DNA of 64,000 nt from Myroides indicus (GTDB taxonomy: Bacteria > Bacteroidota > Bacteroidia > Flavobacteriales > Flavobacteriaceae). The position numbers and the translations under genes were made by a program. Of the stretch, positions 1-64,000 are shown piece after piece; within the stretch, counting starts at the first letter, position 1, and each line of letters begins with the position of its first letter. The DNA lies in NCBI RefSeq assembly GCF_004364575.1, contig NZ_SOAG01000003.1, forward strand, positions 1 to 64,000, written 5' to 3'. The notes beneath the pieces are model-generated. The model had not been told where the DNA came from, made no database searches, and saw only the letters and a list, made by a program, of their open reading frames with translations.

Positions 1-78
1 AATAGTAACTCTTACTATTATTCAAACAATAAACGGAAGTGCTAATAGAAATATAAACAACTTAAAAATTAATATTAC

Positions 79-570
79 CTAAATGCACCACGGGTTAATA
101 TTATCAATATCTATAAAGATTGCCTTATTTTTATAAGTGAGCGGAATACTGGTGTAATTTTTTAAATCAGGCATTTCATCATAAATTACAAATAGATTAT
201 TGTCATAATCTATTTTAAAGATTTGATCCTTAAAAATACTTGTTCCAATTTTACCGTCAGATTGTTGTCCGCTTAGCTCACCATCAAAAAACCGAATGTT
301 TTTCCATATCAAATTTCCGATTTGTAGTTTATTATCCTCACTGATTCCATTTTTATCAAACAGAATATTTTCTGCTCGATTAATTCGGTTAGGAGAAATA
401 GAAGCGTCTTCCATAGCAATCTGAAACATCAGATTTAAGCTGTCTTTTTCGTTAACCAGAGTTTTTACAATAATATTGTTGTGTTCCGTCAGGTGAAATG
501 GGATAACGGTTTGTGCTTTAGAACATACAAAAAATAAAATCGCAAAAAGAAGACAGATATTTTGTTTCAT
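79..570 (-). CDS. Secreted retropepsin-like protein, probably truncated
   Basis: A 163-residue protein with a clear N-terminal signal peptide (hydrophobic core at residues 4-17, cleavage expected after the SKAQ motif). The rest resembles the first lobe of secreted Bacteroidota aspartyl-protease-like proteins (IPF..HNNI start, DGKIG loop, F.IDYDNN strand). I know such proteins as roughly twice this length with a second lobe, so this one looks cut short. No further homologous-looking sequence can be read in the 78 bases before the window edge. Its ATG directly abuts the stop codon of the upstream LOG-family gene, so the two are translationally coupled and belong to the uvrA transcription unit. 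No catalytic DTG/DSG motif is visible, so activity is doubtful. The family assignment is from memory and moderate. Confidence 0.5.
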   Translation of the reverse strand: MKQNICLLFAILFFVCSKAQTVIPFHLTEHNNIIVKTLVNEKDSLNLMFQIAMEDASISPNRINRAENILFDKNGISEDNKLQIGNLIWKNIRFFDGELSGQQSDGKIGTSIFKDQIFKIDYDNNLFVIYDEMPDLKNYTSIPLTYKNKAIFIDIDNINPWCI

Positions 571-1293
571 TTAAAAGTTAGGTGAAAGATTATATTTTTT
601 ATAAAAAGTATCAATAATTTCTACCACTTCATCTGCGGTATCTACGATTTTAATTAAATTCAGGTCTTTAGGAGAAATATTGTGATATTTTTCCAATAAC
701 ACGGTTTTAATCCAATCAAATAATCCCGACCAAAAATCAGTACCTACTAAAACAATAGGGAATTTAACTATTTTATGAGTCTGTATAAGTGTAATTGCTT
801 CAAAAAGTTCATCTAAAGTACCAAATCCTCCCGGCAATACTACAAATCCCTGAGAATACTTTACAAACATTACTTTGCGAACAAAAAAGTAGTCAAATTG
901 CAAATTTTTGTCATTATCAATATAAGGGTTAAAGTGTTGCTCAAAAGGAAGTTCTATATTCAGTCCTACCGAAACTCCTTCACCTAAATGAGCTCCTTTA
1001 TTTCCTGCCTCCATAATACCGGGACCTCCGCCTGTAATAATTCCATATCCGGATTTGCTGATTTTAAAAGCAATTTCTTCGGCAAGCTTGTAATACGGAT
1101 TGTCTTGTTTTATGCGCGCTGAACCAAAAATAGAAACACAGGGACCAATTCGTCCCATTTTTTCATAACCATTTACAAATTCGGACATGATTTTAAAAAT
1201 CGCCCAGGAATCATTAGACTTTATTTCATTCCATGATTTCTGTTTGAATTTCTCCTGAATTAGTGCATCTTCATTCTCAAATGTATCTTTCAT
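571..1293 (-). CDS. LOG-family (TIGR00730) Rossmann protein, nucleoside monophosphate phosphoribohydrolase type
   Basis: The protein carries the two family signatures: GGGPGIMEAGNKGA (about residue 90) and PGGFGTLDE (about residue 155). These form the phosphate-binding and catalytic site that releases the base from nucleoside 5'-monophosphates; plant and some bacterial members make free cytokinins. Length (240 aa) is normal for the larger LOG type. A TTG six bases upstream is in frame, but the ATG at 1293 is the more natural start. The stop codon of uvrA lies just upstream (7 bases), and the gene is followed without spacing by the protease-like gene, so the three form one operon. The true substrate is not evident from sequence; in bacteria it may act in nucleotide salvage or toxic-nucleotide clearance. 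Confidence 0.85.
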   Translation of the reverse strand: MKDTFENEDALIQEKFKQKSWNEIKSNDSWAIFKIMSEFVNGYEKMGRIGPCVSIFGSARIKQDNPYYKLAEEIAFKISKSGYGIITGGGPGIMEAGNKGAHLGEGVSVGLNIELPFEQHFNPYIDNDKNLQFDYFFVRKVMFVKYSQGFVVLPGGFGTLDELFEAITLIQTHKIVKFPIVLVGTDFWSGLFDWIKTVLLEKYHNISPKDLNLIKIVDTADEVVEIIDTFYKKYNLSPNF

Positions 1294-1300
1294 AGTCAAT

Positions 1301-4135
1301 TTATTTTTTTAATTCTGCTTTTAAAAACTGAGCAGTATAACTTTTTTTATTTTTTATAATTTCTTCCGGTGTGCCGGTAGCTACAATTTTGCCTCCTTTA
1401 CTTCCTCCTTCATAGCCTACATCAATAATATAGTCAGCCAGTTTGATAACGTCCAAATTGTGTTCTATTATCAAAACAGTATTTCCTTTGTCAACTAATT
1501 TATCAATAACTTCCATCAATACTCTGATATCCTCAAAGTGCAGACCAGTTGTAGGTTCATCCAAGATATAAAAAGTATTTCCGGTGTCTTTTTTAGATAA
1601 TTCAGTGGCTAATTTTATTCGTTGAGCTTCCCCTCCGGAAAGCGTTGTGCTTTGCTGCCCTAATGTAATATAGCCTAAGCCCACTTCTTCGATAGTTTTT
1701 AATTTTCGGTATATTTTGGGTATATTTTCAAAGAAAGTTGTGGCTTCAGCAACCGTCATTTCCAAAACGTCCGAAATTGATCTTCCTTTATATCTGATTT
1801 CCAAAGTTTCCCTGTTAAACCGCTTGCCCTGACAAGTTTCACACTCTACATATACATCGGGTAAAAAACCCATTTCTATGGTTCGTACTCCCGAACCTTC
1901 ACAGGTATCGCACCTTCCACCAGAAACATTAAAACTAAACCTACCTGGCTTATATCCTCTTATAGCGGCTTCGGGAGTCTGGGAAAACAAATTGCGTATG
2001 TCTGAAAAAACTTCCGTATAAGTTGCAGGATTGGACCGAGGCGTTCTTCCGATAGGACTTTGGTCAATGCAAATTACTTTATCAATGTGCTCTAATCCTT
2101 TAATCTTTTTATAGGGTTTAGGTTTTGCAACAGCTCTGTAAAAATGAGTGTTTAGAATAGGGTAGAGCGTTCCGTTTATCAACGTTGATTTGCCTGAACC
2201 CGAAACACCAGTAACACAGGTCATTGTCCCTAAAGGAATTTCAATAGAAACATTTTTAAGATTATTTCCGGTTGCACCCTCTAATTTTAAAGTATTTCCA
2301 TTTCCCTGTCTTCTCGTTTCAGGAACTTTTATTTCTAATTCACCATTTAAGTACTGAGCAGTAAGTGTATGCTCTTTCAACAGTTCTTTCGGCGTGCCTT
2401 CACTGATTATTTTTCCTCCGTTTTTTCCGGCTTTGGGACCTATATCGATAACGTAATCTGCTTTTTCAATCATATCTTTGTCGTGTTCAACGACTAATAC
2501 AGAATTGCCCAGATCACGCAATGACTCTAATGAAGCAATCAAACGCGCATTATCCCTTTGGTGCAACCCTATGCTCGGTTCGTCTAAAATATATAAGACT
2601 CCGACCAATTGAGAACCTATTTGCGTTGCCAGACGGATGCGCTGTGCTTCTCCTCCGGATAGTGTTCTTGAGCTTCTGTTAAGAGATAAATAGGTAAGTC
2701 CGACATCTTTTAAAAAGGAAAGTCTTGTATTGATTTCTTTGAGAATTTCACCTGCTATGGCAAGTTGTTTTTCAGAAAGCTGTTCAGGCAGATTTTTAAA
2801 CCACTCAATCAGATTTTCAATATCCATCTGGATGAGTTCTCCAATATTTTTATCTCCTATTTTAAAATACAGAGTTTCTTTTCTAAGTCGGGTACCTTCA
2901 CAAGCAGGACATTCTATTTCATCCATAAACTCTTTTGCCCATCGTTTGATAGAACTGCTTTCGCTTTCCTCATATTGGTTTTTGATAAAATTGGAAATCC
3001 CTTCAAAATCAATTTTATAATTCTTGGTAATTCCTGCTATCGTATGTTTAACTGAAAAACTTTCCTGTCCGCCGTTTAAAATAATATTTAGAGCTTCTTC
3101 CGGAATATTTTCAATAGGATCATTTAGCGTAAAATTGTATTTCTGTCCAATCGTTTCTAACTGCTTAAACATCCACGATTTCTTTTCTGTCCCCAAAGGA
3201 GCCAAACCTCCTTTTTTGATGGATAGTTTTTTGTCGGGAATAATTTTACTCAGATTTACTTCATTAACAACACCCAATCCGTTACAATGCTCGCAAGCTC
3301 CTTTCGGCGAATTAAAAGAAAAGTTGTTAGGCTCTGGCTTAGGGTACGAAATTCCTGTTGTAGGGCACATCAAATGACGGCTAAAAAAACGAGGATTTTC
3401 ACTATCTTGTTCCAAAACCATGATAATGTCATCTCCGTGATGCATGGCCGTTTTAATACTTTCTGCCAAACGCTGTTTTGTTTGCTCACTTTCATCGATA
3501 GCAATACGGTCTATTACAATCTCAATATCGTGCGTTTTATACCGATCCACTTTCATGCCCGATTCAATATCTTTTATGATTCCATCAATTCGGATCTTTA
3601 CAAAACCTTGTTTAGCTATTTGTTCAAATAACTCTCTGTAATGGCCCTTTCTTGAACGAATTACCGGAGATAATAAATTGATTTTTTTACCTTTAAAATC
3701 CTGAACAATTAAATCTAAAATTTGTTCGTCAGAATAACTGACCATTTTTTCGCCGGTGTTATAACTGTAGGCTTCTCCGGCACGAGCATATAATAAACGA
3801 AGGAAATCGTATATTTCAGTAACTGTACCTACCGTTGAACGTGGACTTTTATTAGTTGTTTTTTGTTCTATAGCAATAACAGGAGATAATCCATCTATTT
3901 TATCTACATCCGGTCTTTCTAATCCGCCCAAAAACTGGCGGGCATAAGCAGAAAAAGTTTCAATATAGCGCCTTTGTCCTTCCGCATAAATGGTATCAAA
4001 TGCCAAAGAAGATTTCCCTGACCCGGATAAACCAGTAATCACAACCAATTTTTCTCTCGGAATAACAACATCAATATTCTTTAAATTATGGACTCTTGCT
4101 CCTAAAACCTCTATTTTTTCTTGAGTATCTAACAT
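1301..4135 (-). CDS. uvrA: Excinuclease ABC subunit A (UvrA)
   Basis: DNA-damage recognition ATPase of nucleotide excision repair, working with UvrB (encoded here at 19.1 kb) and UvrC. It has two ABC ATPase modules, each with a Walker A (GLSGSGKSS near the N-terminus, GVSGSGKST in the second half) and an LSGGEAQRI signature. It also has the expected zinc-binding cysteine pairs (CEHC, CPAC.G, CDTC..CETC) and the conserved IDQSPIGRTPRSNPATY segment. The length of about 944 aa is standard. An in-frame TTG upstream adds six residues but lies inside the tandem -7 promoter boxes, so the ATG at 4135 is preferred. The gene is divergent from pyrG and heads the operon with the LOG-family gene. Confidence 0.98.
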   Translation of the reverse strand: MLDTQEKIEVLGARVHNLKNIDVVIPREKLVVITGLSGSGKSSLAFDTIYAEGQRRYIETFSAYARQFLGGLERPDVDKIDGLSPVIAIEQKTTNKSPRSTVGTVTEIYDFLRLLYARAGEAYSYNTGEKMVSYSDEQILDLIVQDFKGKKINLLSPVIRSRKGHYRELFEQIAKQGFVKIRIDGIIKDIESGMKVDRYKTHDIEIVIDRIAIDESEQTKQRLAESIKTAMHHGDDIIMVLEQDSENPRFFSRHLMCPTTGISYPKPEPNNFSFNSPKGACEHCNGLGVVNEVNLSKIIPDKKLSIKKGGLAPLGTEKKSWMFKQLETIGQKYNFTLNDPIENIPEEALNIILNGGQESFSVKHTIAGITKNYKIDFEGISNFIKNQYEESESSSIKRWAKEFMDEIECPACEGTRLRKETLYFKIGDKNIGELIQMDIENLIEWFKNLPEQLSEKQLAIAGEILKEINTRLSFLKDVGLTYLSLNRSSRTLSGGEAQRIRLATQIGSQLVGVLYILDEPSIGLHQRDNARLIASLESLRDLGNSVLVVEHDKDMIEKADYVIDIGPKAGKNGGKIISEGTPKELLKEHTLTAQYLNGELEIKVPETRRQGNGNTLKLEGATGNNLKNVSIEIPLGTMTCVTGVSGSGKSTLINGTLYPILNTHFYRAVAKPKPYKKIKGLEHIDKVICIDQSPIGRTPRSNPATYTEVFSDIRNLFSQTPEAAIRGYKPGRFSFNVSGGRCDTCEGSGVRTIEMGFLPDVYVECETCQGKRFNRETLEIRYKGRSISDVLEMTVAEATTFFENIPKIYRKLKTIEEVGLGYITLGQQSTTLSGGEAQRIKLATELSKKDTGNTFYILDEPTTGLHFEDIRVLMEVIDKLVDKGNTVLIIEHNLDVIKLADYIIDVGYEGGSKGGKIVATGTPEEIIKNKKSYTAQFLKAELKK

Positions 4136-4142
4136 ATTTTTG

Positions 4143-4158
4143 CAAAAATACAAAGATA
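4143..4158 (-). promoter_or_regulatory. uvrA promoter, tandem -7 boxes
   Basis: Read on the minus strand, two adjacent matches to the Bacteroidota -7 consensus TAnnTTTG occur back to back (TATCTTTG then TATTTTTG), 7-22 bases before the uvrA ATG. No TTG at the -33 position is evident. The downstream box would give a nearly leaderless transcript. Confidence 0.55.
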
Positions 4159-4314
4159 CGGAATAATACTTTTTTAAAATAAGGTTTTGGAAAGCATCAT
4201 TCTAAACATATTCACAATTTTTATACTTTGATTATATGGACCGGTTTATATAATTGCAGGTGATTTAATTGAACCACAAATTCAAAACCGGCTTGATTGT
4301 TAACAAAAACTTAA

Positions 4315-6012
<1,698 letters not shown>

Positions 6013-6069
6013 ATTGTTTTTGATTGAAAACAACTTCAAAATTTTATTTGAATAATTACAAAAGAAGTA

Positions 6070-7971
6070 ATGGAACAAAAAAAACTAGATCGAAACAGTA
6101 TTATTGGCTTTATCATTATAGCTGGATTGCTAATCTGGATGATGTTTAACAACATCAACAAAGAGCAGGAGACTATTAACGAGAACAAAGAAGCTGTACA
6201 AACAGAACAGATAAAACAAGCGCAAACAGATACGATTGAGAACGCAATAAGCAGTCACTTTGAAAGCGATTCTTTAAAAAATGAAGCATTGCTTTCTACG
6301 TTAGGTAATTTTGCATATAGCGGAATGCTACCGTCAGCAGAAGGTGGAAGTACACAGCTAAAAAGTAATTTGCTTACTTTAACGATCGATAACAAGGGAG
6401 GAATGCTCTCTAATGTTATTGTTAATGATTTTACTCGTTTCAGTAAAAAATCAGGAGAAATTGTAGAATTGATAAAAGATAAAAATGCTGATTTTAATCT
6501 TGAAATTCATACAACAGATAACCGTACTTTAAATACAAAAGATTTATATTTTGAACCTGAACTCACGAAAGAAGGTAAAAATCAGGTTTTATCAATGCGT
6601 TTAAAAGCTTCTGAAAATCAATTTTTAGAATATCGTTATGTTTTAAAACCAGACAGCTATATGCTGGATTTTTCAATCCGCACGCAGGGATTAAATAAAA
6701 TAGTAGATATTTCTAAAAATCCAGAATTGGATTGGAATTTAAAATCTTATAGAAACGAAAAAAGCATTTCGTACGAAAACCGCTATACACGCTTGTACTA
6801 TGAGCATGAAAAAGGAAAAGATAACGACTTAAGTCCTACGAGTAAAGAGGATAACAAAACGATTAAAGATGTTACCTATATTGCCTATAAACAACATTTT
6901 TTCACTTCCATTTTGTTGACAGAAAAACCTTTTTCATCTGCAAGTATTACGTCTAAAAATCTTGTAAATGACGAAAAAGTAGATACTGTATTTACCAAGC
7001 AATTCAACAGTGTAGTTCCTTTAGCTTATTCTAATGGCGAATTAAACTATGATATGAACTGGTATTTTGGTCCTTCTGACTATAAAATACTAAAGTCTTT
7101 TGAAAGAAACCTGGACAATGTAGTTCCTTTGGGATGGGGAATTTTTGGCTGGATTAACCGTTATTTATTTATCCCTGTTTTTGGTGTTTTAAGTTCATTT
7201 TTACCTTATGGAATTGCTATTGTAGTTTTGACTATTTTAGTAAGATTGCTTATTTCTCCGTTAACTTACAAATCATATCTCTCTCAGGCTAAAATGAAAG
7301 CTATTCGACCTGAAGTAACTGAAATAAACGAGAAATACAAAAACGATCCGATGAAAAAGCAGCAGGAAACGATGAATTTGTATTCTAAAGCAGGAGTAAA
7401 TCCAATGGCAGGCTGTATTCCGGCATTAATGCAGATTCCAATTTTCTACGCATTATTTCAATTTTTCCCGTCAGCATTTGATTTGCGCCAAAAAAGCTTC
7501 CTGTGGGCAGACGATTTGTCATCCTACGATTCAATTGCACAGCTGCCGTTCAGTATTCCGTTTTACGGCAATCACGTAAGTTTATTTCCGTTATTGGCTT
7601 CAGTTGCTATTTTTATTTATATGAAAATGACTACCGGAGATCAGCAAATGGCTCAACCGCAACAGGAGGGGATGCCTGATATGGGGAAATTAATGAAAGT
7701 TATGATTTACATTTCTCCTATAATGATGTTGTTCTTTTTTAATAACTATGCATCCGGATTGAGTTTATATTACTTTATCTCCAACTTAATTACTATCGGA
7801 ATCATGTATGTTATTAAAAATCACATTGTAAAAGATCATAAAATAAAAGCCATCATCGAAGAAAATAAAACGAAACAAAGACCAAAAGGGAAGTTTCAAC
7901 GTAAGATGCAGGAAATGATGGAACAGGCTCAACAACAGCAAAAGCTAAAAGAACAACAAAAGAAAAAATAA
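6070..7971 (+). CDS. yidC: Membrane protein insertase YidC
   Basis: Inserts and folds inner-membrane proteins, alone or with SecYEG. The 633-residue protein has an N-terminal transmembrane anchor (about residues 12-27), a large periplasmic domain typical of Gram-negative YidC, and then the conserved five-helix insertase core beginning near residue 355 (WGIFGWINRYLFIPVFGVLSS; SPLTYKSYLSQAKMKAIRPE; GCIPALMQIPIFYALFQFFP). It ends in a strongly basic, Gln/Lys-rich tail suited to ribosome contact. It follows pyrG closely and is closed by a strong hairpin terminator. Nothing is unusual apart from the length of the charged tail. Confidence 0.97.
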   Translation: MEQKKLDRNSIIGFIIIAGLLIWMMFNNINKEQETINENKEAVQTEQIKQAQTDTIENAISSHFESDSLKNEALLSTLGNFAYSGMLPSAEGGSTQLKSNLLTLTIDNKGGMLSNVIVNDFTRFSKKSGEIVELIKDKNADFNLEIHTTDNRTLNTKDLYFEPELTKEGKNQVLSMRLKASENQFLEYRYVLKPDSYMLDFSIRTQGLNKIVDISKNPELDWNLKSYRNEKSISYENRYTRLYYEHEKGKDNDLSPTSKEDNKTIKDVTYIAYKQHFFTSILLTEKPFSSASITSKNLVNDEKVDTVFTKQFNSVVPLAYSNGELNYDMNWYFGPSDYKILKSFERNLDNVVPLGWGIFGWINRYLFIPVFGVLSSFLPYGIAIVVLTILVRLLISPLTYKSYLSQAKMKAIRPEVTEINEKYKNDPMKKQQETMNLYSKAGVNPMAGCIPALMQIPIFYALFQFFPSAFDLRQKSFLWADDLSSYDSIAQLPFSIPFYGNHVSLFPLLASVAIFIYMKMTTGDQQMAQPQQEGMPDMGKLMKVMIYISPIMMLFFFNNYASGLSLYYFISNLITIGIMYVIKNHIVKDHKIKAIIEENKTKQRPKGKFQRKMQEMMEQAQQQQKLKEQQKKK

Positions 7972-7980
7972 TCTATATAA

Positions 7981-8007
7981 AAAAGCAGTTCAACTTGAAC
8001 TGCTTTT
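7981..8007 (+). terminator. Rho-independent terminator after yidC
   Basis: A perfect stem (AAAAGCAGTT pairing with AACTGCTTTT) around a 7-base loop, followed by a T run, lies 9 bases after the yidC stop. Confidence 0.85.
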
Positions 8008-8099
8008 TTGTTTTTATATATTTTTAAACTAAAAACAACAATAATAGAAGTATGAGGAGGATATTTATCCAATTAATACCTCTAAGTTTATTGATATTA

Positions 8100-8483
8100 T
8101 TATTTGTATAATGTTTTTTTATCATGCTTTAAATCTCTAATTCCAAATAAAGCAAGAATAACTCCCATCAATAAAAATATATATGTAGAAAAAGACACCT
8201 CTGTTAAAGAACATTCAAATACATCATACCCAAAACGCATTATAAAATATAAACCTACAATTAAATCAATAACAGCCATTATTCTTCTCGTTTTTATGTT
8301 TTTACGACTTAAAAAAGCTAAATAACCAATGATGAAAGTCGCTATAAATATAATTTTCAGGAAAGGTATTTCTTCATTAAGTTCTTTTACTTTACTTTCG
8401 TTTAAAGTAATAATGATTAAAGCTGCAATTATTAAACCTGCTATAAAATAAATAATCGTCTTTTTTTTATTCTGTCTATTCAT
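8100..8483 (-). CDS. Small four-helix membrane protein, unknown function
   Basis: A protein of about 127 residues with four predicted hydrophobic segments (roughly residues 9-27, 39-57, 68-85 and 97-113). It has a basic N-terminus (MNRQNKKK) and a basic C-terminal tail (RDLKHDKK). The longer open frame begins 11 codons upstream, but the ATG at 8483 places a normal cytoplasmic basic N-terminus before helix 1. I do not recognise a family. It is a lone minus-strand gene between yidC and mnmA, which both run on the plus strand. Codon use looks like its neighbours, so it is probably real. Confidence 0.6.
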   Translation of the reverse strand: MNRQNKKKTIIYFIAGLIIAALIIITLNESKVKELNEEIPFLKIIFIATFIIGYLAFLSRKNIKTRRIMAVIDLIVGLYFIMRFGYDVFECSLTEVSFSTYIFLLMGVILALFGIRDLKHDKKTLYK

Positions 8484-8543
8484 ATTTGAAAAATTAGTCA
8501 AAATGTAATAACACACTCCCTAAATATAATAAAATTACTATAG

Positions 8544-8587
8544 GTTGGCAAAAACACACAATTTAATTTTATTAAACCTTTGCCAAC
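8544..8587. repeat. Inverted repeat upstream of mnmA
   Basis: GTTGGCAAA at 8544-8552 and its exact reverse complement TTTGCCAAC at 8579-8587 are separated by 26 AT-rich bases. The repeat lies between the divergent small membrane gene and mnmA, just upstream of the mnmA -7 box. It could be an operator or a weak hairpin; no function can be assigned from sequence. Confidence 0.4.
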
Positions 8588-8614
8588 ATTATCTCAATCA
8601 AAATTATAAAGTTG

Positions 8615-8622
8615 TATTTTTG
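8615..8622 (+). promoter_or_regulatory. mnmA -7 promoter box
   Basis: TATTTTTG matches TAnnTTTG 32 bases before the mnmA ATG, in the same GTTGTATTTTTGCC context as the pyrG promoter. No -33 TTG at the usual distance was found. Confidence 0.55.
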
Positions 8623-8654
8623 CCATTTATTTTCATTACAAGGAAAGGTATATT

Positions 8655-9866
8655 ATGAAAAGAGTAGTGGTAGGGCTTTCTGGAGGAGTAGATTCCAGTG
8701 TAGCAGCATACTTATTAAAAGAACAAGGATATGAGGTTATTGGGCTGTTTATGAAAAACTGGCATGATGATTCGGTAACCATATCCAACGAATGTCCTTG
8801 GTTGGAGGACAGCAATGATGCTTTAATGGTTGCCGAAAAACTGGAGATTCCTTTTCAAACCGTAGATTTAAGCGAGCAGTACAAAGAGCGTATTGTTGAT
8901 TACATGTTTAACGAGTACGAGCAGGGACGTACTCCTAATCCGGATGTTTTGTGCAACCGCGAAATCAAGTTTGATGTTTTTATGAAAATAGCAATGGAGC
9001 TTGGTGCTGATTATGTTGCCACAGGACATTATTGTCAAAAAGGAGAAGAAACAGTAACGGATAAAAACGGAAGTCAAAAAACAGTTTACAGACTTTTAGC
9101 CGGGGCTGATTCCAATAAAGACCAATCGTATTTTTTGTGTCAATTGTCGCAACAACAATTAGCAAAAGCACTATTTCCAATTGGTAATTTACAAAAATCG
9201 CAAGTACGTGAAATTGCAACTAAAATGAATTTAATTACAGCGGATAAAAAAGATTCGCAAGGACTTTGTTTTATTGGAAAAGTCCGCTTGCCTGAATTTT
9301 TACAACAGCAATTAAAGCCCAAAGATGGTTTTATTTATGAAATTCCTGCCGATGCACCTGTTTTTAACACTAAAGCAATATCTGAAAATACAGCGATAGA
9401 AGAACAGTTAAAAGCGGAAGCGAAAGCTTTTGTTTACACTCCTGAAATGGGGAAAAAAGTTGCCAATCATTACGGGGCACATTTTTTTACAATTGGACAA
9501 AGGAAAGGATTAAATGTAGGAGGAACAGCTGAACCACTGTTTGTTATAGCGACAGATGTAAAGGAAAACATTATATACACCGGACAGGGAAATCAACATC
9601 CGGGACTTTTTCACAAGGCTTTATTTGTAAAAGGAAATGAAATCCATTGGATTCGTGAAGATTTAGCTTTAAAAGACGGGGAAACTATGAATATATCCGC
9701 CCGAATAAGATACCGTCAACCTTTGCAAAAAGCTGTTTTACACAAAGTCAAAGACGGAATGTTTGTCCGATTTGACGAACCTCAATCGGCAATTACAGAA
9801 GGACAGTTTGTATCTTGGCACATTGGTGAAGAATTAATCGGTTCGGGAGTAATCTCAAAGTTATAA
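8655..9866 (+). CDS. mnmA: tRNA-specific 2-thiouridylase MnmA
   Basis: Thiolates uridine 34 of Lys, Glu and Gln tRNAs using ATP and a relayed persulfide sulfur. The PP-loop GLSGGVDSS is at residues 8-16. The tRNA-binding [12 protein letters not shown] motif carries the first catalytic Cys, and the second Cys is in [10 protein letters not shown] near residue 205. Sites for the usual second-half β-barrel follow ([15 protein letters not shown]). At 403 residues the protein is longer than the E. coli enzyme. The extra material includes a charged Ala/Glu/Lys-rich insert around residues 235-265, which I believe is common in Bacteroidota MnmA. It stands alone between a small membrane gene and a bidirectional terminator. 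Confidence 0.96.
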
Positions 9867-9870
9867 TAAG

Positions 9871-9916
9871 AAAAAAGATAAACGGCACTTTAATTGAGGT
9901 GCCATTTATCTTTTTA
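9871..9916. terminator. Bidirectional terminator between mnmA and fabF
   Basis: An imperfect inverted repeat pairs AAAAAGATAAACGGCAC with GTGCCATTTATCTTTTT, flanked by A and T runs. It sits between the convergent 3' ends of mnmA and the fabF paralogue. Confidence 0.75.
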
Positions 9917-9920
9917 AAGC

Positions 9921-11165
9921 TTATTCTTCATACTTTTTAAATATTGTTGTGGCAATATGTCCGCCAAAACCAAAAGTATTACTCATGGCATAATTAACTG
10001 TTTTATTTTGCTTTTTATCTAATGTAAAGTCAAACATATTTTTGTATTCCGGTTCAATTTCCCTGCTGTTTATGGTCGGCGGAACAATATCTTCTTTAAC
10101 AGCTTTAATACACGCTATGGCTTCAATGGCACCGGCAGCTCCTAATAAATGTCCGGTCATTGATTTTGTAGCACTGATATTAAGTTTATTTTTTGTCCCA
10201 AATACCCGTTCTATGGCTTTTAATTCACTAAGATCGCCTTGCGGAGTAGAAGTAGCATGAACATTAATATAATCTATATCTTTTGGCTGAATATTTGCAT
10301 CTTCCAAAGCTGCATGCATTCCTAGATAGGCGCCTTCTCCGTCAGGATGTGTACCTGTTAAATGATAAGCATCAGCTGCCATCCCTCCACCTATAATTTC
10401 TGCTAAAATAGTAGCTCCTCTTTTTTTGGCTTGTTCCAGTTCTTCTAAAATGATAGCACCCGCACCTTCGCCAATGACAAAACCATCTCTGTTAACGTCA
10501 AAAGGCATTGATGCCGTTTGCGCATTATCATTATTTGTCGATAAAGCTCTGGAGGCATTAAAACCTCCTACAGAACTTTCGGTAATAGCGGCTTCAGAAC
10601 CTCCAGTTATTATCATATCGGCTTTATTCCACTTTATATAGTTATAGGCATCAATAATAGCAGTATTGGAAGTTGCACAAGCAGATACAGTAGTAAAATT
10701 AATACCTCTTAATTCGTATTTAATCGAAATAACTCCCGATGCTATATCCACAATCATTTTTGGAATAAAAAAAGGATTAAATCGGGGAGTTCTGTTTCCT
10801 AAAACAAATTCAGTTATTTGTTGTTGAAAAGTTTCGATCCCTCCGTTTCCTGATCCCCATATTACGCCAATGCGATTTCTGTTCAGTTCATCAAAGTTTA
10901 TATTGCCTTCTTTTATAGCTTCTTCAACCGCTATCAATGCATATTGAGTATATAAATCATATCTACGGGCTTCTGCTTTGTTAATAAAATCTAAAGGGTT
11001 AAAGTTTTTGAGTTCACAAGCAAACTTTGTTTTAAATTTTGTGGTATCAAATCGGGTAATAGGAGCTGCACCGCTTTTACCTCCAATTAATGAATGCCAA
11101 AAATCATTTGCATTATTCCCAATAGGGGTTAAAGCCCCGATTCCTGTTACAACTACTCTTCTCAT
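9921..11165 (-). CDS. fabF: 3-oxoacyl-ACP synthase II, FabF paralogue
   Basis: Condensing enzyme of fatty-acid or related acyl-chain elongation. The thiolase fold is intact, with the full catalytic set: Cys163 in SACATSN, His303 in NVHATSTP, Lys334 in SATKSMTGH and His339. The length of 414 aa is normal. The housekeeping fabF usually sits after acpP, whereas this one is preceded only by a TetR regulator 5 bases upstream. That suggests a regulated paralogue for altered acyl chains, for example membrane adjustment, rather than the core enzyme. The pathway role is inference, while the enzyme class is secure. It converges on mnmA across a shared terminator. Confidence 0.9.
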   Translation of the reverse strand: MRRVVVTGIGALTPIGNNANDFWHSLIGGKSGAAPITRFDTTKFKTKFACELKNFNPLDFINKAEARRYDLYTQYALIAVEEAIKEGNINFDELNRNRIGVIWGSGNGGIETFQQQITEFVLGNRTPRFNPFFIPKMIVDIASGVISIKYELRGINFTTVSACATSNTAIIDAYNYIKWNKADMIITGGSEAAITESSVGGFNASRALSTNNDNAQTASMPFDVNRDGFVIGEGAGAIILEELEQAKKRGATILAEIIGGGMAADAYHLTGTHPDGEGAYLGMHAALEDANIQPKDIDYINVHATSTPQGDLSELKAIERVFGTKNKLNISATKSMTGHLLGAAGAIEAIACIKAVKEDIVPPTINSREIEPEYKNMFDFTLDKKQNKTVNYAMSNTFGFGGHIATTIFKKYEE

Positions 11166-11170
11166 ACTTT

Positions 11171-11722
11171 TTATTTTATTAAGTCATTAATAATGGCTTC
11201 TTTAATTTTATGGAAATCATAATTATCCGTTACTCTTGACAACTGTTCTGCTCCCAAAATGTTTGTAATAATAATTAGAGCTTTTTTTCTGTCTTCCATA
11301 TCATAATGGAAAAAACCTTGTTGTCTTCCTTCCTTTAAAGTGTCAGTAAGCCAGTTTAATGTGTTATTGGTTAATATTTTTAATTCTGTTTGTACTTCGG
11401 CGGTAAATGTGAAATAATCATTGGAGAGAGATCCTAAAATACTAATCCTGCCTTCAGATTTTGTAATAGAGTAAACAGACAAAAATTTTATAATTTTTTG
11501 AACAGAATCCTTCTCTGATACTTTTTCCTTAAATTTTTCCAATAATATAAGGTGTTTTTGTATGATAGCAATTACCAAAGCTGTTTTGGTAGGAAAATAA
11601 TAGTGTATAGAAGCGTTTTTTATATTTAATTCTTTGGATATATCACTGAAACTAAAAGCATTATATCCTCGCTTTCTAATTAGATTATCGCCTAATAAAA
11701 TTATTTTATCTCTTGTATTCAT
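11171..11722 (-). CDS. TetR/AcrR-family transcriptional regulator
   Basis: A 183-residue regulator with an N-terminal TetR helix-turn-helix (about residues 5-50). Key residues are IRKRGYNAFSFSDISKELNIKNASIHYYFPTKTAL, split here as the RKRGYNAFSF turn and the recognition helix ending IHYYFPTK. The C-terminal ligand domain is divergent, so the effector is unknown. The frame is open 15 codons further upstream, but that would cross its own promoter, so the ATG at 11722 is chosen. The gene overlies a perfect operator-like inverted repeat in its promoter, implying autorepression. The fabF paralogue 5 bases downstream would be repressed with it. An acyl-CoA or fatty-acid ligand is a reasonable guess only. 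Confidence 0.9.
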   Translation of the reverse strand: MNTRDKIILLGDNLIRKRGYNAFSFSDISKELNIKNASIHYYFPTKTALVIAIIQKHLILLEKFKEKVSEKDSVQKIIKFLSVYSITKSEGRISILGSLSNDYFTFTAEVQTELKILTNNTLNWLTDTLKEGRQQGFFHYDMEDRKKALIIITNILGAEQLSRVTDNYDFHKIKEAIINDLIK

Positions 11723-11726
11723 AATA

Positions 11727-11757
11727 CAAATATACCTACTAATAGGTAGGTAAACAA
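11727..11757 (-). promoter_or_regulatory. TetR-fabF promoter with built-in operator
   Basis: On the minus strand, TTG (11755-11757), 20 bases, then TATATTTG (11727-11734) is a near-ideal Bacteroidota promoter ending 4 bases before the TetR ATG. The spacer and -7 edge contain a perfect 7-6-7 inverted repeat at 11733-11752 (TACCTAC-TAATAG-GTAGGTA), a typical TetR operator geometry. Confidence 0.8.
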
Positions 11758-11839
11758 ATTTTTTCAAAAAATATTTTAATACAAGTCATCCAAAAAGGTA
11801 TTCTCCACAAAAATAGAAGTGTTATTAGTTTGATTTGCC

Positions 11840-11847
11840 TATTTTTG
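11840..11847 (+). promoter_or_regulatory. -7 box for the 11.9 kb lipoprotein gene
   Basis: TATTTTTG matches TAnnTTTG and ends 8 bases before the ATG at 11856, implying a very short leader. Confidence 0.5.
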
Positions 11848-11855
11848 TTGTTAAG

Positions 11856-12248
11856 ATGAAAAAAACGATTATTATATCTTTATTGTCAGTATGCGTTTCA
11901 TGTGCCACTTATGAAATGTCACCTGTAAGTTTAAAAAATCAATTAGAAAACAGCTCTATGGTCGAAAAAAAGATTAGCTTAAATGCTTTGCCAATTTTTT
12001 TTAATTCTTCGTATAACGCATTACAACTCGATTCTTTAGAAGTATTTGATAAAAAAGGAAATAAAATTTATTTACATAATTCGCCTTCTATCGAAATTTG
12101 CGTTATCGATTTTAAAGGAGAAAAATTTACCATGTATTTTGACACCGTAGTTATTGAAAATGATACGTTAATTGGCAGCAGGTCACAATTTATGCCAAAT
12201 ATCAAACACAGAGTTCCATTCAATACTTTGTCTAAAATTTTTATCTAA
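11856..12248 (+). CDS. Small lipoprotein, unknown function
   Basis: A 130-residue protein with a lipoprotein-type signal (MKKTIIISLLSVCVSC; the lipidated Cys is probably residue 16 of the chosen start, with a second Cys at 13). The mature part is mostly β-strand-like with no cysteine pattern or known motif (KGNKIYLHNSPSIEICVIDFKGEK). I recognise no family. The ATG at 11856 is preferred over an in-frame TTG/ATT region upstream that overlaps the promoter box. It is transcribed with, and 44 bases before, the nitronate monooxygenase-like gene, although the functional link is unclear. It is probably anchored in the outer membrane facing the periplasm. Confidence 0.6.
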   Translation: MKKTIIISLLSVCVSCATYEMSPVSLKNQLENSSMVEKKISLNALPIFFNSSYNALQLDSLEVFDKKGNKIYLHNSPSIEICVIDFKGEKFTMYFDTVVIENDTLIGSRSQFMPNIKHRVPFNTLSKIFI

Positions 12249-12292
12249 GACGGCAAAAAAGGATTCAAAAATTCCAATTAAAAAAATAAAAT

Positions 12293-13231
12293 ATGAACAG
12301 AATCACACAATTATTCAATATAAAATACCCGGTTATTCAAGGAGGAATGATTTGGAACAGCGGCTACAAATTGGCAAGTGCAGTGAGCAATGCAGGCGGA
12401 TTAGGATTAATCGGAGCCGGATCCATGTATCCCGAAGTTTTGAGAGAACACATCCAAAAGTGTAAAAAAACAACTGATAAACCATTCGGAGTAAACGTTC
12501 CCATGCTTTATCCCGATATTGAAGAGATTATGAATATTATTGTAGATGAAGGCGTAAAAATCGTATTCACTTCGGCGGGAAACCCAAAAACGTGGACAAC
12601 TTGGCTAAAGGAAAAAGGAATTACAGTAGCACACGTAGTCAGTTCTTCTAAATTTGCCTTAAAAGCTCAAGAAGCGGGTGTGGATGCAATAGTTGCCGAG
12701 GGGTTCGAAGCAGGCGGGCACAACGGAAGAGAAGAAACTACCACATTGACTTTAATTCCAATGGTTAGAGATAAAATTTCAATTCCTTTAATTGCAGCAG
12801 GAGGAATTGCTACGGGACGAGGAATGCTGGCTGCTATGGTTTTAGGTGCAGACGGCGTACAAATGGGAACAAGATTTGCTGCTTCGGTAGAAAGTTCATC
12901 TCATCCCGAATTTAAGAACCTTTTGCTGAAAACAGAGGAAGGCGGTACAATGGTTAGCTTAAAAGAATTAGCTCCCGTTAGACTCATTAAAAACGATTTT
13001 TATCAACAACTGCAAGAGCTATATGCGACTTGCCCGACAACAGAAGAATTAAAGAATTTTTTGGGTAGGGGAAGAGCCAAAAAAGGAATGTTTGAAGGAG
13101 ACTTAGTTAATGGCGAATTAGAAATAGGACAAATTGTAGGAGTTATTGATCAAATAGATACAGTAGAAAATATCATAACAAATATTATTGAGGAATTTGA
13201 AACTGCTAAAAAAAGTGATTATAGCTTTTAA
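12293..13231 (+). CDS. Nitronate monooxygenase / FabK-like flavoprotein
   Basis: An FMN-dependent TIM-barrel protein of the nitronate monooxygenase-enoyl reductase II superfamily. The sequence shows the N-terminal PVIQGGMIW segment, the SNAGGLGLIGAG glycine motif, and EGFEAGGHNG with the conserved His near residue 146. The C-terminal FMN-phosphate site is in IPLIAAGGIATGRG and LGADGVQMGTRF. Length is 312 aa, normal for both branches. Nitronate oxidation (detoxifying propionate-3-nitronate) and the FabK enoyl-ACP reductase reaction cannot be separated confidently by eye. The HNG motif and the absence of neighbouring fatty-acid genes favour the monooxygenase-like group. Confidence 0.8.
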   Translation: MNRITQLFNIKYPVIQGGMIWNSGYKLASAVSNAGGLGLIGAGSMYPEVLREHIQKCKKTTDKPFGVNVPMLYPDIEEIMNIIVDEGVKIVFTSAGNPKTWTTWLKEKGITVAHVVSSSKFALKAQEAGVDAIVAEGFEAGGHNGREETTTLTLIPMVRDKISIPLIAAGGIATGRGMLAAMVLGADGVQMGTRFAASVESSSHPEFKNLLLKTEEGGTMVSLKELAPVRLIKNDFYQQLQELYATCPTTEELKNFLGRGRAKKGMFEGDLVNGELEIGQIVGVIDQIDTVENIITNIIEEFETAKKSDYSF

Positions 13232-13292
13232 ATTTCGGATATTTTTTTTTAGAAATAAATTATTTTATAATCGGATATTCTAAAAATAATAT

Positions 13293-13322
13293 TTGTTTTT
13301 TTATACAATTTTCATACATTTA
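13293..13322 (+). promoter_or_regulatory. acs promoter
   Basis: TTG at 13293-13295, 19 bases, then TACATTTA at 13315-13322 (one mismatch to TAnnTTTG), 37 bases before the acs ATG. Two copies of TCGGATATT lie just upstream, at about 13235 and 13271. Confidence 0.6.
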
Positions 13323-13359
13323 GAAATTAAAAATTACTTACAAAAGACTTAAGCAGTTT

Positions 13360-15267
13360 ATGAGTTATTACAAAATTGAAAATTTAGAGCAATATTTTAA
13401 ACACTATAAAAAATCTGTAAGAGAACCCAGAAAATTTTGGGGAAAAATAGCGGAGGAAAACTTTGTTTGGTATCAAGCTTGGGATAAAGTTTTTGAATTT
13501 GATATGGAAGAAGCTCGATTTGAGTGGTTTACCAATGCCAAATTAAATATTGTGAAAAATTGTATAGATCGTCATCTGGCAAAAAGAGGAGAAAAAACAG
13601 CTATTATTTTTGAACCCAATAACCCTGAAGAAAAAGAGCAAAGAATAAGTTACAATGACTTATATGCCAGAGTATCAAAGATGGCAAATGTTTTAAAAGA
13701 TCAGGGAATTAAAAAAGGGGATAGGGTGTGTATTTATTTGCCTATGATTCCCGAGTTAGCTATCTCTATGCTTGCCTGTGCCAGAATCGGAGCAATACAC
13801 AGTGTAATATTTGCAGGTTTTTCTTCTTCCGCCATTTCTAAAAGAATTACCAATTCAGAATGTAAGTTTGTTATCACATCCGATGGCAGTTTCAGAGGTA
13901 ATAAAAAAATTCCTTTAAAACCCATTATCGATGAAGCACTACTTGAATGTGAGTCTGTGGAGAAAGTTTTAGTTGTCAACCGTGCGGGAATTGATATCAA
14001 AATGATGGAAGGAAGAGATTTATGGCTGGAACCTCTTTTAGAACAAGCTTCTCCTAATCACGTTGCTCAGGTTATGGATTCTGAAGATCCGTTGTTTATT
14101 TTATATACATCCGGTTCTACGGGAGTGCCTAAAGGAATGGTTCATACAACAGCGGGATATATGGTTCAAACCGCCTATTCTTTTAAAAATGTTTTTGATT
14201 ATAAAGAAAATGATATTTTTTGGTGTACCGCAGATTGTGGCTGGATTACAGGGCATTCGTATATCGTATATGGTCCGCTTTTAAATGGTGCAACTACTGT
14301 TCTTTTTGAAGGAGTTCCGTCTTATCCTAACCCAAGCAGATTTTGGGATATTATTGATAAATATAAAGTTACTCAATTTTATACGGCACCAACTGCTATA
14401 CGCGCTTTAATGACAGAAGATTACAGTTATGTAAATTCTCATGACCTATCAAGTTTGAGAGTAATAGGATCTGTAGGTGAGCCTATTAATGAAGAAGCAT
14501 GGCACTGGTATAATGATCATGTAGGAAAGAAAAAATGTCCAATCGTGGATACGTGGTGGCAAACAGAAACCGGAAGTATTTTAATTTCTCCTTTGCCTTT
14601 TATTACGCCAACTAAACCTACTTATGCCACTTTGCCATTACCTGGAATTCAAGCTGTATTAATGGACGATAAAAGAAACGAGATTGAAGAAAATCAAATA
14701 GACGGTTCATTGTGTATTAAGTTTCCATGGCCATCCATGGCGAGAACGATTTGGGGAGATCACAAAAGATATAAAGAAACCTATTTTTCCCAATTTCCTG
14801 GAAAATATTTTACAGGAGATGGTGCGTTGAGAGATGAAGTAGGCTACTACCGGATTACAGGACGAGCAGATGATGTTGTGATTGTTTCCGGGCATAATTT
14901 GGGAACAGCGCCTATTGAAGATGCCATTAATGAGCACCCTGCGGTTGCAGAAAGTGCGGTTGTAGGATATAAACACGATATTAAAGGTAATGCTTTATAT
15001 GGTTATATTACCTTAAAGATGGAAGGGGAGTACAGGGATCGTGAAAATCTAAAGAAAGAAATCAATCAATATATCTCCAGCCACATTGGACCAATTGCTA
15101 AATTAGATAAAATACAGTTTGTTGAAGCATTGCCTAAAACCAGATCTGGTAAAATTATGCGTAGAATCTTGCGATCAATAGCTAATGGAGAGACTAAAGA
15201 TTTTGGAGATATTTCCACTTTAATTAATCCGGAAGAAATTGAAAAAATTATTACTAAAACAATTTAA
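13360..15267 (+). CDS. acs: Acetyl-CoA synthetase (AMP-forming)
   Basis: Activates acetate to acetyl-CoA through acetyl-AMP. The ANL-superfamily P-loop is YTSGSTGVPKGMVHT (about residue 248). The motif DTWWQTETGS, the hinge region near YFTGDGALRDEVGYY and the C-terminal catalytic-lysine motif PKTRSGKIMRRILR (about residue 602) are all present. That lysine is the usual target of reversible acetylation. The length of 635 aa fits Acs rather than medium-chain ligases. The gene is monocistronic, with its own promoter and a strong terminator shared with the convergent EamA gene. Confidence 0.95.
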   Translation: MSYYKIENLEQYFKHYKKSVREPRKFWGKIAEENFVWYQAWDKVFEFDMEEARFEWFTNAKLNIVKNCIDRHLAKRGEKTAIIFEPNNPEEKEQRISYNDLYARVSKMANVLKDQGIKKGDRVCIYLPMIPELAISMLACARIGAIHSVIFAGFSSSAISKRITNSECKFVITSDGSFRGNKKIPLKPIIDEALLECESVEKVLVVNRAGIDIKMMEGRDLWLEPLLEQASPNHVAQVMDSEDPLFILYTSGSTGVPKGMVHTTAGYMVQTAYSFKNVFDYKENDIFWCTADCGWITGHSYIVYGPLLNGATTVLFEGVPSYPNPSRFWDIIDKYKVTQFYTAPTAIRALMTEDYSYVNSHDLSSLRVIGSVGEPINEEAWHWYNDHVGKKKCPIVDTWWQTETGSILISPLPFITPTKPTYATLPLPGIQAVLMDDKRNEIEENQIDGSLCIKFPWPSMARTIWGDHKRYKETYFSQFPGKYFTGDGALRDEVGYYRITGRADDVVIVSGHNLGTAPIEDAINEHPAVAESAVVGYKHDIKGNALYGYITLKMEGEYRDRENLKKEINQYISSHIGPIAKLDKIQFVEALPKTRSGKIMRRILRSIANGETKDFGDISTLINPEEIEKIITKTI

Positions 15268-15281
15268 AACTATTATAATTT

Positions 15282-15319
15282 AAAAAAAGTTGAGTAAGTT
15301 TTCTTACTCGACTTTTTTT
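15282..15319. terminator. Bidirectional terminator between acs and the EamA transporter
   Basis: A 17-bp stem with one G-T wobble (AAAAAAAGTTGAGTAAG / CTTACTCGACTTTTTTT) and a TTTT loop. Its right end overlaps the first bases of the EamA stop codon. Confidence 0.85.
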
Positions 15320-16193
15320 ATAGCTGTGTATAAACAATTAATGACACAGCTATTACAGCCATGGCTAAACCAATTAGATTTTGTTTAGTTAACCTTTCTT
15401 TAAAGAAAAAATATCCCACAGCAGTTCCTAATAAAATTACTCCGAAATTCATTCCTGCGAATACAGTAGTAGGATTGTTCGCAAAAATCTGATGTGCTTT
15501 CATATAAAACAAAATATTTATAAAGTTTAGTATTCCTAACGGTAAACCAAAAAATACTGTATATTTTGAAATAGCAAAAGATGATTGTTTAAATAAAGTT
15601 AGCAATAAATTGATTAAAACAGAGACTATTAATGCACACAAAAACACATAAAACAAACTGCTTGTATATGGGATTGAAGAATATAAAGCCAATTTCTTAA
15701 AGAATATGTCAATAATACCAAACCCTATAAAAACGCTAATTGGAAAAAAAATGATAGCCTTTTTGTGTTCATTAAGAATGTTTTTTTTACGTTCTTTATT
15801 GAGAATAAAATATATAGATAATAATCCTATTAAAAGTGCGATATATCTTAGATTAGATATTTGTTCTTTAAATAAAAATATAGAGGCAAGAATAGGTATA
15901 AAAAGAGACATTCTTTGAGCAAGATCAGTTTTTATAATGCCTGAATATAAAATTGAATAATAAAGTGTTACAAAGATGAGCGGCAATAAAACAGATAAAG
16001 GAATAATAATTTCAACAGGCAAATCATTTGGGATATTCCATACAGATGGCTTAAAATAAAAATAAGATAATAAAACTGTAGCCATATAGTTTACAATTAT
16101 CATTTGTTTAATATCTGTTTTAAAGCGTTTTGATATTTTAAGTAATATACCGACTGATACACTTCCTAAAATACTTAAAATGAGATATAGCAT
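15318..16193 (-). CDS. EamA-family (drug/metabolite) transporter
   Basis: A 291-residue inner-membrane protein with about ten hydrophobic segments in two five-helix halves, the classic DMT/EamA layout. The C-terminal half ends in FAGMNFGVILLGTAVGYFFFKERLTKQNLIGLAMAVIAVSLIVY, whose FKE..T..N..G motif is the EamA signature; the first half has the parallel FLFKEQISNLRYIALLIGL. Substrates of this family (amino acids, metabolites, drugs) cannot be told from sequence. It stands alone between acs and a small conserved gene. Its start ATG is preceded by an AT-rich divergent region. Confidence 0.85.
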   Translation of the reverse strand: MLYLILSILGSVSVGILLKISKRFKTDIKQMIIVNYMATVLLSYFYFKPSVWNIPNDLPVEIIIPLSVLLPLIFVTLYYSILYSGIIKTDLAQRMSLFIPILASIFLFKEQISNLRYIALLIGLLSIYFILNKERKKNILNEHKKAIIFFPISVFIGFGIIDIFFKKLALYSSIPYTSSLFYVFLCALIVSVLINLLLTLFKQSSFAISKYTVFFGLPLGILNFINILFYMKAHQIFANNPTTVFAGMNFGVILLGTAVGYFFFKERLTKQNLIGLAMAVIAVSLIVYTQL

Positions 16194-16343
16194 TGGGGTA
16201 AATTCTAAATTACTTTTGCAAAAGTATAAAAATAGAGAATATTAAATAATCTATTTTACATAATATATATTATAAGTAAAAAAACACGGTGCAAAATAAT
16301 GAACTTTTTCAGCTAAAAATATTTATATACTCATTGAAAAGTT

Positions 16344-16351
16344 TACTTTTG
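16344..16351 (+). promoter_or_regulatory. -7 promoter box before the 16.4 kb gene
   Basis: TACTTTTG matches TAnnTTTG, 34 bases before the GTG start proposed for the next gene. No -33 TTG at the usual distance was found. Confidence 0.5.
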
Positions 16352-16385
16352 TAGCAAATAAATTTTGTACCTAAATAATTTTACT

Positions 16386-16754
16386 GTGGAAAACGCTAAT
16401 GCATTAAAATTGATCAAAAAAATTCAATCTGATCTTATCACTGAAGGACTTGTTATTGAAAACATTGTTTCTGATTTAAAAAAATTAAGAGAATACGCTT
16501 TATTAGAAGAAAAACCGGTTTTGGTAAAAGCGATTCGATTAACCTATGAACACATTTTAGAAAATGAAGCCTTCCTGATTGGCATACCAAATGACGAACC
16601 TATTGAAGAAGATCAAATTATCAATAATGAAGAAGCAGATGAAGAAAATAATTTAGAGAGCTTACAATATATATTGTCTTTATTTAAGGATATTGAAAAC
16701 AAGCATAACTTAGCAGATTTAAGAGAATACAACACTAAACTTCAATCTTTCTAA
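16386..16754 (+). CDS. Conserved acidic helical protein, unknown function
   Basis: An acidic, probably all-helical cytoplasmic protein of about 122 residues. The first two thirds (NALKLIKKIQSDLITEGL to RLTYEHILEN) read like paired helices with regular leucines. A Glu/Asn-rich linker (EEDQIINNEEADEEN) then leads to a final helix (SLQYILSLFKDIEN). I recall similar uncharacterised proteins in Flavobacteria beginning MEN or MKN. That argues for the GTG at 16386 (V-ENANALKL), rather than the TTG 21 bases upstream. It is single-gene, with its own -7 box and a following hairpin. Confidence 0.65.
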   Translation: MENANALKLIKKIQSDLITEGLVIENIVSDLKKLREYALLEEKPVLVKAIRLTYEHILENEAFLIGIPNDEPIEEDQIINNEEADEENNLESLQYILSLFKDIENKHNLADLREYNTKLQSF

Positions 16755-16789
16755 AAAAATTATTATTTTTAATCTTAAAAGTAAACCAG

Positions 16790-16828
16790 CCCAAAAATTA
16801 ACTTTAAAAAGTTTGTTTTTGGGTTTTG
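16790..16828 (+). terminator. Terminator-like hairpin
   Basis: CCCAAAAA at 16790-16797 pairs with TTTTTGGG at 16816-16823, with inner AACTT/AAGTT pairing, followed by TTTTG. It lies 35 bases after the preceding gene. Confidence 0.55.
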
Positions 16829-16878
16829 ATATATAAATACAAATCATATTTTAGCTCAAATTTATAAAGACCATACAA

Positions 16879-17166
16879 ATGCTTAAACTTTTTAAAAACG
16901 TAGCTCTTTTAGAAGGAATTTCACTTCTGGTACTTCTGTTCATTGCCATGCCTTTAAAATACTTTTTAGACCAGCCCGGAGCAGTCAGAATTGTAGGAAT
17001 GGCTCACGGTATACTCTTTGTTATATATATAGTAATGGCAACCGTACTAAAAATAGATGAAAAATGGAGTTTTAAAAAATATGCAATTATTTGTGCTGCT
17101 TCTGTACTCCCGTTTGGTACATTTATTATGGAATACAAAATGTTTAATCAAAACAAAGTAAAATAA
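16879..17166 (+). CDS. DUF3817 membrane protein
   Basis: A 95-residue integral membrane protein of the DUF3817 type: LLEGISLLVLLFIAMPLKY forms the first helix, VGMAHGILFVIYIVMA the second and YAIICAASVLPFGTFIMEYK the third. Family function is unknown. The last residues (NKVK) and the stop codon are encoded by the left arm of a perfect 22-bp inverted repeat. The right arm encodes the same C-terminus for the convergent NUDIX gene. There is no clear operon partner. Confidence 0.85.
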   Translation: MLKLFKNVALLEGISLLVLLFIAMPLKYFLDQPGAVRIVGMAHGILFVIYIVMATVLKIDEKWSFKKYAIICAASVLPFGTFIMEYKMFNQNKVK

Positions 17167-17199
17167 AAGCGGGATATCCGCTTTTATTTTACTTTGTTT
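17151..17199. terminator. Perfect 22-bp inverted repeat, bidirectional terminator inside two coding ends
   Basis: Arms at 17151-17172 and 17178-17199 are exact reverse complements around a 5-base loop (GATAT), with GC-rich centre and A/T-rich flanks suited to termination in both directions. The arms contain the last codons and stops of both convergent genes, so both proteins end in NKVK. Confidence 0.85.
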
Positions 17200-17603
17200 A
17201 AAGCATCGGTTATAATTTGTAAATGGTCAAAAGCCAATGGGGGCAGATTATTAACAGCAAACCATTTTAATTCTTTTGCATCATCTGCTGCTTTTCCTTC
17301 CACAATTTCCTCTACCCTTCCACAATAGGCAATTGTAACGATATGTGATCTGGGATCTCTATGTGGTTTACCATAAGCTCCTATTTGACTCAATTTCTCT
17401 ACAGTCAAAGAAGTTTCTTCTTTTAACTCTCTTTTAGCTGCATCTTCTAAATCTTCATTTTCATCTACAAAACCTCCCGGCAAAGCCCAAAAATTTTTAA
17501 AAGGTTCATTTTTTCTTTTTATTAAAAGAATTTTATCATATTCCGCAGTTTTTTTTAAAATAATTACATCAACAGTGACAAATATATTAGAAACATAACC
17601 CAT
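17184..17603 (-). CDS. NUDIX hydrolase
   Basis: A 139-residue hydrolase of nucleoside-diphosphate-linked substrates. The NUDIX box is complete: GGFVDENEDLEDAAKRELKEET (about residues 43-64) with the metal-binding REL.EE glutamates. The preceding segment NFWALPGG and the general layout (ILLIKRKNEPFKNFW) fit the ADP-ribose/sugar-nucleotide subgroup often annotated in NAD or sugar salvage, but the substrate cannot be decided. The last four residues lie in the terminator repeat shared with the DUF3817 gene. Confidence 0.9.
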   Translation of the reverse strand: MGYVSNIFVTVDVIILKKTAEYDKILLIKRKNEPFKNFWALPGGFVDENEDLEDAAKRELKEETSLTVEKLSQIGAYGKPHRDPRSHIVTIAYCGRVEEIVEGKAADDAKELKWFAVNNLPPLAFDHLQIITDALNKVK

Positions 17604-17693
17604 AACGTTAATTAATTTTCATAAATCAATAAATATATAAAACAAATATCACATTTTTTTTTATTTTATGCTTTATAATTTAAAAGTTTAGAT

Positions 17694-17701
17694 TATATTT
17701 G
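17694..17701 (+). promoter_or_regulatory. -7 box of the OmpA-family gene
   Basis: TATATTTG matches TAnnTTTG, 63 bases before the ATG at 17765, leaving a leader of roughly 55 bases, longer than at most genes here. No -33 TTG was found. Confidence 0.5.
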
Positions 17702-17764
17702 TCCCATGTAAGCGGTTAATCTACTAGGATTAATCAAAAATTAGTGGAAATTAAAAATACTATT

Positions 17765-19006
17765 ATGAAGAAAATCACATTACCATTATTAGCGTCTTTG
17801 TTTGCCTTTGGAATGGTAAACGCACAGGACAAACCTTACAACAAATGGTCTATTGACTTGAATGGTGGATTTGCTAAACCAGCTAGAACACTTTCACCAG
17901 GCTATTCAGCCGAAACTTTCAAAAACCTTCATCTGGACGGAGGAGTGCGTTATAGTCTTAACAACAAATTTGGTGTAAAAGCTTCTTTTGGTTATGATAA
18001 AATCGATAATTGGACGAACAATGCAAATTTAGAATCCTCTTATTATAGAACAAGTCTAGAAGGTGTAGTGAATTTGGGACGAATTTTAAATTTTGAAAAT
18101 TGGACAAAAGTAATAAATGTTCAAGCACATGCAGGAGGAGGATACTCTTGGTTAACAGGAGATGCTTTTTCAGGAAATGACAAAATGGGGCATTTAATGG
18201 CAGGGTTGACAGGACAAGTTAAACTTCATAGAAGAATAGCCCTAAATGCTGATTTTACAGTAATTCAAAATACACAACAAGATAAAAATTGGGATGGATT
18301 AAGCAACACAAATCGTTCTGTTTTTCAAGGAACAATGTTTAATGCAACGGTTGGTCTTTCTATCTACTTAGGTAAGCACGCTCAACACGCCGACTGGTAT
18401 TCTGAAGAAAGTCAAATACAAAACCAATTATCTGATTTGGATAACAGATTGTCAAGAGTTGAAGATATGTTAGTTGACTCTGACGGAGATGGTGTGCCAG
18501 ATTATTTAGATTTAGAGCCAAATACTCCAGCAGGTGCTTTAGTTGATTCAAGAGGTAGAAATATCGACAAAAACAACAATGGTATAGCTGATAATATTGA
18601 AGCTTATTTGGCTGAAAAATACGCTAAAGCTGGCGACCAAAAAATGAGTGCTGACGATGCAGCTGTTGTTAAAGAGTTGGTAAACAAAGGATATGTAGCT
18701 GTTTATTTTGACTTTGATAAAGCACAGCCTTCTTCAACAGACGGAATAAATTTCATTGTTACTTATTTGAAAAACAATCCATCTGCTTCAGTTGACGTAA
18801 TTGGATATGCAGATGCAGTTGGAAATAAAGAATACAACAATAAATTATCTGAAAGACGTGCTAAATCTGTTAGTGAAATTTTAACGAAAGCAGGTATCAG
18901 TTCTTCTAGAATCAATACTATTGGAAATGGAGTTGATGACAGCGTAGCAAAAGATTCTTCTTCTGCACGTAAGATTGCAAGAAAAGTTGTTTTCAAAATC
19001 AAATAA
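17765..19006 (+). CDS. OmpA-family outer-membrane protein with type-3 repeat linker
   Basis: A 413-residue major outer-membrane protein. In order it has a signal peptide ending VNAQ (about residue 20) and an N-terminal β-barrel of about 200 residues with alternating strands and aromatic ends. A short coiled segment (SDLDNRLSRVEDMLVD) and a calcium-binding thrombospondin-type-3-like linker (DSDGDGVPDYLDLEPNTP) follow. Last is a C-terminal OmpA peptidoglycan-binding domain (YFDFDKAQPSS; VIGYADAVGNKEYNNKLSERRAKSV). It probably anchors the outer membrane to the cell wall. Start is the ATG seven codons inside the longer open frame, where the signal peptide begins. It is monocistronic with its own promoter and terminator. 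Confidence 0.93.
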   Translation: MKKITLPLLASLFAFGMVNAQDKPYNKWSIDLNGGFAKPARTLSPGYSAETFKNLHLDGGVRYSLNNKFGVKASFGYDKIDNWTNNANLESSYYRTSLEGVVNLGRILNFENWTKVINVQAHAGGGYSWLTGDAFSGNDKMGHLMAGLTGQVKLHRRIALNADFTVIQNTQQDKNWDGLSNTNRSVFQGTMFNATVGLSIYLGKHAQHADWYSEESQIQNQLSDLDNRLSRVEDMLVDSDGDGVPDYLDLEPNTPAGALVDSRGRNIDKNNNGIADNIEAYLAEKYAKAGDQKMSADDAAVVKELVNKGYVAVYFDFDKAQPSSTDGINFIVTYLKNNPSASVDVIGYADAVGNKEYNNKLSERRAKSVSEILTKAGISSSRINTIGNGVDDSVAKDSSSARKIARKVVFKIK

Positions 19007-19033
19007 TTAAAAAAACAATTTTAAACATACTGC

Positions 19034-19062
19034 TAAGAGCGCAAGATAATCTTGCGCTCTTA
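19034..19062 (+). terminator. Rho-independent terminator after the OmpA gene
   Basis: A perfect 13-bp stem (TAAGAGCGCAAGA / TCTTGCGCTCTTA) with a TAA loop, followed by a TTTTTT run. Confidence 0.9.
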
Positions 19063-19098
19063 TTTTTTATAGCTAACTTTGTATGAAGTTATAAATAT

Positions 19099-21090
19099 AT
19101 GAGATTCACAATAAATTCAGAATACTCCCCAACCGGAGACCAGCCTGAAGCTATTAAAAAGCTAAGTCAAGGTTTATTAGATAATGAAAAATATCAAACA
19201 TTAGTTGGAGTAACCGGATCAGGAAAAACATTTACTGTAGCTAATGTTATACAAGAAGTCCAAAAACCCACTTTGGTGCTGGCACATAATAAAACACTCG
19301 CTGCTCAGCTATATTCAGAATTTAAAAACTTTTTTCCTGAGAATGCTGTTGAATATTTTGTTTCTTATTATGATTATTATCAGCCTGAAGCCTTTATTCC
19401 TGTTACAGGGCAATATATAGAAAAGGATTTATCTATTAATGATGAGTTGGAAAAAATGCGTCTCAGTACTACTTCTTCTCTCCTTTCTGGAAGAAGAGAT
19501 GTATTGGTAGTTGCATCTGTTTCTTGTCTTTATGGAATAGGAAATCCTGTTGAATTTCAAAAGAACGTTATTTCTATTGAATTGAACCAAGAAATCTCAC
19601 GTACTAAATTCTTACACCGACTGGTTCAAAGTCTATATTCTAGAACAGAAGCCGATTTTACACCAGGATCATTTAGAATTAAAGGAGACACTATTGAAGT
19701 ATTTCCAAGCTATGCTGATAACCCTTTCAGAATCCATTTTTTTGGTGATGAAATTGAAGATATTGAAGTTTTTGATCCGGTTAATGCCCAAGTAATAGAA
19801 AGATTTGATGCCTTAACTATTTATCCTGCAAATATGTTTGTTACATCACCTGACGTATTGCAAAAAGCTATTTGGGAGATACAACAGGATTTAGTTAAAC
19901 AAATTGATTATTTTAAAGAACAAGGCAAACATTTAGAGGCTAAAAGATTAGAAGAAAGAACTAATTTTGATTTGGAAATGATAAGGGAATTAGGATATTG
20001 TTCCGGAATTGAAAACTATTCCCGCTATTTAGATGGCAGGGAACCCGGTACTCGCCCATTCTGTTTACTAGACTATTTTCCGGAAGATTATTTGATGATA
20101 GTCGATGAAAGTCACGTGACTATATCACAAGTTCACGCTATGTATGGAGGAGACCGTTCAAGAAAAGAAAATCTTGTAGAATATGGCTTTAGATTGCCAG
20201 CTGCTTTAGACAACAGACCCCTGAAATTTGAAGAATTTGAAATAATGCAAAATCAAGTAATTTACGTTTCAGCTACTCCTGCAGATTACGAATTACAAAA
20301 ATCGGAAGGTGTTTATGTAGAGCAGTTAATTCGACCAACGGGACTTTTGGATCCTGAAATAGAAGTTAGAGCTACTGAAAACCAGATAGATGATTTAATA
20401 GAAGAAATTCAAAACAGAGTTGAGCTTGACGAAAGAATTTTGGTTACTACCTTAACTAAAAGAATGGCTGAAGAGTTGGCAAAATATTTTACTAAAGTAG
20501 GAATTCGCTGCAGGTATATACATTCGGACATTGATACTTTGGAACGAGTAGAAATTATGCAGGACCTGCGGAAAGGGCTTTTTGATGTATTGATAGGAGT
20601 TAACCTCTTAAGAGAGGGATTAGATCTTCCGGAAGTTTCTCTTGTAGCCATTTTAGATGCAGATAAAGAAGGGTTTTTAAGAAGTCACCGCTCTCTAACA
20701 CAAACTGTAGGACGGGCCGCACGAAATATAAATGGAAGAGCTATTATGTATGCGGATAAGATTACAGACAGTATGCAGAAAACGATTGATGAGACTAATT
20801 ATCGACGCAGTAAGCAAATGGCTTATAATCAAGCGCACAATATGACTCCTAAAGCTTTGAATAAAAAAATATCTAATGATTTAATTAAAAATTCATATGA
20901 AGATATACAAATGATTCAATTACAAAAGGTTGCTGAAAATGACATTAAATATAAAAGCAAAACTCAAATAGAAAAGATTATTAGAGAAAAACGAAAAGAA
21001 ATGGAAATAGCAGCTAAAGATTTAGATTTTATCAATGCAGCAAAATTGAGAGATGAAATAAAAGTTTTGAAAGAGAAATTGAGTGAATAA
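19099..21090 (+). CDS. uvrB: Excinuclease ABC subunit B (UvrB)
   Basis: Damage-verifying helicase-like subunit of nucleotide excision repair, partner of the UvrA encoded at 1.3-4.1 kb. The sequence shows Walker A GVTGSGKTF (about residues 39-47) and the β-hairpin segment VSYYDYYQPEA. It also has the DESH Walker B (MIVDESHVTISQ), helicase motifs V-VI (NLLREGLDLPEVSL; QTVGRAARN) and the C-terminal UVR coiled motif (EMEIAAKDLDFINAAKLRDEI) that binds UvrC. The length of 663 aa is normal. The gene stands alone, 37 bases after the OmpA terminator. Confidence 0.98.
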   Translation: MRFTINSEYSPTGDQPEAIKKLSQGLLDNEKYQTLVGVTGSGKTFTVANVIQEVQKPTLVLAHNKTLAAQLYSEFKNFFPENAVEYFVSYYDYYQPEAFIPVTGQYIEKDLSINDELEKMRLSTTSSLLSGRRDVLVVASVSCLYGIGNPVEFQKNVISIELNQEISRTKFLHRLVQSLYSRTEADFTPGSFRIKGDTIEVFPSYADNPFRIHFFGDEIEDIEVFDPVNAQVIERFDALTIYPANMFVTSPDVLQKAIWEIQQDLVKQIDYFKEQGKHLEAKRLEERTNFDLEMIRELGYCSGIENYSRYLDGREPGTRPFCLLDYFPEDYLMIVDESHVTISQVHAMYGGDRSRKENLVEYGFRLPAALDNRPLKFEEFEIMQNQVIYVSATPADYELQKSEGVYVEQLIRPTGLLDPEIEVRATENQIDDLIEEIQNRVELDERILVTTLTKRMAEELAKYFTKVGIRCRYIHSDIDTLERVEIMQDLRKGLFDVLIGVNLLREGLDLPEVSLVAILDADKEGFLRSHRSLTQTVGRAARNINGRAIMYADKITDSMQKTIDETNYRRSKQMAYNQAHNMTPKALNKKISNDLIKNSYEDIQMIQLQKVAENDIKYKSKTQIEKIIREKRKEMEIAAKDLDFINAAKLRDEIKVLKEKLSE

Positions 21091-21110
21091 ACATTATCAA
21101 CATGAGCTAT

Positions 21111-22001
21111 TTATTTCTTTAAAACGTTTTTTTGTATTTCTACAGAGTAATTACCCGGAATAATTTTTTTTCCATACATTTCGGCATAATTTTTAGTAAA
21201 CTCAGCGCCAAAATACAAAATCATTGCGGAGTAATAAACCCATATTAACATAACAATAATTGAGCCTGCTGCTCCATATAATGAGGAAGATGCTGTTGTA
21301 CTTAAATAAAGACCTATTCCCCATTTGCCTACCATAAATAATACGGAAGTAAAAGAAGCTCCTACTGCTGTTTCTTTCCATCCTATTTTTCCGTTAGGAA
21401 GCGTTTTAAATATGAGCATAAATAAAAGAGTAGTGATAATAAAAACTACAACATTATTTAATAAGTTTATAAGGTAGATAGTTTCTTCTTTAAAAAAATC
21501 AGTTAGAAAATCATATAAAATTTCCACAAATGAGTTGATCATTAAGCTTACCAATAATACAAACCCTACAGAACCAATCATAGCAAAGGAAAGCAATCTG
21601 TTTTTTACAAATCTGACAATATTTTTATTCGGTTTAGCAGCCAACCCCCAAATATAATTGATAGAACTTTGAATTTCAGCAAACACCCCTGAAGCACTGA
21701 ATAATAACACCACAATTCCTATAATAGTTGGCAGTGCTCCGGAACGATTGAGCTTCACATTATTCATTGCATTTTTAACTTCTTCAGTAGTGTTAGGCCC
21801 GATAAAATCTGTTAATTGCTGATAAAAGAAATCAGCTACTTCTTTTTGTTCAAAGAAAAAACCACTGGCAGAAATAATTAAAATAAGCAAGGGAGGCAGC
21901 GCAAAAATAGTATAATAAGATAAAGCTGCACTAAATTTCATAGCATTGTCATCAAGGAAATTAGAAACAGAACGCTTTAATAGCTCTATACTTTTTTTCA
22001 T
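21111..22001 (-). CDS. YihY/BrkB-family inner-membrane protein
   Basis: A 296-residue membrane protein with six hydrophobic segments. It shows the family's conserved features: an N-terminal amphipathic start then KFSAALSYYTIFALPPLLILII, the SINYIWGL segment, LPNGKIGWKETAVGASFTSVLF and a final GSIIVMLIWVYYSAMILYFGAEFTKNYAE. The family was once called ribonuclease BN, but that name is wrong; its actual role (possibly export or virulence-related) is unsettled. It converges on uvrB, whose stop lies 20 bases away, and shares no operon with ychF, since a terminator lies between them. Confidence 0.88.
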   Translation of the reverse strand: MKKSIELLKRSVSNFLDDNAMKFSAALSYYTIFALPPLLILIISASGFFFEQKEVADFFYQQLTDFIGPNTTEEVKNAMNNVKLNRSGALPTIIGIVVLLFSASGVFAEIQSSINYIWGLAAKPNKNIVRFVKNRLLSFAMIGSVGFVLLVSLMINSFVEILYDFLTDFFKEETIYLINLLNNVVVFIITTLLFMLIFKTLPNGKIGWKETAVGASFTSVLFMVGKWGIGLYLSTTASSSLYGAAGSIIVMLIWVYYSAMILYFGAEFTKNYAEMYGKKIIPGNYSVEIQKNVLKK

Positions 22002-22090
22002 ATTATTTGTATAAACAGATGAATTGAATACGATTCAAAAATTGCGCCAATATGATAAACAAATTAATGTAAAATAACCTTTAAAAGCAA

Positions 22091-22121
22091 AAAAGAGAAG
22101 TACTCTTTGCACTTCTCTTTT
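22091..22121 (-). terminator. Terminator after ychF
   Basis: An 11-bp perfect stem (AAAAGAGAAGT / ACTTCTCTTTT) around a 9-base loop, 23 bases past the ychF stop on the minus strand. Confidence 0.8.
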
Positions 22122-22143
22122 ATAAATATAATCAAAAAAATAA

Positions 22144-23238
22144 TTAGACATTAAAACGAAAGTGCATAACATCTCCGTCTTTTACAATGTATTCTTTTCC
22201 TTCCACCTTCAATTTTCCCGCTTCTTTTACTTTGGCTTCAGAACCAAAATTAACAAAGTCCTCATAAGCTATTACTTCTGCCCGAATAAATCCTTTTTCA
22301 AAATCAGAGTGAATTACTCCTGCAGCCTTAGGTGCTGTATCTCCTACATTTATAGTCCAAGCTCTGACTTCCTTTACTCCCGCCGTAAAATAGGTCTGCA
22401 GATTTAGCAATTTATAAGCTGAACGGATAAGTTTTGAAACTCCAGGTTCTTGTAGTCCTAAATCTTCTAAAAACATTTGACGTTCTTCAAAGGTTTCGAG
22501 TTCCGTAATATCTGCTTCTGTTGCTACGGCAAGTACTATTACTTCTGCATTTTCATCTTTTACCAATTCTTTTACTTTTTCTACGTATTCATTCCCATTT
22601 ATTGCCGCGGCTTCATCTACGTTGCATACATATAAAACGGGTTTCTGGGTAATCAATTGAAACGAATCAATCAATTCTTCTTCTTCCTGGTTTTCAGGCT
22701 TTATAGTACGTACAGAATTACCTTTTAGTAAAGTTTCTTTAATTTTATCTAATAAATTAGCTTCTACCTGTGCGTCTTTATTTCCCGTTTTTGCAGCTTT
22801 CTTTACTTTTTCCAGTCGTTTTTCAACTGTTTCCAGATCCTTTAACTGCAATTCTATATCAATGGTTTCTTTATCTCTGACAGGATTCACATTTCCGTCA
22901 ACGTGAACAATGTTATCATTATCAAAACAGCGTAAAACATGAATAATAGCATTACACTCTCTTATGTTTCCAAGAAACTGATTACCTAGCCCCTCTCCTT
23001 TACTCGCGCCTTTTACTAATCCTGCAATATCAACAATTTCTACAGTAGCAGGTAAAACACGCTCCGGATTGACTAACTCCTCCAATTTAGATAAACGAGT
23101 ATCAGGAACATTAACTACGCCAATGTTAGGTTCTATTGTACAGAAAGGAAAATTTGCACTTTGCGCTTTTGCATTTGACAGACAATTAAACAATGTTGAC
23201 TTTCCTACGTTGGGCAACCCCACAATACCTGCTTTCAT
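22144..23238 (-). CDS. ychF: Obg-like ATPase YchF (OLA1 family)
   Basis: A translation-factor-class P-loop NTPase that binds ATP rather than GTP and is linked to ribosome and stress responses. The N-terminal G1 motif GLPNVGKSTLFN is at residues 6-17. Switch regions follow with the DIAGLVKGASKGEGLGN signature. The family-specific NxxE-type specificity motif is in YVCNVDE. A coiled segment and the C-terminal TGS domain end in DGDVMHFRFNV. The length of 364 aa matches the family. It is monocistronic with its own promoter box and terminator. Confidence 0.97.
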   Translation of the reverse strand: MKAGIVGLPNVGKSTLFNCLSNAKAQSANFPFCTIEPNIGVVNVPDTRLSKLEELVNPERVLPATVEIVDIAGLVKGASKGEGLGNQFLGNIRECNAIIHVLRCFDNDNIVHVDGNVNPVRDKETIDIELQLKDLETVEKRLEKVKKAAKTGNKDAQVEANLLDKIKETLLKGNSVRTIKPENQEEEELIDSFQLITQKPVLYVCNVDEAAAINGNEYVEKVKELVKDENAEVIVLAVATEADITELETFEERQMFLEDLGLQEPGVSKLIRSAYKLLNLQTYFTAGVKEVRAWTINVGDTAPKAAGVIHSDFEKGFIRAEVIAYEDFVNFGSEAKVKEAGKLKVEGKEYIVKDGDVMHFRFNV

Positions 23239-23270
23239 ATTTTATACCTATATAATCATTTTTACTGGTG

Positions 23271-23278
23271 CAAATATA
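23271..23278 (-). promoter_or_regulatory. ychF -7 box
   Basis: Minus-strand TATATTTG, 32 bases before the ychF ATG, matches TAnnTTTG. Confidence 0.5.
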
Positions 23279-23465
23279 TTCAAAATAATAGAAGTTTTGG
23301 AAAATGATTTTTATACAAAATGATATCCATATTTAACAATGTAACCTATATCATTTTATTAAAAAACAAACTATAATTGTAGATATAAAACAAAAATAAC
23401 ATTATTTCATTTGAATAAACTTAATATTTAAATGTTTTTTTTTACTATTTTTTAAAAGCCCCCTG

Positions 23466-23495
23466 TTGTTTATGTCAAACTAATTTATAACTTTA
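23466..23495 (+). promoter_or_regulatory. Promoter of the 81-residue gene
   Basis: TTG, 19 bases, TAACTTTA (one mismatch to TAnnTTTG), 30 bases before the ATG at 23526. Confidence 0.55.
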
Positions 23496-23525
23496 CAAGG
23501 ACAATCACCAACTAAACACGCAATA

Positions 23526-23771
23526 ATGAAAACGGTTTTTCCTAAACAACTTAAAATAATTGATTTAGAGACTGAATATAATAATTTCTTAAAAAAGCTT
23601 GAGAAAGCTCAGCTTAATAATCAAAAAACCATTTACTTAGATGAACTTTCATACGATTTACACTTAAAACTTATTAGCGAGAACTACAGAATAAAAAAGA
23701 TTATAAAAAATTCCCTTGCTTTAGGATTTATAAGAAAAAGAACAAAACAGTATTGTATATTGCTTTCGTAA
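23526..23771 (+). CDS. Small basic protein, unknown function
   Basis: An 81-residue, lysine-rich, probably helical cytoplasmic protein (FPKQLKIIDLETEYNNFLKKLEKAQLNN). It is followed by a region that could form a small winged or helical unit (DELSYDLHLKLISENYRIKKIIKNS). I recognise no family. It has its own plausible promoter and ends before a shared bidirectional terminator with galE. Its coding appearance and isolated, promoter-bearing setting support a real gene. A nucleic-acid-binding role is only a guess from its charge. Confidence 0.5.
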   Translation: MKTVFPKQLKIIDLETEYNNFLKKLEKAQLNNQKTIYLDELSYDLHLKLISENYRIKKIIKNSLALGFIRKRTKQYCILLS

Positions 23772-23840
23772 AAAATAAATGGATAACGTCTTATCTTACT
23801 TTTTTAATTTTCACACTTACACGCGATTTATCTATTAACC

Positions 23841-23876
23841 AAACAAAGCTTGTTATTAACGCAACAAGCTTTGTTT
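23841..23876. terminator. Bidirectional terminator between the 81-residue gene and galE
   Basis: A perfect 14-bp stem (AAACAAAGCTTGTT / AACAAGCTTTGTTT) around an 8-base loop, with T runs on both strands. Confidence 0.85.
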
Positions 23877-23880
23877 ATTT

Positions 23881-24891
23881 TTATTTGTTTTTTTGTTCCC
23901 ATTTCCACGCGCTTGCCAACATATCATCTAAAGTTTGAGTGGGCTTCCAATCTAAAGTTTGCTGAGATTTTGTATTATCCGCCCAGGCTTGATCAACATC
24001 TCCTAAGCGTCTTTTTTCTATTTTATAATTTAATTTTATACCCGTAACTCTTTCAAAAGATTGGATTAATTCTAAAACGGAATATCCTTTGCCATTTCCA
24101 ATATTAAATATCTCTGTTTGTTCAGTATTTTGCTGTTTTAGCAAACGTTTTAAAGCACATACATGGGCTTTTGCCAAATCTATTACATGGATATAATCCC
24201 GTACGCAAGTACCATCTGCTGTATTGTAATCATCGCCATATACGGAAAGGTATTCTCTTTTTCCGATTGCCGTTTGGGTAATATAAGGAATCAGGTTGTA
24301 AGGTACTCCTAAAGGGGATTCGCCTATTAAACCGGATTCATGTGCGCCGATAGGATTAAAATAGCGCAGTAAAATGGATTGTAACGGGTAAACTGCTGAT
24401 AAATCTGCAATAATTTCTTCTCCTATCTGCTTTGTATTTCCATAAGGAGATAAAGCTTTTTTTACAGGCGCTTCTTCCGTTATGGGCATACTGTCGGCTT
24501 GTCCGTAAACGGTACAGGAAGAACTGAATATAAATTTGTCTAATCCATGTTCTTTCATGGCCGATAAAATATTGATTAGCGAAAAAAGATTATTTTCATA
24601 GTAAAAAAGAGGTTCTTTTGTACTTTCTCCTACGGCTTTGGAAGCGGCAAAGTGAATAATACCAGCAATATCGCTGTGTGAATCGAAAAACTGATCGACT
24701 GCTGCTTTATTTCTTAAATCTATTTGATGAAACGCCGGCTTTTGATTTGTAATTGCCGTAATCCCTTCCAGTACCGAGCTTTCCGAATTAGAGAGGTTGT
24801 CGATTATTATTACTTCATAGCCTTCTTTTTGCAGCTCCACTACCGTGTGAGATCCGATAAATCCCAACCCTCCTGTTACCAGTATTTTCAT
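23881..24891 (-). CDS. galE: UDP-glucose 4-epimerase (first copy)
   Basis: Interconverts UDP-glucose and UDP-galactose (or the N-acetyl forms) with bound NAD. The Rossmann motif is GGLGFIGSH at residues 7-15; the catalytic Ser/Thr is in SSSCTVYG and the Tyr-Lys pair in YGNTK. The family's RDYIHVIDLAKAH and NIGNGKGYSV motifs are present. At 336 residues it is standard. It is distinct from a second galE inside the polysaccharide locus at 45.8 kb, with clear but far from identical sequence. It follows nagB by about 130 bases, which suits a housekeeping hexose/hexosamine role. Confidence 0.95.
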   Translation of the reverse strand: MKILVTGGLGFIGSHTVVELQKEGYEVIIIDNLSNSESSVLEGITAITNQKPAFHQIDLRNKAAVDQFFDSHSDIAGIIHFAASKAVGESTKEPLFYYENNLFSLINILSAMKEHGLDKFIFSSSCTVYGQADSMPITEEAPVKKALSPYGNTKQIGEEIIADLSAVYPLQSILLRYFNPIGAHESGLIGESPLGVPYNLIPYITQTAIGKREYLSVYGDDYNTADGTCVRDYIHVIDLAKAHVCALKRLLKQQNTEQTEIFNIGNGKGYSVLELIQSFERVTGIKLNYKIEKRRLGDVDQAWADNTKSQQTLDWKPTQTLDDMLASAWKWEQKNK

Positions 24892-25024
24892 GTTTATACT
24901 ATATCTTTTGTCCGGTTTTAAAGAATATATAACTTAATTTACCAATAAACCGTTTATATCAACTTTACCTTTGTAGATTTCTAACCCTCACTTTTAAGTG
25001 AGTAATATAATTTATATTTATCTC

Positions 25025-25819
25025 TTATTTTGTCAACAAGGAGGCTGCTTCGGTATCTAATACATATTCTACATTGGGCAAATGCTGTAAATAGGTTGCC
25101 GGAACATCTGCGGTAATATTTCCTTCTAAGGCTTGTTTAACAATCCCTGCTTTTCTAGAGCTCCATGCCAATAAAACTATTTCTCTTGCCTGAGTGATTG
25201 TTTTTATTCCCATCGTAATTGCCTGAACGGGAACTTTTTCTTTTCCGCCAAAATCTGCAGAGGCGTCTTCCCGGGTCAAATCATTTAAGGTAACCAAACG
25301 GGTTATGGACTTCAACAAAGCCCCGGGTTCATTAAATCCGATGTGTCCTGTTCGTCCTATGCCCAGCAATTGAAAATCCAACCCGCCGCAATTTGCTATA
25401 TTTTGTTCATATTGCCGACAATAAGCTGCTATGTTTTCCAAAGCTATACTTCCATCGGGAATATGGATGTTTTGGGGTAGAATATCAATATGATCAAACA
25501 AATTTTTGTTCATAAAAGACACATAGCTCTGCTCTTCTATGGGCTGCATGGGGTAGTATTCGTCTAAATTAAAGGTTATGACATTTTTAAAGCTCAACCC
25601 TTCGTTTTTGTGAAGCCGAACCAACTCTTGATATACTTGTTTGGGCGAAGACCCTGTTGCCAACCCCAAAATTGTTTTTTCTCCTTTACTTCCTTTTTTT
25701 GTGATTAAATCTGCTATGCGTTGTGCTACATATAACGAGGCATCTTTGCAATCGGCATAGATTTTTACCGAAGTTTTATTTTTGATTTTCGTAGCAGGCG
25801 ATATAGCTGGATTTGTCAT
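25025..25819 (-). CDS. nagB: Glucosamine-6-phosphate deaminase
   Basis: Converts glucosamine-6-phosphate to fructose-6-phosphate and ammonia. The signature LGLATGSSPKQVYQELV (about residues 50-66), the catalytic Asp in FNLDEYYP and the active-site stretch LLGIGRTGHIGFNEPG are all present. At 264 residues it is the single-domain form without the large C-terminal extension seen in some Bacteroidota. It is transcribed toward galE; the gap of about 130 bases leaves co-transcription uncertain. The pair supplies and recycles amino sugars for cell-envelope synthesis. Confidence 0.95.
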   Translation of the reverse strand: MTNPAISPATKIKNKTSVKIYADCKDASLYVAQRIADLITKKGSKGEKTILGLATGSSPKQVYQELVRLHKNEGLSFKNVITFNLDEYYPMQPIEEQSYVSFMNKNLFDHIDILPQNIHIPDGSIALENIAAYCRQYEQNIANCGGLDFQLLGIGRTGHIGFNEPGALLKSITRLVTLNDLTREDASADFGGKEKVPVQAITMGIKTITQAREIVLLAWSSRKAGIVKQALEGNITADVPATYLQHLPNVEYVLDTEAASLLTK

Positions 25820-25849
25820 GTGTTTTTATATACTAAAAAGATGATTTAG

Positions 25850-25857
25850 CAAATATA
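25850..25857 (-). promoter_or_regulatory. nagB -7 box
   Basis: Minus-strand TATATTTG, 30 bases before the nagB ATG. Confidence 0.5.
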
Positions 25858-26066
25858 AGTTTTTTTCTTTGTGAGTATAGGATGAGAATGGTATTTGTTT
25901 AAAAAGGTGATTAGTGTGAATTTTATTTTGAAACCGGATACCCAGAATTTATTGTTTTTTGTATTAAGTTGAATAATTAGGAATAACTTATTCAATAAAT
26001 AAGAACAGAATTGGATGTCTTTATTCTTTTTTAATTTTATTATTTGGTTTTTAGTGGTTTACCTTT

Positions 26067-26138
26067 CTGCGTTGGATTGGGCATATGGGGACAAGGAAAG
26101 CTTGTTTGACCTGGGGAAATAGCTATTTGAACTGGTGG
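26067..26138 (+). repeat. Direct repeat, copy 1
   Basis: Begins CTGCGTTGGATTGGG and continues through GGGGACAAGGAAAGCTTG and TTTGAC.TGGGGAAA to CTATTTGAAC. It is matched by copy 2 about 350 bases away with a few substitutions and small indels. Confidence 0.75.
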
Positions 26139-26419
26139 GTTTAAAAAAGGGTTTTTATCTTTTTGATACCAAAAAAGAGTTTTCTTTATTAACTTTTTTG
26201 AAACTGCAAAAAAGTAACAAAAAACAGTCTCGCTCCACCTGACTAAACGGTCTTTTTACGCTTTATTCAGGCACGAATACGAACTGCCTGCGGCTTGTAT
26301 TCTTTTGCTCTTCATTTTAGCTTAAAGACACTCGTTTGTCAGCTGAGGCGGTTTGGTGCGGATGTTTATTTTTGGTTTGTCAAATTATAGTGGTGTGTTG
26401 GAATGTGTATTGTATTATA

Positions 26420-26487
26420 CTGCGTTGGATTGGGGATATGGGACAAGGAAGGCTTGTTTGACTTGGGGAAAACACCTATTTGAACAG
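26420..26487 (+). repeat. Direct repeat, copy 2
   Basis: Shares CTGCGTTGGATTGGGG, GGGACAAGGAAGGCTTG and CTATTTGAACAGG with copy 1. It lies some 60 bases beyond the proposed guide end of the RNA at 26546-26645. Confidence 0.75.
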
Positions 26488-26545
26488 GCTGTTGTTTATC
26501 TGATTAGGAGATCAAATTTTTTGAATACTTAGGCATAATAATAAG

Positions 26546-26645
26546 TGAGCCCACGCATTGTATATGTTATTTACATTTAGTGAGTGTTATATTAAACCTC
26601 ACCTTACGGGCGTACAAGCGCCCTCAACACCAGATTGTCAATCTG
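26546..26645 (-). ncRNA. Candidate Cas12f/TnpB-type guide RNA (scaffold plus guide)
   Basis: Read on the minus strand, this begins at a 7-bp hairpin (CAGATTG-A-CAATCTG, 26631-26645) spanning the dCas12f stop codon. Next is a GC-rich stem GGGCG-CTTGTA-CGCCC (26608-26623), then GTAAGGTGAG and a second stem GTGAG/CTCAC (26598-26602 with 26580-26584). It ends TAAATGTAAATAAC at 26566. The stem-CUUGYA-stem followed by a UAAxGUxGAG-like strand strongly resembles published Cas12f tracrRNA/sgRNA cores, and the AAC end resembles scaffold-guide junctions. The next 20 bases (ATATACAATGCGTGGGCTCA, 26565-26546) are the likely guide. Boundaries, promoter and processing are inferred. The position overlapping the 3' end of the effector gene matches TnpB omega-RNA practice. 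Confidence 0.7.
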
Positions 26646-27735
26646 TAATAAGTTCTATTCCTACTTTGTCTGCTTTATATTTTATTTTAGTTATTAATTC
26701 ATAATAACTCCAGTTTCTCAATACAAACTCTTCTTCTTTTGCTATTTCAATTTTATTTTGTTGATTTAATAATATTAGTGTTCCAGCTTGATGTTTAACA
26801 CAAAAATCGATTAACTTTTTGCTGTATAGGTGTATGCGATGGTTGACGTAATTACTTTCTGTTTTGTTGTGATTGTTCACTGCTTTTAATTTTCTTTTTC
26901 TTCCTTTTCCTGATTTAGCATAGGTTGCTCCTACTTGTGTTCGTTTGCGAGATGCTTGTATAGCTAATCTTCTGTACAAAAATTCTTCTTTGGTACCTAT
27001 AAAATATCTGGCTTTACCTATTTTTACTACTAAAGGATACTCAACGGATAAGGAAGCTTCGACAATTATTTCTGGTTTTAGGCAATGTATTTCCATTTTA
27101 ATTTCAACTACCGCTAACCAAAATATTTTACCTTCCTTTAGTTTTATATGAGAAGTGCATAGTTTGATTTCACTATTTATAACTTTTTCCAACAGCGTTT
27201 TTTTGTCAGTAAAATCTTTTCCTAAATACGTTTTAAAAGGAATTTGAAACAAGCGGAAACAAAATGCTTTTTTTTCAGCATTATATGATAATCCACTGAT
27301 ACCTTCAAGTCCGAAGGGAAATGCCATGTCTCTCCTAAAATTTTTTAACGAACGTTCTCCAGTCCAATATTCTTTACTTTCTTTTTTAAAAAGGGTTATT
27401 AATGTATTATTTAAACAGGATAATATGTTTGTTGGGACTTCACCTTTAAAACGATCTGACACTACACGATAAGTTGTATTGATACGTGAGCGCTGCAATA
27501 TTCCGCTTTCGTCTTTTTTTTCATCGGTCAATTTGTATTTGATTCCTTCTGACAGATAAAAGAATTCTTTTATCATCTCTTGTATATAAAGATAAGAAAC
27601 TATTAAATTTGCGGCTCTAAAACATCTATTTTGCCATCTGTAAAGGGTATCCAGTGCTTCTTTTCTTTCTTCTGTTGTAGGAAGGTCAATCAATAACTGG
27701 ATTTTTCGGGTTAACTTTAATCTTGGTTGTTCCAT
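26638..27735 (-). CDS. Nuclease-dead Cas12f/TnpB-like RNA-guided DNA-binding protein
   Basis: A 365-residue protein whose C-terminal half aligns by eye with the TnpB/Cas12f RuvC region: a WLAVVEIKME strand (206-215), RuvC-I at 223-239, IGTKEEFLYRRLAIQ and GKGRKRKLKAVN bridge-like segments (246-287). These are followed by N.VNHRIHLYSKKLIDFCVKH, RuvC-II (AGTLILL, 317-323) and the NWSYYELITKIKYKADKVGIEL helix. The RuvC-I Asp is replaced by Ser228 (EASLSVEYP where GVDLGIxYP is usual) and the RuvC-II Glu by Leu323. The chain ends at residue 365 exactly where the YTS..C..C zinc ribbon and RuvC-III Asp normally begin. Cleavage should be impossible while RNA and DNA binding may persist. The N-terminal half (1-200) fits the REC/WED region. 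The gene follows the sigma gene by 20 bases and overlaps the guide RNA. The role in RNA-guided transcription is inference. Confidence 0.85.
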   Translation of the reverse strand: MEQPRLKLTRKIQLLIDLPTTEERKEALDTLYRWQNRCFRAANLIVSYLYIQEMIKEFFYLSEGIKYKLTDEKKDESGILQRSRINTTYRVVSDRFKGEVPTNILSCLNNTLITLFKKESKEYWTGERSLKNFRRDMAFPFGLEGISGLSYNAEKKAFCFRLFQIPFKTYLGKDFTDKKTLLEKVINSEIKLCTSHIKLKEGKIFWLAVVEIKMEIHCLKPEIIVEASLSVEYPLVVKIGKARYFIGTKEEFLYRRLAIQASRKRTQVGATYAKSGKGRKRKLKAVNNHNKTESNYVNHRIHLYSKKLIDFCVKHQAGTLILLNQQNKIEIAKEEEFVLRNWSYYELITKIKYKADKVGIELITD

Positions 27736-27755
27736 ATCAAAACAGATTATAATGA

Positions 27756-28523
27756 TTATTTCATATTGTACTGAGCAAGCTTATAGGCTGTCATAAATTC
27801 TTGGTGTACTTGTTTTTGGGACAGATTAAGTTTACCGGCAATTGCTGCAAAGGAAAATTTATTTTCGTATCTCATTTTTAAAATTAAAGACTGTTTTTCT
27901 GTGATACCTACTTGCGTTTTTGTATGAGCAGCTATTTTTATTTTATTCTCAAGCTTGTTTTCCTTGTTTATTATCTTTTTAATATCCTCAATAGTACGTT
28001 TAATTTCGTTACTGGTTTCTGTAATTCCTTTTCCCATTACTTTGGCAATCGCTTTATAGTGAAAGCCATATTTTAAGCACAACTCTATCAAATGCTTTCG
28101 CTCTGCACTTAAAAGTGGTAAAACTTTTATAACTTCTTCAAATTGGTTTTGATTTATTTCTTGCTCTTTCAGGTTTTGGATTACATCTGCCGGATCATAT
28201 CCTGCTAAATAGCTTTGATAATTTTCATAACTCTCCAAAGACCTAACTGTTTTAAAAAACTTATTTCGAGGTTTGGCATAATGTGAGAAACATTCTCTTT
28301 TCATCACAAATCTCAAGAAAAAATAGATATGCATGGGATCTCTGATTCTGTCTCTACAATTCCATAATTTTAAAAAAGTATCCTGTACCAGGGTTTCTAC
28401 AACAAATTCGTCATCAATTATTTTTTTGCCCAACCAAAAAATACTTTTCCCATACCGAGCATAAATTTGTTGTAAAACGTCAGGATTACCGTTTTTTAAT
28501 AATTCAAAATTTGTTTTCATCAT
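27756..28523 (-). CDS. ECF-type sigma factor linked to dCas12f, with extra C-terminal HTH
   Basis: A 255-residue sigma-70-family protein. Region 2 spans about residues 10-85 (PDVLQQIYARYGKSIFWLGKKIIDD..VVETLVQDTFLKLWNCRDRI..YFFLRFVMKRECF), with the core-RNAP-binding helix well kept. Region 4 spans about 128-187 (LLSAERKHLIELCLKYGFHYKAIAKVMGKG) with a weak recognition helix. A further 50 residues (205-252; GITEKQSLILKMRYENKFSFAAIAGKLNLSQKQVH) look like a second region-4 HTH, unusual for ECF factors, which end after one. No FecR-type anti-sigma or SusC gene lies nearby, so it is an orphan. Immediate co-transcription with the dead Cas12f suggests that promoter choice is delegated to the guide RNA. 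MM start: either ATG is possible. Confidence 0.85.
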   Translation of the reverse strand: MMKTNFELLKNGNPDVLQQIYARYGKSIFWLGKKIIDDEFVVETLVQDTFLKLWNCRDRIRDPMHIYFFLRFVMKRECFSHYAKPRNKFFKTVRSLESYENYQSYLAGYDPADVIQNLKEQEINQNQFEEVIKVLPLLSAERKHLIELCLKYGFHYKAIAKVMGKGITETSNEIKRTIEDIKKIINKENKLENKIKIAAHTKTQVGITEKQSLILKMRYENKFSFAAIAGKLNLSQKQVHQEFMTAYKLAQYNMK

Positions 28524-28749
28524 ATACTTTTTTATTAAGTTATTCCCTCCTTACATCTTATCTTGTACAATAATTATTGCTCTTTTAAAATCTTTATACA
28601 TCAAAGTTTATTGTAAAAAAATCGGTAACAAACCATAAAACAGTGTATCATACTCTGCAATTCCGGTATTTTACTGACAACTGTTTCTTATCTATAAAAA
28701 TGCGGCAACAGATGTTCTGTATTTTAATCAAATAAAGTTAGATGAGGGC
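28524..28749. other. Divergent intergenic region between sigma-dCas12f operon and XRE gene
   Basis: AT-rich and non-coding. On the minus strand, toward the sigma gene, there is no good TAnnTTTG box. An AAGGAGGG purine run lies about 21 bases before the ATG, too far for a normal ribosome site. How the sigma operon is transcribed is therefore unclear; no site resembling the encoded guide was found here. Confidence 0.5.
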
Positions 28750-28780
28750 TTGTGTAATTAGCAAAAACTGTCTACATTTG
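28750..28780 (+). promoter_or_regulatory. Consensus promoter of the XRE regulator
   Basis: TTG (28750-28752), 20 bases, TACATTTG (28773-28780): an exact match to the Bacteroidota housekeeping promoter, 22 bases before the ATG. Confidence 0.8.
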
Positions 28781-28802
28781 AAAGACTAGTGCAGTACAGT
28801 TC

Positions 28803-29216
28803 ATGGAACATATTAAGAAAAAACATATCGGGCGCAACATTTGCCGCATACGAGAAATGAAGGGCATGAAGCAGGAAACTCTTGCCGAATTATTGGGTAT
28901 TAGCCAACAAAAAATGTCAGTCATCGAAAATACTGAAGAGTTAGACGATTCTAAACTACAGGAAATTGCCAATGCTTTGGAAATTCCCGCAATTGCTATT
29001 AAAGAATATTCGGATGAAAGAATGATTAATTACGTAAATAATTTTTATGATAATAGTTCATCACAAGGGAACAGCTTTAATCAAGGACTTTATACATCTT
29101 TTAATCCGTTAGACAAACTTGTGGAAACCTACGAAGAAAATAGAAAGCTGTATGAGCGTTTGCTTCAGGCAGAAAAAGAAAAGATTACCTATATAGAGCA
29201 ATTGCTTAGAAAATAA
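28803..29216 (+). CDS. XRE-family helix-turn-helix regulator
   Basis: A 137-residue DNA-binding protein. The Cro/CI-type HTH occupies about residues 8-66 (IGRNICRIREMKGMKQETLAELLGISQQKMSVIENTEELDDSKLQEIANAL). A Ser/Asn-rich linker and a C-terminal coiled coil (LDKLVETYEENRKLYERLLQAEKEKITYIEQLL) likely to mediate dimerisation follow. It is divergent from the sigma-dCas12f operon and convergent with the end of the polysaccharide locus. I recall similar small XRE proteins beside Bacteroidota capsule loci, so it may regulate either neighbour; sequence alone cannot decide. Confidence 0.85.
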   Translation: MEHIKKKHIGRNICRIREMKGMKQETLAELLGISQQKMSVIENTEELDDSKLQEIANALEIPAIAIKEYSDERMINYVNNFYDNSSSQGNSFNQGLYTSFNPLDKLVETYEENRKLYERLLQAEKEKITYIEQLLRK

Positions 29217-29218
29217 AC

Positions 29219-29245
29219 CACTATGAACTCATAGTGATTTATTTT
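29219..29245 (+). terminator. Terminator after the XRE gene
   Basis: An 8-bp inverted repeat (CACTATGA-AC-TCATAGTG, 29219-29236) followed by ATTTATTTT. Confidence 0.5.
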
Positions 29246-29271
29246 GGAAAGATTAGTTTTATTGTTATAGG

Positions 29272-30408
29272 TTATTTCCCAAATACCTCTTTTACTTTAG
29301 ATGCAATTCTGTTTCGTTCTTCATCGGTAAGATTAGAACCGGACGGCAAACACAAGCCGTTTTTAAATAATTCTTCACTTACTTTTCCTCCATAGTATGG
29401 TGTTTTAGCAAATACTGGTTGTAAGTGCATGGGTTTCCACAAGGGGCGGGATTCTATATTATCTTCTAAAAAGGCGAGACGTAAATCTTCTCGTGTTTTT
29501 CCTGTAACTTCCGGATTAATTAAGATAGCTGATAACCAATGATTAGAATAATACTCTTCCGTTGATTCAGTAAATAAGGTTATTCCGTCAATGTCTTTGA
29601 AAAGTTCTTTATAAAACTCGTTCATTTTTCGACGAGCTTTTACCCTATCATTTAGAACTTCCATTTGTCCGCGACCGATTCCTGCACAGATATTACTCAT
29701 TCGGTAGTTATATCCAATTTGAGAATGTTGATAATGTGGGGCGTTGTCTCGCGCTTGTGTGGATAAAAACACGGTTTGATCTTTATCTTCCTGAGTGCGG
29801 CAAACTAAGGCACCTCCTCCTGAAGTGGTAATGATTTTGTTGCCGTTAAAGGACAATACGCCAAAACGCCCGAATGTTCCACAGGCTTTCCCATTGTAGG
29901 TTGATCCTAAAGCTTCGGCTGCATCTTCAATTACAGGAATATTGTATTTGTTAGCAACTGCCAGTACTTCATCTGCTTTAAAAGGCATACCGTATAAATG
30001 TACGGCTATAATTGCTTTTGGCGTCTTTCCTTTTTCGATACGGTCTTTTATGGCTTCTTCCAAAGCAACCGGGCATATATTCCAGGTATCTGGTTCTGAA
30101 TCTACAAAAACAGGTGTGGCCCCCTGATAAGCAATTGGATTGGCAGAAGCCGAAAACGTCATGGACTGGCATATTACTTCGTCGCCCTGCCTTACGTCAC
30201 ATTCAATTAATGCCAAGTGCAATGCTGCTGTTCCAGCAGACAATGCTGCTACTTTAATATCTGCTTTTAAATAGTGTTCTAAATCAGCTTCGAAACCGTT
30301 GACGTTAGGTCCCAAAGGTGCTACCCAGTTGGCATCAAATGCTTCGTGGATGTATTTTAGTTCATTTCCTCCCATGTGTGGTGAGGATAACCATATTTTA
30401 TTTTCCAT
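29272..30408 (-). CDS. DegT/DnrJ/EryC1 sugar aminotransferase (PglE-like)
   Basis: A PLP-dependent enzyme that aminates a 4-keto (or 3-keto) nucleotide sugar. The sequence shows the substrate entry motif (LSSPHMGGNELKYIHEAFD), the SAGTAALHLAL phosphate-binding turn (about residues 57-67), VIEDAAEALGSTYNGKACG with the ring-stacking Asp, and the Schiff-base Lys in FNGNKIITTSGGG (about residue 190). The length of 378 aa is standard. It is the last gene of the minus-strand polysaccharide operon, with the PglD-like acetyltransferase 11 bases upstream. With the PglC-like transferase this mimics the bacillosamine-type module PglE-PglD-PglC. No PglF-type dehydratase is visible in the window. Confidence 0.92.
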   Translation of the reverse strand: MENKIWLSSPHMGGNELKYIHEAFDANWVAPLGPNVNGFEADLEHYLKADIKVAALSAGTAALHLALIECDVRQGDEVICQSMTFSASANPIAYQGATPVFVDSEPDTWNICPVALEEAIKDRIEKGKTPKAIIAVHLYGMPFKADEVLAVANKYNIPVIEDAAEALGSTYNGKACGTFGRFGVLSFNGNKIITTSGGGALVCRTQEDKDQTVFLSTQARDNAPHYQHSQIGYNYRMSNICAGIGRGQMEVLNDRVKARRKMNEFYKELFKDIDGITLFTESTEEYYSNHWLSAILINPEVTGKTREDLRLAFLEDNIESRPLWKPMHLQPVFAKTPYYGGKVSEELFKNGLCLPSGSNLTDEERNRIASKVKEVFGK

Positions 30409-30419
30409 GCTTTTTATTT

Positions 30420-31067
30420 TTATTCATTAAATTTTATAGGTTTAGCAGGAATACCCACTGCAGTACAATTTGCAGGTAATGTTTTAGAAACCACGGCCCC
30501 TGCTCCGACTATCGTATTCTCCCCTATTTTTAGTAAATTTATGATTTTTGCACCAGTTCCTATATACACACTTTTTTGAATATGCACTTCTCCAGAAATA
30601 TTTACAGATGGCATAAAAGCACAATAATCTTCAATAACAGTGTCGTGACCAACTGTACACATTAGATTAAAAATGACAAAATCTCCAATTTTAATATTAC
30701 ATGTAATTATAGTTCCTTCACAAATAATTGTTCCACTCCCTATTAATACATCGTCGTTAGATATAGAAACATTAGGATGGATAATAGTAGGATAAACAAT
30801 GTTTGAATTAATTATATTGTCTAAAATTTTCTTTTTTATTTTTGGATCTCCAATTGAAACAATTAAAGCCAACCCTTCTTCAACTTGATTTAATTCTTTG
30901 ATTCCTCCTAAGACAGGAAAATTATTTATAATAGTTCCTTTGTCAATACCGTCATCATAAAAACCAATAAAATTATAAGTATTAGGTTTCTTCTTATTTA
31001 TTGCATCAATAATGGTTTTAACTTCACGACCAAAACCACCTGCACCGAAAATTGCTATATCTTTCAT
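30420..31067 (-). CDS. Sugar N/O-acetyltransferase, PglD/NeuD type
   Basis: A 215-residue acetyltransferase. The N-terminal Rossmann-like sugar-nucleotide domain begins IFGAGGFGREVKTIID. The C-terminal left-handed β-helix shows isoleucine-led hexapeptides (VSISNDDVLIGSGTIICEGTII) and the catalytic His in TVGHDTVIEDYCAF. It ends with the family's VGIPAKPIKF. It would acetylate the amino group made by the downstream PglE-like aminotransferase. It lies in a run of short-spaced minus-strand genes. NeuD-type O-acetylation of nonulosonate is an alternative. Confidence 0.9.
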   Translation of the reverse strand: MKDIAIFGAGGFGREVKTIIDAINKKKPNTYNFIGFYDDGIDKGTIINNFPVLGGIKELNQVEEGLALIVSIGDPKIKKKILDNIINSNIVYPTIIHPNVSISNDDVLIGSGTIICEGTIITCNIKIGDFVIFNLMCTVGHDTVIEDYCAFMPSVNISGEVHIQKSVYIGTGAKIINLLKIGENTIVGAGAVVSKTLPANCTAVGIPAKPIKFNE

Positions 31068-31120
31068 GAAAATCTATATTAATTCTAAATTGACAATCTG
31101 CCTGTTATATTTAAACTATT

Positions 31121-31795
31121 TTACATCCTAATTTGTCTTTCTACAATAAAAGCTTCTGCTCTATCAACTCCAATAGTGGCTCCTCTAAATTTTGCTAATG
31201 CTTCGAACGCTTCTAAAGAACGCGAATGTGGAAATGCTTTAATTTGGGATTTAAAACAATTCATTGCCTCTTCTTTTTTATAAAACACATTCGTTACATC
31301 AACAAAGTGATTTGGTATAAATGGTCTCTCTTGCATTGGTGTCCATTCCGTTTCTGATAGTGTTTCATAACAATAAATATTATTAATCTTATGATTTCCC
31401 TGAGGTCTCGCTGCCACCAAAGCTGCTCTGTATATTGCTTTATGATCCTGATGAATGTCACCAGGGTGGGGCAAATACAAGTGTGTAGGACAGAAGCTCT
31501 GAAATATATTAGATAATTCTAATGATATTTTATATTCAGGAAAAGCATTAAGTGCCGGTGCAGGAAATTCTAAAAAAAGTGTTTTAGTAATTCCTAATGA
31601 TTTATGAGCCTGTATAGCTTCGCCTCTTGTATTTTCTACATCAATATCAGAGAAAAGTTCAGGAGCTCCTATAGAAGCATTAGTTGCTATAACCACCATT
31701 ACTTCATCTCCCTGTTGTATATGTTTTGCAATGGTTGCACCACAACCGATAATTTCATCATCTGCGTGAGGTGCCACTACTATTATCTTATTCAT
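31121..31795 (-). CDS. PIG-L family deacetylase
   Basis: A 224-residue zinc-dependent N-deacetylase fold. The metal motif appears as PHADDEIIGCG (residues 9-19; canonical HPDDE reads HADDE here), and the second ligand region is PHPGDIHQDHKAIYRA. Family members deacetylate GlcNAc-linked substrates such as GlcNAc-PI or bacillithiol precursors. Here it probably removes an acetyl group from a polysaccharide sugar precursor, freeing an amine for the neighbouring formyltransferase. Its ATG overlaps the formyltransferase end by 8 bases, strong evidence for coupled translation and a joint role. Confidence 0.88.
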   Translation of the reverse strand: MNKIIVVAPHADDEIIGCGATIAKHIQQGDEVMVVIATNASIGAPELFSDIDVENTRGEAIQAHKSLGITKTLFLEFPAPALNAFPEYKISLELSNIFQSFCPTHLYLPHPGDIHQDHKAIYRAALVAARPQGNHKINNIYCYETLSETEWTPMQERPFIPNHFVDVTNVFYKKEEAMNCFKSQIKAFPHSRSLEAFEALAKFRGATIGVDRAEAFIVERQIRM

Positions 31796-32747
31796 TTTGT
31801 AAAGATTTTAAGATTGACTTTATTTTAAATATTTCATCTTCTATATTGTACCCTAATTTATCACCTACATTGATTTTCAAATTTTCAGTTTTTTCAATGT
31901 TTTTAAGCCAAACCAAACCTGTTCCGCACTGTACTAACAATCCTCTTTTATCATCCGTTAATAAAATACGTCCTACAACTCCTTTAATAGGAATCTTTGT
32001 TTCAACTTCACTTTTCCAGATAATAACTTTAGCATCTTTAAAATATGTGTAAGCTCCGGGATGTGGATGTGTACTAGCTTTAATAAGTCTGTCAATATAA
32101 TTAGCTGAATTATTCCAGTTTATATTTCCGTCCTCTAAAGATCGTTTTCCATACCAACTAGCTTCTTCTTCATCTTGAATAATAGGTTCCCACACTCCTT
32201 TTTTAAGTTCGGGAAGCCATTTATCCAAACTTTTTATGATTGCTTTTTCTATTTTTTGCTCAACAGATGTAGCATCATCTTCTTTTTCTACTAAAAAGGT
32301 TTCCTGAACAAAAACAGGTCCATCATCTGCACCTTTTCCCATTAAAAAAAACGTAGCTGAACCAATAGACTGTTCTAAAGTAATCCACGCTAAGGGAGCC
32401 CTACCACGTCCTTTCGGGAGATACGTTGGATGAAAGCCTATACAACCCAAGGAAGGCATTTGAAGCCACTCTTCTGATATTAATTGTGAAAAACCAACAG
32501 CAAAAATTATATCAGGTGCTTTTTCTTTTGCCCAAATAATATTTTCTATCTCATTAATTCTTACAAAACCTTTATAAGCTATGCTCAGATTTTCTGCTTG
32601 TGTCTTTAAATCAGTCCATCCTGAAACCCTTTCTATCATCGCTGGCTCGTGTCCCAATACACCAACAATATTAAATCCATGTTTTACTAATTGATTCAGA
32701 ATATGCTTTGTAGTATTAACAGCACCTATAACTAAAATTTTATGCAT
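31788..32747 (-). CDS. Formyltransferase-family sugar-modifying enzyme
   Basis: A 319-residue protein of the methionyl-tRNA formyltransferase fold. The folate-site motif reads GCIGFHPTYLPKGRGRAPL (about residues 102-120), keeping the catalytic His and the LP..RG loop. Glycine takes the place usually held by the catalytic Asn of the N-H-D triad. The later Asp region GADDGPVF is present. The C-terminal half resembles the Fmt C-terminal β-barrel. The location, between the PIG-L deacetylase and a sugar transferase with 8-base overlaps on both sides, points to N-formylation of a sugar amine rather than tRNA. The altered Asn is a point of doubt. Confidence 0.85.
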   Translation of the reverse strand: MHKILVIGAVNTTKHILNQLVKHGFNIVGVLGHEPAMIERVSGWTDLKTQAENLSIAYKGFVRINEIENIIWAKEKAPDIIFAVGFSQLISEEWLQMPSLGCIGFHPTYLPKGRGRAPLAWITLEQSIGSATFFLMGKGADDGPVFVQETFLVEKEDDATSVEQKIEKAIIKSLDKWLPELKKGVWEPIIQDEEEASWYGKRSLEDGNINWNNSANYIDRLIKASTHPHPGAYTYFKDAKVIIWKSEVETKIPIKGVVGRILLTDDKRGLLVQCGTGLVWLKNIEKTENLKINVGDKLGYNIEDEIFKIKSILKSLQNE

Positions 32748-33324
32748 TTGGTCTTTTTAAAAATTTTTCTTCTCCTAAGAGTACTATTAAAATAGTTTTC
32801 AAAATGATTTGTAAATCTAACAAAAAAGAAATATTTTCTACATATTGTCTATCGTATTTCCACCTTTCCTCCCACGATAAATAAATATTCCCCTTTGTCT
32901 GAGCCAATCCAGTCATTCCAGGTTTTACTAAGATTCTGTATTTACCATCTTCATTGAACTCATTAATCTGAAATGGCATGCAAGGTCTTGGTCCAACTAA
33001 TGACATATCACCTTTAAGGATATTTAAAATTTGTGGCAATTCATCAATCTTAAATCTCCTTAAATAATAACCAACTTTTGTTACTTCCGCATCTCCTTTT
33101 AAAATTTCACGATTTACATCTCGTTTTTTATCAGTCATAGTCCGAAATTTATATACACTAAAAATTTCACCGTTTTTACCTAATCGTTCCTGTAAAAAAA
33201 ATAGGGGACCTTGTGAGCTGATTTTTATTAAGACAGCAGAGATTAGCAAAATAGGAAAAATAAACAGCAATACTAAAAGTGCTATTATAAAATCGAACAG
33301 ACGTTTAAGGTAGTTTCTGTACAT
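32740..33324 (-). CDS. Initiating sugar-phosphate transferase (PglC-like)
   Basis: A 194-residue monotopic phosphoglycosyl transferase that loads the first sugar phosphate onto undecaprenyl phosphate at the inner membrane. The N-terminal re-entrant helix (KRLFDFIIALLVLLFIFPILLIS), the FRTM motif, the catalytic Asp-Glu pair (KIDELPQILNILKGDMSLVGPRP) and the VKPGMTGLAQ segment are all present. The short form without extra membrane domains equals PglC of C. jejuni. It overlaps the formyltransferase gene by 8 bases and follows a PglA-like glycosyltransferase, a typical initiation module. Confidence 0.94.
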   Translation of the reverse strand: MYRNYLKRLFDFIIALLVLLFIFPILLISAVLIKISSQGPLFFLQERLGKNGEIFSVYKFRTMTDKKRDVNREILKGDAEVTKVGYYLRRFKIDELPQILNILKGDMSLVGPRPCMPFQINEFNEDGKYRILVKPGMTGLAQTKGNIYLSWEERWKYDRQYVENISFLLDLQIILKTILIVLLGEEKFLKRPNA

Positions 33325-33336
33325 TAGGTTTAAGTC

Positions 33337-34461
33337 TTATAAGTCTTTCAAAGACTCCAATATAATATTATTCACAATTTTAACATCAAATTTACTTTCG
33401 GCTAATAACCTACTATTTTTTCCATATTCTATTATTAAATCCTGATTTTTACAGAAAAACTCCATTGCTTCGATAAGATTTGAAACATTATTTTTTTCAA
33501 TTAAAATCCCATTATAATCTTTAATTACCGTTTCTCTACAGCCAACATTGTCCGTTGTTATGATTGCTCTTCCTAATGCCATTGCTTCTAATATAGAGCG
33601 AGGAACACCTTCTCTATAAATTGAGGGTAATACAAAAACCGAACTTTCTCTAACATAATCAATGACGTTATTTACATGCCCAGTAAAATTAACAAATCCT
33701 TTTTCCCTTAATAATTCATATTCTTCTTTTTGAATTGCTTCAGGATTTCCCTCATCTACAGCACCAACTACAGTAAATTCAATATTATTATATTTATCTT
33801 TTAAAATTTCAGCAGCCTTGATAAATACATCTATCCCTTTCGCTTTAATTAATCGTCCAACAAAAATAAATTTAATAATTTCTGTTTGAGGTAAGGAATA
33901 ACTATACTTTTCTATATTTATTCCAGACCCCGGCGTTATAGTATTTCTATATTTTAAAATTCCTTTATCTTTAAAATACATTAAATCATCATTGTTCTGA
34001 AAAACAACAATGTCATTTTTTTTAAAACTTAATTTATATAAAAAAGTCATAATTGACTTTGATATTTTATCCCTAAAAGTTTTTGACTCCAAACCATAAA
34101 AGCCCAATCCTGTAATCCAATTCAAAGACTTTATGTTTGAACCTATTTTTGCTATATTTGAGTAAACAACTGGTTTTACAGTGTACGGTAAGATAAAATC
34201 AGGCTTTTCTTCTTTATATATCTTTCGCAATTCACGGATAGTGTTTATATCTTTAATCGGGTTAAATCCATTTCGTTCTAAACTAAAAACTCTAAAACGT
34301 ACCCCAATACTAGTTAAAGTTTTAATAGTATCAGCATCCTTTTCAGGTCCTAATGCTACAACTTCATATCCATGTTTAACTAGCTCTTTTAGCAAATCAA
34401 ATCTAAAATTTACTAAAGAGCTTGATAAGCTACTAATTACAATTATTTTCTTTTCTATCAT
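33337..34461 (-). CDS. GT4-family glycosyltransferase (PglA-like)
   Basis: A 374-residue GT-B enzyme. It begins IVISSLSSSLVNFRFDLLKELVKHGYEVVALGP, which is typical of the PglA/WbnK-type branch. In the nucleotide-sugar domain it has FVGRLIKAKGIDVFIKA and the E-x7-E motif in YREGVPRSILEAMALG. It probably adds the second sugar to the PglC product. It lies 12 bases upstream of the PglC-like gene in the operon. Acceptor and donor cannot be read from sequence. Confidence 0.9.
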   Translation of the reverse strand: MIEKKIIVISSLSSSLVNFRFDLLKELVKHGYEVVALGPEKDADTIKTLTSIGVRFRVFSLERNGFNPIKDINTIRELRKIYKEEKPDFILPYTVKPVVYSNIAKIGSNIKSLNWITGLGFYGLESKTFRDKISKSIMTFLYKLSFKKNDIVVFQNNDDLMYFKDKGILKYRNTITPGSGINIEKYSYSLPQTEIIKFIFVGRLIKAKGIDVFIKAAEILKDKYNNIEFTVVGAVDEGNPEAIQKEEYELLREKGFVNFTGHVNNVIDYVRESSVFVLPSIYREGVPRSILEAMALGRAIITTDNVGCRETVIKDYNGILIEKNNVSNLIEAMEFFCKNQDLIIEYGKNSRLLAESKFDVKIVNNIILESLKDL

Positions 34462-34486
34462 AAGAATTCTTTTTTTAATTTATTTT

Positions 34487-35632
34487 CTAATATCTATGAT
34501 AAATTGAAATTAGGTTTTTTGCCATTTGATTAATTGAAAATCTTTCATTCATATTTTGCTTAATTTCAGAAGTTTTATTTCCAGTCTTCCCTTCTTGAAT
34601 ATCATTGATAATCTCTGTAAGTTTGAGAACGCACTCTTTATTGTCTATTGGAGAAAAGAAATATTTATGATAGTAATTATGAACCGATTCAAAATGAGGT
34701 TTTATGCTTGAAGCACATATGGGCAATTCAAGATATTGAGCTTCAATAATTACATTTGCAAAACCTTCAAAAATAGAAGGAAAGAAAAATAAATCAGATT
34801 GTTTTAACCAAGTACCTACATTTTTAGAAAATCCTATAAGATGCACATTATTTTGTAGTCCAAGGTTTTGTACCGAATCCTCAATCTGTTTGCGTAATTC
34901 ACCATCACCTAATAAAATCAAATGATAATTGTTTATAATGGGATTTAACATACTAAAACTTTCAAGCATAAAAAGATGATTTTTTTGCTCTTTAAAGGTA
35001 CCAATATGAATAATTTTAAAAGCATTATCACCTAATTTTTCAACATATGATTTTGCAAAATCATCCATTATAACATCTTGTTTTTTGGTTAAATACTCAA
35101 AGTCAACTCCATTATATAATACTGTAAATTGTTTTGAGTTTTTCCAATCAGGAAAATTTCGATCTAAATTAGATCTTGAGTGCCCTACAATTAGTGAAGC
35201 ATATTTTTTAGTAAGAAATTTATGCATACGTAAATAGTACTTACGTATTTTAGCTAGTAAGGGCTTTTTTGTCCAACTAATCAAAGTTGCAGGAAATTCA
35301 TTATGTATAGAAACTAAAAAAGGAATATTTAAAAGTTTACAAGCTAAAGCAAACCCTCCTGATGTATAACTTAATCGACTGTGAATTATATCAAAATTAT
35401 TTTTTTGTGCTATGAGAAATAATTGGATAAAGTCCATAAAAAAACTTCCTGTTTTTTTTATATATACTATATTCACGCCTTTCAATTTAAAATCATCTTC
35501 TAAATTTCCTCCTTTTTTGAAACAGCATATAGTCATTTCAATATTTTCTTTTTGCAATTCAGGCAAACAGTGAAAGAGAGTTTTTTCTATTCCTCCAATA
35601 GAAAGAGAATGTAACAATGTAAGTACTTTCAT
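34487..35632 (-). CDS. GT4-family glycosyltransferase
   Basis: A 381-residue GT-B glycosyltransferase. The N-terminal acceptor domain starts VLTLLHSLSIGGIEKTLFHCLPEL, with the glycine-rich SIGGIEK motif. The C-terminal donor domain includes HIGTFKEQKNHLFMLESFSML and the E-x7-E site FPSIFEGFANVIIEAQYLELP. Donor identity is unknown. It is cytoplasmic or peripheral at the inner membrane and part of the repeat-unit assembly line, 25 bases upstream of the PglA-like gene. Confidence 0.88.
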   Translation of the reverse strand: MKVLTLLHSLSIGGIEKTLFHCLPELQKENIEMTICCFKKGGNLEDDFKLKGVNIVYIKKTGSFFMDFIQLFLIAQKNNFDIIHSRLSYTSGGFALACKLLNIPFLVSIHNEFPATLISWTKKPLLAKIRKYYLRMHKFLTKKYASLIVGHSRSNLDRNFPDWKNSKQFTVLYNGVDFEYLTKKQDVIMDDFAKSYVEKLGDNAFKIIHIGTFKEQKNHLFMLESFSMLNPIINNYHLILLGDGELRKQIEDSVQNLGLQNNVHLIGFSKNVGTWLKQSDLFFFPSIFEGFANVIIEAQYLELPICASSIKPHFESVHNYYHKYFFSPIDNKECVLKLTEIINDIQEGKTGNKTSEIKQNMNERFSINQMAKNLISIYHRY

Positions 35633-35649
35633 ATAATTGAAATTCTATA

Positions 35650-36747
35650 TTAATTCTTTTTAATTTTAAACAATAAGACAAATAAAACAAAATCAAAAAA
35701 GCCAATAAACATAATAGCATCTGTATAAGATCTTATTAATAAAACCAACGACAACATCACGAAGATAAAGGATTTAAAAAAGTTTTTAATAAAAAGCTGA
35801 ACAATAAATCCAATAAACAATATAAACATTAAACCAAAGCTAGAATGTCCGCCAAGAAAAGAGTTATGGAAATTACCATTGAGAATAGTAAACGGATATT
35901 GATCAGAATTTACTCCTAATAAAAATGTATAAAAATCTAATTTGTCTCGATAGCCTACAATCATTAAATCACGTTCGTAAGATTCAAATCCTCTTTGATC
36001 AAATCTTTGCAACCCAGATTCTAATAAATCATAAAATATATATACTACAGAAATTGTAAAAATGGCTATCAACAAAGTAAAAAACATTTTCTTTACTATT
36101 GAAAATCTCTTAAGATTATACCATAATACTACAAATAAAAGTAAAAAAGAACACACAATATTACTTCGTCCTAAGGTAACTAAACACAATAATAAAGTTA
36201 GAATTGCAGGCAATAAATTGAAATGTAAATTAGCATTTTGAATGTTTTTCTTTCCAACTTCTGCTACATAATACAAGACACATAGTCCTAAACTAAACCA
36301 ACCTACTATATTTTTACTAGATCCAGGAAAAATAGCATTAATGTAAATCCCTCTAACAAATATAAGATATAGCATATACATTACATATATATACAATCCC
36401 CACTTTATCACCACTGAATTTATATTATATCTAATCAACGTTATAAAAAGAGCAAAATGTACCATAACTCTAATAGGAGTATAAGTAACTCTATCTTGAA
36501 AAAGAAATAGACAAGCACTAGAATAGATTGCAAATAATAAGAAAATCCAAAGTAAGCTATAATGTTTTTTTACAATATAATTGAAATTTGCAATAAATAA
36601 ATACAATCCTAATAACACAATTAAAGAGTTAATAAGTATCAACTGAAATTCATATAATGAAAAAAAACAAAGAAGAAAATATAGTGCAATTATACTTGTA
36701 TTTAGATTGTCTTTTTTTCTACCTGTTGATAATTTAATTGTATCCAA
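35650..36747 (-). CDS. O-antigen polymerase-like protein (Wzy candidate)
   Basis: A 365-residue, very hydrophobic protein with about ten to eleven transmembrane segments and one larger periplasmic loop near residues 240-290 (SGLQRFDQRGFESYERDLMIVGYRDKL), the usual Wzy architecture. Polymerases are too divergent to recognise by motif. The assignment rests on topology and on the company of a flippase, an initiating transferase and glycosyltransferases. It carries long runs of Phe/Leu/Ile and low GC, typical of wzy genes. It is 17 bases upstream of the GT4 gene. Confidence 0.75.
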   Translation of the reverse strand: MDTIKLSTGRKKDNLNTSIIALYFLLCFFSLYEFQLILINSLIVLLGLYLFIANFNYIVKKHYSLLWIFLLFAIYSSACLFLFQDRVTYTPIRVMVHFALFITLIRYNINSVVIKWGLYIYVMYMLYLIFVRGIYINAIFPGSSKNIVGWFSLGLCVLYYVAEVGKKNIQNANLHFNLLPAILTLLLCLVTLGRSNIVCSFLLLFVVLWYNLKRFSIVKKMFFTLLIAIFTISVVYIFYDLLESGLQRFDQRGFESYERDLMIVGYRDKLDFYTFLLGVNSDQYPFTILNGNFHNSFLGGHSSFGLMFILFIGFIVQLFIKNFFKSFIFVMLSLVLLIRSYTDAIMFIGFFDFVLFVLLFKIKKN

Positions 36748-36814
36748 AATGCCTATTAATTTACAAATGTTTTATTTATTTAAAAATTAAATCATTAATA
36801 ATGAAAGAACCTAA

Positions 36815-37315
36815 TTAAAGAAATTTTTCTTGTTTTTTCAGAATCTCATAATGATCTATATCTCTGTTTTTAAATACTTTAGCAGGATGTCCTCCTGCTA
36901 TAGCATACTTAGGTATATTTGAAACAACTGTACTTCCTGCCTGTATTATAGCCCCTTCACCAATAGTTATGTTACCTAAAATTATAACATTATGTCCTAA
37001 CCATACATTGTCTTCTATCGTTATATTACTGTTTATATATGTTTTATCATAAGGAATACACTCCCCTTCGTAATTATGATGTTGGGCAATAATTCTGCAA
37101 CCATCGCCAGAGTGAAAATTATTACCTATTCTAACAATTCCACCCTTTGAAATTTTCATTCCATTAAAATTTACGTTTTCACCTAAAATAACATTTTTAC
37201 TTAAAATTGTTCTCCTATTAGCTTTAATTTTTTTTCCATGGGAGTAACATTTTCTCTTTACATATTCAGACCAGAAATATGATCTAAATTTAGAATATAA
37301 CTTTACAAATATCAT
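36815..37315 (-). CDS. Hexapeptide-repeat O-acetyltransferase
   Basis: A 166-residue single-domain left-handed β-helix acetyltransferase of the CatB/maltose-acetyltransferase type. Visible features are hexapeptide turns (VRIGNNFHSGDGCRII, ITIEDNVWLGHNVIIL, ITIGEGAIIQAGSTVVSNIP), the substrate loop around HHNYEGECIPYDK, and the C-terminal AIAGGHPAKVFKNRD. It probably O-acetylates a polysaccharide residue. Only 2 bases separate it from the β-helix lipoprotein gene upstream. Confidence 0.88.
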   Translation of the reverse strand: MIFVKLYSKFRSYFWSEYVKRKCYSHGKKIKANRRTILSKNVILGENVNFNGMKISKGGIVRIGNNFHSGDGCRIIAQHHNYEGECIPYDKTYINSNITIEDNVWLGHNVIILGNITIGEGAIIQAGSTVVSNIPKYAIAGGHPAKVFKNRDIDHYEILKKQEKFL

Positions 37316-37317
37316 TT

Positions 37318-38493
37318 CTATAATTTTTTTACTTTATTTAAAACTTCTTCTACAAAATATTTTTGTTTACTATTTATTTTCCAATTATTTTCTAAAATAG
37401 TTATATTTTCAAATTTTACTTTCGGGTTAAAACCATATTCTAATACTCTGTCTTTTTTAGGTGAAAATCTTACTGGTAAATCATCTTTATTCCAAATCCA
37501 CTGAGAATTTTTAAAAACAATTTCTCCATCTATTTTTAATGAGTTTTCATACTTACTATTTGAATCGTCTTTTGATCGTCCACTAATCCGTACTGCATAT
37601 AGAGATTCTATGTCTTTATGGTTTTCAATTGTAATATTTACTTTTGGATCTAATTTTTCTTTTTGCTTTAACAGTAGTTTTGCCAGATGAATCATTATTC
37701 CATCCCCTTTGCTATTGTAAGTAGTTATGTCTTTTATTATAATATTTTTTAGGATATCTGTTGGGCGATTTGGCTCAATATCAATCCCGCTTTGAGGAGC
37801 CGTACCGTTTGTATCGGAAATAAGACCATTATTTAAAAATAAATCATCCACCGAAACGATTGTGATACCATTTCTTCTGGCACGATGTATGTTAAAATGA
37901 TTAACAGAAATTTTTTTACTTTGGATTTTCCCGTTTCCTCTGATATAAATCCCATCTCCCCAGCAATTTGTAATGGTTGGAGCATAAATATTGACATTTT
38001 TACTTCCTTGAATCCTGATTCCCATTCCCCATTCTCCTTTACTAATCAGATGCTCCTCTCTATCTCCTTCTATATTGGCAAAGTATACATCAACATTTTC
38101 CACATCTGTTAAGTCGAGAACGGTATAGTGAGTTTCAGCATTAGGTTTCATAATTAACTTTGAATGTTCTCTAAAAACAAGTTTAGTATTACTCTTCAGC
38201 TGTATTCCTTTTTCATTAACCAATAAAGGATAATCCGGAAGTACTAAAACACCGCCCTTATCAATACCTTGTTGTAACTCTTTTGTATAATCAACATTAC
38301 CTTTTTTTGAATGCTCAAAAGGCAAATAGGTTGAAAGTTCATTTCCTTTTGCAATTAATTCATCTCTTTTCTGAAAATATTCTTGAGGTATAGTTGAATT
38401 AATTTGTTTTGCCAACTCATTATATGAATTCTGTCCTTTACAAGAAATAAAACTAAAAACTATAAATATTAAGCAAAAAAATATTTTATTCAT
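37318..38493 (-). CDS. Right-handed β-helix lipoprotein
   Basis: A 391-residue secreted lipoprotein. The signal ends in the lipobox FISC (Cys about residue 18 of the ATG at 38493), followed by a right-handed parallel β-helix of the pectate-lyase/glycosyl-hydrolase-28-like kind. Repeats include NVNIYAPTITNCWGDGIYIRGNG, ISVNHFNIHRARRNGITIVSVDD and IIIKDITTYNSKGDGIMIHLA. Such proteins bind or cut polysaccharides. Presence within the locus suggests processing of the exported polymer at the cell surface. A longer in-frame reading upstream lies within the previous gene; the ATG at 38493 gives a proper signal peptide and an 8-base overlap with that gene. Confidence 0.8.
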   Translation of the reverse strand: MNKIFFCLIFIVFSFISCKGQNSYNELAKQINSTIPQEYFQKRDELIAKGNELSTYLPFEHSKKGNVDYTKELQQGIDKGGVLVLPDYPLLVNEKGIQLKSNTKLVFREHSKLIMKPNAETHYTVLDLTDVENVDVYFANIEGDREEHLISKGEWGMGIRIQGSKNVNIYAPTITNCWGDGIYIRGNGKIQSKKISVNHFNIHRARRNGITIVSVDDLFLNNGLISDTNGTAPQSGIDIEPNRPTDILKNIIIKDITTYNSKGDGIMIHLAKLLLKQKEKLDPKVNITIENHKDIESLYAVRISGRSKDDSNSKYENSLKIDGEIVFKNSQWIWNKDDLPVRFSPKKDRVLEYGFNPKVKFENITILENNWKINSKQKYFVEEVLNKVKKL

Positions 38494-39523
38494 GATATTT
38501 ATATTTTGGTAAGTCGGGATACAACGTACTTGTTTCTCTAATGACATATATATCTGCATTAAACTTACTTTTTGCTAGACTTTTTAAAGCCATAATGTAT
38601 TCTTTAATGGTAAAAGGGCGCGTAGAAGTATCCATATGCTCGTGTCCACCTCCAACAGTTCTGGTGTGATTAAATCTACTTAGTTCTCTCAACATCGGAT
38701 AACGTTGAAAATAATCTTCATTATCATAAAAATGTCCCCCATCATTCATATCTATTCCACATAATACTATTTCTTTATAACCAAGCATCAGGGCAAAAGA
38801 TATTAATTCTGTAATTGTACTTCCTATTTTTGGAATAGGTTGTATTTCATCTTTTATTTTATAAAATCCTTTTTCATATAAAATATTTAAAAGTATATCA
38901 GGTGGTATTTTATTTGAAGAGCTAACAGGCAATTCTGCTAATAATGAACATTGTCCATTTGTTACACTTTCAATGTTTATGCCTAATTCTGTCTGGTAAA
39001 ATTTTTGTCTGTTTACCGCGTCTCCCCTTATAAAAAAATCAATATCTGTATAGTATTCTTTTTTATCTAACAGCATTTTACTAACCATTTTGTTATGTCT
39101 GTATGAACGTGACTGTAATTTATCGTTTTTCGGTTCAATAAGAGATTGTGCTATATATCCCGAAGGTACAAAATCATTACAAAACCATTGATTAAATCCC
39201 CAAGAATCATTTTCTCTGATATAATTCCATTCTTCTTTGCTAAGTTCATTCACAGAAGGACCACTTCCTAATATAAACAGACTATTATGTTTTTCTTTTG
39301 TAAGCTTTTTACTTTCTATTAACTTAGTAGTAGTTTTGCCTAATTTTTTGTATCTATAAACAGATGTCAATGATTCAAGTGAAAAATAAAGTACAGATGA
39401 AGCTGATTTTAAATCATATACCGCTAAACTTTTGAATAGACTTAACAAACTAAATAATTGGCTTTTAGATTGTATTAGCAAAAAACAAAAATTTTTAAAA
39501 AAAACGAAACACCTATTTAACAT
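38486..39523 (-). CDS. Putative nonulosonate/sialic-type glycosyltransferase (DUF115/GT42-like)
   Basis: A 345-residue protein whose central segment begins SLFILGSGPSVNELSKEEWNYIRENDSWGFNQWF. That G-G-PS motif and N-Q-x-F pattern are shared by GT42 sialyltransferases and DUF115/Maf nonulosonate transferases. Later, GSTITELISFALMLGYKEIVLCGIDMNDGGHFYD forms the second Rossmann-like unit. An N-terminal amphipathic extension of about 70 residues may contact the membrane. Its locus has nonulosonate synthase and CMP-transferase genes, so it is the best candidate to transfer the CMP-activated sugar. It overlaps the β-helix gene by 8 bases. The exact family is uncertain. Confidence 0.65.
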   Translation of the reverse strand: MLNRCFVFFKNFCFLLIQSKSQLFSLLSLFKSLAVYDLKSASSVLYFSLESLTSVYRYKKLGKTTTKLIESKKLTKEKHNSLFILGSGPSVNELSKEEWNYIRENDSWGFNQWFCNDFVPSGYIAQSLIEPKNDKLQSRSYRHNKMVSKMLLDKKEYYTDIDFFIRGDAVNRQKFYQTELGINIESVTNGQCSLLAELPVSSSNKIPPDILLNILYEKGFYKIKDEIQPIPKIGSTITELISFALMLGYKEIVLCGIDMNDGGHFYDNEDYFQRYPMLRELSRFNHTRTVGGGHEHMDTSTRPFTIKEYIMALKSLAKSKFNADIYVIRETSTLYPDLPKYKYHE

Positions 39524-39546
39524 ATAAAAAATTTAAATATTTAATT

Positions 39547-40827
39547 TTATTTTTTAATAAATTTAAACCAAGGCATAGGGAATAACTTATTTGAATACCA
39601 CCATACCGATACAAACATAAATATATAAGAAATTAAAGTAGCTTGGGCAGAACCTACAGGTCCGTTTAATTTAATTAGAACCAAATTCGCCAAGATATTT
39701 ATAGCAGCCGCAGAAAATGTAATTATTCCTAAATATGAAGTTTTTCCTACATGCACCCCGTACGGAAAAACTAATGTATACATTCCAAAAAAGGCATACC
39801 CTAAAGCTACCCAAATAACATATACAAAAGCACCATGGTACTCTTTTGTTGTCATATATGGAAGCAAGAAATATGAGATAGTTGTAATTAACAAAGCTAT
39901 TAGTATAAAACTTATACAAGTTATATAAGTTGCTTTTACAATTTTGATTTTATTTTCTAATTTATTTTGTGCTAGTAATTCATACATCCAAGGTGTCCAA
40001 GTTTGATTAAATGCTGTAGTAACTAATGTCATTATCATACCAAACTGATAACCTACTGTATAAATTCCCATTTCAGCAGTACCCACCATTTGGTCTATGA
40101 TAATCCGGTCGCCAACTGCCATAATTACCCCTCCCAGTGCGTGTGGTATCAACGGTAAAGATATTCGTAAAATTTCATTGATTTGAGATTTATCAATCTC
40201 AATTAGTAAATACCCATTTTTCCACATCCTAAAAACGGAAAGTCCTCCGATAATAACTGTACTTATCAACATACCAATAGCCCGTCCTTCCCAACTGAAA
40301 CTATAAACAACAATCAGAAGAATGGTTATAGATAAATCTATGATTGTTTTGGATATTTCAAAAGCGCCGTAAAACAAAGGCTTTTTGCTATTTCTAAGTA
40401 TAGATAAATTAAAATCATTTAAAGCTCCCATATAAGCCATAATCGGTAATGCGTATATCCAACGAGTCGGGATTGAAAAGTGATTACCCCCTAAAAGCAA
40501 ATATATTGAAAGAATCAAAGTAACAACAACAGTAGTTGTGGTCAAAACCACTACTAAATTAAAAATTACTTTAGCTAAAAATTCTTTAGATTTTGAAAAG
40601 AAATTTCGAGTAATATTGTTTTGCATATTCATACCTATAAAAGGCATTACAAAACTAATCATTACTTGATATAATGCTAAAATACCGTATTCCTCCGGAG
40701 ATAAGTATTTCGTCAATATGGGAAGTAATAAAAAAGGGATTGCCTTATTGATTACAGAACTTCCAAGATAGACCGCAAATCCTTTGAAAAAACTAGCCTT
40801 TAACAAAGACATTATTTTATCTTTCAT
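39547..40827 (-). CDS. Polysaccharide flippase (Wzx-type)
   Basis: A 426-residue MOP-superfamily exporter with about 12 transmembrane helices. The N-terminus ASFFKGFAVYLGSSVINKAIPFLLLPILTKYLSPEEYGIL is the family hallmark. A second conserved stretch is SLPLIPHALGGVIMAVGDRIIIDQMVGTAEMGIYTVGYQFG. It moves undecaprenyl-linked repeat units to the periplasmic face for polymerisation by the Wzy candidate. It lies between the sialyltransferase-like and pyruvyl-transferase-like genes with short spacing. Confidence 0.92.
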   Translation of the reverse strand: MKDKIMSLLKASFFKGFAVYLGSSVINKAIPFLLLPILTKYLSPEEYGILALYQVMISFVMPFIGMNMQNNITRNFFSKSKEFLAKVIFNLVVVLTTTTVVVTLILSIYLLLGGNHFSIPTRWIYALPIMAYMGALNDFNLSILRNSKKPLFYGAFEISKTIIDLSITILLIVVYSFSWEGRAIGMLISTVIIGGLSVFRMWKNGYLLIEIDKSQINEILRISLPLIPHALGGVIMAVGDRIIIDQMVGTAEMGIYTVGYQFGMIMTLVTTAFNQTWTPWMYELLAQNKLENKIKIVKATYITCISFILIALLITTISYFLLPYMTTKEYHGAFVYVIWVALGYAFFGMYTLVFPYGVHVGKTSYLGIITFSAAAINILANLVLIKLNGPVGSAQATLISYIFMFVSVWWYSNKLFPMPWFKFIKK

Positions 40828-40879
40828 TTAAAAATTAAGTACTTCTATTAATATTCACCCTTGTTTATTCCAATATCTC

Positions 40880-42019
40880 TTATGGTAATTGCAATAAAAA
40901 TTGTTTTATTATTTTAAAATTATTATCTATTTGATTTCTTGAATTTTTTATTCTCACAAAATCAATTTTAGCTTCGTACTCAATATTAGATATAATCTCT
41001 TTTGTCAGGTTTTTATTAGCCTGATACATATCATAAACACTTAACTTATTAAGAAGTTTAGATAAATTATTATTCTTATAATCAGTAAAACCATCTAAAA
41101 CAATACCGCCTATTACTTCTTTTGCTCCTTTAGCCCTTCCGTCTTCACTAATTAATATTGAAAACTTGGATATACTATTCATAAAAATATGTGCGTGTAC
41201 CCTATAACCTATATGTAAATCTACTTTTGAATAATAATTCATTAGATTTTCTGCACTACCTGATATATCAGTATATTTAATTTTTTGCAGCTCTAACCAT
41301 TTTGCAAATTCTTGATGAGCAAGATTGTGTTTTTGTGTAGCTCCATGTGTAGATAAAAACTTATCTTTATTTAAAGAATGATGAAAAACTACTTCAAAAT
41401 CTTTATCTTTAAACTGTGCTTTACATTTAAGAATGTTATCTTTCATTAATTTATCCATAGAAGGACTATGTATAAACGAAACCCCTAAAGAAAATGCAAT
41501 TTTTTTAATTTTAGGGTTGATAAATTCTTTATTGATATAATCTAAATCGTAATATGCCGGACAGCCAGTCATTAGGAAATTATCAAATCCCTTAAATCTT
41601 ATTGCATTGAGTGTATGATAATCTCTAACACTAGAAAGATAGCCGCTATTATTTATTCTGTTTAAAAGTTCAATACTTTCGCTGCTTAAAGGATAATCAT
41701 AAGTATTTTCCCAATTGCCTGCAATAGATTTCCATCCAATTCCCATAGTAATTATAGGAACTTTGATATCATCTATATTTTTAGTCAATTTATAGATGCC
41801 CGGTCTCATGTTTTTTTGCAAAGAAGGACCTCCCATAAGTATGAGGGCTTTTGCTTTATTAACTACATCTAGTTGTTCTTTGTCAAATTCTTCCCACGCA
41901 TTAAAATCAATTATTTCTCTATCTGGACGCAAAGATTTAAAAAGCTGTTTTGCGCGATATTTAATTAAAAAATCGCCTGCATTGTTTTTACTACCGGTTA
42001 ATATTACATAATAATCCAT
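40880..42019 (-). CDS. Polysaccharide pyruvyl-transferase family protein
   Basis: A 379-residue protein of the CsaB/PssM family that adds ketal pyruvate to sugars. Features are the N-terminal TGSKNNAGDFLIKYRAKQLFK (the N.GD motif), GGPSLQKNMRPGIYKL and the C-terminal DLHIGYRVHAHIFMNSISKFSILISEDGRAKG, with the H-IGYR.H.H motif. Pyruvylation adds negative charge to the polymer. Its ATG directly abuts the nonulosonate synthase stop. Confidence 0.82.
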   Translation of the reverse strand: MDYYVILTGSKNNAGDFLIKYRAKQLFKSLRPDREIIDFNAWEEFDKEQLDVVNKAKALILMGGPSLQKNMRPGIYKLTKNIDDIKVPIITMGIGWKSIAGNWENTYDYPLSSESIELLNRINNSGYLSSVRDYHTLNAIRFKGFDNFLMTGCPAYYDLDYINKEFINPKIKKIAFSLGVSFIHSPSMDKLMKDNILKCKAQFKDKDFEVVFHHSLNKDKFLSTHGATQKHNLAHQEFAKWLELQKIKYTDISGSAENLMNYYSKVDLHIGYRVHAHIFMNSISKFSILISEDGRAKGAKEVIGGIVLDGFTDYKNNNLSKLLNKLSVYDMYQANKNLTKEIISNIEYEAKIDFVRIKNSRNQIDNNFKIIKQFLLQLP

Positions 42020-43078
42020 TTATTCAACTACTTTCCATTGGATGATATCATCCTCGTTAATATCAAAAGCTGCTACTTTGCCAATTATATCATCTATGTA
42101 TTTTGGCGAAACTCCATGGGCAGGACGTTTAAAGGTTAAATCCTCTTTTTCAATTATTTTGCCTTTTGGTATGTTTCTACTTGCAACCAAACTACGTCTG
42201 GCTTCTCTTCTTGAAATAGCCTCATCTTCCAAAGCAATTAATTTAAAACCTCCCAAAACGTCAAAAGTACGTTCTAAATTATTTCTAAACACCTTTAAAT
42301 CTTCTTTATCCATAGCGTGATAATGATCGTTTCCTTGTAAGGTTTTATCGTGTGTGAAATGCTTTTCTATAATTACACTTCCTAATAAGGTAGCTATTTC
42401 ACAAACTTTCATATCATTTGGCAAGGTATGGTCGCTATAACCTATCAACTTATCCGGAAATTTTGCTTTTAAGTCCATTATCATTCCCAAATTGGCATTT
42501 TTATCCGGAGTAGGATAATTCAATACACAATGCAACAAAGCTAATGGATTTCCAAATTTTTCTATCCAACTCACCGCTTCTTGCACTTCACTTAAACTGC
42601 TTGCTCCGGTAGATAAAATTATTGGCTTCCCGAAACTACACATATATTCTATAAAAGGTTTATTGGTTAAATCGCTTGAAGATATTTTATAAACATCCAT
42701 CATATCGTTTAAAAACGTAGCTGACTCCATATCAAAAGGAGTACTCATAAATTCAATATCTAGCTTATCACAATAGTTTTTCAACTCCTGCATTTCTTCG
42801 AACCAAAATCCTTGATGTTTTGTAAAAAGCTCGTGCTGGCTTAAAGTTGGTTCTTTTGTAGTATCCCAATATGCTGGAGAATTTTTTGAGGCTATTGTAT
42901 CTGCTTTATACGTTTGAAACTTTACGGCATCTGCCCCGCCTTCTTTAGCTTCATCTACTAATCTTTTAGCCAACTCCATACTACCTTCATAGTTAACTCC
43001 AATTTCTGCTATCACATAAGGTTTATATAACTTATTATCGTAAGGATTAATCGCATCAAAAAGTTCTTTAATTTTCAT
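42020..43078 (-). CDS. N-acylneuraminate/nonulosonate synthase (NeuB family)
   Basis: Condenses phosphoenolpyruvate with a six-carbon amino sugar to form a nine-carbon nonulosonic acid. The NeuB TIM-barrel has KPYVIAEIGVNYEGSMELAKRLVDEA (residues 19-44), GADAVKFQTY, STPFD, ISSSDLTNKPFI, LLHC..YPTP and SDHTLP, and the metal-site EKHFTHDK. The C-terminal SAF antifreeze-like domain follows (residues 285-350; RSLVASRNIPKGKII). At 352 residues it is standard. Whether the product is neuraminate, legionaminate or pseudaminate type cannot be settled by eye. It lies 3 bases after the cytidylyltransferase fusion. Confidence 0.92.
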   Translation of the reverse strand: MKIKELFDAINPYDNKLYKPYVIAEIGVNYEGSMELAKRLVDEAKEGGADAVKFQTYKADTIASKNSPAYWDTTKEPTLSQHELFTKHQGFWFEEMQELKNYCDKLDIEFMSTPFDMESATFLNDMMDVYKISSSDLTNKPFIEYMCSFGKPIILSTGASSLSEVQEAVSWIEKFGNPLALLHCVLNYPTPDKNANLGMIMDLKAKFPDKLIGYSDHTLPNDMKVCEIATLLGSVIIEKHFTHDKTLQGNDHYHAMDKEDLKVFRNNLERTFDVLGGFKLIALEDEAISRREARRSLVASRNIPKGKIIEKEDLTFKRPAHGVSPKYIDDIIGKVAAFDINEDDIIQWKVVE

Positions 43079-43081
43079 ATA

Positions 43082-44710
43082 TTATTCGTTTATTAGGTCT
43101 TGTATTAATTTTATAACTGCTTTTCTACTTTCTTTTAAATTTCTTCTCTTCATTAATTCTCCCATATATAATCTATTGTCATAAGATTCTATCAAATCTA
43201 CAAAGTTATTATATAAATCATTGTTATCTACATTATAACCCAACCCTAAATTTAAAAAACCATATTCACTACTTGCAAAAAAGTGAGTAAGTTCTCTTTC
43301 ATTTTGTGCCAATACAATTGCCGGGGTTCCAATACTGGCAATTTCGAATACTGTTCTTCCTGCCGAAGTAAATATCAAATCTGCATTCAACATATAGGAT
43401 GATATATTACTAACATTTTTCAGTATTTCAATATTCTGATACTTCTTTAATGTCTCAAATTTATCATAACCAAAACCTGTTATAATGGTTATTGAAATGT
43501 TTTTATCTTGGCAATAATCATAAATAGTTTTTAGAACTTTTTCAGTATAATTATTTGGATCTACTCCGCCAAAAGTTATTAAAATATTTCGTACTTCTTT
43601 ATTAATTATTTTTTGATTAGAGTAAATAAACTCATCTCGAAGTATAAAATATTTATGTCCAAAGTGATGATTTTTTAAAACATTTTTTTCCGGATAGATT
43701 GCATTGATAACTAAATCTGCTTTTTTTGCTCCTTCACCTAAATCTTCAAAATTTATTACTTTAAAATCCAATGACTTAAGATTATTCATATATTCTGAAG
43801 TTGTATCAAGCCTATCATTAATAACTATATCTGGTGATAGATTTTTTATGTCTTCAATTATATTATCTTCTTTCTGAATGTAAACGGGATAATTTTTTGA
43901 TGCTATTTTATCAAAAGCTAATTGGCTGTCTTTATCTACTAAAAAAGATATCTTATGATTTAATATATCATTTGCAATTAACAACGTATTATAAACATGT
44001 CCTAAACCAACCACATTATTTCCTGTTACAACAAAAACTATATGTTTTTTTCTGATGTGATATTCACAAATATTCCAATCATCATAAGTATCAATATCTA
44101 TCTCTTCTCCATTACCTAAAACAAATAGTTCAACATTTTTACCTATCCTGTTATTAGGCTTAATAATGTCTTGTCTTGTAATAAAAAATCCTCCTGTTTC
44201 TACAAATGTCGGCGTTAAATATTGCCTATTGACTCTTTCTTTATAATTTGGAATAAAAACATTATTTTCCAATCTCCAAGATAAATGCGTATTATCTTTA
44301 GCGGAAATAATTGTTTCAATATTTTTATTTTCTATTGCCTTTTTTATTGCAGCATCGAGAGAAGTCTTAGTCAAAAGAGGTGAAGTAGGCTGCATTGTAA
44401 TAATGTAGTCATATTCTTTTTTCTCTATTGTTCTTGCATATTCAAAACAAGCATAAATTACTGGATCTAAAGTACTTTTATCATCTGCTATGGCTTGATC
44501 TCTTCTATGTGTTTTTGCTCCAAATAAAAGTGCTGAGTTTAATATTTCATCATCTTCGCTAGATACATATACGTCAGGACAATATTTTGAATTTAATGCC
44601 GTATTTATTGCATAGTAAATTAGCGGTTTATCATTCAACAGTCGTAGGTTTTTTCTCGGAATACCTTTTGATCCTCCTCTGGCAGGTATTACTACAAGTA
44701 TGTTCCCCAT
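43082..44710 (-). CDS. Fusion of CMP-nonulosonate cytidylyltransferase and PseG-like hydrolase
   Basis: A 542-residue two-domain protein. Residues 1 to about 225 form a CMP-NeuA/PseF-type cytidylyltransferase (VVIPARGGSKGIPRKNLRLLNDKPLI; the DYIITMQPTSPLL and GNGEEIDIDTYDDW motifs). Residues about 230-542 form a PseG/SpsG-type GT-B domain that in pseudaminate synthesis releases UDP from UDP-2,4-diacetamido-sugar (GNNVVGLGHVYNTLLIAND; FGGVDPNNYTEKVL; TSAGRTVFEIASIGTPAIVLAQN). Such fusions of activation and hydrolysis steps occur (spsF-spsG), and with the adjacent synthase give three consecutive pathway steps. The usual Arg after GLGH in PseG reads Tyr here. The fusion suggests a di-N-acyl (pseudaminic/legionaminic) product. 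Confidence 0.88.
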   Translation of the reverse strand: MGNILVVIPARGGSKGIPRKNLRLLNDKPLIYYAINTALNSKYCPDVYVSSEDDEILNSALLFGAKTHRRDQAIADDKSTLDPVIYACFEYARTIEKKEYDYIITMQPTSPLLTKTSLDAAIKKAIENKNIETIISAKDNTHLSWRLENNVFIPNYKERVNRQYLTPTFVETGGFFITRQDIIKPNNRIGKNVELFVLGNGEEIDIDTYDDWNICEYHIRKKHIVFVVTGNNVVGLGHVYNTLLIANDILNHKISFLVDKDSQLAFDKIASKNYPVYIQKEDNIIEDIKNLSPDIVINDRLDTTSEYMNNLKSLDFKVINFEDLGEGAKKADLVINAIYPEKNVLKNHHFGHKYFILRDEFIYSNQKIINKEVRNILITFGGVDPNNYTEKVLKTIYDYCQDKNISITIITGFGYDKFETLKKYQNIEILKNVSNISSYMLNADLIFTSAGRTVFEIASIGTPAIVLAQNERELTHFFASSEYGFLNLGLGYNVDNNDLYNNFVDLIESYDNRLYMGELMKRRNLKESRKAVIKLIQDLINE

Positions 44711-44773
44711 ATTATTTTAATATTTGATGATCTTTCTTCCTATTTCAGTTTTAAATAAAAATATTTTATTTTT

Positions 44774-45787
44774 TTATTGTTTTGCAAACCATTCCACAAA
44801 TTTTTTAACCCCTTCTTGAACTGAAGTGGTGCTTTTATATCCTAAAAGATTTAACCGCTGTGTATCAGCCCACGTCCTCGGCACATCACCTGATTGCATT
44901 GGCATCATATTTTTCTCAGCTACTTTCCCTAATTCATTTTCTAGTGTTTCAATGAATTCCATTAAAGAAACCGGCGAACCATTACCTATATTAAATAATT
45001 GATAATATGGCTGTTTAGAATCTTCTTTTGGTGGATTATTTGACGTAACTAATATTCCGTTTACAATATCGTCAATATAAGTAAAATCACGGCTCATATC
45101 TCCATGATTAAAAACCTTAATCGGTTTGTTAGATGTAATTGCAGAAGCAAACAAAATTGGCGCCATATCTGGTCGTCCATAAGGTCCGTAAACCGTAAAA
45201 AAACGTAAACCAGAAGTAGGTAACTGATATAAATGGCTATAAGTGTGTGCCATTAATTCATTTGCTTTTTTGGTAGCAGCATATAAACTTACCGGGTAAT
45301 CTACCCTGTCATCCTCCGAAAAAGGAACTTTTGGATTCTCTCCATAGACTGAAGAGCTGGATGCATATATTAAATGCTTAATTTTATGATGACGACAACA
45401 TTCTAATATATTTATAAAGCCAACTAAATTGCTGTCTACATAAGCCAGGGGATTTTCTAAACTATAACGGACACCTGCCTGAGCTGCTAAATTAATTACA
45501 ATATCAAACTCATGTTTTTTAAATAGCTTAGGAAGATTTTCTCTGTCCTCTAAATTTAAACGAATAAAAATTGCATTCTCGGTCTTATTCGAGTTTATTT
45601 CTTTATTCCATTGTTCAGCATCCTGTCTATAAAAACCCAACTCTTTAAGACGTGCATATTTTAAATTTACATCGTAGTAATCATTGATGTTGTCCAAGCC
45701 TACTACAGTATAATTTTCTTTTAATAAACGCTGCATGGTAAAAAAACCAATAAAACCCGCGGCTCCTGTTACTAATATTTTTTTCAT
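44774..45787 (-). CDS. NAD-dependent epimerase, UDP-glucuronate 4-epimerase-like
   Basis: A 337-residue extended short-chain dehydrogenase. It has the GAAGFIGFFTMQRLL Rossmann motif, LDNINDYYDVNLKYARL, which is typical of UDP-glucuronate 4-epimerases, the catalytic SSSSVYG and YAATK pair, and FFTVYGPYGRPDMAPILFA. It would convert UDP-GlcA to UDP-GalA (or the amino analogue), using the product of the adjacent UDP-sugar dehydrogenases. It is 15 bases downstream of the second galE. Confidence 0.9.
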   Translation of the reverse strand: MKKILVTGAAGFIGFFTMQRLLKENYTVVGLDNINDYYDVNLKYARLKELGFYRQDAEQWNKEINSNKTENAIFIRLNLEDRENLPKLFKKHEFDIVINLAAQAGVRYSLENPLAYVDSNLVGFINILECCRHHKIKHLIYASSSSVYGENPKVPFSEDDRVDYPVSLYAATKKANELMAHTYSHLYQLPTSGLRFFTVYGPYGRPDMAPILFASAITSNKPIKVFNHGDMSRDFTYIDDIVNGILVTSNNPPKEDSKQPYYQLFNIGNGSPVSLMEFIETLENELGKVAEKNMMPMQSGDVPRTWADTQRLNLLGYKSTTSVQEGVKKFVEWFAKQ

Positions 45788-45802
45788 TATTTAAATCAGC
45801 TT

Positions 45803-46828
45803 TTACTTACGCAAAATATTATTAACAGACTGTTCAAATTCCCAAGCTGTTTTCATCGATGTCTCTAAGTTAGTTACAGGTTTCCAATTTAACTCTCTTT
45901 CTGCTGATGAGTAATTTGCATATGCTTCTTGAATATCTCCTGCTCTACGATTTCTTATTTCATAAGGAATTTTTATGTTGTTAGCCTTTTCGAAAGACTG
46001 AATAATTTCAAGAACAGTAGATCCTATCCCTGATCCCAGATTAAAAAATTCCAAATTATTTTTATTTTCTTTATTCAATAAGCGGTTTAAAGCTTTTACG
46101 TGCGCATCAGCAAGATCATTAACATCAATATAGTCACGAATTGCAGTTCCATCCCGAGTGTCGTAATCATTTCCAAAAACTTTCAGCGTTTTATGGATAC
46201 CAGCTGCCGTTTGAGTAATATATGGAATCAGATTGTTGGGAATACCATTAGGCATTTCCCCTATTAAAGATGACTTATGGGCTCCTACAGGATTAAAATA
46301 ACGTAAAGCAATGCTTTTTTTATCTGTCGCGCTCACAAAATCAGATATTATTTCTTCACCCATAGCTTTGGTTTTTCCATACGGAGCTTCTGCACGTTTT
46401 AAAGGTGTTTGTTCATTAATAGGCATTTCGTCTGCCTGTCCATACACGGTACATGAAGAGGAAAAAATAAAATAATCAATGTTATATTTTCCCATTGCTT
46501 CTAATATATTAATTAATCCTAAAAGATTGTTACGATAATACATTAAAGGTTTTTCTACTGATTCACCTACTGCCTTATAAGCTGCAAAATGAATAATGCC
46601 ATCTATTTTAGTATCTTTAAACAATTGGTCAACAACTTCCAGGTTCTTTAAATCAATAGGATAAAATTCCGGCTTTATATTTGTAATTTTTGTAATGTTA
46701 TCTAATACTGAAATATGGGTATTAGACAGATCATCAACAATAACTACTTCATAGCCTGCTTGCTGTAAAGCAACCACCGTATGGGCTCCTATATAACCCA
46801 GTCCTCCTGTTACCAAAATATTTTTCAT
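45803..46828 (-). CDS. galE: UDP-glucose 4-epimerase (locus copy)
   Basis: A second GalE of 341 residues with GGLGYIGAH, SSSCTVYGQ, YGKTK and RDYIDVNDLADAH motifs. Close in layout to the copy at 23.9 kb but with many differences, so it is an old paralogue rather than a recent duplicate. Within this locus it probably supplies UDP-Gal or UDP-GalNAc for the polysaccharide. It is 51 bases downstream of the UDP-sugar dehydrogenase gene. Confidence 0.93.
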   Translation of the reverse strand: MKNILVTGGLGYIGAHTVVALQQAGYEVVIVDDLSNTHISVLDNITKITNIKPEFYPIDLKNLEVVDQLFKDTKIDGIIHFAAYKAVGESVEKPLMYYRNNLLGLINILEAMGKYNIDYFIFSSSCTVYGQADEMPINEQTPLKRAEAPYGKTKAMGEEIISDFVSATDKKSIALRYFNPVGAHKSSLIGEMPNGIPNNLIPYITQTAAGIHKTLKVFGNDYDTRDGTAIRDYIDVNDLADAHVKALNRLLNKENKNNLEFFNLGSGIGSTVLEIIQSFEKANNIKIPYEIRNRRAGDIQEAYANYSSAERELNWKPVTNLETSMKTAWEFEQSVNNILRK

Positions 46829-46879
46829 AGATAATTTTCGTGATCAGTTATTAAGAATCTAATATTTTTTGTCTTTCTA

Positions 46880-48214
46880 TTACAATCTATCATCAGCAAT
46901 TCCTTTTTTTAAAACACTTTTTGCATCAAAAACAATCCCTGGCTCATTAACCAGAGAGCGAATATCAAGGTTTTTAAATTCCTGATGAGCTGTCATTAAT
47001 AATACGCCACTATATGGACTTGCTGTTAAACCGTATCGATGATCTGTTCTTAAATACCTGTGTTGTTTTAGTCTGTCTATCTCAGTGATTATCTCAATTC
47101 CATATTCTTCTTTTACCTCAACAGGATTTACCCATGGATCGTACACATCAACTTCGATTCCATAGGAGCTTAATTCTTTGTAAATCTTAGCTACCTTTGT
47201 ATTACGAGTATCAGGGCAATTTTCTTTAAAAGAAAAACCTAATAATAAAACCCTGGAACGACTGACATCTATTCTTTTTTGAATCATCAGTTTAACAACT
47301 TTATTTGCAATAAACAAAGGAATTTCATCATTTACGCGTCTTCCCGATAGAATAACATCCGGATAATATCCTAATTGAATGGCTTTATGCGCTAAATAGT
47401 AAGGATCTACCGAAATACAGTGTCCTCCTACCAATCCCGGCTTGAACTTTAGAAAATTAAATTTTGTACCCGCAGCTTCTAAAACTTCGTGGGTATCAAT
47501 ACCAATTCTGTCAAAAATTAATGCCAGTTCATTTACAAAAGAAATATTAACATCACGCTGTGCATTTTCAATTACTTTTGCTGCTTCAGCCACTTTTAAT
47601 GAGGGAGCTAAATGTGTGCCTGCCTTTATAATTTTCTTATATAAGTTATCTATTTTTACTGCAACTTCAGGAGTAGAACCTGAAGTTACTTTAACAATAG
47701 TTTCTAACGTATTAATTTTATCCCCGGGATTAATGCGCTCAGGAGAATATCCTGCAAAAAAATCTTCATTTAACTTCAACTGAGAATACTGTTCTATCAC
47801 AGGGATACATTCTTCTTCGGTACAACCCGGATACACCGTAGATTCATAAATGACAATATCTCCTTTTTTAAGGACTGAAGCTATTAACTTTGAGGCTTGT
47901 TTTAAAGGGGTTAGATCAGGTGCATTAAATTCGTTAATCGGCGTGGGAACAGTTATAATATAAATATCAGCTTGTGTCAGACTATCTAAATCAGCACTTG
48001 GAAAATAACCTTTTACTCCTTCTGAAATTTTATATTCTGAAAGAGCTGTTTTTAACTGCTCTCCCTCTACTTCTTTTGTAGAATCTTTTCCTTGTTCTAA
48101 TTCTTCTATCCGCTTTTCATTAATATCATAACCAACAACCGGAAAATGTTTAGAAAATGCTATCGCTAAAGGTAATCCTACATATCCTTGACCTATTACT
48201 GCGATTTTTTTCAT
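46880..48214 (-). CDS. Nucleotide-sugar dehydrogenase, TviB/WbpA type
   Basis: A 444-residue four-electron dehydrogenase that oxidises C6 of UDP-GlcNAc or a similar substrate to the uronate. Features are GQGYVGLPLAIAF (residues 8-20), YESTVYPGCTEEECIPV, PERINPGD, the VIENAQRDVNISFVNELALIF helix and the catalytic Cys in VGGHCISVDPYYLAHKA. The C-terminal lobe reads LLLGFSFKENCPDTRNTK. The PG-CTEE and HCI-DPYYL motifs separate it from the other dehydrogenase at 49.5 kb, which is the UDP-glucose type. This is the probable upstream end of the operon's sugar-precursor genes. Confidence 0.9.
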   Translation of the reverse strand: MKKIAVIGQGYVGLPLAIAFSKHFPVVGYDINEKRIEELEQGKDSTKEVEGEQLKTALSEYKISEGVKGYFPSADLDSLTQADIYIITVPTPINEFNAPDLTPLKQASKLIASVLKKGDIVIYESTVYPGCTEEECIPVIEQYSQLKLNEDFFAGYSPERINPGDKINTLETIVKVTSGSTPEVAVKIDNLYKKIIKAGTHLAPSLKVAEAAKVIENAQRDVNISFVNELALIFDRIGIDTHEVLEAAGTKFNFLKFKPGLVGGHCISVDPYYLAHKAIQLGYYPDVILSGRRVNDEIPLFIANKVVKLMIQKRIDVSRSRVLLLGFSFKENCPDTRNTKVAKIYKELSSYGIEVDVYDPWVNPVEVKEEYGIEIITEIDRLKQHRYLRTDHRYGLTASPYSGVLLMTAHQEFKNLDIRSLVNEPGIVFDAKSVLKKGIADDRL

Positions 48215-48326
48215 AACTTATCTTGTGTTTTTATTAGTTACTGAAACAAGTTCAGAATGACAATAAACCGTTTGCTTTATTTTTTTTTGAGCAATCGATA
48301 CTTTAAACTGTCTCAAATTGATTTTT

Positions 48327-48938
48327 TTAAAACTTGACTGCTATTCCTATATTGGCTGTAAAATAGCCACCTGTTGTTCCTTTTCCGTTTTCTTTGGCGT
48401 GAACACCTGCATAGTTGTAATTTTGCCCCAAATTGATAACATAGGAAGCATCTAACAGAACACTTACATTATCTGTGATTTTGTATTGCGGCATTACTCC
48501 CAGCTGAAAGCTTACCATTTTATCCGAACCCGAACTTACTTTGCTGTCTGCCAGTGAAAGTCCTAATCCGGCATGTGCTTCTACATCAAATGTATGGGCA
48601 AAATCTGTTCCGGATGCTTGTAAAATATTGTAAGTGGCTTCTGCCATCAGCTTATGGACATCTAAACCAAAATCTTTGTCGTTTTTGTGTTCAAATGAAT
48701 TGAAAGCGTATGTTCCTCTGATTCCCCATACATCATCCAACTCATATTTTACTCCTCCGTAAAAGCTTTTTACTCCGGCAAAATCACTTGCTGTTATTCC
48801 TGAGGTCGGTGCAGTTGGCAGATTATATCCCCAGCCAGCTTCTAATCGGATCTTACTCCAGATATCACTTTGCTGTGCCTTTCCTGTTTGACAAAAAAAT
48901 GTTAGTAATGTGAGGGTGGTTAAAAATTTTAATTTCAT
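48327..48938 (-). CDS. Outer-membrane β-barrel protein
   Basis: A 203-residue secreted protein with signal peptide (MKLKFLTTLTLLTFFCQTGKAQ) and an eight-strand-like barrel resembling the N-terminal barrel of the OmpA protein at 17.8 kb (RLEAGWGYNLPTAPT; FYGGVKYELDDVWGIRGTYAF; HKLMAEATYNIL; FDVEAHAGLGLSLADSKVSSGSDKM). It lacks the periplasmic OmpA domain. It sits between the two UDP-sugar dehydrogenases, so it could serve polysaccharide export or surface attachment, but this is only positional. Confidence 0.8.
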   Translation of the reverse strand: MKLKFLTTLTLLTFFCQTGKAQQSDIWSKIRLEAGWGYNLPTAPTSGITASDFAGVKSFYGGVKYELDDVWGIRGTYAFNSFEHKNDKDFGLDVHKLMAEATYNILQASGTDFAHTFDVEAHAGLGLSLADSKVSSGSDKMVSFQLGVMPQYKITDNVSVLLDASYVINLGQNYNYAGVHAKENGKGTTGGYFTANIGIAVKF

Positions 48939-48950
48939 TTTTTTGTTATA

Positions 48951-49020
48951 TGGGAACGTGTTGACTTGGGAACCTGGAAACTTGTTATATTGCTACCTTT
49001 GTTACCTTGTTCACTTGCCT
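48951..49020 (+). repeat. Imperfect direct repeat flanking the four-helix-bundle gene, copy 1
   Basis: Contains TGGGAACGTGTTGA, CTGGAAACTTG and GTTACCTTGTTCACTT. The same elements recur with internal deletions at 49411-49460 on the other side of the gene. Confidence 0.55.
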
Positions 49021-49031
49021 TACACATTCGT

Positions 49032-49394
49032 TTATTGTTTATTTTTTAGTGTAGTTATTAATTTTAATAACATCCTTTTTATATGTAAGTATTCTTTACT
49101 TAAATTATCTATATCTGTTATAAATCTTAGTCGATACGCTATTTCCAATTGTGTTTCTATTTCACTCAACGAGCCTAATGCTATGTATAAAAAATGGATG
49201 TATTCTTTTATTCCTTGGCGAGCAGCACCTTCTGCAATATTTGAAGGTATTGACACTGCTGCTCTACGCAATTGAACTATCAGCCCAAATTTTTCTGACT
49301 CAGGGAACACCTCTGTTTCTTTGTAAATAGCAACTACAAAATCTAACGCCTTTTGGTATACTAATAAATCTTTATGACTTTTAATATCTCCCAC
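49032..49394 (-). CDS. Four-helix-bundle protein (S23 / TIGR02436 family)
   Basis: A 120-residue all-helical protein with the complete family pattern: DLLVYQKALDFVVAIYKETEVFPESEKFGLIVQLRRAAVSIPSNIAEGAARQGIKEYIHFLYIALGSLSEIETQLEIA, given here by its landmark segments LRRAAVSIPSNIAEGA and SLSEIETQLEIA. Relatives are encoded in intervening sequences of 23S rRNA genes and as free-standing genes scattered through Bacteroidota polysaccharide loci. Their function is unknown. It is bracketed by imperfect direct repeats and splits the OMP and ugd genes, so it may be a late arrival in this operon. Confidence 0.88.
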   Translation of the reverse strand: MGDIKSHKDLLVYQKALDFVVAIYKETEVFPESEKFGLIVQLRRAAVSIPSNIAEGAARQGIKEYIHFLYIALGSLSEIETQLEIAYRLRFITDIDNLSKEYLHIKRMLLKLITTLKNKQ

Positions 49395-49410
49395 TTTTTA
49401 TTTTTATTGT

Positions 49411-49460
49411 TTGAGAACATGTTGATCTGGAAACTATTCACTCGTTACCTTGTTCCCTTA
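49411..49460 (+). repeat. Imperfect direct repeat flanking the four-helix-bundle gene, copy 2
   Basis: TGAGAACATGTTGA, TCTGGAAACT and CGTTACCTTGTTCCCTT align in order with the repeat at 48951-49020, with two gaps. Confidence 0.55.
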
Positions 49461-49461
49461 A

Positions 49462-50862
49462 TTACTCTCCTTTTCCGATTGTATAGACTTCGAATCCTAT
49501 TTTTTCCAGTTCTTTTCTGTCTAAAATATTCCGACCGTCAAATACAAACGCGGGCTTTTGCATATTGTCATAAATGCGCTGCCAATCATAAGTTTTAAAT
49601 TCATCCCATTCGGTTAAAACAGCTATACCATGCGCATCTTTTAGCGTTATATAAGGATCTTGATGAACAGTTAAATGATTTTGGTTAGCCTCTGAATTCC
49701 GCGTATTTAGATAATCTAAATCGGACAGCATTTGCTGTTCGGTTACCTTAGGATCATATACATGTATATTTGCTTCTTCTTCTATCAGATCATTCGCAAC
49801 ATAAATAGCCGCGGACTCACGAGTATCGTTGGTGTCTTTTTTAAATGCCCAACCCAAAAATGCAATTTTTTTATCATTTACGGTATTGAATAACGTTGTG
49901 ACAATTTTTTCAGCAAATCTTCTTTTTTGATGATCGTTCATGATAATTACCTGCTCCCAATAATCCGCTACAGCATCTAATCCGTAAGTCTTGGCAATAT
50001 AAACCAGATTTAAAATATCTTTTTGAAAGCAAGAACCTCCAAATCCGACAGAAGCTTTGAGAAATTTACTTCCTACTCTGCTATCTGTACCAATAGCACG
50101 AGAGACTTCATTGACATCTGCACCTGAAACTTCGCACAATTCTGAAATGGCATTAATACTTGAAACTCTTTGTGCTAAAAACGCGTTTGCTGTTAGTTTT
50201 GACAATTCTGACGACCAAACGTTAGTGGTTAAAATTCGTTCACGAGGAACCCAAGCTCCATAAATATCTACAAGTTCTTGAATCGCTTTTTGCCCTTTTT
50301 CTGTTTGATCTCCTCCGATCAATACACGATCAGGATTCATCAAATCCTGAATTGCTGTTCCTTCTGCCAAAAACTCAGGGTTAGACAAAATCTCAAACTC
50401 AACTCCGTTTCCGGTCTGATCTAAAATACGTTTAATAGCTTGTGCTGTACGTACGGGCAAAGTAGATTTTTCAACCACAATTTTATTTGTTTTTGCTACT
50501 CTGGCAATTTGACGAGCACATAATTCGATATACTTTAAATCCGCTGCCATTCCCTTTCCTTTTCCATAAGTTTTGGTAGGCGTATTTACGGATATAAAAA
50601 TCATATCGGCCTCATCGATGGCTTTATCTACATCGGTATCAAAAAACAGATTACGTCCTCTGGCTTCCGCCACCACAGCATCTAATCCTGGTTCGTAAAT
50701 AGGGAGTTTAGTTAAGTCTTTGTCATTCCAAGCTTTAATTCGGGCTTCGTTTAAGTCAACTACAGTAATTTGAATATGGGGATTTTTTTGAGCAATCACT
50801 GACATAGTCGGTCCTCCCACATAACCGGCTCCTACACAGCATATTTTTTGTATTTTAGGCAT
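49462..50862 (-). CDS. ugd: UDP-glucose 6-dehydrogenase
   Basis: Oxidises UDP-glucose to UDP-glucuronate with two NAD. The 466-residue protein is the long, animal-like form. It has [17 protein letters not shown] (residues 8-24), [56 protein letters not shown] and the catalytic Cys in [19 protein letters not shown]. The C-terminal [15 protein letters not shown] completes it. It feeds the uronate epimerase-like enzyme of the locus. A weak minus-strand -7 box (TAAGTTTG) lies about 40 bases before the ATG, so transcription of the locus may begin here. Confidence 0.94.
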
Positions 50863-50942
50863 AGTGTTTTCTGATATTTTTAACTTTTAAGTATGATTTA
50901 CAAACTTAAAACTTTTTAAACTCTAAATTTCATTTTGAACAT

Positions 50943-50988
50943 ATAAAAAGTCATGTTCTGAAAATATTTTCAGAACATGACTTTTTAT
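50943..50988 (-). terminator. Perfect 46-base palindrome, terminator
   Basis: Two exactly complementary 23-base arms (starting ATAAAAAGTCATGTTCTG) with no unpaired loop base, between the cytidylyltransferase-like gene and ugd. The T-rich ends suit termination of the upstream gene. Confidence 0.8.
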
Positions 50989-51006
50989 TATTTTGTTATC
51001 GATTTA

Positions 51007-51441
51007 TTAACCAATGTTTTTTACTTTTGTATTCTCTTTATCTGCTACTACTTTTCGTAAAGAACTACTCGAAAATCTATGATCTCGACGATTAAAGTAA
51101 AACACGATGCCTTTTTCTTCGCAGTATTGTCTGCCTGTAAAATTTTTGTCTTTATACTCATCACCTAAAATACGAACGTCTATCTTAAAAGAGCGCAAAA
51201 TGTCCTCTAAGTCTTGCTCAGTTGCATAAGGTACAATTTCATCTACAAATTTACAGCCTTTTAATTGGATATATCGCTCTACCACAGTTTGGGTAGGTTT
51301 GTTTTTTTCAGGACGATCAATCGTCGGATCAGTTTGCAAGCCTACAATTAAGTAATCACACTGTCTCTTTGCTTCTTCGAGCATTTTTATATGTCCCGCG
51401 TGCAATAAATCAAATGCACTGAATGTTATTCCTATTTTCAT
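51007..51441 (-). CDS. Cytidylyltransferase-like nucleotidyltransferase (TagD/RfaE2 type)
   Basis: A 144-residue nucleotidyltransferase of the glycerol-3-phosphate cytidylyltransferase fold. It has the HxGH motif FDLLHAGHIKMLEEAKRQCDYLIVGLQTDP (His at residues 15 and 18) and the C-terminal ISSSSLRK-like signature reading FSSSSLRKVVAD. It could make CDP-glycerol, ADP-heptose or a related activated alcohol for surface polymers. A -7 box (minus TAAATTTG, 51485-51492) precedes it and a perfect palindrome follows it, so it is a single-gene unit at the upstream edge of the polysaccharide locus. Confidence 0.85.
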   Translation of the reverse strand: MKIGITFSAFDLLHAGHIKMLEEAKRQCDYLIVGLQTDPTIDRPEKNKPTQTVVERYIQLKGCKFVDEIVPYATEQDLEDILRSFKIDVRILGDEYKDKNFTGRQYCEEKGIVFYFNRRDHRFSSSSLRKVVADKENTKVKNIG

Positions 51442-51444
51442 ATA

Positions 51445-51761
51445 TTTTATTCTTAAAAATTAGATAAGGGCAAAAAATACGCCACAAATTTATTCTATTT
51501 TATTCTTATTTACTATTTTATTAAGCTATATCACATTAATCAATTTTATTTTCCTTTCACAATTTATAGGTTGTTATGACTATATATAAAGAACTCATAG
51601 TTTTTGGAGTGTCTTTTATCTATCATGCTTTAGTTGTATTACAAACATTTAATTTTTAAATCTTCTTTATAATCTATAGATAATTAATACAAATTATATA
51701 TATCTTTAATCTGTGGAATTCTTGCATAGAATGAGGAAATTAAATTTTCTTTTCTACAATA
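51445..51761. other. AT-rich intergenic region
   Basis: About 320 bases without a credible gene. Apart from the -7 box of the upstream-edge nucleotidyltransferase (51485-51492 on the minus strand) I see nothing identifiable in it. Confidence 0.5.
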
Positions 51762-51944
51762 TCATATACAACATTCTATTTCTTTTTGCACTACATCCTT
51801 ATACGAGTTTATAGGCAGAGAATCTCGTTTTTCAACTTCTTCTATCACAATTGAATGTTCATTTAAATTGCTTCTTATGCTTTCTTGATATGAAAGAAAC
51901 ATTAAGATTACAACAAACAAAATCAAGGAAGTAAAAACTTTCAT
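51762..51944 (-). CDS. Small single-pass membrane peptide, unknown
   Basis: A 60-residue peptide from the ATG at 51944: a hydrophobic segment (KVFTSLILFVVILMFLSY) then a polar, charged tail ending in two cysteines (KEIECCI). No family recognised. The longer open frame adds a Phe-rich stretch unlikely to be translated. It is isolated between two AT-rich gaps, so it may be a chance ORF; the signal-like start and charged tail are the only support. Confidence 0.35.
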   Translation of the reverse strand: MKVFTSLILFVVILMFLSYQESIRSNLNEHSIVIEEVEKRDSLPINSYKDVVQKEIECCI

Positions 51945-52342
51945 ATTTTTATTTTTATTAAAACAATTGACCGTTATAAATATTTTTAGCAAAAAAAATA
52001 GATATAAACATTCCAATCAATACCCCAAATAGGGTATTTTTTGGAAATCTATAAAGAAAACTAATCCAAAAAATATTAAATTCTTTGTCTTAGTTTTAAT
52101 TTATTATTTGTAAAAGTACTCATATAGTTTAAAAAACAAAAAAAGAGGGGGTGGACATTTGGGGGACAAAACTTAAATATTTAATTTTAAATATTATATA
52201 CAAGAGTTTTTATTTAAACTCATTGCTAAGTTTGAATTTTAGCGACTAAAAACTCTACCATAACAAATAATAATTTACCTCTTCAAGCTAAATAAATAAG
52301 TACAAATAACTGATTATGTAAATATTTTTTGAATACAGACAA
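51945..52342. other. Intergenic region with an unusual G-rich patch
   Basis: About 400 non-coding bases. At 52141-52168 two GGGGG tracts separated by TGGACATTT stand out in an otherwise AT-rich background. A short hairpin (GAGTTT/AAACTC) lies at 52204-52221. No promoter or gene can be supported. Confidence 0.4.
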
Positions 52343-53635
52343 TTATGTTTTATTAATTACTGCCGCTAATTTTTCCGTTAGTTTATAACGGCTAAAATAC
52401 TGTAAGCCCATCGCATAGGCATTAAGCTGTTGTTGCTGATATTGGGTAAAATACTCTAACAAAATTTTCTTTATTTCTTCCTTTTGGTTGTATAAGGCAG
52501 TTTTTCCTGTATTGGTTTGTTTTATAATTTCAAAAAAGTCAGAATTTTCAGGACCAATTCCCAATATTGGTCGCTCTGCCGCCATATATTCAAACAATTT
52601 ACCCGGAATAATAGCTTGTGTTTCTTCAGAATCTATCTCAATCAATAGTAAAACCTGAGAAGCACGCATTTGCCGCAAAGCTTCTTCATTAGAAACATAT
52701 CCCAAATTTAAAACAGCGTCATCAAGTCTAAATTCTTTTAATGTTTGTTTAATTTCATCACTAATCTTGCCTGCCAACTTTAATTGAAAAGCTGTTTTAA
52801 ACTCCGTGTTTTCTTTTCTTAATTCACTAATAGCTTTCCACAATACTCTTGGGTTTCTATCGGATAAAAATGATCCTATATGAGATAGGGTGAATTTTTC
52901 GTCCAAAGTAATTTTTCCTAAATTAACTACATCATAGCCATTAGTAATAACAGTTATCGGACGAATTGTTTTGATTTGAAATTCTTGTTTTGTAGATTTT
53001 GAAGTTGTAATAATATGATCTGCTGACTCAAGAATGTTCTTTTCCATTGCTAAGTGAGATTTTCTGGCACTCTCGGATAATTTTAATTGCTTGTGATAAC
53101 CTATCGTGGTCCATGGATCTCTAAAATCAGCAATCCATTTTACATTATTCAATTGCTGGAGATTCTTACCTATAAGATGTAAACTATGTGGAGGACCAGT
53201 AGTGATGATAGTATCTATATCTTTATTTTTTTTCAGGTAGTCTGATAAAAATTTAACTGAAGGTTTTACCCAGCCGACACGGGCATCAGGAATAAACATA
53301 TTTCCACGAATCCAAAGCAATAATTTTTCAAGTCCCGACTGTTTAGTTTTATGAGAAATCATACCCGAGCTCAAATCACTGCTTTTTTTACCGGATAATA
53401 TTTTAGCCAATCGATACGGTTCGCGAATTGGAGTAGTCAAAATCGTCAAATTTTCACTTACTTCATGTTCTAAGACTGAATCCAGAAGAGGGTATGCAGC
53501 ATTTTCGGGAATATATACCACCGGCTCTATATCAAAGAGCGGCAAATATTTAACAAACTTCAACCATCTTTGAACTCCCGGACCTCCCGCAGGAGGCCAG
53601 TAATAAGTAATAATTAATACTTTTTTCTTTTTCAC
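52343..53635 (-). CDS. Glycosyltransferase, GT4-like
   Basis: A 430-residue GT-B glycosyltransferase. The N-terminus reads VLIITYYWPPAGGPGVQRWLKFVKYL, a Bacteroidota pattern for envelope glycosyltransferases. The donor domain has HIGSFLSDRNPRVLWKAI and the late IIPGKLFEYMAAERPILGIGP segment in place of a classical E-x7-E. It lies 10 bases downstream of yfhO, so the two probably act together in building a surface glycan or glycolipid outside the main locus. Confidence 0.82.
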   Translation of the reverse strand: MKKKKVLIITYYWPPAGGPGVQRWLKFVKYLPLFDIEPVVYIPENAAYPLLDSVLEHEVSENLTILTTPIREPYRLAKILSGKKSSDLSSGMISHKTKQSGLEKLLLWIRGNMFIPDARVGWVKPSVKFLSDYLKKNKDIDTIITTGPPHSLHLIGKNLQQLNNVKWIADFRDPWTTIGYHKQLKLSESARKSHLAMEKNILESADHIITTSKSTKQEFQIKTIRPITVITNGYDVVNLGKITLDEKFTLSHIGSFLSDRNPRVLWKAISELRKENTEFKTAFQLKLAGKISDEIKQTLKEFRLDDAVLNLGYVSNEEALRQMRASQVLLLIEIDSEETQAIIPGKLFEYMAAERPILGIGPENSDFFEIIKQTNTGKTALYNQKEEIKKILLEYFTQYQQQQLNAYAMGLQYFSRYKLTEKLAAVINKT

Positions 53636-53645
53636 AACGTTTTGA

Positions 53646-56093
53646 TTATTCTTCTCTACTCTTTTTCTTTTGTTTTTTTCTGATGCTGTATGCGACCGCT
53701 GTCATAGAAATCAATAGAATAAATATTGCACTTGTCAATGCAATATGACTTCCTGTTTTAATTACCTTCGGTTCAAACGAAAATTCTATTTTGTGCTGCC
53801 CTTTTGGCAATTCTATAGCTCTTAAAACATAATCCACCGAAAAAATCGGAGTTTCAATATCGTCTATTTTAGCAATCCATCCGTGAGGATAATAAACTTC
53901 CGAAAAAACAGCTAAGCCATCGTTATTATTTTCGGATTGATACACCAGCTTGTTTGGAGAATATTCTAAAAGTTTGATACTTGCAAGAGAATCTACGGTG
54001 TAGGAGTTCTTAAGATCAATATGGTTAAATGCAACGGTATTAAAAACAGCGTCCTTCTTAGTATCTAAACTGGAAAGTGCTTTCATTTCCTCGTCCGCAG
54101 AATCAACCTTTTTAACGGATGATACAAACCAGGCATTGCCATTTGCATCCGGATTCAACATTGCCATATCTCGTCCTTGCTCGTCTTGCTGAATAATATA
54201 TTTGACATTCAGCATATTAAAAACAGGCATATAATTTTTGTTGCTAATCTGATATTCCAACAGCTGGTTCATCCTTCTAGGTTTAGCAGCGTGATATCCC
54301 CCGAGGGAATTATGATAATAGGATGCTCTCGCACTGTTAAATCCCCCGTTTAATTCATATACCCTAAAATGAGAAGGATCGTTTAAAATTTCCTTATCTG
54401 CTTCAGTTATTGCAAAAGGTTCTTTCATTATTTGAGCCGATACAAAATTGGTATCATTGACATACTTTTTGTCCACACTTACCAAATCAACAATTGCCAA
54501 GCATCCTATCATTATCACTGCATAATTCATTTTTAGTTTTTTTACAGATGCCAGATATAAAACCAAAGCAGTTAAAGCAATAAAAATAAATGACCTTAAA
54601 ATATCTGCGGAATACATGGCTTTTCTGTCCTCTATAAGAGCTTTTACAAATCCCGGACCTATTTCGCCATAAACACCTCTGTAATAACCATCGTTTACCC
54701 CTGAAAAAGAAAGAGTTCCTTTGATTACAAACAATAAAGCTAAAATTCCTCCGGCAATAAGTCCTGTTTTTTTAACTGCTATCAACTGTTCTTTGGATTC
54801 CAGTTTAAAAAAGCTATACAATCCTAAAACGGCTACTGCCGGAACACACATTTCCAATATGGTTTGAATAGACGATACTGCTCTAAACTTGTTGTAAAGC
54901 GGAACATAATTGATGAAAATATCGGTTAAAAGTGGGAAATTTTTTCCCCAGGACAACAAGAGAGATAATATTGCTCCGGCAATAAAAATGTATTTTAATT
55001 TTCTTTTTTCACTGAAAAAAGAAAGTACAAATAAAAAAAAGACAACTGCTCCGATATAAGCAGGAGCGGCAACCCCAGGCTGATCGCCCCAATATGTCGG
55101 AGCTTTCCTAACCATTTCAGTTGCTTCTGCCGGCGACGCACCTAAATTTATAAAAAAACTATACAAATTTGAAGACTGGTTCAATTTTTCATCATTTGCT
55201 CCTCCGGTCAGTCGGGGAACTAAAAGATTTAAACTTTCAAAAATTCCGTAGCTATATTGCGTGATATACTCATATGTCATTGCATTGGACGATTCTCTTG
55301 GGGTTCCGTCCGGATTAAAAGTCAGTTCACTATTACTTCGCGTACTAAACTGGGTATATTCTGCGGTAGCCATCAAATTAGTTGCATTGGCACCAATACT
55401 CAAAATTCCTGTTCCTATAAAAATGGCAAAAGCGACAAACAAACCTTTCCAATCTTTATTTTTGATATATAGAATTGAATAATAAATAGCAACAACAATT
55501 AACAACAACAACAAATAATAAGTCATTTGAAAGTGATTGGTACTTATTTCAAGCGAAGCAGCAAAAAGTGTGAGTAAACCTCCCTTGACGTAATGCTTCC
55601 TAAAAACGAGCAGTACACCTGCCAAAACCATCGGCATATACGCAATAGCGTGTGCTTTTGCGTTGTGTCCGACTCCCAGAATAATAATTAAATAGGTAGA
55701 AAATCCAAACATTAATGCTCCGATAAAGGAATGCAAAGGTTTTGTTCCTAACGATAGCAATAAAACATAGAATCCGATAAAATACAAAAACAAATAATCT
55801 GCAGGTCTGGGTAAAAACCGAAGTATAGAATCTACATCTTTGACATAATTAAACGGATATTTTGCTCCTAACTGATAAGTTGGCATTCCGCCGAATGAAC
55901 TGTTGGTCCAATAGGGTTCTTCTCCTGTTTTGGCTCTAAAATCATTTTGTTCTTTGGCCATTCCGGTATATTGAGCAATATCAGATTGAAAAATTACCTG
56001 ACCTTTCAAAACAGGTGAAAAATAAGCTAGAGCAATTACAATAAACCCTGCGATTACCAAAATATGAGGCAAAAATCTTTTAAATCTATCCAT
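53646..56093 (-). CDS. YfhO-family membrane protein
   Basis: An 815-residue inner-membrane protein with about a dozen hydrophobic segments in the first 560 residues. A large periplasmic C-terminal domain and a final membrane helix (about residue 790) with a basic tail follow. The motifs PVLKGQVIFQSDIAQYTGM and WTNSSFGGMPTYQLGAKYPFN are those I associate with Bacteroidota YfhO proteins. The C-terminal portion ending VLRAIELPKGQHKIEFSFEP is also characteristic. YfhO relatives are GT-C-like glycosyltransferases of lipoteichoic-acid or glycolipid pathways. It is directly upstream of the GT4-like gene. Confidence 0.85.
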   Translation of the reverse strand: MDRFKRFLPHILVIAGFIVIALAYFSPVLKGQVIFQSDIAQYTGMAKEQNDFRAKTGEEPYWTNSSFGGMPTYQLGAKYPFNYVKDVDSILRFLPRPADYLFLYFIGFYVLLLSLGTKPLHSFIGALMFGFSTYLIIILGVGHNAKAHAIAYMPMVLAGVLLVFRKHYVKGGLLTLFAASLEISTNHFQMTYYLLLLLIVVAIYYSILYIKNKDWKGLFVAFAIFIGTGILSIGANATNLMATAEYTQFSTRSNSELTFNPDGTPRESSNAMTYEYITQYSYGIFESLNLLVPRLTGGANDEKLNQSSNLYSFFINLGASPAEATEMVRKAPTYWGDQPGVAAPAYIGAVVFFLFVLSFFSEKRKLKYIFIAGAILSLLLSWGKNFPLLTDIFINYVPLYNKFRAVSSIQTILEMCVPAVAVLGLYSFFKLESKEQLIAVKKTGLIAGGILALLFVIKGTLSFSGVNDGYYRGVYGEIGPGFVKALIEDRKAMYSADILRSFIFIALTALVLYLASVKKLKMNYAVIMIGCLAIVDLVSVDKKYVNDTNFVSAQIMKEPFAITEADKEILNDPSHFRVYELNGGFNSARASYYHNSLGGYHAAKPRRMNQLLEYQISNKNYMPVFNMLNVKYIIQQDEQGRDMAMLNPDANGNAWFVSSVKKVDSADEEMKALSSLDTKKDAVFNTVAFNHIDLKNSYTVDSLASIKLLEYSPNKLVYQSENNNDGLAVFSEVYYPHGWIAKIDDIETPIFSVDYVLRAIELPKGQHKIEFSFEPKVIKTGSHIALTSAIFILLISMTAVAYSIRKKQKKKSREE

Positions 56094-56186
56094 TATTACG
56101 GTAGTTTTCTTTTTTTAATGAATAGGCTAAAGTAATTAATTTTGCGCAAGCTATGAAGTGAACTTGCAAAATATTAGAAAACAAAA

Positions 56187-56208
56187 AAAGCCTTTTAACA
56201 AAGGCTTT
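56187..56208 (-). terminator. Terminator after the DUF4834 gene
   Basis: A 9-bp stem (AAAGCCTTT / AAAGGCTTT) with TAAC loop, with T run on the minus-strand 3' side. Confidence 0.7.
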
Positions 56209-56211
56209 AAT

Positions 56212-56499
56212 TTATTTATCGATTTCTTCAAAGTCGATATACTCTCCCACTACTTTAGTCGAACGCGGTACTTTTTCGCTTTTATTTTGTTGTTGATTGT
56301 ATTTTGAATCTGAATGTGTTTTAGTATTTTGCTGCTGGTAAAATTCCTGTTGTTGTTTTTGGAATCCTTCCCCCGCTTTCTTTGCCATTTTATATACAAA
56401 AATAGGAAATAGATAGCGCATAGCGAACTTAAAAACATAATAAAGTACCGCGATAATCAATAATGTTCTTAAAAAACCTCCAAATGATGCTGCATCCAT
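56212..56499 (-). CDS. DUF4834-family membrane protein
   Basis: A 95-residue protein: one hydrophobic helix near the N-terminus (FLRTLLIIAVLYYVFKFAMRYLFPIFVYK), then a Gln/Asn/Lys-rich tail (QKQQQEFYQQQNTK) ending VGEYIDFEEIDK. This layout, especially the closing GEYIDFEE, is that of the Bacteroidota DUF4834 family of unknown function. It is a single gene with its own terminator, next to yfhO. Confidence 0.8.
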   Translation of the reverse strand: MDAASFGGFLRTLLIIAVLYYVFKFAMRYLFPIFVYKMAKKAGEGFQKQQQEFYQQQNTKTHSDSKYNQQQNKSEKVPRSTKVVGEYIDFEEIDK

Positions 56500-56592
56500 A
56501 AATTATTCTTTTGTTTTTTCCAAAAATAAAAAGTTATATTTAATTCGGAGAATTTCGGGTCTTAAAATATTGATAAATATACAACTCATCAT

Positions 56593-56970
56593 CTATTCGT
56601 TTTCTTTTTTCCACGCTAAATATCCGTCCTTTAATTCATATACCTGTTCAAAACCATTTTCAATCATTTTTTCCTTTGCCTTGGCACTTCGGTTACCTGA
56701 TTTACAAAAAATATAAACAGGCTCTTTTTTGTTTAATTTATCTGTATTTTCTATAAAGTCATCTGAAAGGCAATCTATATTCTGAGCATATTTTATTGTT
56801 CCGTTTTTATATTCCTCCGCTGTTCTGACATCTACAAGTTGCACCTTTTTTGTTTGGGAAATAACCTTATAAAATTCTTTTTTTTCTAACAAATTAGCTT
56901 CTTCGCTTACCTGAGCTCTGCAATTAATTCCCGTTATAAGAATTAAAATAACAAGAAACAATTTTTTCAT
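56593..56970 (-). CDS. Exported rhodanese-like protein
   Basis: A 125-residue protein from the ATG at 56970: an export signal (MKKLFLVILILITGINCRAQ; Sec signal or lipoprotein with the Cys in GINC), then one rhodanese domain. It has VQLVDVRTAEEYKNGTI and the catalytic loop FCKSGNRSAKAKEKM with Cys in the right place. It would handle sulfane sulfur in the periplasm. It is divergent from hemN and shares with it an intergenic region containing a CRP/FNR-like operator. The in-frame upstream extension would cross that operator and is rejected. Confidence 0.85.
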   Translation of the reverse strand: MKKLFLVILILITGINCRAQVSEEANLLEKKEFYKVISQTKKVQLVDVRTAEEYKNGTIKYAQNIDCLSDDFIENTDKLNKKEPVYIFCKSGNRSAKAKEKMIENGFEQVYELKDGYLAWKKENE

Positions 56971-56995
56971 ATTATCTGATTTTTGAATGATTACT

Positions 56996-57041
56996 ATATG
57001 ACAAATGTCATATCTCTCTTTAGACAAATTTAATATTTTTG
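56996..57041 (+). promoter_or_regulatory. CRP/FNR-like operator and hemN promoter
   Basis: ATATGACAAATGTCATAT (56996-57013) is an inverted repeat with ATGAC-N4-GTCAT half-sites, the 5-4-5 geometry of the CRP/FNR superfamily. The -7 box TATTTTTG is at 57034-57041. Taking a start about 7 bases after it, the operator centre lies near -43, the class II activator position. There is no -33 TTG, consistent with activator dependence. Confidence 0.6.
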
Positions 57042-57059
57042 TTTGAAATAAACTGAACC

Positions 57060-58421
57060 ATGACTAAACCATTAATTCAGAAATACAATGTTCCGGGACC
57101 AAGATACACCAGTTACCCAACAGTTCCTTATTGGGATTCTTCTTCTTTTGATAAAAGGGCATGGTTTGACCTCTGTAAAAAATCGTTTGATGAATCCAAC
57201 AAAACAGAAGGAATCAGCTTATACATTCACTTACCGTTTTGTGAAAGTCTGTGTACCTTTTGCGGATGTCACAAACGAATTACGAAAAGACACGAGGTAG
57301 AATTGCCTTATATAGAAGCTGTTTTAAAGGAATGGGAGTTATACTGCAAATTATTTAAAGATAAACCTGTTATAAAAGAAATTCATTTAGGCGGCGGAAC
57401 ACCTACTTTTTTCTCTGCCGAAAGTTTAACTAAACTGATTGCAGGGATTATAGCTTTGGGTAATATTTCAGACAACAAAGAATTCAGTTTTGAAGGACAT
57501 CCGAATAATACCACAAAAAATCATCTGCAAGCTTTATATGATTTGGGCTTTACAAGGGTAAGTTTTGGGGTTCAGGATTACAATCCGGATATTCAAAAAG
57601 CTATAAACCGAAATCAATCTTTTCACGATGTGGCTAAAGTTACTTTATGGGCAAAAGAAATCGGATATACCTCTATTTCGCATGACATAATATTTGGTCT
57701 TCCTTTTCAGAAAAAAGAACATATTATTGACACCATTGAAAAAACGAATTCACTTGCTCCTGACCGATTGGCTTTTTACAGCTATGCACATGTTCCGTGG
57801 ATTAAGGGCAACGGACAGCGAGGCTTTAAAGATGAAGATGTTCCTAAAGACCGCGAAAAAAGAGAGCTGTATGAAGTTGGAAAAAGAATGCTTTTACAAA
57901 ATGAGTATGTTGAAATAGGTATGGATCACTTTGCTTTTAAAACGGATTCTCTATATAAATCATTAAATAACGGAAGCATTCACCGCAATTTTATGGGGTA
58001 TACTTCATCTAAAACGAAGTTGATGATTGGATTAGGAGTTTCATCAATTAGTGACAGCTGGTATGCGTTTGCTCAAAATGAAAAAAGTATTGAGAATTAT
58101 TATACCTTATTGAATAATAATGAAATCCCGGTAGTAAAAGGGCATATTCTTACATCAGAAGATTTGATAATACGAAAACATATTCTAAATTTGATGTGTG
58201 CCTTATCTACTAACTTAACCGATGATTGGGATAAAGTAGATTTTAAACCTATTTTAGCAGAATTAAGCGAATTTGTAAGTGATAAACTATTAACAATAAA
58301 TGGCTTTGAAATAAAAGTTACTCAAAAAGGCAGAGCTTTTATCAGAAATATCTGTATGGCTTTTGATTTGCGTTTACAACAAAATCAACCGGAAAGACAA
58401 CTTTTTTCAATGACCATATAA
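57060..58421 (+). CDS. hemN: Oxygen-independent coproporphyrinogen III oxidase
   Basis: A radical-SAM enzyme that oxidatively decarboxylates coproporphyrinogen III without oxygen in haem synthesis. The 4Fe-4S motif is HLPFCESLCTFCGC (CxxxCxxC, about residues 60-67), followed by HLGGGTPTFF and later SFGVQDYNPDIQKAINR and LIFGLPFQ-like segments. The length of 453 aa and the N-terminal YNVPGPRYTSYPTVPYW motif favour true HemN over the HemW chaperone. A CRP/FNR-type site in its promoter fits induction at low oxygen. A small membrane gene follows 12 bases later. Confidence 0.94.
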   Translation: MTKPLIQKYNVPGPRYTSYPTVPYWDSSSFDKRAWFDLCKKSFDESNKTEGISLYIHLPFCESLCTFCGCHKRITKRHEVELPYIEAVLKEWELYCKLFKDKPVIKEIHLGGGTPTFFSAESLTKLIAGIIALGNISDNKEFSFEGHPNNTTKNHLQALYDLGFTRVSFGVQDYNPDIQKAINRNQSFHDVAKVTLWAKEIGYTSISHDIIFGLPFQKKEHIIDTIEKTNSLAPDRLAFYSYAHVPWIKGNGQRGFKDEDVPKDREKRELYEVGKRMLLQNEYVEIGMDHFAFKTDSLYKSLNNGSIHRNFMGYTSSKTKLMIGLGVSSISDSWYAFAQNEKSIENYYTLLNNNEIPVVKGHILTSEDLIIRKHILNLMCALSTNLTDDWDKVDFKPILAELSEFVSDKLLTINGFEIKVTQKGRAFIRNICMAFDLRLQQNQPERQLFSMTI

Positions 58422-58433
58422 TATTAGGAGAAA

Positions 58434-58622
58434 ATGAATAATAAAATAGAAAAAATAATTACTTTTATTGTATTGTTATGGTTGGTATATGGTATTTTTA
58501 ATTTAGACAGTTCTGATTTGTGGTCAATAGAAAAAAACTGGTTTCCATTTTTAGGCTTTCTCGTTTTTATTATTTATTTGATTTACTCTATACAAAAAGC
58601 AGCTAAAAATAATCCGAGATAA
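58434..58622 (+). CDS. Small two-helix membrane protein
   Basis: A 62-residue protein with two hydrophobic helices (IITFIVLLWLVYGIFNL and FPFLGFLVFIIYLIYSI) and a basic tail. No family recognised. It starts 12 bases after hemN with an AGGAG-like purine run just before the ATG and ends at a strong terminator, so it is probably translated as part of the hemN unit and may share its low-oxygen expression. Confidence 0.6.
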   Translation: MNNKIEKIITFIVLLWLVYGIFNLDSSDLWSIEKNWFPFLGFLVFIIYLIYSIQKAAKNNPR

Positions 58623-58654
58623 AAAAGAGAATTAGTTACCTAATTCTCTTTTTT
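58621..58654. terminator. Bidirectional terminator after the hemN unit
   Basis: A perfect 15-bp stem (AAAAAAGAGAATTAG / CTAATTCTCTTTTTT) with a TTAC loop. The right arm contains the stop codon of the convergent lipoprotein gene. Confidence 0.9.
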
Positions 58655-59173
58655 AACTTCTTCGTATGTATATTTAATATCTATAGTTCCGCGTGAGATA
58701 TTTACCTCCGGAGAATTATTTTCATTGTAAGAACTGTGCAATAATAACAATCCTTTAAAATCTCCTTTTATATTTCCTTCCAGAGAATCTGTTATATTGA
58801 TTTCTGTATTTTCTGAAATTGAAGAAATATACTCTACTTCATCTTTTACTACTTTTAAATAAATATTTCTTGAAACAACACCATGCCCTACCCGATAATT
58901 ACCTATTAAAAGAAAGTTAGAATTATCCTTATCGCCCATATATGCTTTAATCCCATAATCTTCCGGATAAGGAAAAGAATAAGGATCTCCTACTACTAAA
59001 TTATTTTCTATACTTATATTGTCATATATATACTCTCTTCCATCAATAACAGCAGTGATTTTAGAAGATTTATCGACAATTATCTTTGTCTCAAAATTAT
59101 TTTTATCATCAGAAGATGAACAGGAAATTAAAGGTATTATAGCGAAAAAGACAAACAAAAGTAATTTTTTCAT
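58640..59173 (-). CDS. Lipoprotein, unknown function
   Basis: A 177-residue lipoprotein from the ATG at 59173: signal MKKLLLFVFFAIIPLISC followed by SSSDD, the usual Bacteroidota lipoprotein start. The mature part is β-rich (TAVIDGREYIYDNISIENNLVVGD) and reminiscent of small uncharacterised outer-membrane lipoproteins. No domain is recognised with confidence. The upstream in-frame extension has no signal and is unlikely. It lies just downstream of parC in the same direction, and its stop codon is within the shared terminator. Confidence 0.65.
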   Translation of the reverse strand: MKKLLLFVFFAIIPLISCSSSDDKNNFETKIIVDKSSKITAVIDGREYIYDNISIENNLVVGDPYSFPYPEDYGIKAYMGDKDNSNFLLIGNYRVGHGVVSRNIYLKVVKDEVEYISSISENTEINITDSLEGNIKGDFKGLLLLHSSYNENNSPEVNISRGTIDIKYTYEEVKKEN

Positions 59174-59227
59174 CAAACTAAGTATTATTATATCATCATA
59201 TATGTACTTTTTATTAACAGAAAACAA

Positions 59228-61858
59228 TCAAAATAAACTCGCTTGTCCTTCGTCGTCTATTTTTGTATCAGGTAAATCATCCAGTTCTATCTCTTCCTTT
59301 ACAACTTCTTTTTCCTCTTCTTCATAAGGCAAGGAATCTAATAAGTTAATTTGTTTAAGCTTTTCTCCAGTTAATTGATTACCTAAAGCTTTAATTCCTT
59401 TAACCGATATAAACTGCTCTAAATCAATAACAATACTTTCTTTTTGTATTCCCTTTACTTTGGCAAAAACAATTTCAGCAACAGGTCTGTAATCTGTTGA
59501 TACGATTTCTAATCTTGAGTTTTCATGTTCAGAAATAAACAATTCTTCTCTGTTCTCATTTTCTACTAAAAATCTTTTGACATAATACCTTGCTTTTTCC
59601 CCATCGTAGTAAATGGCTGAAATCGGCTTTTTCGGTTTCCACTTTTCAAGGACAATCATATCTTCATCAAAATGTGTAGTCAATTCAGGAATAATTGTTT
59701 TTATTTTTCCTGATTGACTGATTATCAACAATCGGTCTTCCGCTTTAAATTCACCCAGCAATTCGCCTCTTCCGTCCACATTTAAACGATGAACCGTGTC
59801 GTCAAACCAAATTTTCCGAGGTCTTAAGGTAGAAATTCCCTTTTCTTTTAATTCAATTTTTTTGATAGCATATTTTGTTACGAGATTTCCCTTTACTCCT
59901 CTTCCTTTAATCAGCAAATCGGCAAAATCAATTTCAAATTTAAGCTTTTTGATATTACTTAATTGACGTAACAAAATAGTAACAACCTCTGCTTCTCCGT
60001 TTGGATTTGCTGAAAAATATAAAATTTGTGAACCGCTTTTTCCTTGCGTCAACTCGTAAACTTTATCTCTTGTAATTCCGGAAACATTAAACCTTTTGAT
60101 ATAAGACGAACCTGACTTACCATCGCGATAAATTAGATTATAGATTGTCCTTTTATCGTTTCTATCAAATACAGCAATATGAATAATATCTTTTCCTACA
60201 AATTTTTTCTCATCAACTTTAGAAACAACCATCGAACCATTTCTCAGGAATACAATAATATCATCTATATCAGAACAATCACAAACATATTCATCTTTTC
60301 TTAGACTAGTTCCAAAAAAACCCTCTTCTCGGTTAACGTATAGCTTAGTGTTTCTTAAAACAACTTTAGTTGCCTCAATAGTATCAAAATTTTTGAGTTC
60401 TGTTTTGCGTTCTCGTCCTTTTCCGTATCTTTCTTTTAATCTGGTAAAATAGGCAATGGCAAAATCAATTAAATGATCTAAGTCGTGCTTTACCTGTTCT
60501 ATTTCTCCCTCCAGAGCTTCAATATTTTGATTTGCCTTATCAATGTCAAAACGAGAAATTCGTTTAATCTTTATTTCGGTCAATCGAACAATATCTTCTT
60601 CAGAAACTGCTCTTTTTAAGGTTTTAGTAAAAGGTTTTAGTCCTTCATCAATAGCAGCAATAACACCTTCCCATGTTTCTTGTTCTTCAATTGCGCGATA
60701 AATCCTGTTTTCTATAAAAATACGCTCTAAAGATAAAAAATGCCACTTTTCTTCTAATTCATCCAGTTGAATTTCTAACTCTCTCTTAAGTAGCTGAACA
60801 GTTTGATTAGTTGACATTACCAGCATATCCGACACGCCGACAAACAAGGGCTTATTATCCATAATTACACATCCTAGCGGTGCAATTGATGTTTCGCAAC
60901 CTGTAAAAGCATACAGAGCATCAATAGTCTTATCTGGCGATACTCCTGCCGGTAAGTGTATTAAAATTTCTACCTCCGCAGCTGTATTATCTTCTATTTT
61001 TTTAATTTTTATTTTTCCTTTCTCATTGGCTTTCAAAATACTGTCAATCAAACTTGAAGTATTGGTTGAAAAGGGAATCTGTGTAATAACAAGTGTGTTT
61101 TTATCCAGCTGAGATACTCTTGCTCTTACTCTCACGCGTCCGCCACGCATTCCGTCATTATATGCAGAAACGTCAGCAATACCCTGAGTTGGAAAATCGG
61201 GATAGATAACAAAAGGTTTCCCCTTTAAGATTTTAATAGAGGCATCTATTAACTCATTAAAATTGTGAGGTAGCACTTTTGTTGATAATCCCACTGCAAT
61301 TCCCTCTGCTCCTTGTGTGAGTAACAAAGGGAATTTAACAGGTAAATTTACAGGTTCATTTCTTCTTCCATCATAAGAGGCTTGCCAAGCGGTAATTTTA
61401 GGAGAATACAAAACTTCCAACGCAAATTTGCTCAAACGCGCTTCAATATAACGAGAAGCCGCTGCACCGTCACCGGTCAAAATATTACCCCAGTTACCTT
61501 GTGTGTCTATTAAAAGATCCTTTTGTCCAATCTGAACAATTGCATCACCTATACTTGCATCGCCATGCGGATGGTATTGCATCGTATGTCCAACAATATT
61601 GGCAACTTTGTTATAGCGACCATCATCCAGTTCCTTCATGGAATGCATAATACGGCGTTGAACGGGTTTAAAACCGTCTTCTATAGCTGGTACTGCACGT
61701 TCTAATATAACATAAGAGGCATAATCCAGAAACCAGTCTTTGTACATTCCTGTAACTTTAGTTATAGTTTCTCTATCCTCAGTTAATTCTCCCAGATTTT
61801 CTATATGCTCCCCGTCATTATTATTCAAGGGCTGATTCAAATTATCTTCTTGCATCAT
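59228..61858 (-). CDS. parC: DNA topoisomerase IV subunit A
   Basis: The DNA-cleaving subunit that decatenates chromosomes. The active-site Tyr is Y137 in AAASRYIEARL. The quinolone-resistance region reads YHPHGDASIGDAI with the sensitive-type Ser102 in place. The coiled coil and a divergent C-terminal wheel domain are followed by an acidic tail (EEEEKEVVKEEIELDD). It is 876 residues long. The adjacent parE gene, 8 bases upstream, and the AT-rich Bacteroidota sequence style favour topoisomerase IV over GyrA. Confidence 0.92.
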   Translation of the reverse strand: MMQEDNLNQPLNNNDGEHIENLGELTEDRETITKVTGMYKDWFLDYASYVILERAVPAIEDGFKPVQRRIMHSMKELDDGRYNKVANIVGHTMQYHPHGDASIGDAIVQIGQKDLLIDTQGNWGNILTGDGAAASRYIEARLSKFALEVLYSPKITAWQASYDGRRNEPVNLPVKFPLLLTQGAEGIAVGLSTKVLPHNFNELIDASIKILKGKPFVIYPDFPTQGIADVSAYNDGMRGGRVRVRARVSQLDKNTLVITQIPFSTNTSSLIDSILKANEKGKIKIKKIEDNTAAEVEILIHLPAGVSPDKTIDALYAFTGCETSIAPLGCVIMDNKPLFVGVSDMLVMSTNQTVQLLKRELEIQLDELEEKWHFLSLERIFIENRIYRAIEEQETWEGVIAAIDEGLKPFTKTLKRAVSEEDIVRLTEIKIKRISRFDIDKANQNIEALEGEIEQVKHDLDHLIDFAIAYFTRLKERYGKGRERKTELKNFDTIEATKVVLRNTKLYVNREEGFFGTSLRKDEYVCDCSDIDDIIVFLRNGSMVVSKVDEKKFVGKDIIHIAVFDRNDKRTIYNLIYRDGKSGSSYIKRFNVSGITRDKVYELTQGKSGSQILYFSANPNGEAEVVTILLRQLSNIKKLKFEIDFADLLIKGRGVKGNLVTKYAIKKIELKEKGISTLRPRKIWFDDTVHRLNVDGRGELLGEFKAEDRLLIISQSGKIKTIIPELTTHFDEDMIVLEKWKPKKPISAIYYDGEKARYYVKRFLVENENREELFISEHENSRLEIVSTDYRPVAEIVFAKVKGIQKESIVIDLEQFISVKGIKALGNQLTGEKLKQINLLDSLPYEEEEKEVVKEEIELDDLPDTKIDDEGQASLF

Positions 61859-61866
61859 AATTTAAA

Positions 61867-63720
61867 CTAATCTTCAACAACATCAAGTTCAACTTTTAGA
61901 TTATCTATAATAAACTCCTGTCTGTCCGGCGTATTTTTTCCCATATAAAATTCCAACATTTTTTCTATCGACATTGTTTTATCTAACATTACAGGATCTA
62001 ATCTGATATCTTCGCCAATAAAATATTTAAATTCATCCGGCGAAATTTCTCCCAATCCTTTAAATCGGGTAATTTCAGGTTTGGGTTTTAGCTTTTCAAT
62101 AGCAGCAATGCGCTCTTCTTCGTTATAACAATAAATAGTTTCTTTTTTATTTCGAACTCTAAATAGTGGAGTTTGAAGAATATACAAATGCCCCTCTTTG
62201 ATCAGTTCTGGAAAAAACTGTAAAAAGAAAGTAATCAGCAGCAATCGGATATGCATTCCATCTACATCGGCATCTGTTGCAATCACAATATTGTTGTATC
62301 TCAGGTTTTCAAAATCTTCTTCAATATTAAGTGCTGCCTGAAGTAAATTAAACTCTTCATTTTCGTAAACAATTTTCTTGGTCATTCCATAAGAGTTCAA
62401 AGGCTTTCCTCTTAAACTAAAAACTGCTTGCGTATTTACATCTCTGGATTTAGTAATCGATCCTGAAGCAGAATCTCCCTCTGTTATAAAAAGAGTACTC
62501 TCTAAATATCTTGGATTCTTAATGTCAGTCAAGTGAACACGGCAATCTCTAAGCTTTCGGTTGTGCAAGCTTGCTTTTTTAGCTCTTTCTTTTGCAATTT
62601 TACGAATACCGGATAGTTCTTTTCTTTCTCTTTCTGCCTGAAGAATTTTTTTTAGCAATGCTTCAGCTACATCCGGATTTTTATGTAAAAAATTGTCCAG
62701 ATGTGTTTTTACAAAATCATTGATATAAGTTCGAACTGTTGGAAGATCGGGTCCCATATCGGTTGAACCTAGTTTTGTTTTGGTTTGTGATTCAAACACC
62801 GGCTCTTCCACTTTAATAGAAATAGCTGCTACAACAGATTTTCTAATATCGGAGGCGTCAAAATTTTTATTGAAAAACTCTTTCATCGTGCGAACTAAAG
62901 CTTCTCTAAAAGCAGATAAATGTGTTCCCCCCTGCGTAGTATTTTGTCCGTTTACAAAGGAATAGTATTCTTCGGAATATTGGGTTCTGCTATGTGTTAA
63001 AGCTATTTCAATATCATCACCGTTCAGGTGAATAATAGGATACACTTGATCTTCTTCAACTATATTCTCTTCCAAAAGATCTTTTAAGCCATTTTCTGAG
63101 TAAAATTTTTCGCCATTAAATAAAATTGTCAACCCTCTGTTGAGATAACAATAATTTTTTAGCATTTTTTCAATATACTCTTTCCGATATTTATAATTTT
63201 TAAAAATGGATTCATCTGCTATAAAGGCTACTTTAGTACCTTTTCTTCTGGTAGTTTCACAAATATCTTCTTCTTGAGTTAAGTTTCCTGCAGAAAATTC
63301 GGCTGCTTTTAGTTGTCCATCTCTTACAGCTTCAACTTTAAAAAAGGTAGACAAGGCATTTACTGCCTTAGTACCTACTCCGTTTAATCCTACTGATTTT
63401 TTAAAAGCTTTAGAATCATATTTCCCTCCGGTATTCATTTTAGAAACAACATCCACAACTTTTCCTAACGGGATTCCTCTTCCATAATCTCTGACTGTAA
63501 CGAGTTTATCTTTAAGCGTAACCTCAATCGTTTTGCCAGTTCCCATAACAAACTCGTCAATACTATTGTCAATTACTTCTTTGATAAGAATGTAAATACC
63601 GTCGTCCGGAGAAGATCCATCCCCTAGTTTTCCAATGTACATTCCAGGGCGCATACGAATATGTTCTCTCCAATCTAACGAACGAATATTGTCTTCCGTA
63701 TACTGATTTTGATTTTGCAT
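61867..63720 (-). CDS. parE: DNA topoisomerase IV subunit B
   Basis: The ATPase subunit. It has a GHKL ATP-binding site ([38 protein letters not shown]) and a transducer domain. The TOPRIM motif [15 protein letters not shown] and the [17 protein letters not shown] metal site follow. At 617 residues it is the short form. It overlaps functionally and transcriptionally with parC, which starts 8 bases downstream. The genes are read from an upstream AT-rich region toward the window's left. Confidence 0.94.
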
Positions 63721-63864
63721 ATAAAGAATAGGAATTTCTGCTAAAATACTACTATTTAGATTAAAATAAAAATGACTGACACTATGATTTTTATTGATTT
63801 AAGTTATTTTTTCTGTATTAGATTGTTTCCTCTTAATTTCATATTTTACCTTGATATTAGAAAC

Positions 63865-63898
63865 AAGAAAACTTCAAAATAAATTTTGAAGTTTTCTT
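63865..63898 (-). terminator. Terminator after the aquaporin-like gene
   Basis: A perfect 16-bp stem (AAGAAAACTTCAAAAT / ATTTTGAAGTTTTCTT) with an AA loop, 27 bases after the stop of the partial gene on the minus strand. Confidence 0.8.
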
Positions 63899-63924
63899 CG
63901 TTATATCTGTTTTTAAATAGAATA

Positions 63925-64000
63925 TTACTCTTTTTCTAATACTAGTTTATAAATCAATCCTCCAGTAATTGCTCCAGTAATTGGAGCTAAACAAAACAAC
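63925..64000 (-). CDS. Aquaporin/MIP-family protein, C-terminal fragment
   Basis: The last 25 codons of a minus-strand gene that continues past the window edge. The residues (LFCLAPITGAITGGLIYKLVLEKE) match the closing membrane helix and short tail of aquaporins, which I know as WLAP..GA...G..Y.. in MIP proteins. A good terminator follows. Only the C-terminus is visible, so subfamily and integrity cannot be judged. Confidence 0.6.
   Translation of the reverse strand, partial: LFCLAPITGAITGGLIYKLVLEKE

Follow-up and report, generated by a model that had tools for sequence, protein, structure and literature searches.

The window analysed here, a stretch of 64,000 nucleotides from Myroides indicus taken at its full length, carries a compact cassette on its minus strand, in which a sigma factor gene (28523 to 27756) is followed after a gap of 20 bases by a Cas12f-like gene (27735 to 26638) and then by a guide-RNA scaffold and a guide, an arrangement that a sequence-only reading of this DNA had described and that we found complete. 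The first gene (27756–28523, minus strand) encodes an ECF-type sigma factor of 255 amino acids, the partner of the Cas12f-like protein. It matched the Sigma70 region 2 and region 4 models at or above their cut-offs and TIGR02937 above its cut-off, and its residues 1–253 aligned with PDB 9n9q_C, 'RpoE', with an E value of 2.6e-90. Divergently oriented, and with an upstream region in common with the sigma gene, lies a gene for an HTH_3 (Cro/C1-type) regulator (28803–29216, plus strand). The second gene of the cassette (26638–27735, minus strand) encodes a protein of 365 amino acids, residues 4–363 of which matched PDB 9n9c_A, 'Nuclease-deactivated Cas12f', with 617 bits and an E value of 9e-185. 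PDB entry 9n9q appeared among the matches of both proteins, end to end in each case, indicating that their relatives sit in one solved entry that contains dCas12f and RpoE.

The PADLOC Cas12f model also matched the larger protein (E 2.5e-49), the NCBIfam TnpB model did so below its cut-off, and Pfam assigned no family to it. The protein had been called nuclease-dead from its sequence, and an alignment to 9nzo_B ('Cas12f Effector'), a reference chain which we presume to be an active Cas12f, bore this out. Ser228 occupies the column of the RuvC-I Asp, a deletion has removed the stretch with the RuvC-II Glu, and the protein lacks the C-terminal part, in which the third acidic residue lies, stopping about 90 residues short of the end of 9nzo_B; these are the residues of 9nzo_B that we take to be catalytic. 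Among the aligned homologues, Ser or Thr replaces the RuvC-I Asp in 13 of 13. The genome of M. indicus holds one dCas12f and one scaffold. Inspection by eye of the open reading frames between 20 and 36 kb revealed no transposase, cas1 or cas2 and no TnpA-like frame, and no CRISPR-like repeat family was present between 22 and 33 kb, in agreement with the absences claimed earlier. Hits to the Cas12f and TnpB family models could be expected of an active type V-F CRISPR system or an IS605 TnpB element as well, but with the RuvC residues lost and neither an array, cas1/cas2 nor TnpA seen we give such an element next to no credence; likewise, although it is of the same effector family, we excluded the protein from CRISPR-Cas12f proper, since its nuclease residues are not intact and neither a CRISPR array nor adaptation genes were seen.

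Downstream of the dCas12f gene, at 26625 and thus 12 bases past its stop codon, begins a scaffold with three predicted hairpins (26557–26625, minus strand), which folds at -19.7 kcal/mol with a z score of -4.18 and was equalled by 0 of 200 shuffled sequences. A longer stretch that includes a hairpin at the stop codon (26537–26644) was not significant (z -1.54, 10 of 200 shuffles as good). Of the structure formerly described as overlapping the stop codon and continuing beyond it, the downstream part is more than chance, while the short palindrome over the stop codon itself (26631–26645, minus strand) is not kept in relatives. Alignment of 37 scaffolds showed compensatory changes in 8 of the 17 predicted pairs, and one such pair, changed from U-A to C-G in hairpin 1, is present in the window's own scaffold. 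In the aligned 3' flanks the conserved scaffold ends in ATACAA[C/T], after which the loci diverge into different guides, and we set the boundary between scaffold and guide at this point of divergence. The guide (26537–26556, minus strand, a length of about 20 nt being assumed) opens at 26556 with GCGTGGGCTCACTTATT and runs down to about 26537, so the interval first proposed for the cassette, which started at 26546, cuts it. Its first 17 nt (26556–26540) match leader elements of congeners, and GCGTGGGCTCWCTTATT or a close variant is the guide common to most loci. The sequence therefore predicts that the 3' end of dCas12f is joined by a guide-RNA gene. Just downstream of it lie two near-identical copies of a direct repeat (26067–26135 and 26420–26488), consisting of blocks of 23–32 nt with 83–96% identity at a spacing of 352–353, which possibly represent a small repeated element.

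Linkage and conservation of the cassette in relatives

A homologue scan with one genome per species yielded 30 dCas12f loci, 63–80% identical, in genomes titled as flavobacteria and in a few MAGs. A sigma frame lies directly upstream of dCas12f in 29 of the 29 other loci with upstream DNA, besides the window, the frame being cut by the contig end in one of them (L003) and by a run of N in another (L031); the thirtieth locus (L016) has 30 bases upstream. The gap between the two genes is mostly 1–2 bases, with 28 in L029 and 72 in L017. Linkage of the two genes in relatives, which had been named as a test of the proposal, thus held throughout. Using a covariance model, we found the scaffold in 33 of 33 distinct dCas12f-positive genomes and in 0 of 20 dCas12f-negative genomes of the family, the genomes being counted after 4 of 57 entries with the same coordinates had been merged (Fisher 5e-15, a value that ignores relatedness and comes from a model built partly from the tested genomes). 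With a 13-row dCas12f profile, all 20 negative genomes came out without dCas12f. In these many-genome searches for the scaffold, and in those for the leader described below, some of the first-look candidates were scored. What the DNA shows directly is the presence of three components, the order in which they lie, and how they are conserved and linked in relatives.

Within the family the system is sporadic, a dCas12f match occurring in 12 of 299 genomes, M. indicus itself and one broken copy included. Some genomes have many guide-RNA genes, with up to 14 matches per genome at E<=0.01, which partly form arrays behind dCas12f. In Leeuwenhoekiella (L022, L023, L024, L026) several guide-RNA genes with different guides stand behind dCas12f, most of these guides starting with GCGTG or GGCGTG. 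A scaffold with a guide was also seen with no dCas12f frame in front of it (L077, contig C10 of genome G004). In genome G282 (L117, L230, L231), counted among the 33, a broken dCas12f gene lies beside the scaffold and two leaders are found elsewhere.

In 2025 Hoffmann, Sternberg and colleagues reportedly described a dCas12f-sigmaE complex for RNA-guided transcription (PDB 9n9c, 9n9m, 9n9o, 9n9q), and their system is said to have the same gene order, a guide RNA after dCas12f and a G before the target. Since both proteins of the window match chains of 9n9q end to end, as full-length homologues, the locus belongs to this known kind; together with the linkage in 29 of 29 loci, this supports the earlier view of it as a further dCas12f-sigma-guide RNA system. 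It differs in that its proteins have diverged and that no target was found in its own genome, and the attenuator-like leader target and the guide arrays are results of the present comparison. We consider it likely, with a probability of about 0.82, that the sigma factor, dCas12f and the predicted guide RNA form one complex that would start transcription at guide-matched DNA behind a 5'-G. The complex itself we infer from the solved relative 9n9q, which holds dCas12f and RpoE together.

Guide-matched sites in a structured leader element

Candidate targets were sought by searching the guide 17-mer in 17 genomes, with Gelidibacter (L013) left out. With up to 3 mismatches allowed, the search gave 144 hits, a number that includes the guides, and the reversed control gave 109, so that only near-exact hits are informative. 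Besides the guide-RNA genes, a hand count yielded 15 sites with at most 1 mismatch in 10 of the 17 genomes, and all 15 fell in one kind of leader element, with a G before the site. In seven dCas12f loci the guide site precedes dCas12f by 948–1018 bases, which places it upstream of the sigma gene, and covariance model R1 detected the leader in front of the sigma-dCas12f operon in 14 of the 26 loci whose DNA is readable there, a count that omits L003, L012 and L016, with too little DNA, and L031, with 440 N. A viral contig with the G and the 17-mer carried it within an open reading frame and had no leader, and we took this match as chance.

We collected 79 copies of the leader, 76 of them unique, without filtering for a G at position -1; the first 28 had been filtered for this G and for a CCAGT motif. 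The two strands of its outer stem, which lies outside the model used for finding copies, are hypervariable yet match each other: the mean longest Watson-Crick helix was 7.17 within a copy and 3.37 with shuffled partners, 0 of 1000 shuffles being as high, and 49 distinct 5' strands had at least 5 pairs. A second hypervariable stem behaved alike (5.79 versus 3.14 shuffled). Further parts of the leader are the stem A:A' and the pairing ACTGGTA/TACCAGT, the latter varying in few copies. In the 28-copy alignment, the set of A:A' and a small middle hairpin was paired in 95.3% of cells, with 5 double-change pairs (0 of 500 shuffles). For the alternative pairing A':A'', 98.2% of cells were paired, a level that 0 of 500 shuffles reached, its covariation being weaker (3 double-change pairs, 19 of 500 shuffles as high; 134 of 500 for pair types), and 65 of the 76 leaders have a run of five T close to where A'' ends. 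Energy prediction gave a mean of -44.8 kcal/mol for the antiterminator segment, which is the longer one, and of -30.0 kcal/mol for that of the terminator. Because A' is shared by both, the two predicted folds are mutually exclusive, and the modelled leader is predicted to fold either as an antiterminator or as a terminator.

Attenuators of the trp and riboswitch type are leaders with a terminator and an antiterminator, and the present element resembles them in its mutually exclusive stems with a common arm and in the T-run that follows the last stem in 65 of 76 leaders. It differs in that it matches no Rfam family and that one of its arms is at the same time the predicted target of dCas12f. 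No Rfam family matched seven leader loci at E<=0.1; in the window, the part between 25.9 and 29 kb had no hit at E<=1, and a search of its full length at the gathering scores had none either. In Flavobacterium psychrophilum, 64 structured 5' regions including Flavo-1 have been reported (PMC9723704); according to the part of that report considered here they are likewise flavobacterial 5' structures, partly without Rfam hits, and its section 19 names no SusC leader, the lists being placed in its supplements.

By the rule used, 5 of the 79 leaders had no downstream frame, and of the remaining 74 frames 55 were scanned at the protein level, the others being 15 dCas12f frames behind a sigma gene and the frames of L083, L085, L186 and L188. 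Among the 55 proteins we found CarboxypepD_reg in 30, TonB Plug in 28, sigma region 4 in 11 and FecR in 1, the others being mixed; outside dCas12f loci, then, the leader mostly precedes SusC-like genes, predicted to serve nutrient uptake. The leader was present in 29 of the 33 distinct dCas12f-positive genomes and in 5 of the 20 dCas12f-negative ones, one of these weakly (Fisher 6e-6, with a model built from dCas12f-positive genomes), and besides M. indicus it was not found in three other dCas12f-positive genomes, G007, G015 and G016. It is thus a common but not a defining predicted target of dCas12f-sigma systems, and since leaders exist without dCas12f they are not simply dCas12f promoters. 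In the genus of the window, 26 of 61 genomes had the leader, M. indicus not being among the positives. Eight of the ten best congener leaders stand before SusC-like frames as judged by eye, and two have no clear one in the DNA at hand; the guide of the window matches nine of these ten at 17 of 17 positions, with a G before the site. Congener G143, the only leader-bearing congener profiled for dCas12f, has leaders and no dCas12f. Genome G035 (L153–L158) has six leader copies and neither dCas12f nor scaffold, and five of its six leaders precede a family of small frames of 110–122 amino acids instead of SusC, one tested member of which had no Pfam hit.

In 75 of the 76 unique leaders of relatives a G stands at -1 of the guide-matched arm A', and positions -2 (58 G among 76) and -3 vary more. 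This constant G is no independent proof of a target-adjacent motif, because position -1 was located via GGCGTGGGCTC and the G also pairs in the terminator. Some guides follow leader variants within a genome, guide GGCGTGTCATCCCACTT, for instance, going with leader GCGTGTCATCCGACTT in G321. Moreover, the odd leaders GCGTGTCATCCG (G321) and GCGTGACATTCG (G319) have matching odd guides, with raw match counts of 11/12 and 10/12, and these two cases suggest coevolution of guide and target. For the other odd leaders (L170, L184, L186, L188) the best guides read reach raw counts of 8/12, and for the leaders of G116 and G323 none of the guides read matched well, the best reaching 5/12 and 6/12. Many guides have no match in any leader. 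One such second class of guides, CCTTCCC... / AAAGCCTTCCCC..., which matches no leader element, recurs in several genomes (L210, L211, L213, L113, L228, L227, L020, L027).

Binding at A' could also be read in other ways. Being of the same sense as A', with which both A and A'' pair, the guide is complementary to these two arms. The guide RNA might thus act on RNA, by pairing in the nascent leader with A'' (or A) and so deciding in trans between terminator and antiterminator; a sigma partner and a G that constantly precedes the site, however, point to DNA, and we hold this to be improbable. TldR repressors are nuclease-dead TnpB proteins that are not known to act with a sigma partner. By analogy, dCas12f might serve as an RNA-guided roadblock at A', the sigma factor merely expressing the pair, for binding within the leader would block read-through and TldR proteins, RuvC-dead RNA-guided DNA binders of TnpB/Cas12 descent like ours, do repress (PMC13418256). 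We see only a slim chance of this in view of the tight and conserved link to a dedicated sigma factor whose solved homologue shares entry 9n9q with that of dCas12f. The part of that source considered here mentions no sigma partner of TldR (PMC13418256), whereas the present kind has a sigma gene in every locus with upstream DNA, and on this ground we excluded membership in TldR.

Possible role of guided initiation at the leader

In the genome of M. indicus itself we found no site that matches the guide 16-mer with 2 mismatches or fewer. A leader search in which 150 of 388 candidates were scored gave none at E<=10, the 11-mer seed turned up no convincing site, and no leader was found before the genome's own sigma gene, where model R1 over the window between 26 and 30 kb gave noise only. 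With one mismatch, GGCGTGGGCTC had five hits besides the guide versus three in the control. Two sets of candidates were rejected: window positions 47941–47956 (plus strand, 3 mismatches), which lie inside a frame (46880–48214) that by eye is UDP-sugar dehydrogenase-like, and the matches of GGTATRCCAGTACC with up to 2 mismatches, which numbered 16 versus 9 for the reversed control and showed by eye no other part of the leader in about 150 bases around each. As the same model finds the leaders of congeners, a blind search is less likely than a true absence or a gap in the assembly, which consists of 79 contigs, within the limit that only part of the first-look candidates was scored, and the target here may accordingly lie in a gap or be lost.

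This lack of both leader and guide site, the sporadic distribution in the family and the presence of leaders without dCas12f in G143 of the same genus would all suit a horizontally acquired dCas12f-sigma-guide unit that sits in M. indicus as an idle or decaying passenger and, with its target leader absent, regulates nothing. On the other hand, both reading frames are intact, scaffold and guide are conserved with a compensated pair, and an assembly in 79 contigs could miss a leader; we regard such a passenger as unlikely, though worth keeping in view.

For a working complex of sigma factor, dCas12f and guide RNA, the leaders of relatives suggest the following course of events. dCas12f with its guide RNA would find and open A' behind the G, the sigma factor would bring RNA polymerase to this guide-matched site, and transcription would start downstream of A'; in the original dCas12f-sigmaE work the start reportedly lies at a fixed, short distance downstream of the site. 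A transcript starting past A' would be without one arm of the A':A'' terminator, and guided initiation would thereby escape attenuation and switch on SusC-like uptake genes as well as the system's own operon. Tentatively, and with rather less than even confidence, we propose that the guides are copies of one arm of an attenuator leader of SusC genes that is widespread and undescribed, that a guided start behind this switch arm prevents the terminator, and that the system is a CRISPR-derived, programmable bypass of an older RNA switch, with feedback on its operon and guide arrays tuned to leader variants. The leader as target may be the new part of the finding.

The cassette adds a member to a newly described class of natural RNA-guided transcription. 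For this class our comparison supplies predicted natural targets, namely the structured leader that precedes SusC-like genes and the system's own operon. It yields a testable claim as to how guided initiation would defeat a terminator, and it offers for study a structured leader without an Rfam family that also occurs in genomes without dCas12f. The leader as target also suggests why guides stay conserved across species.
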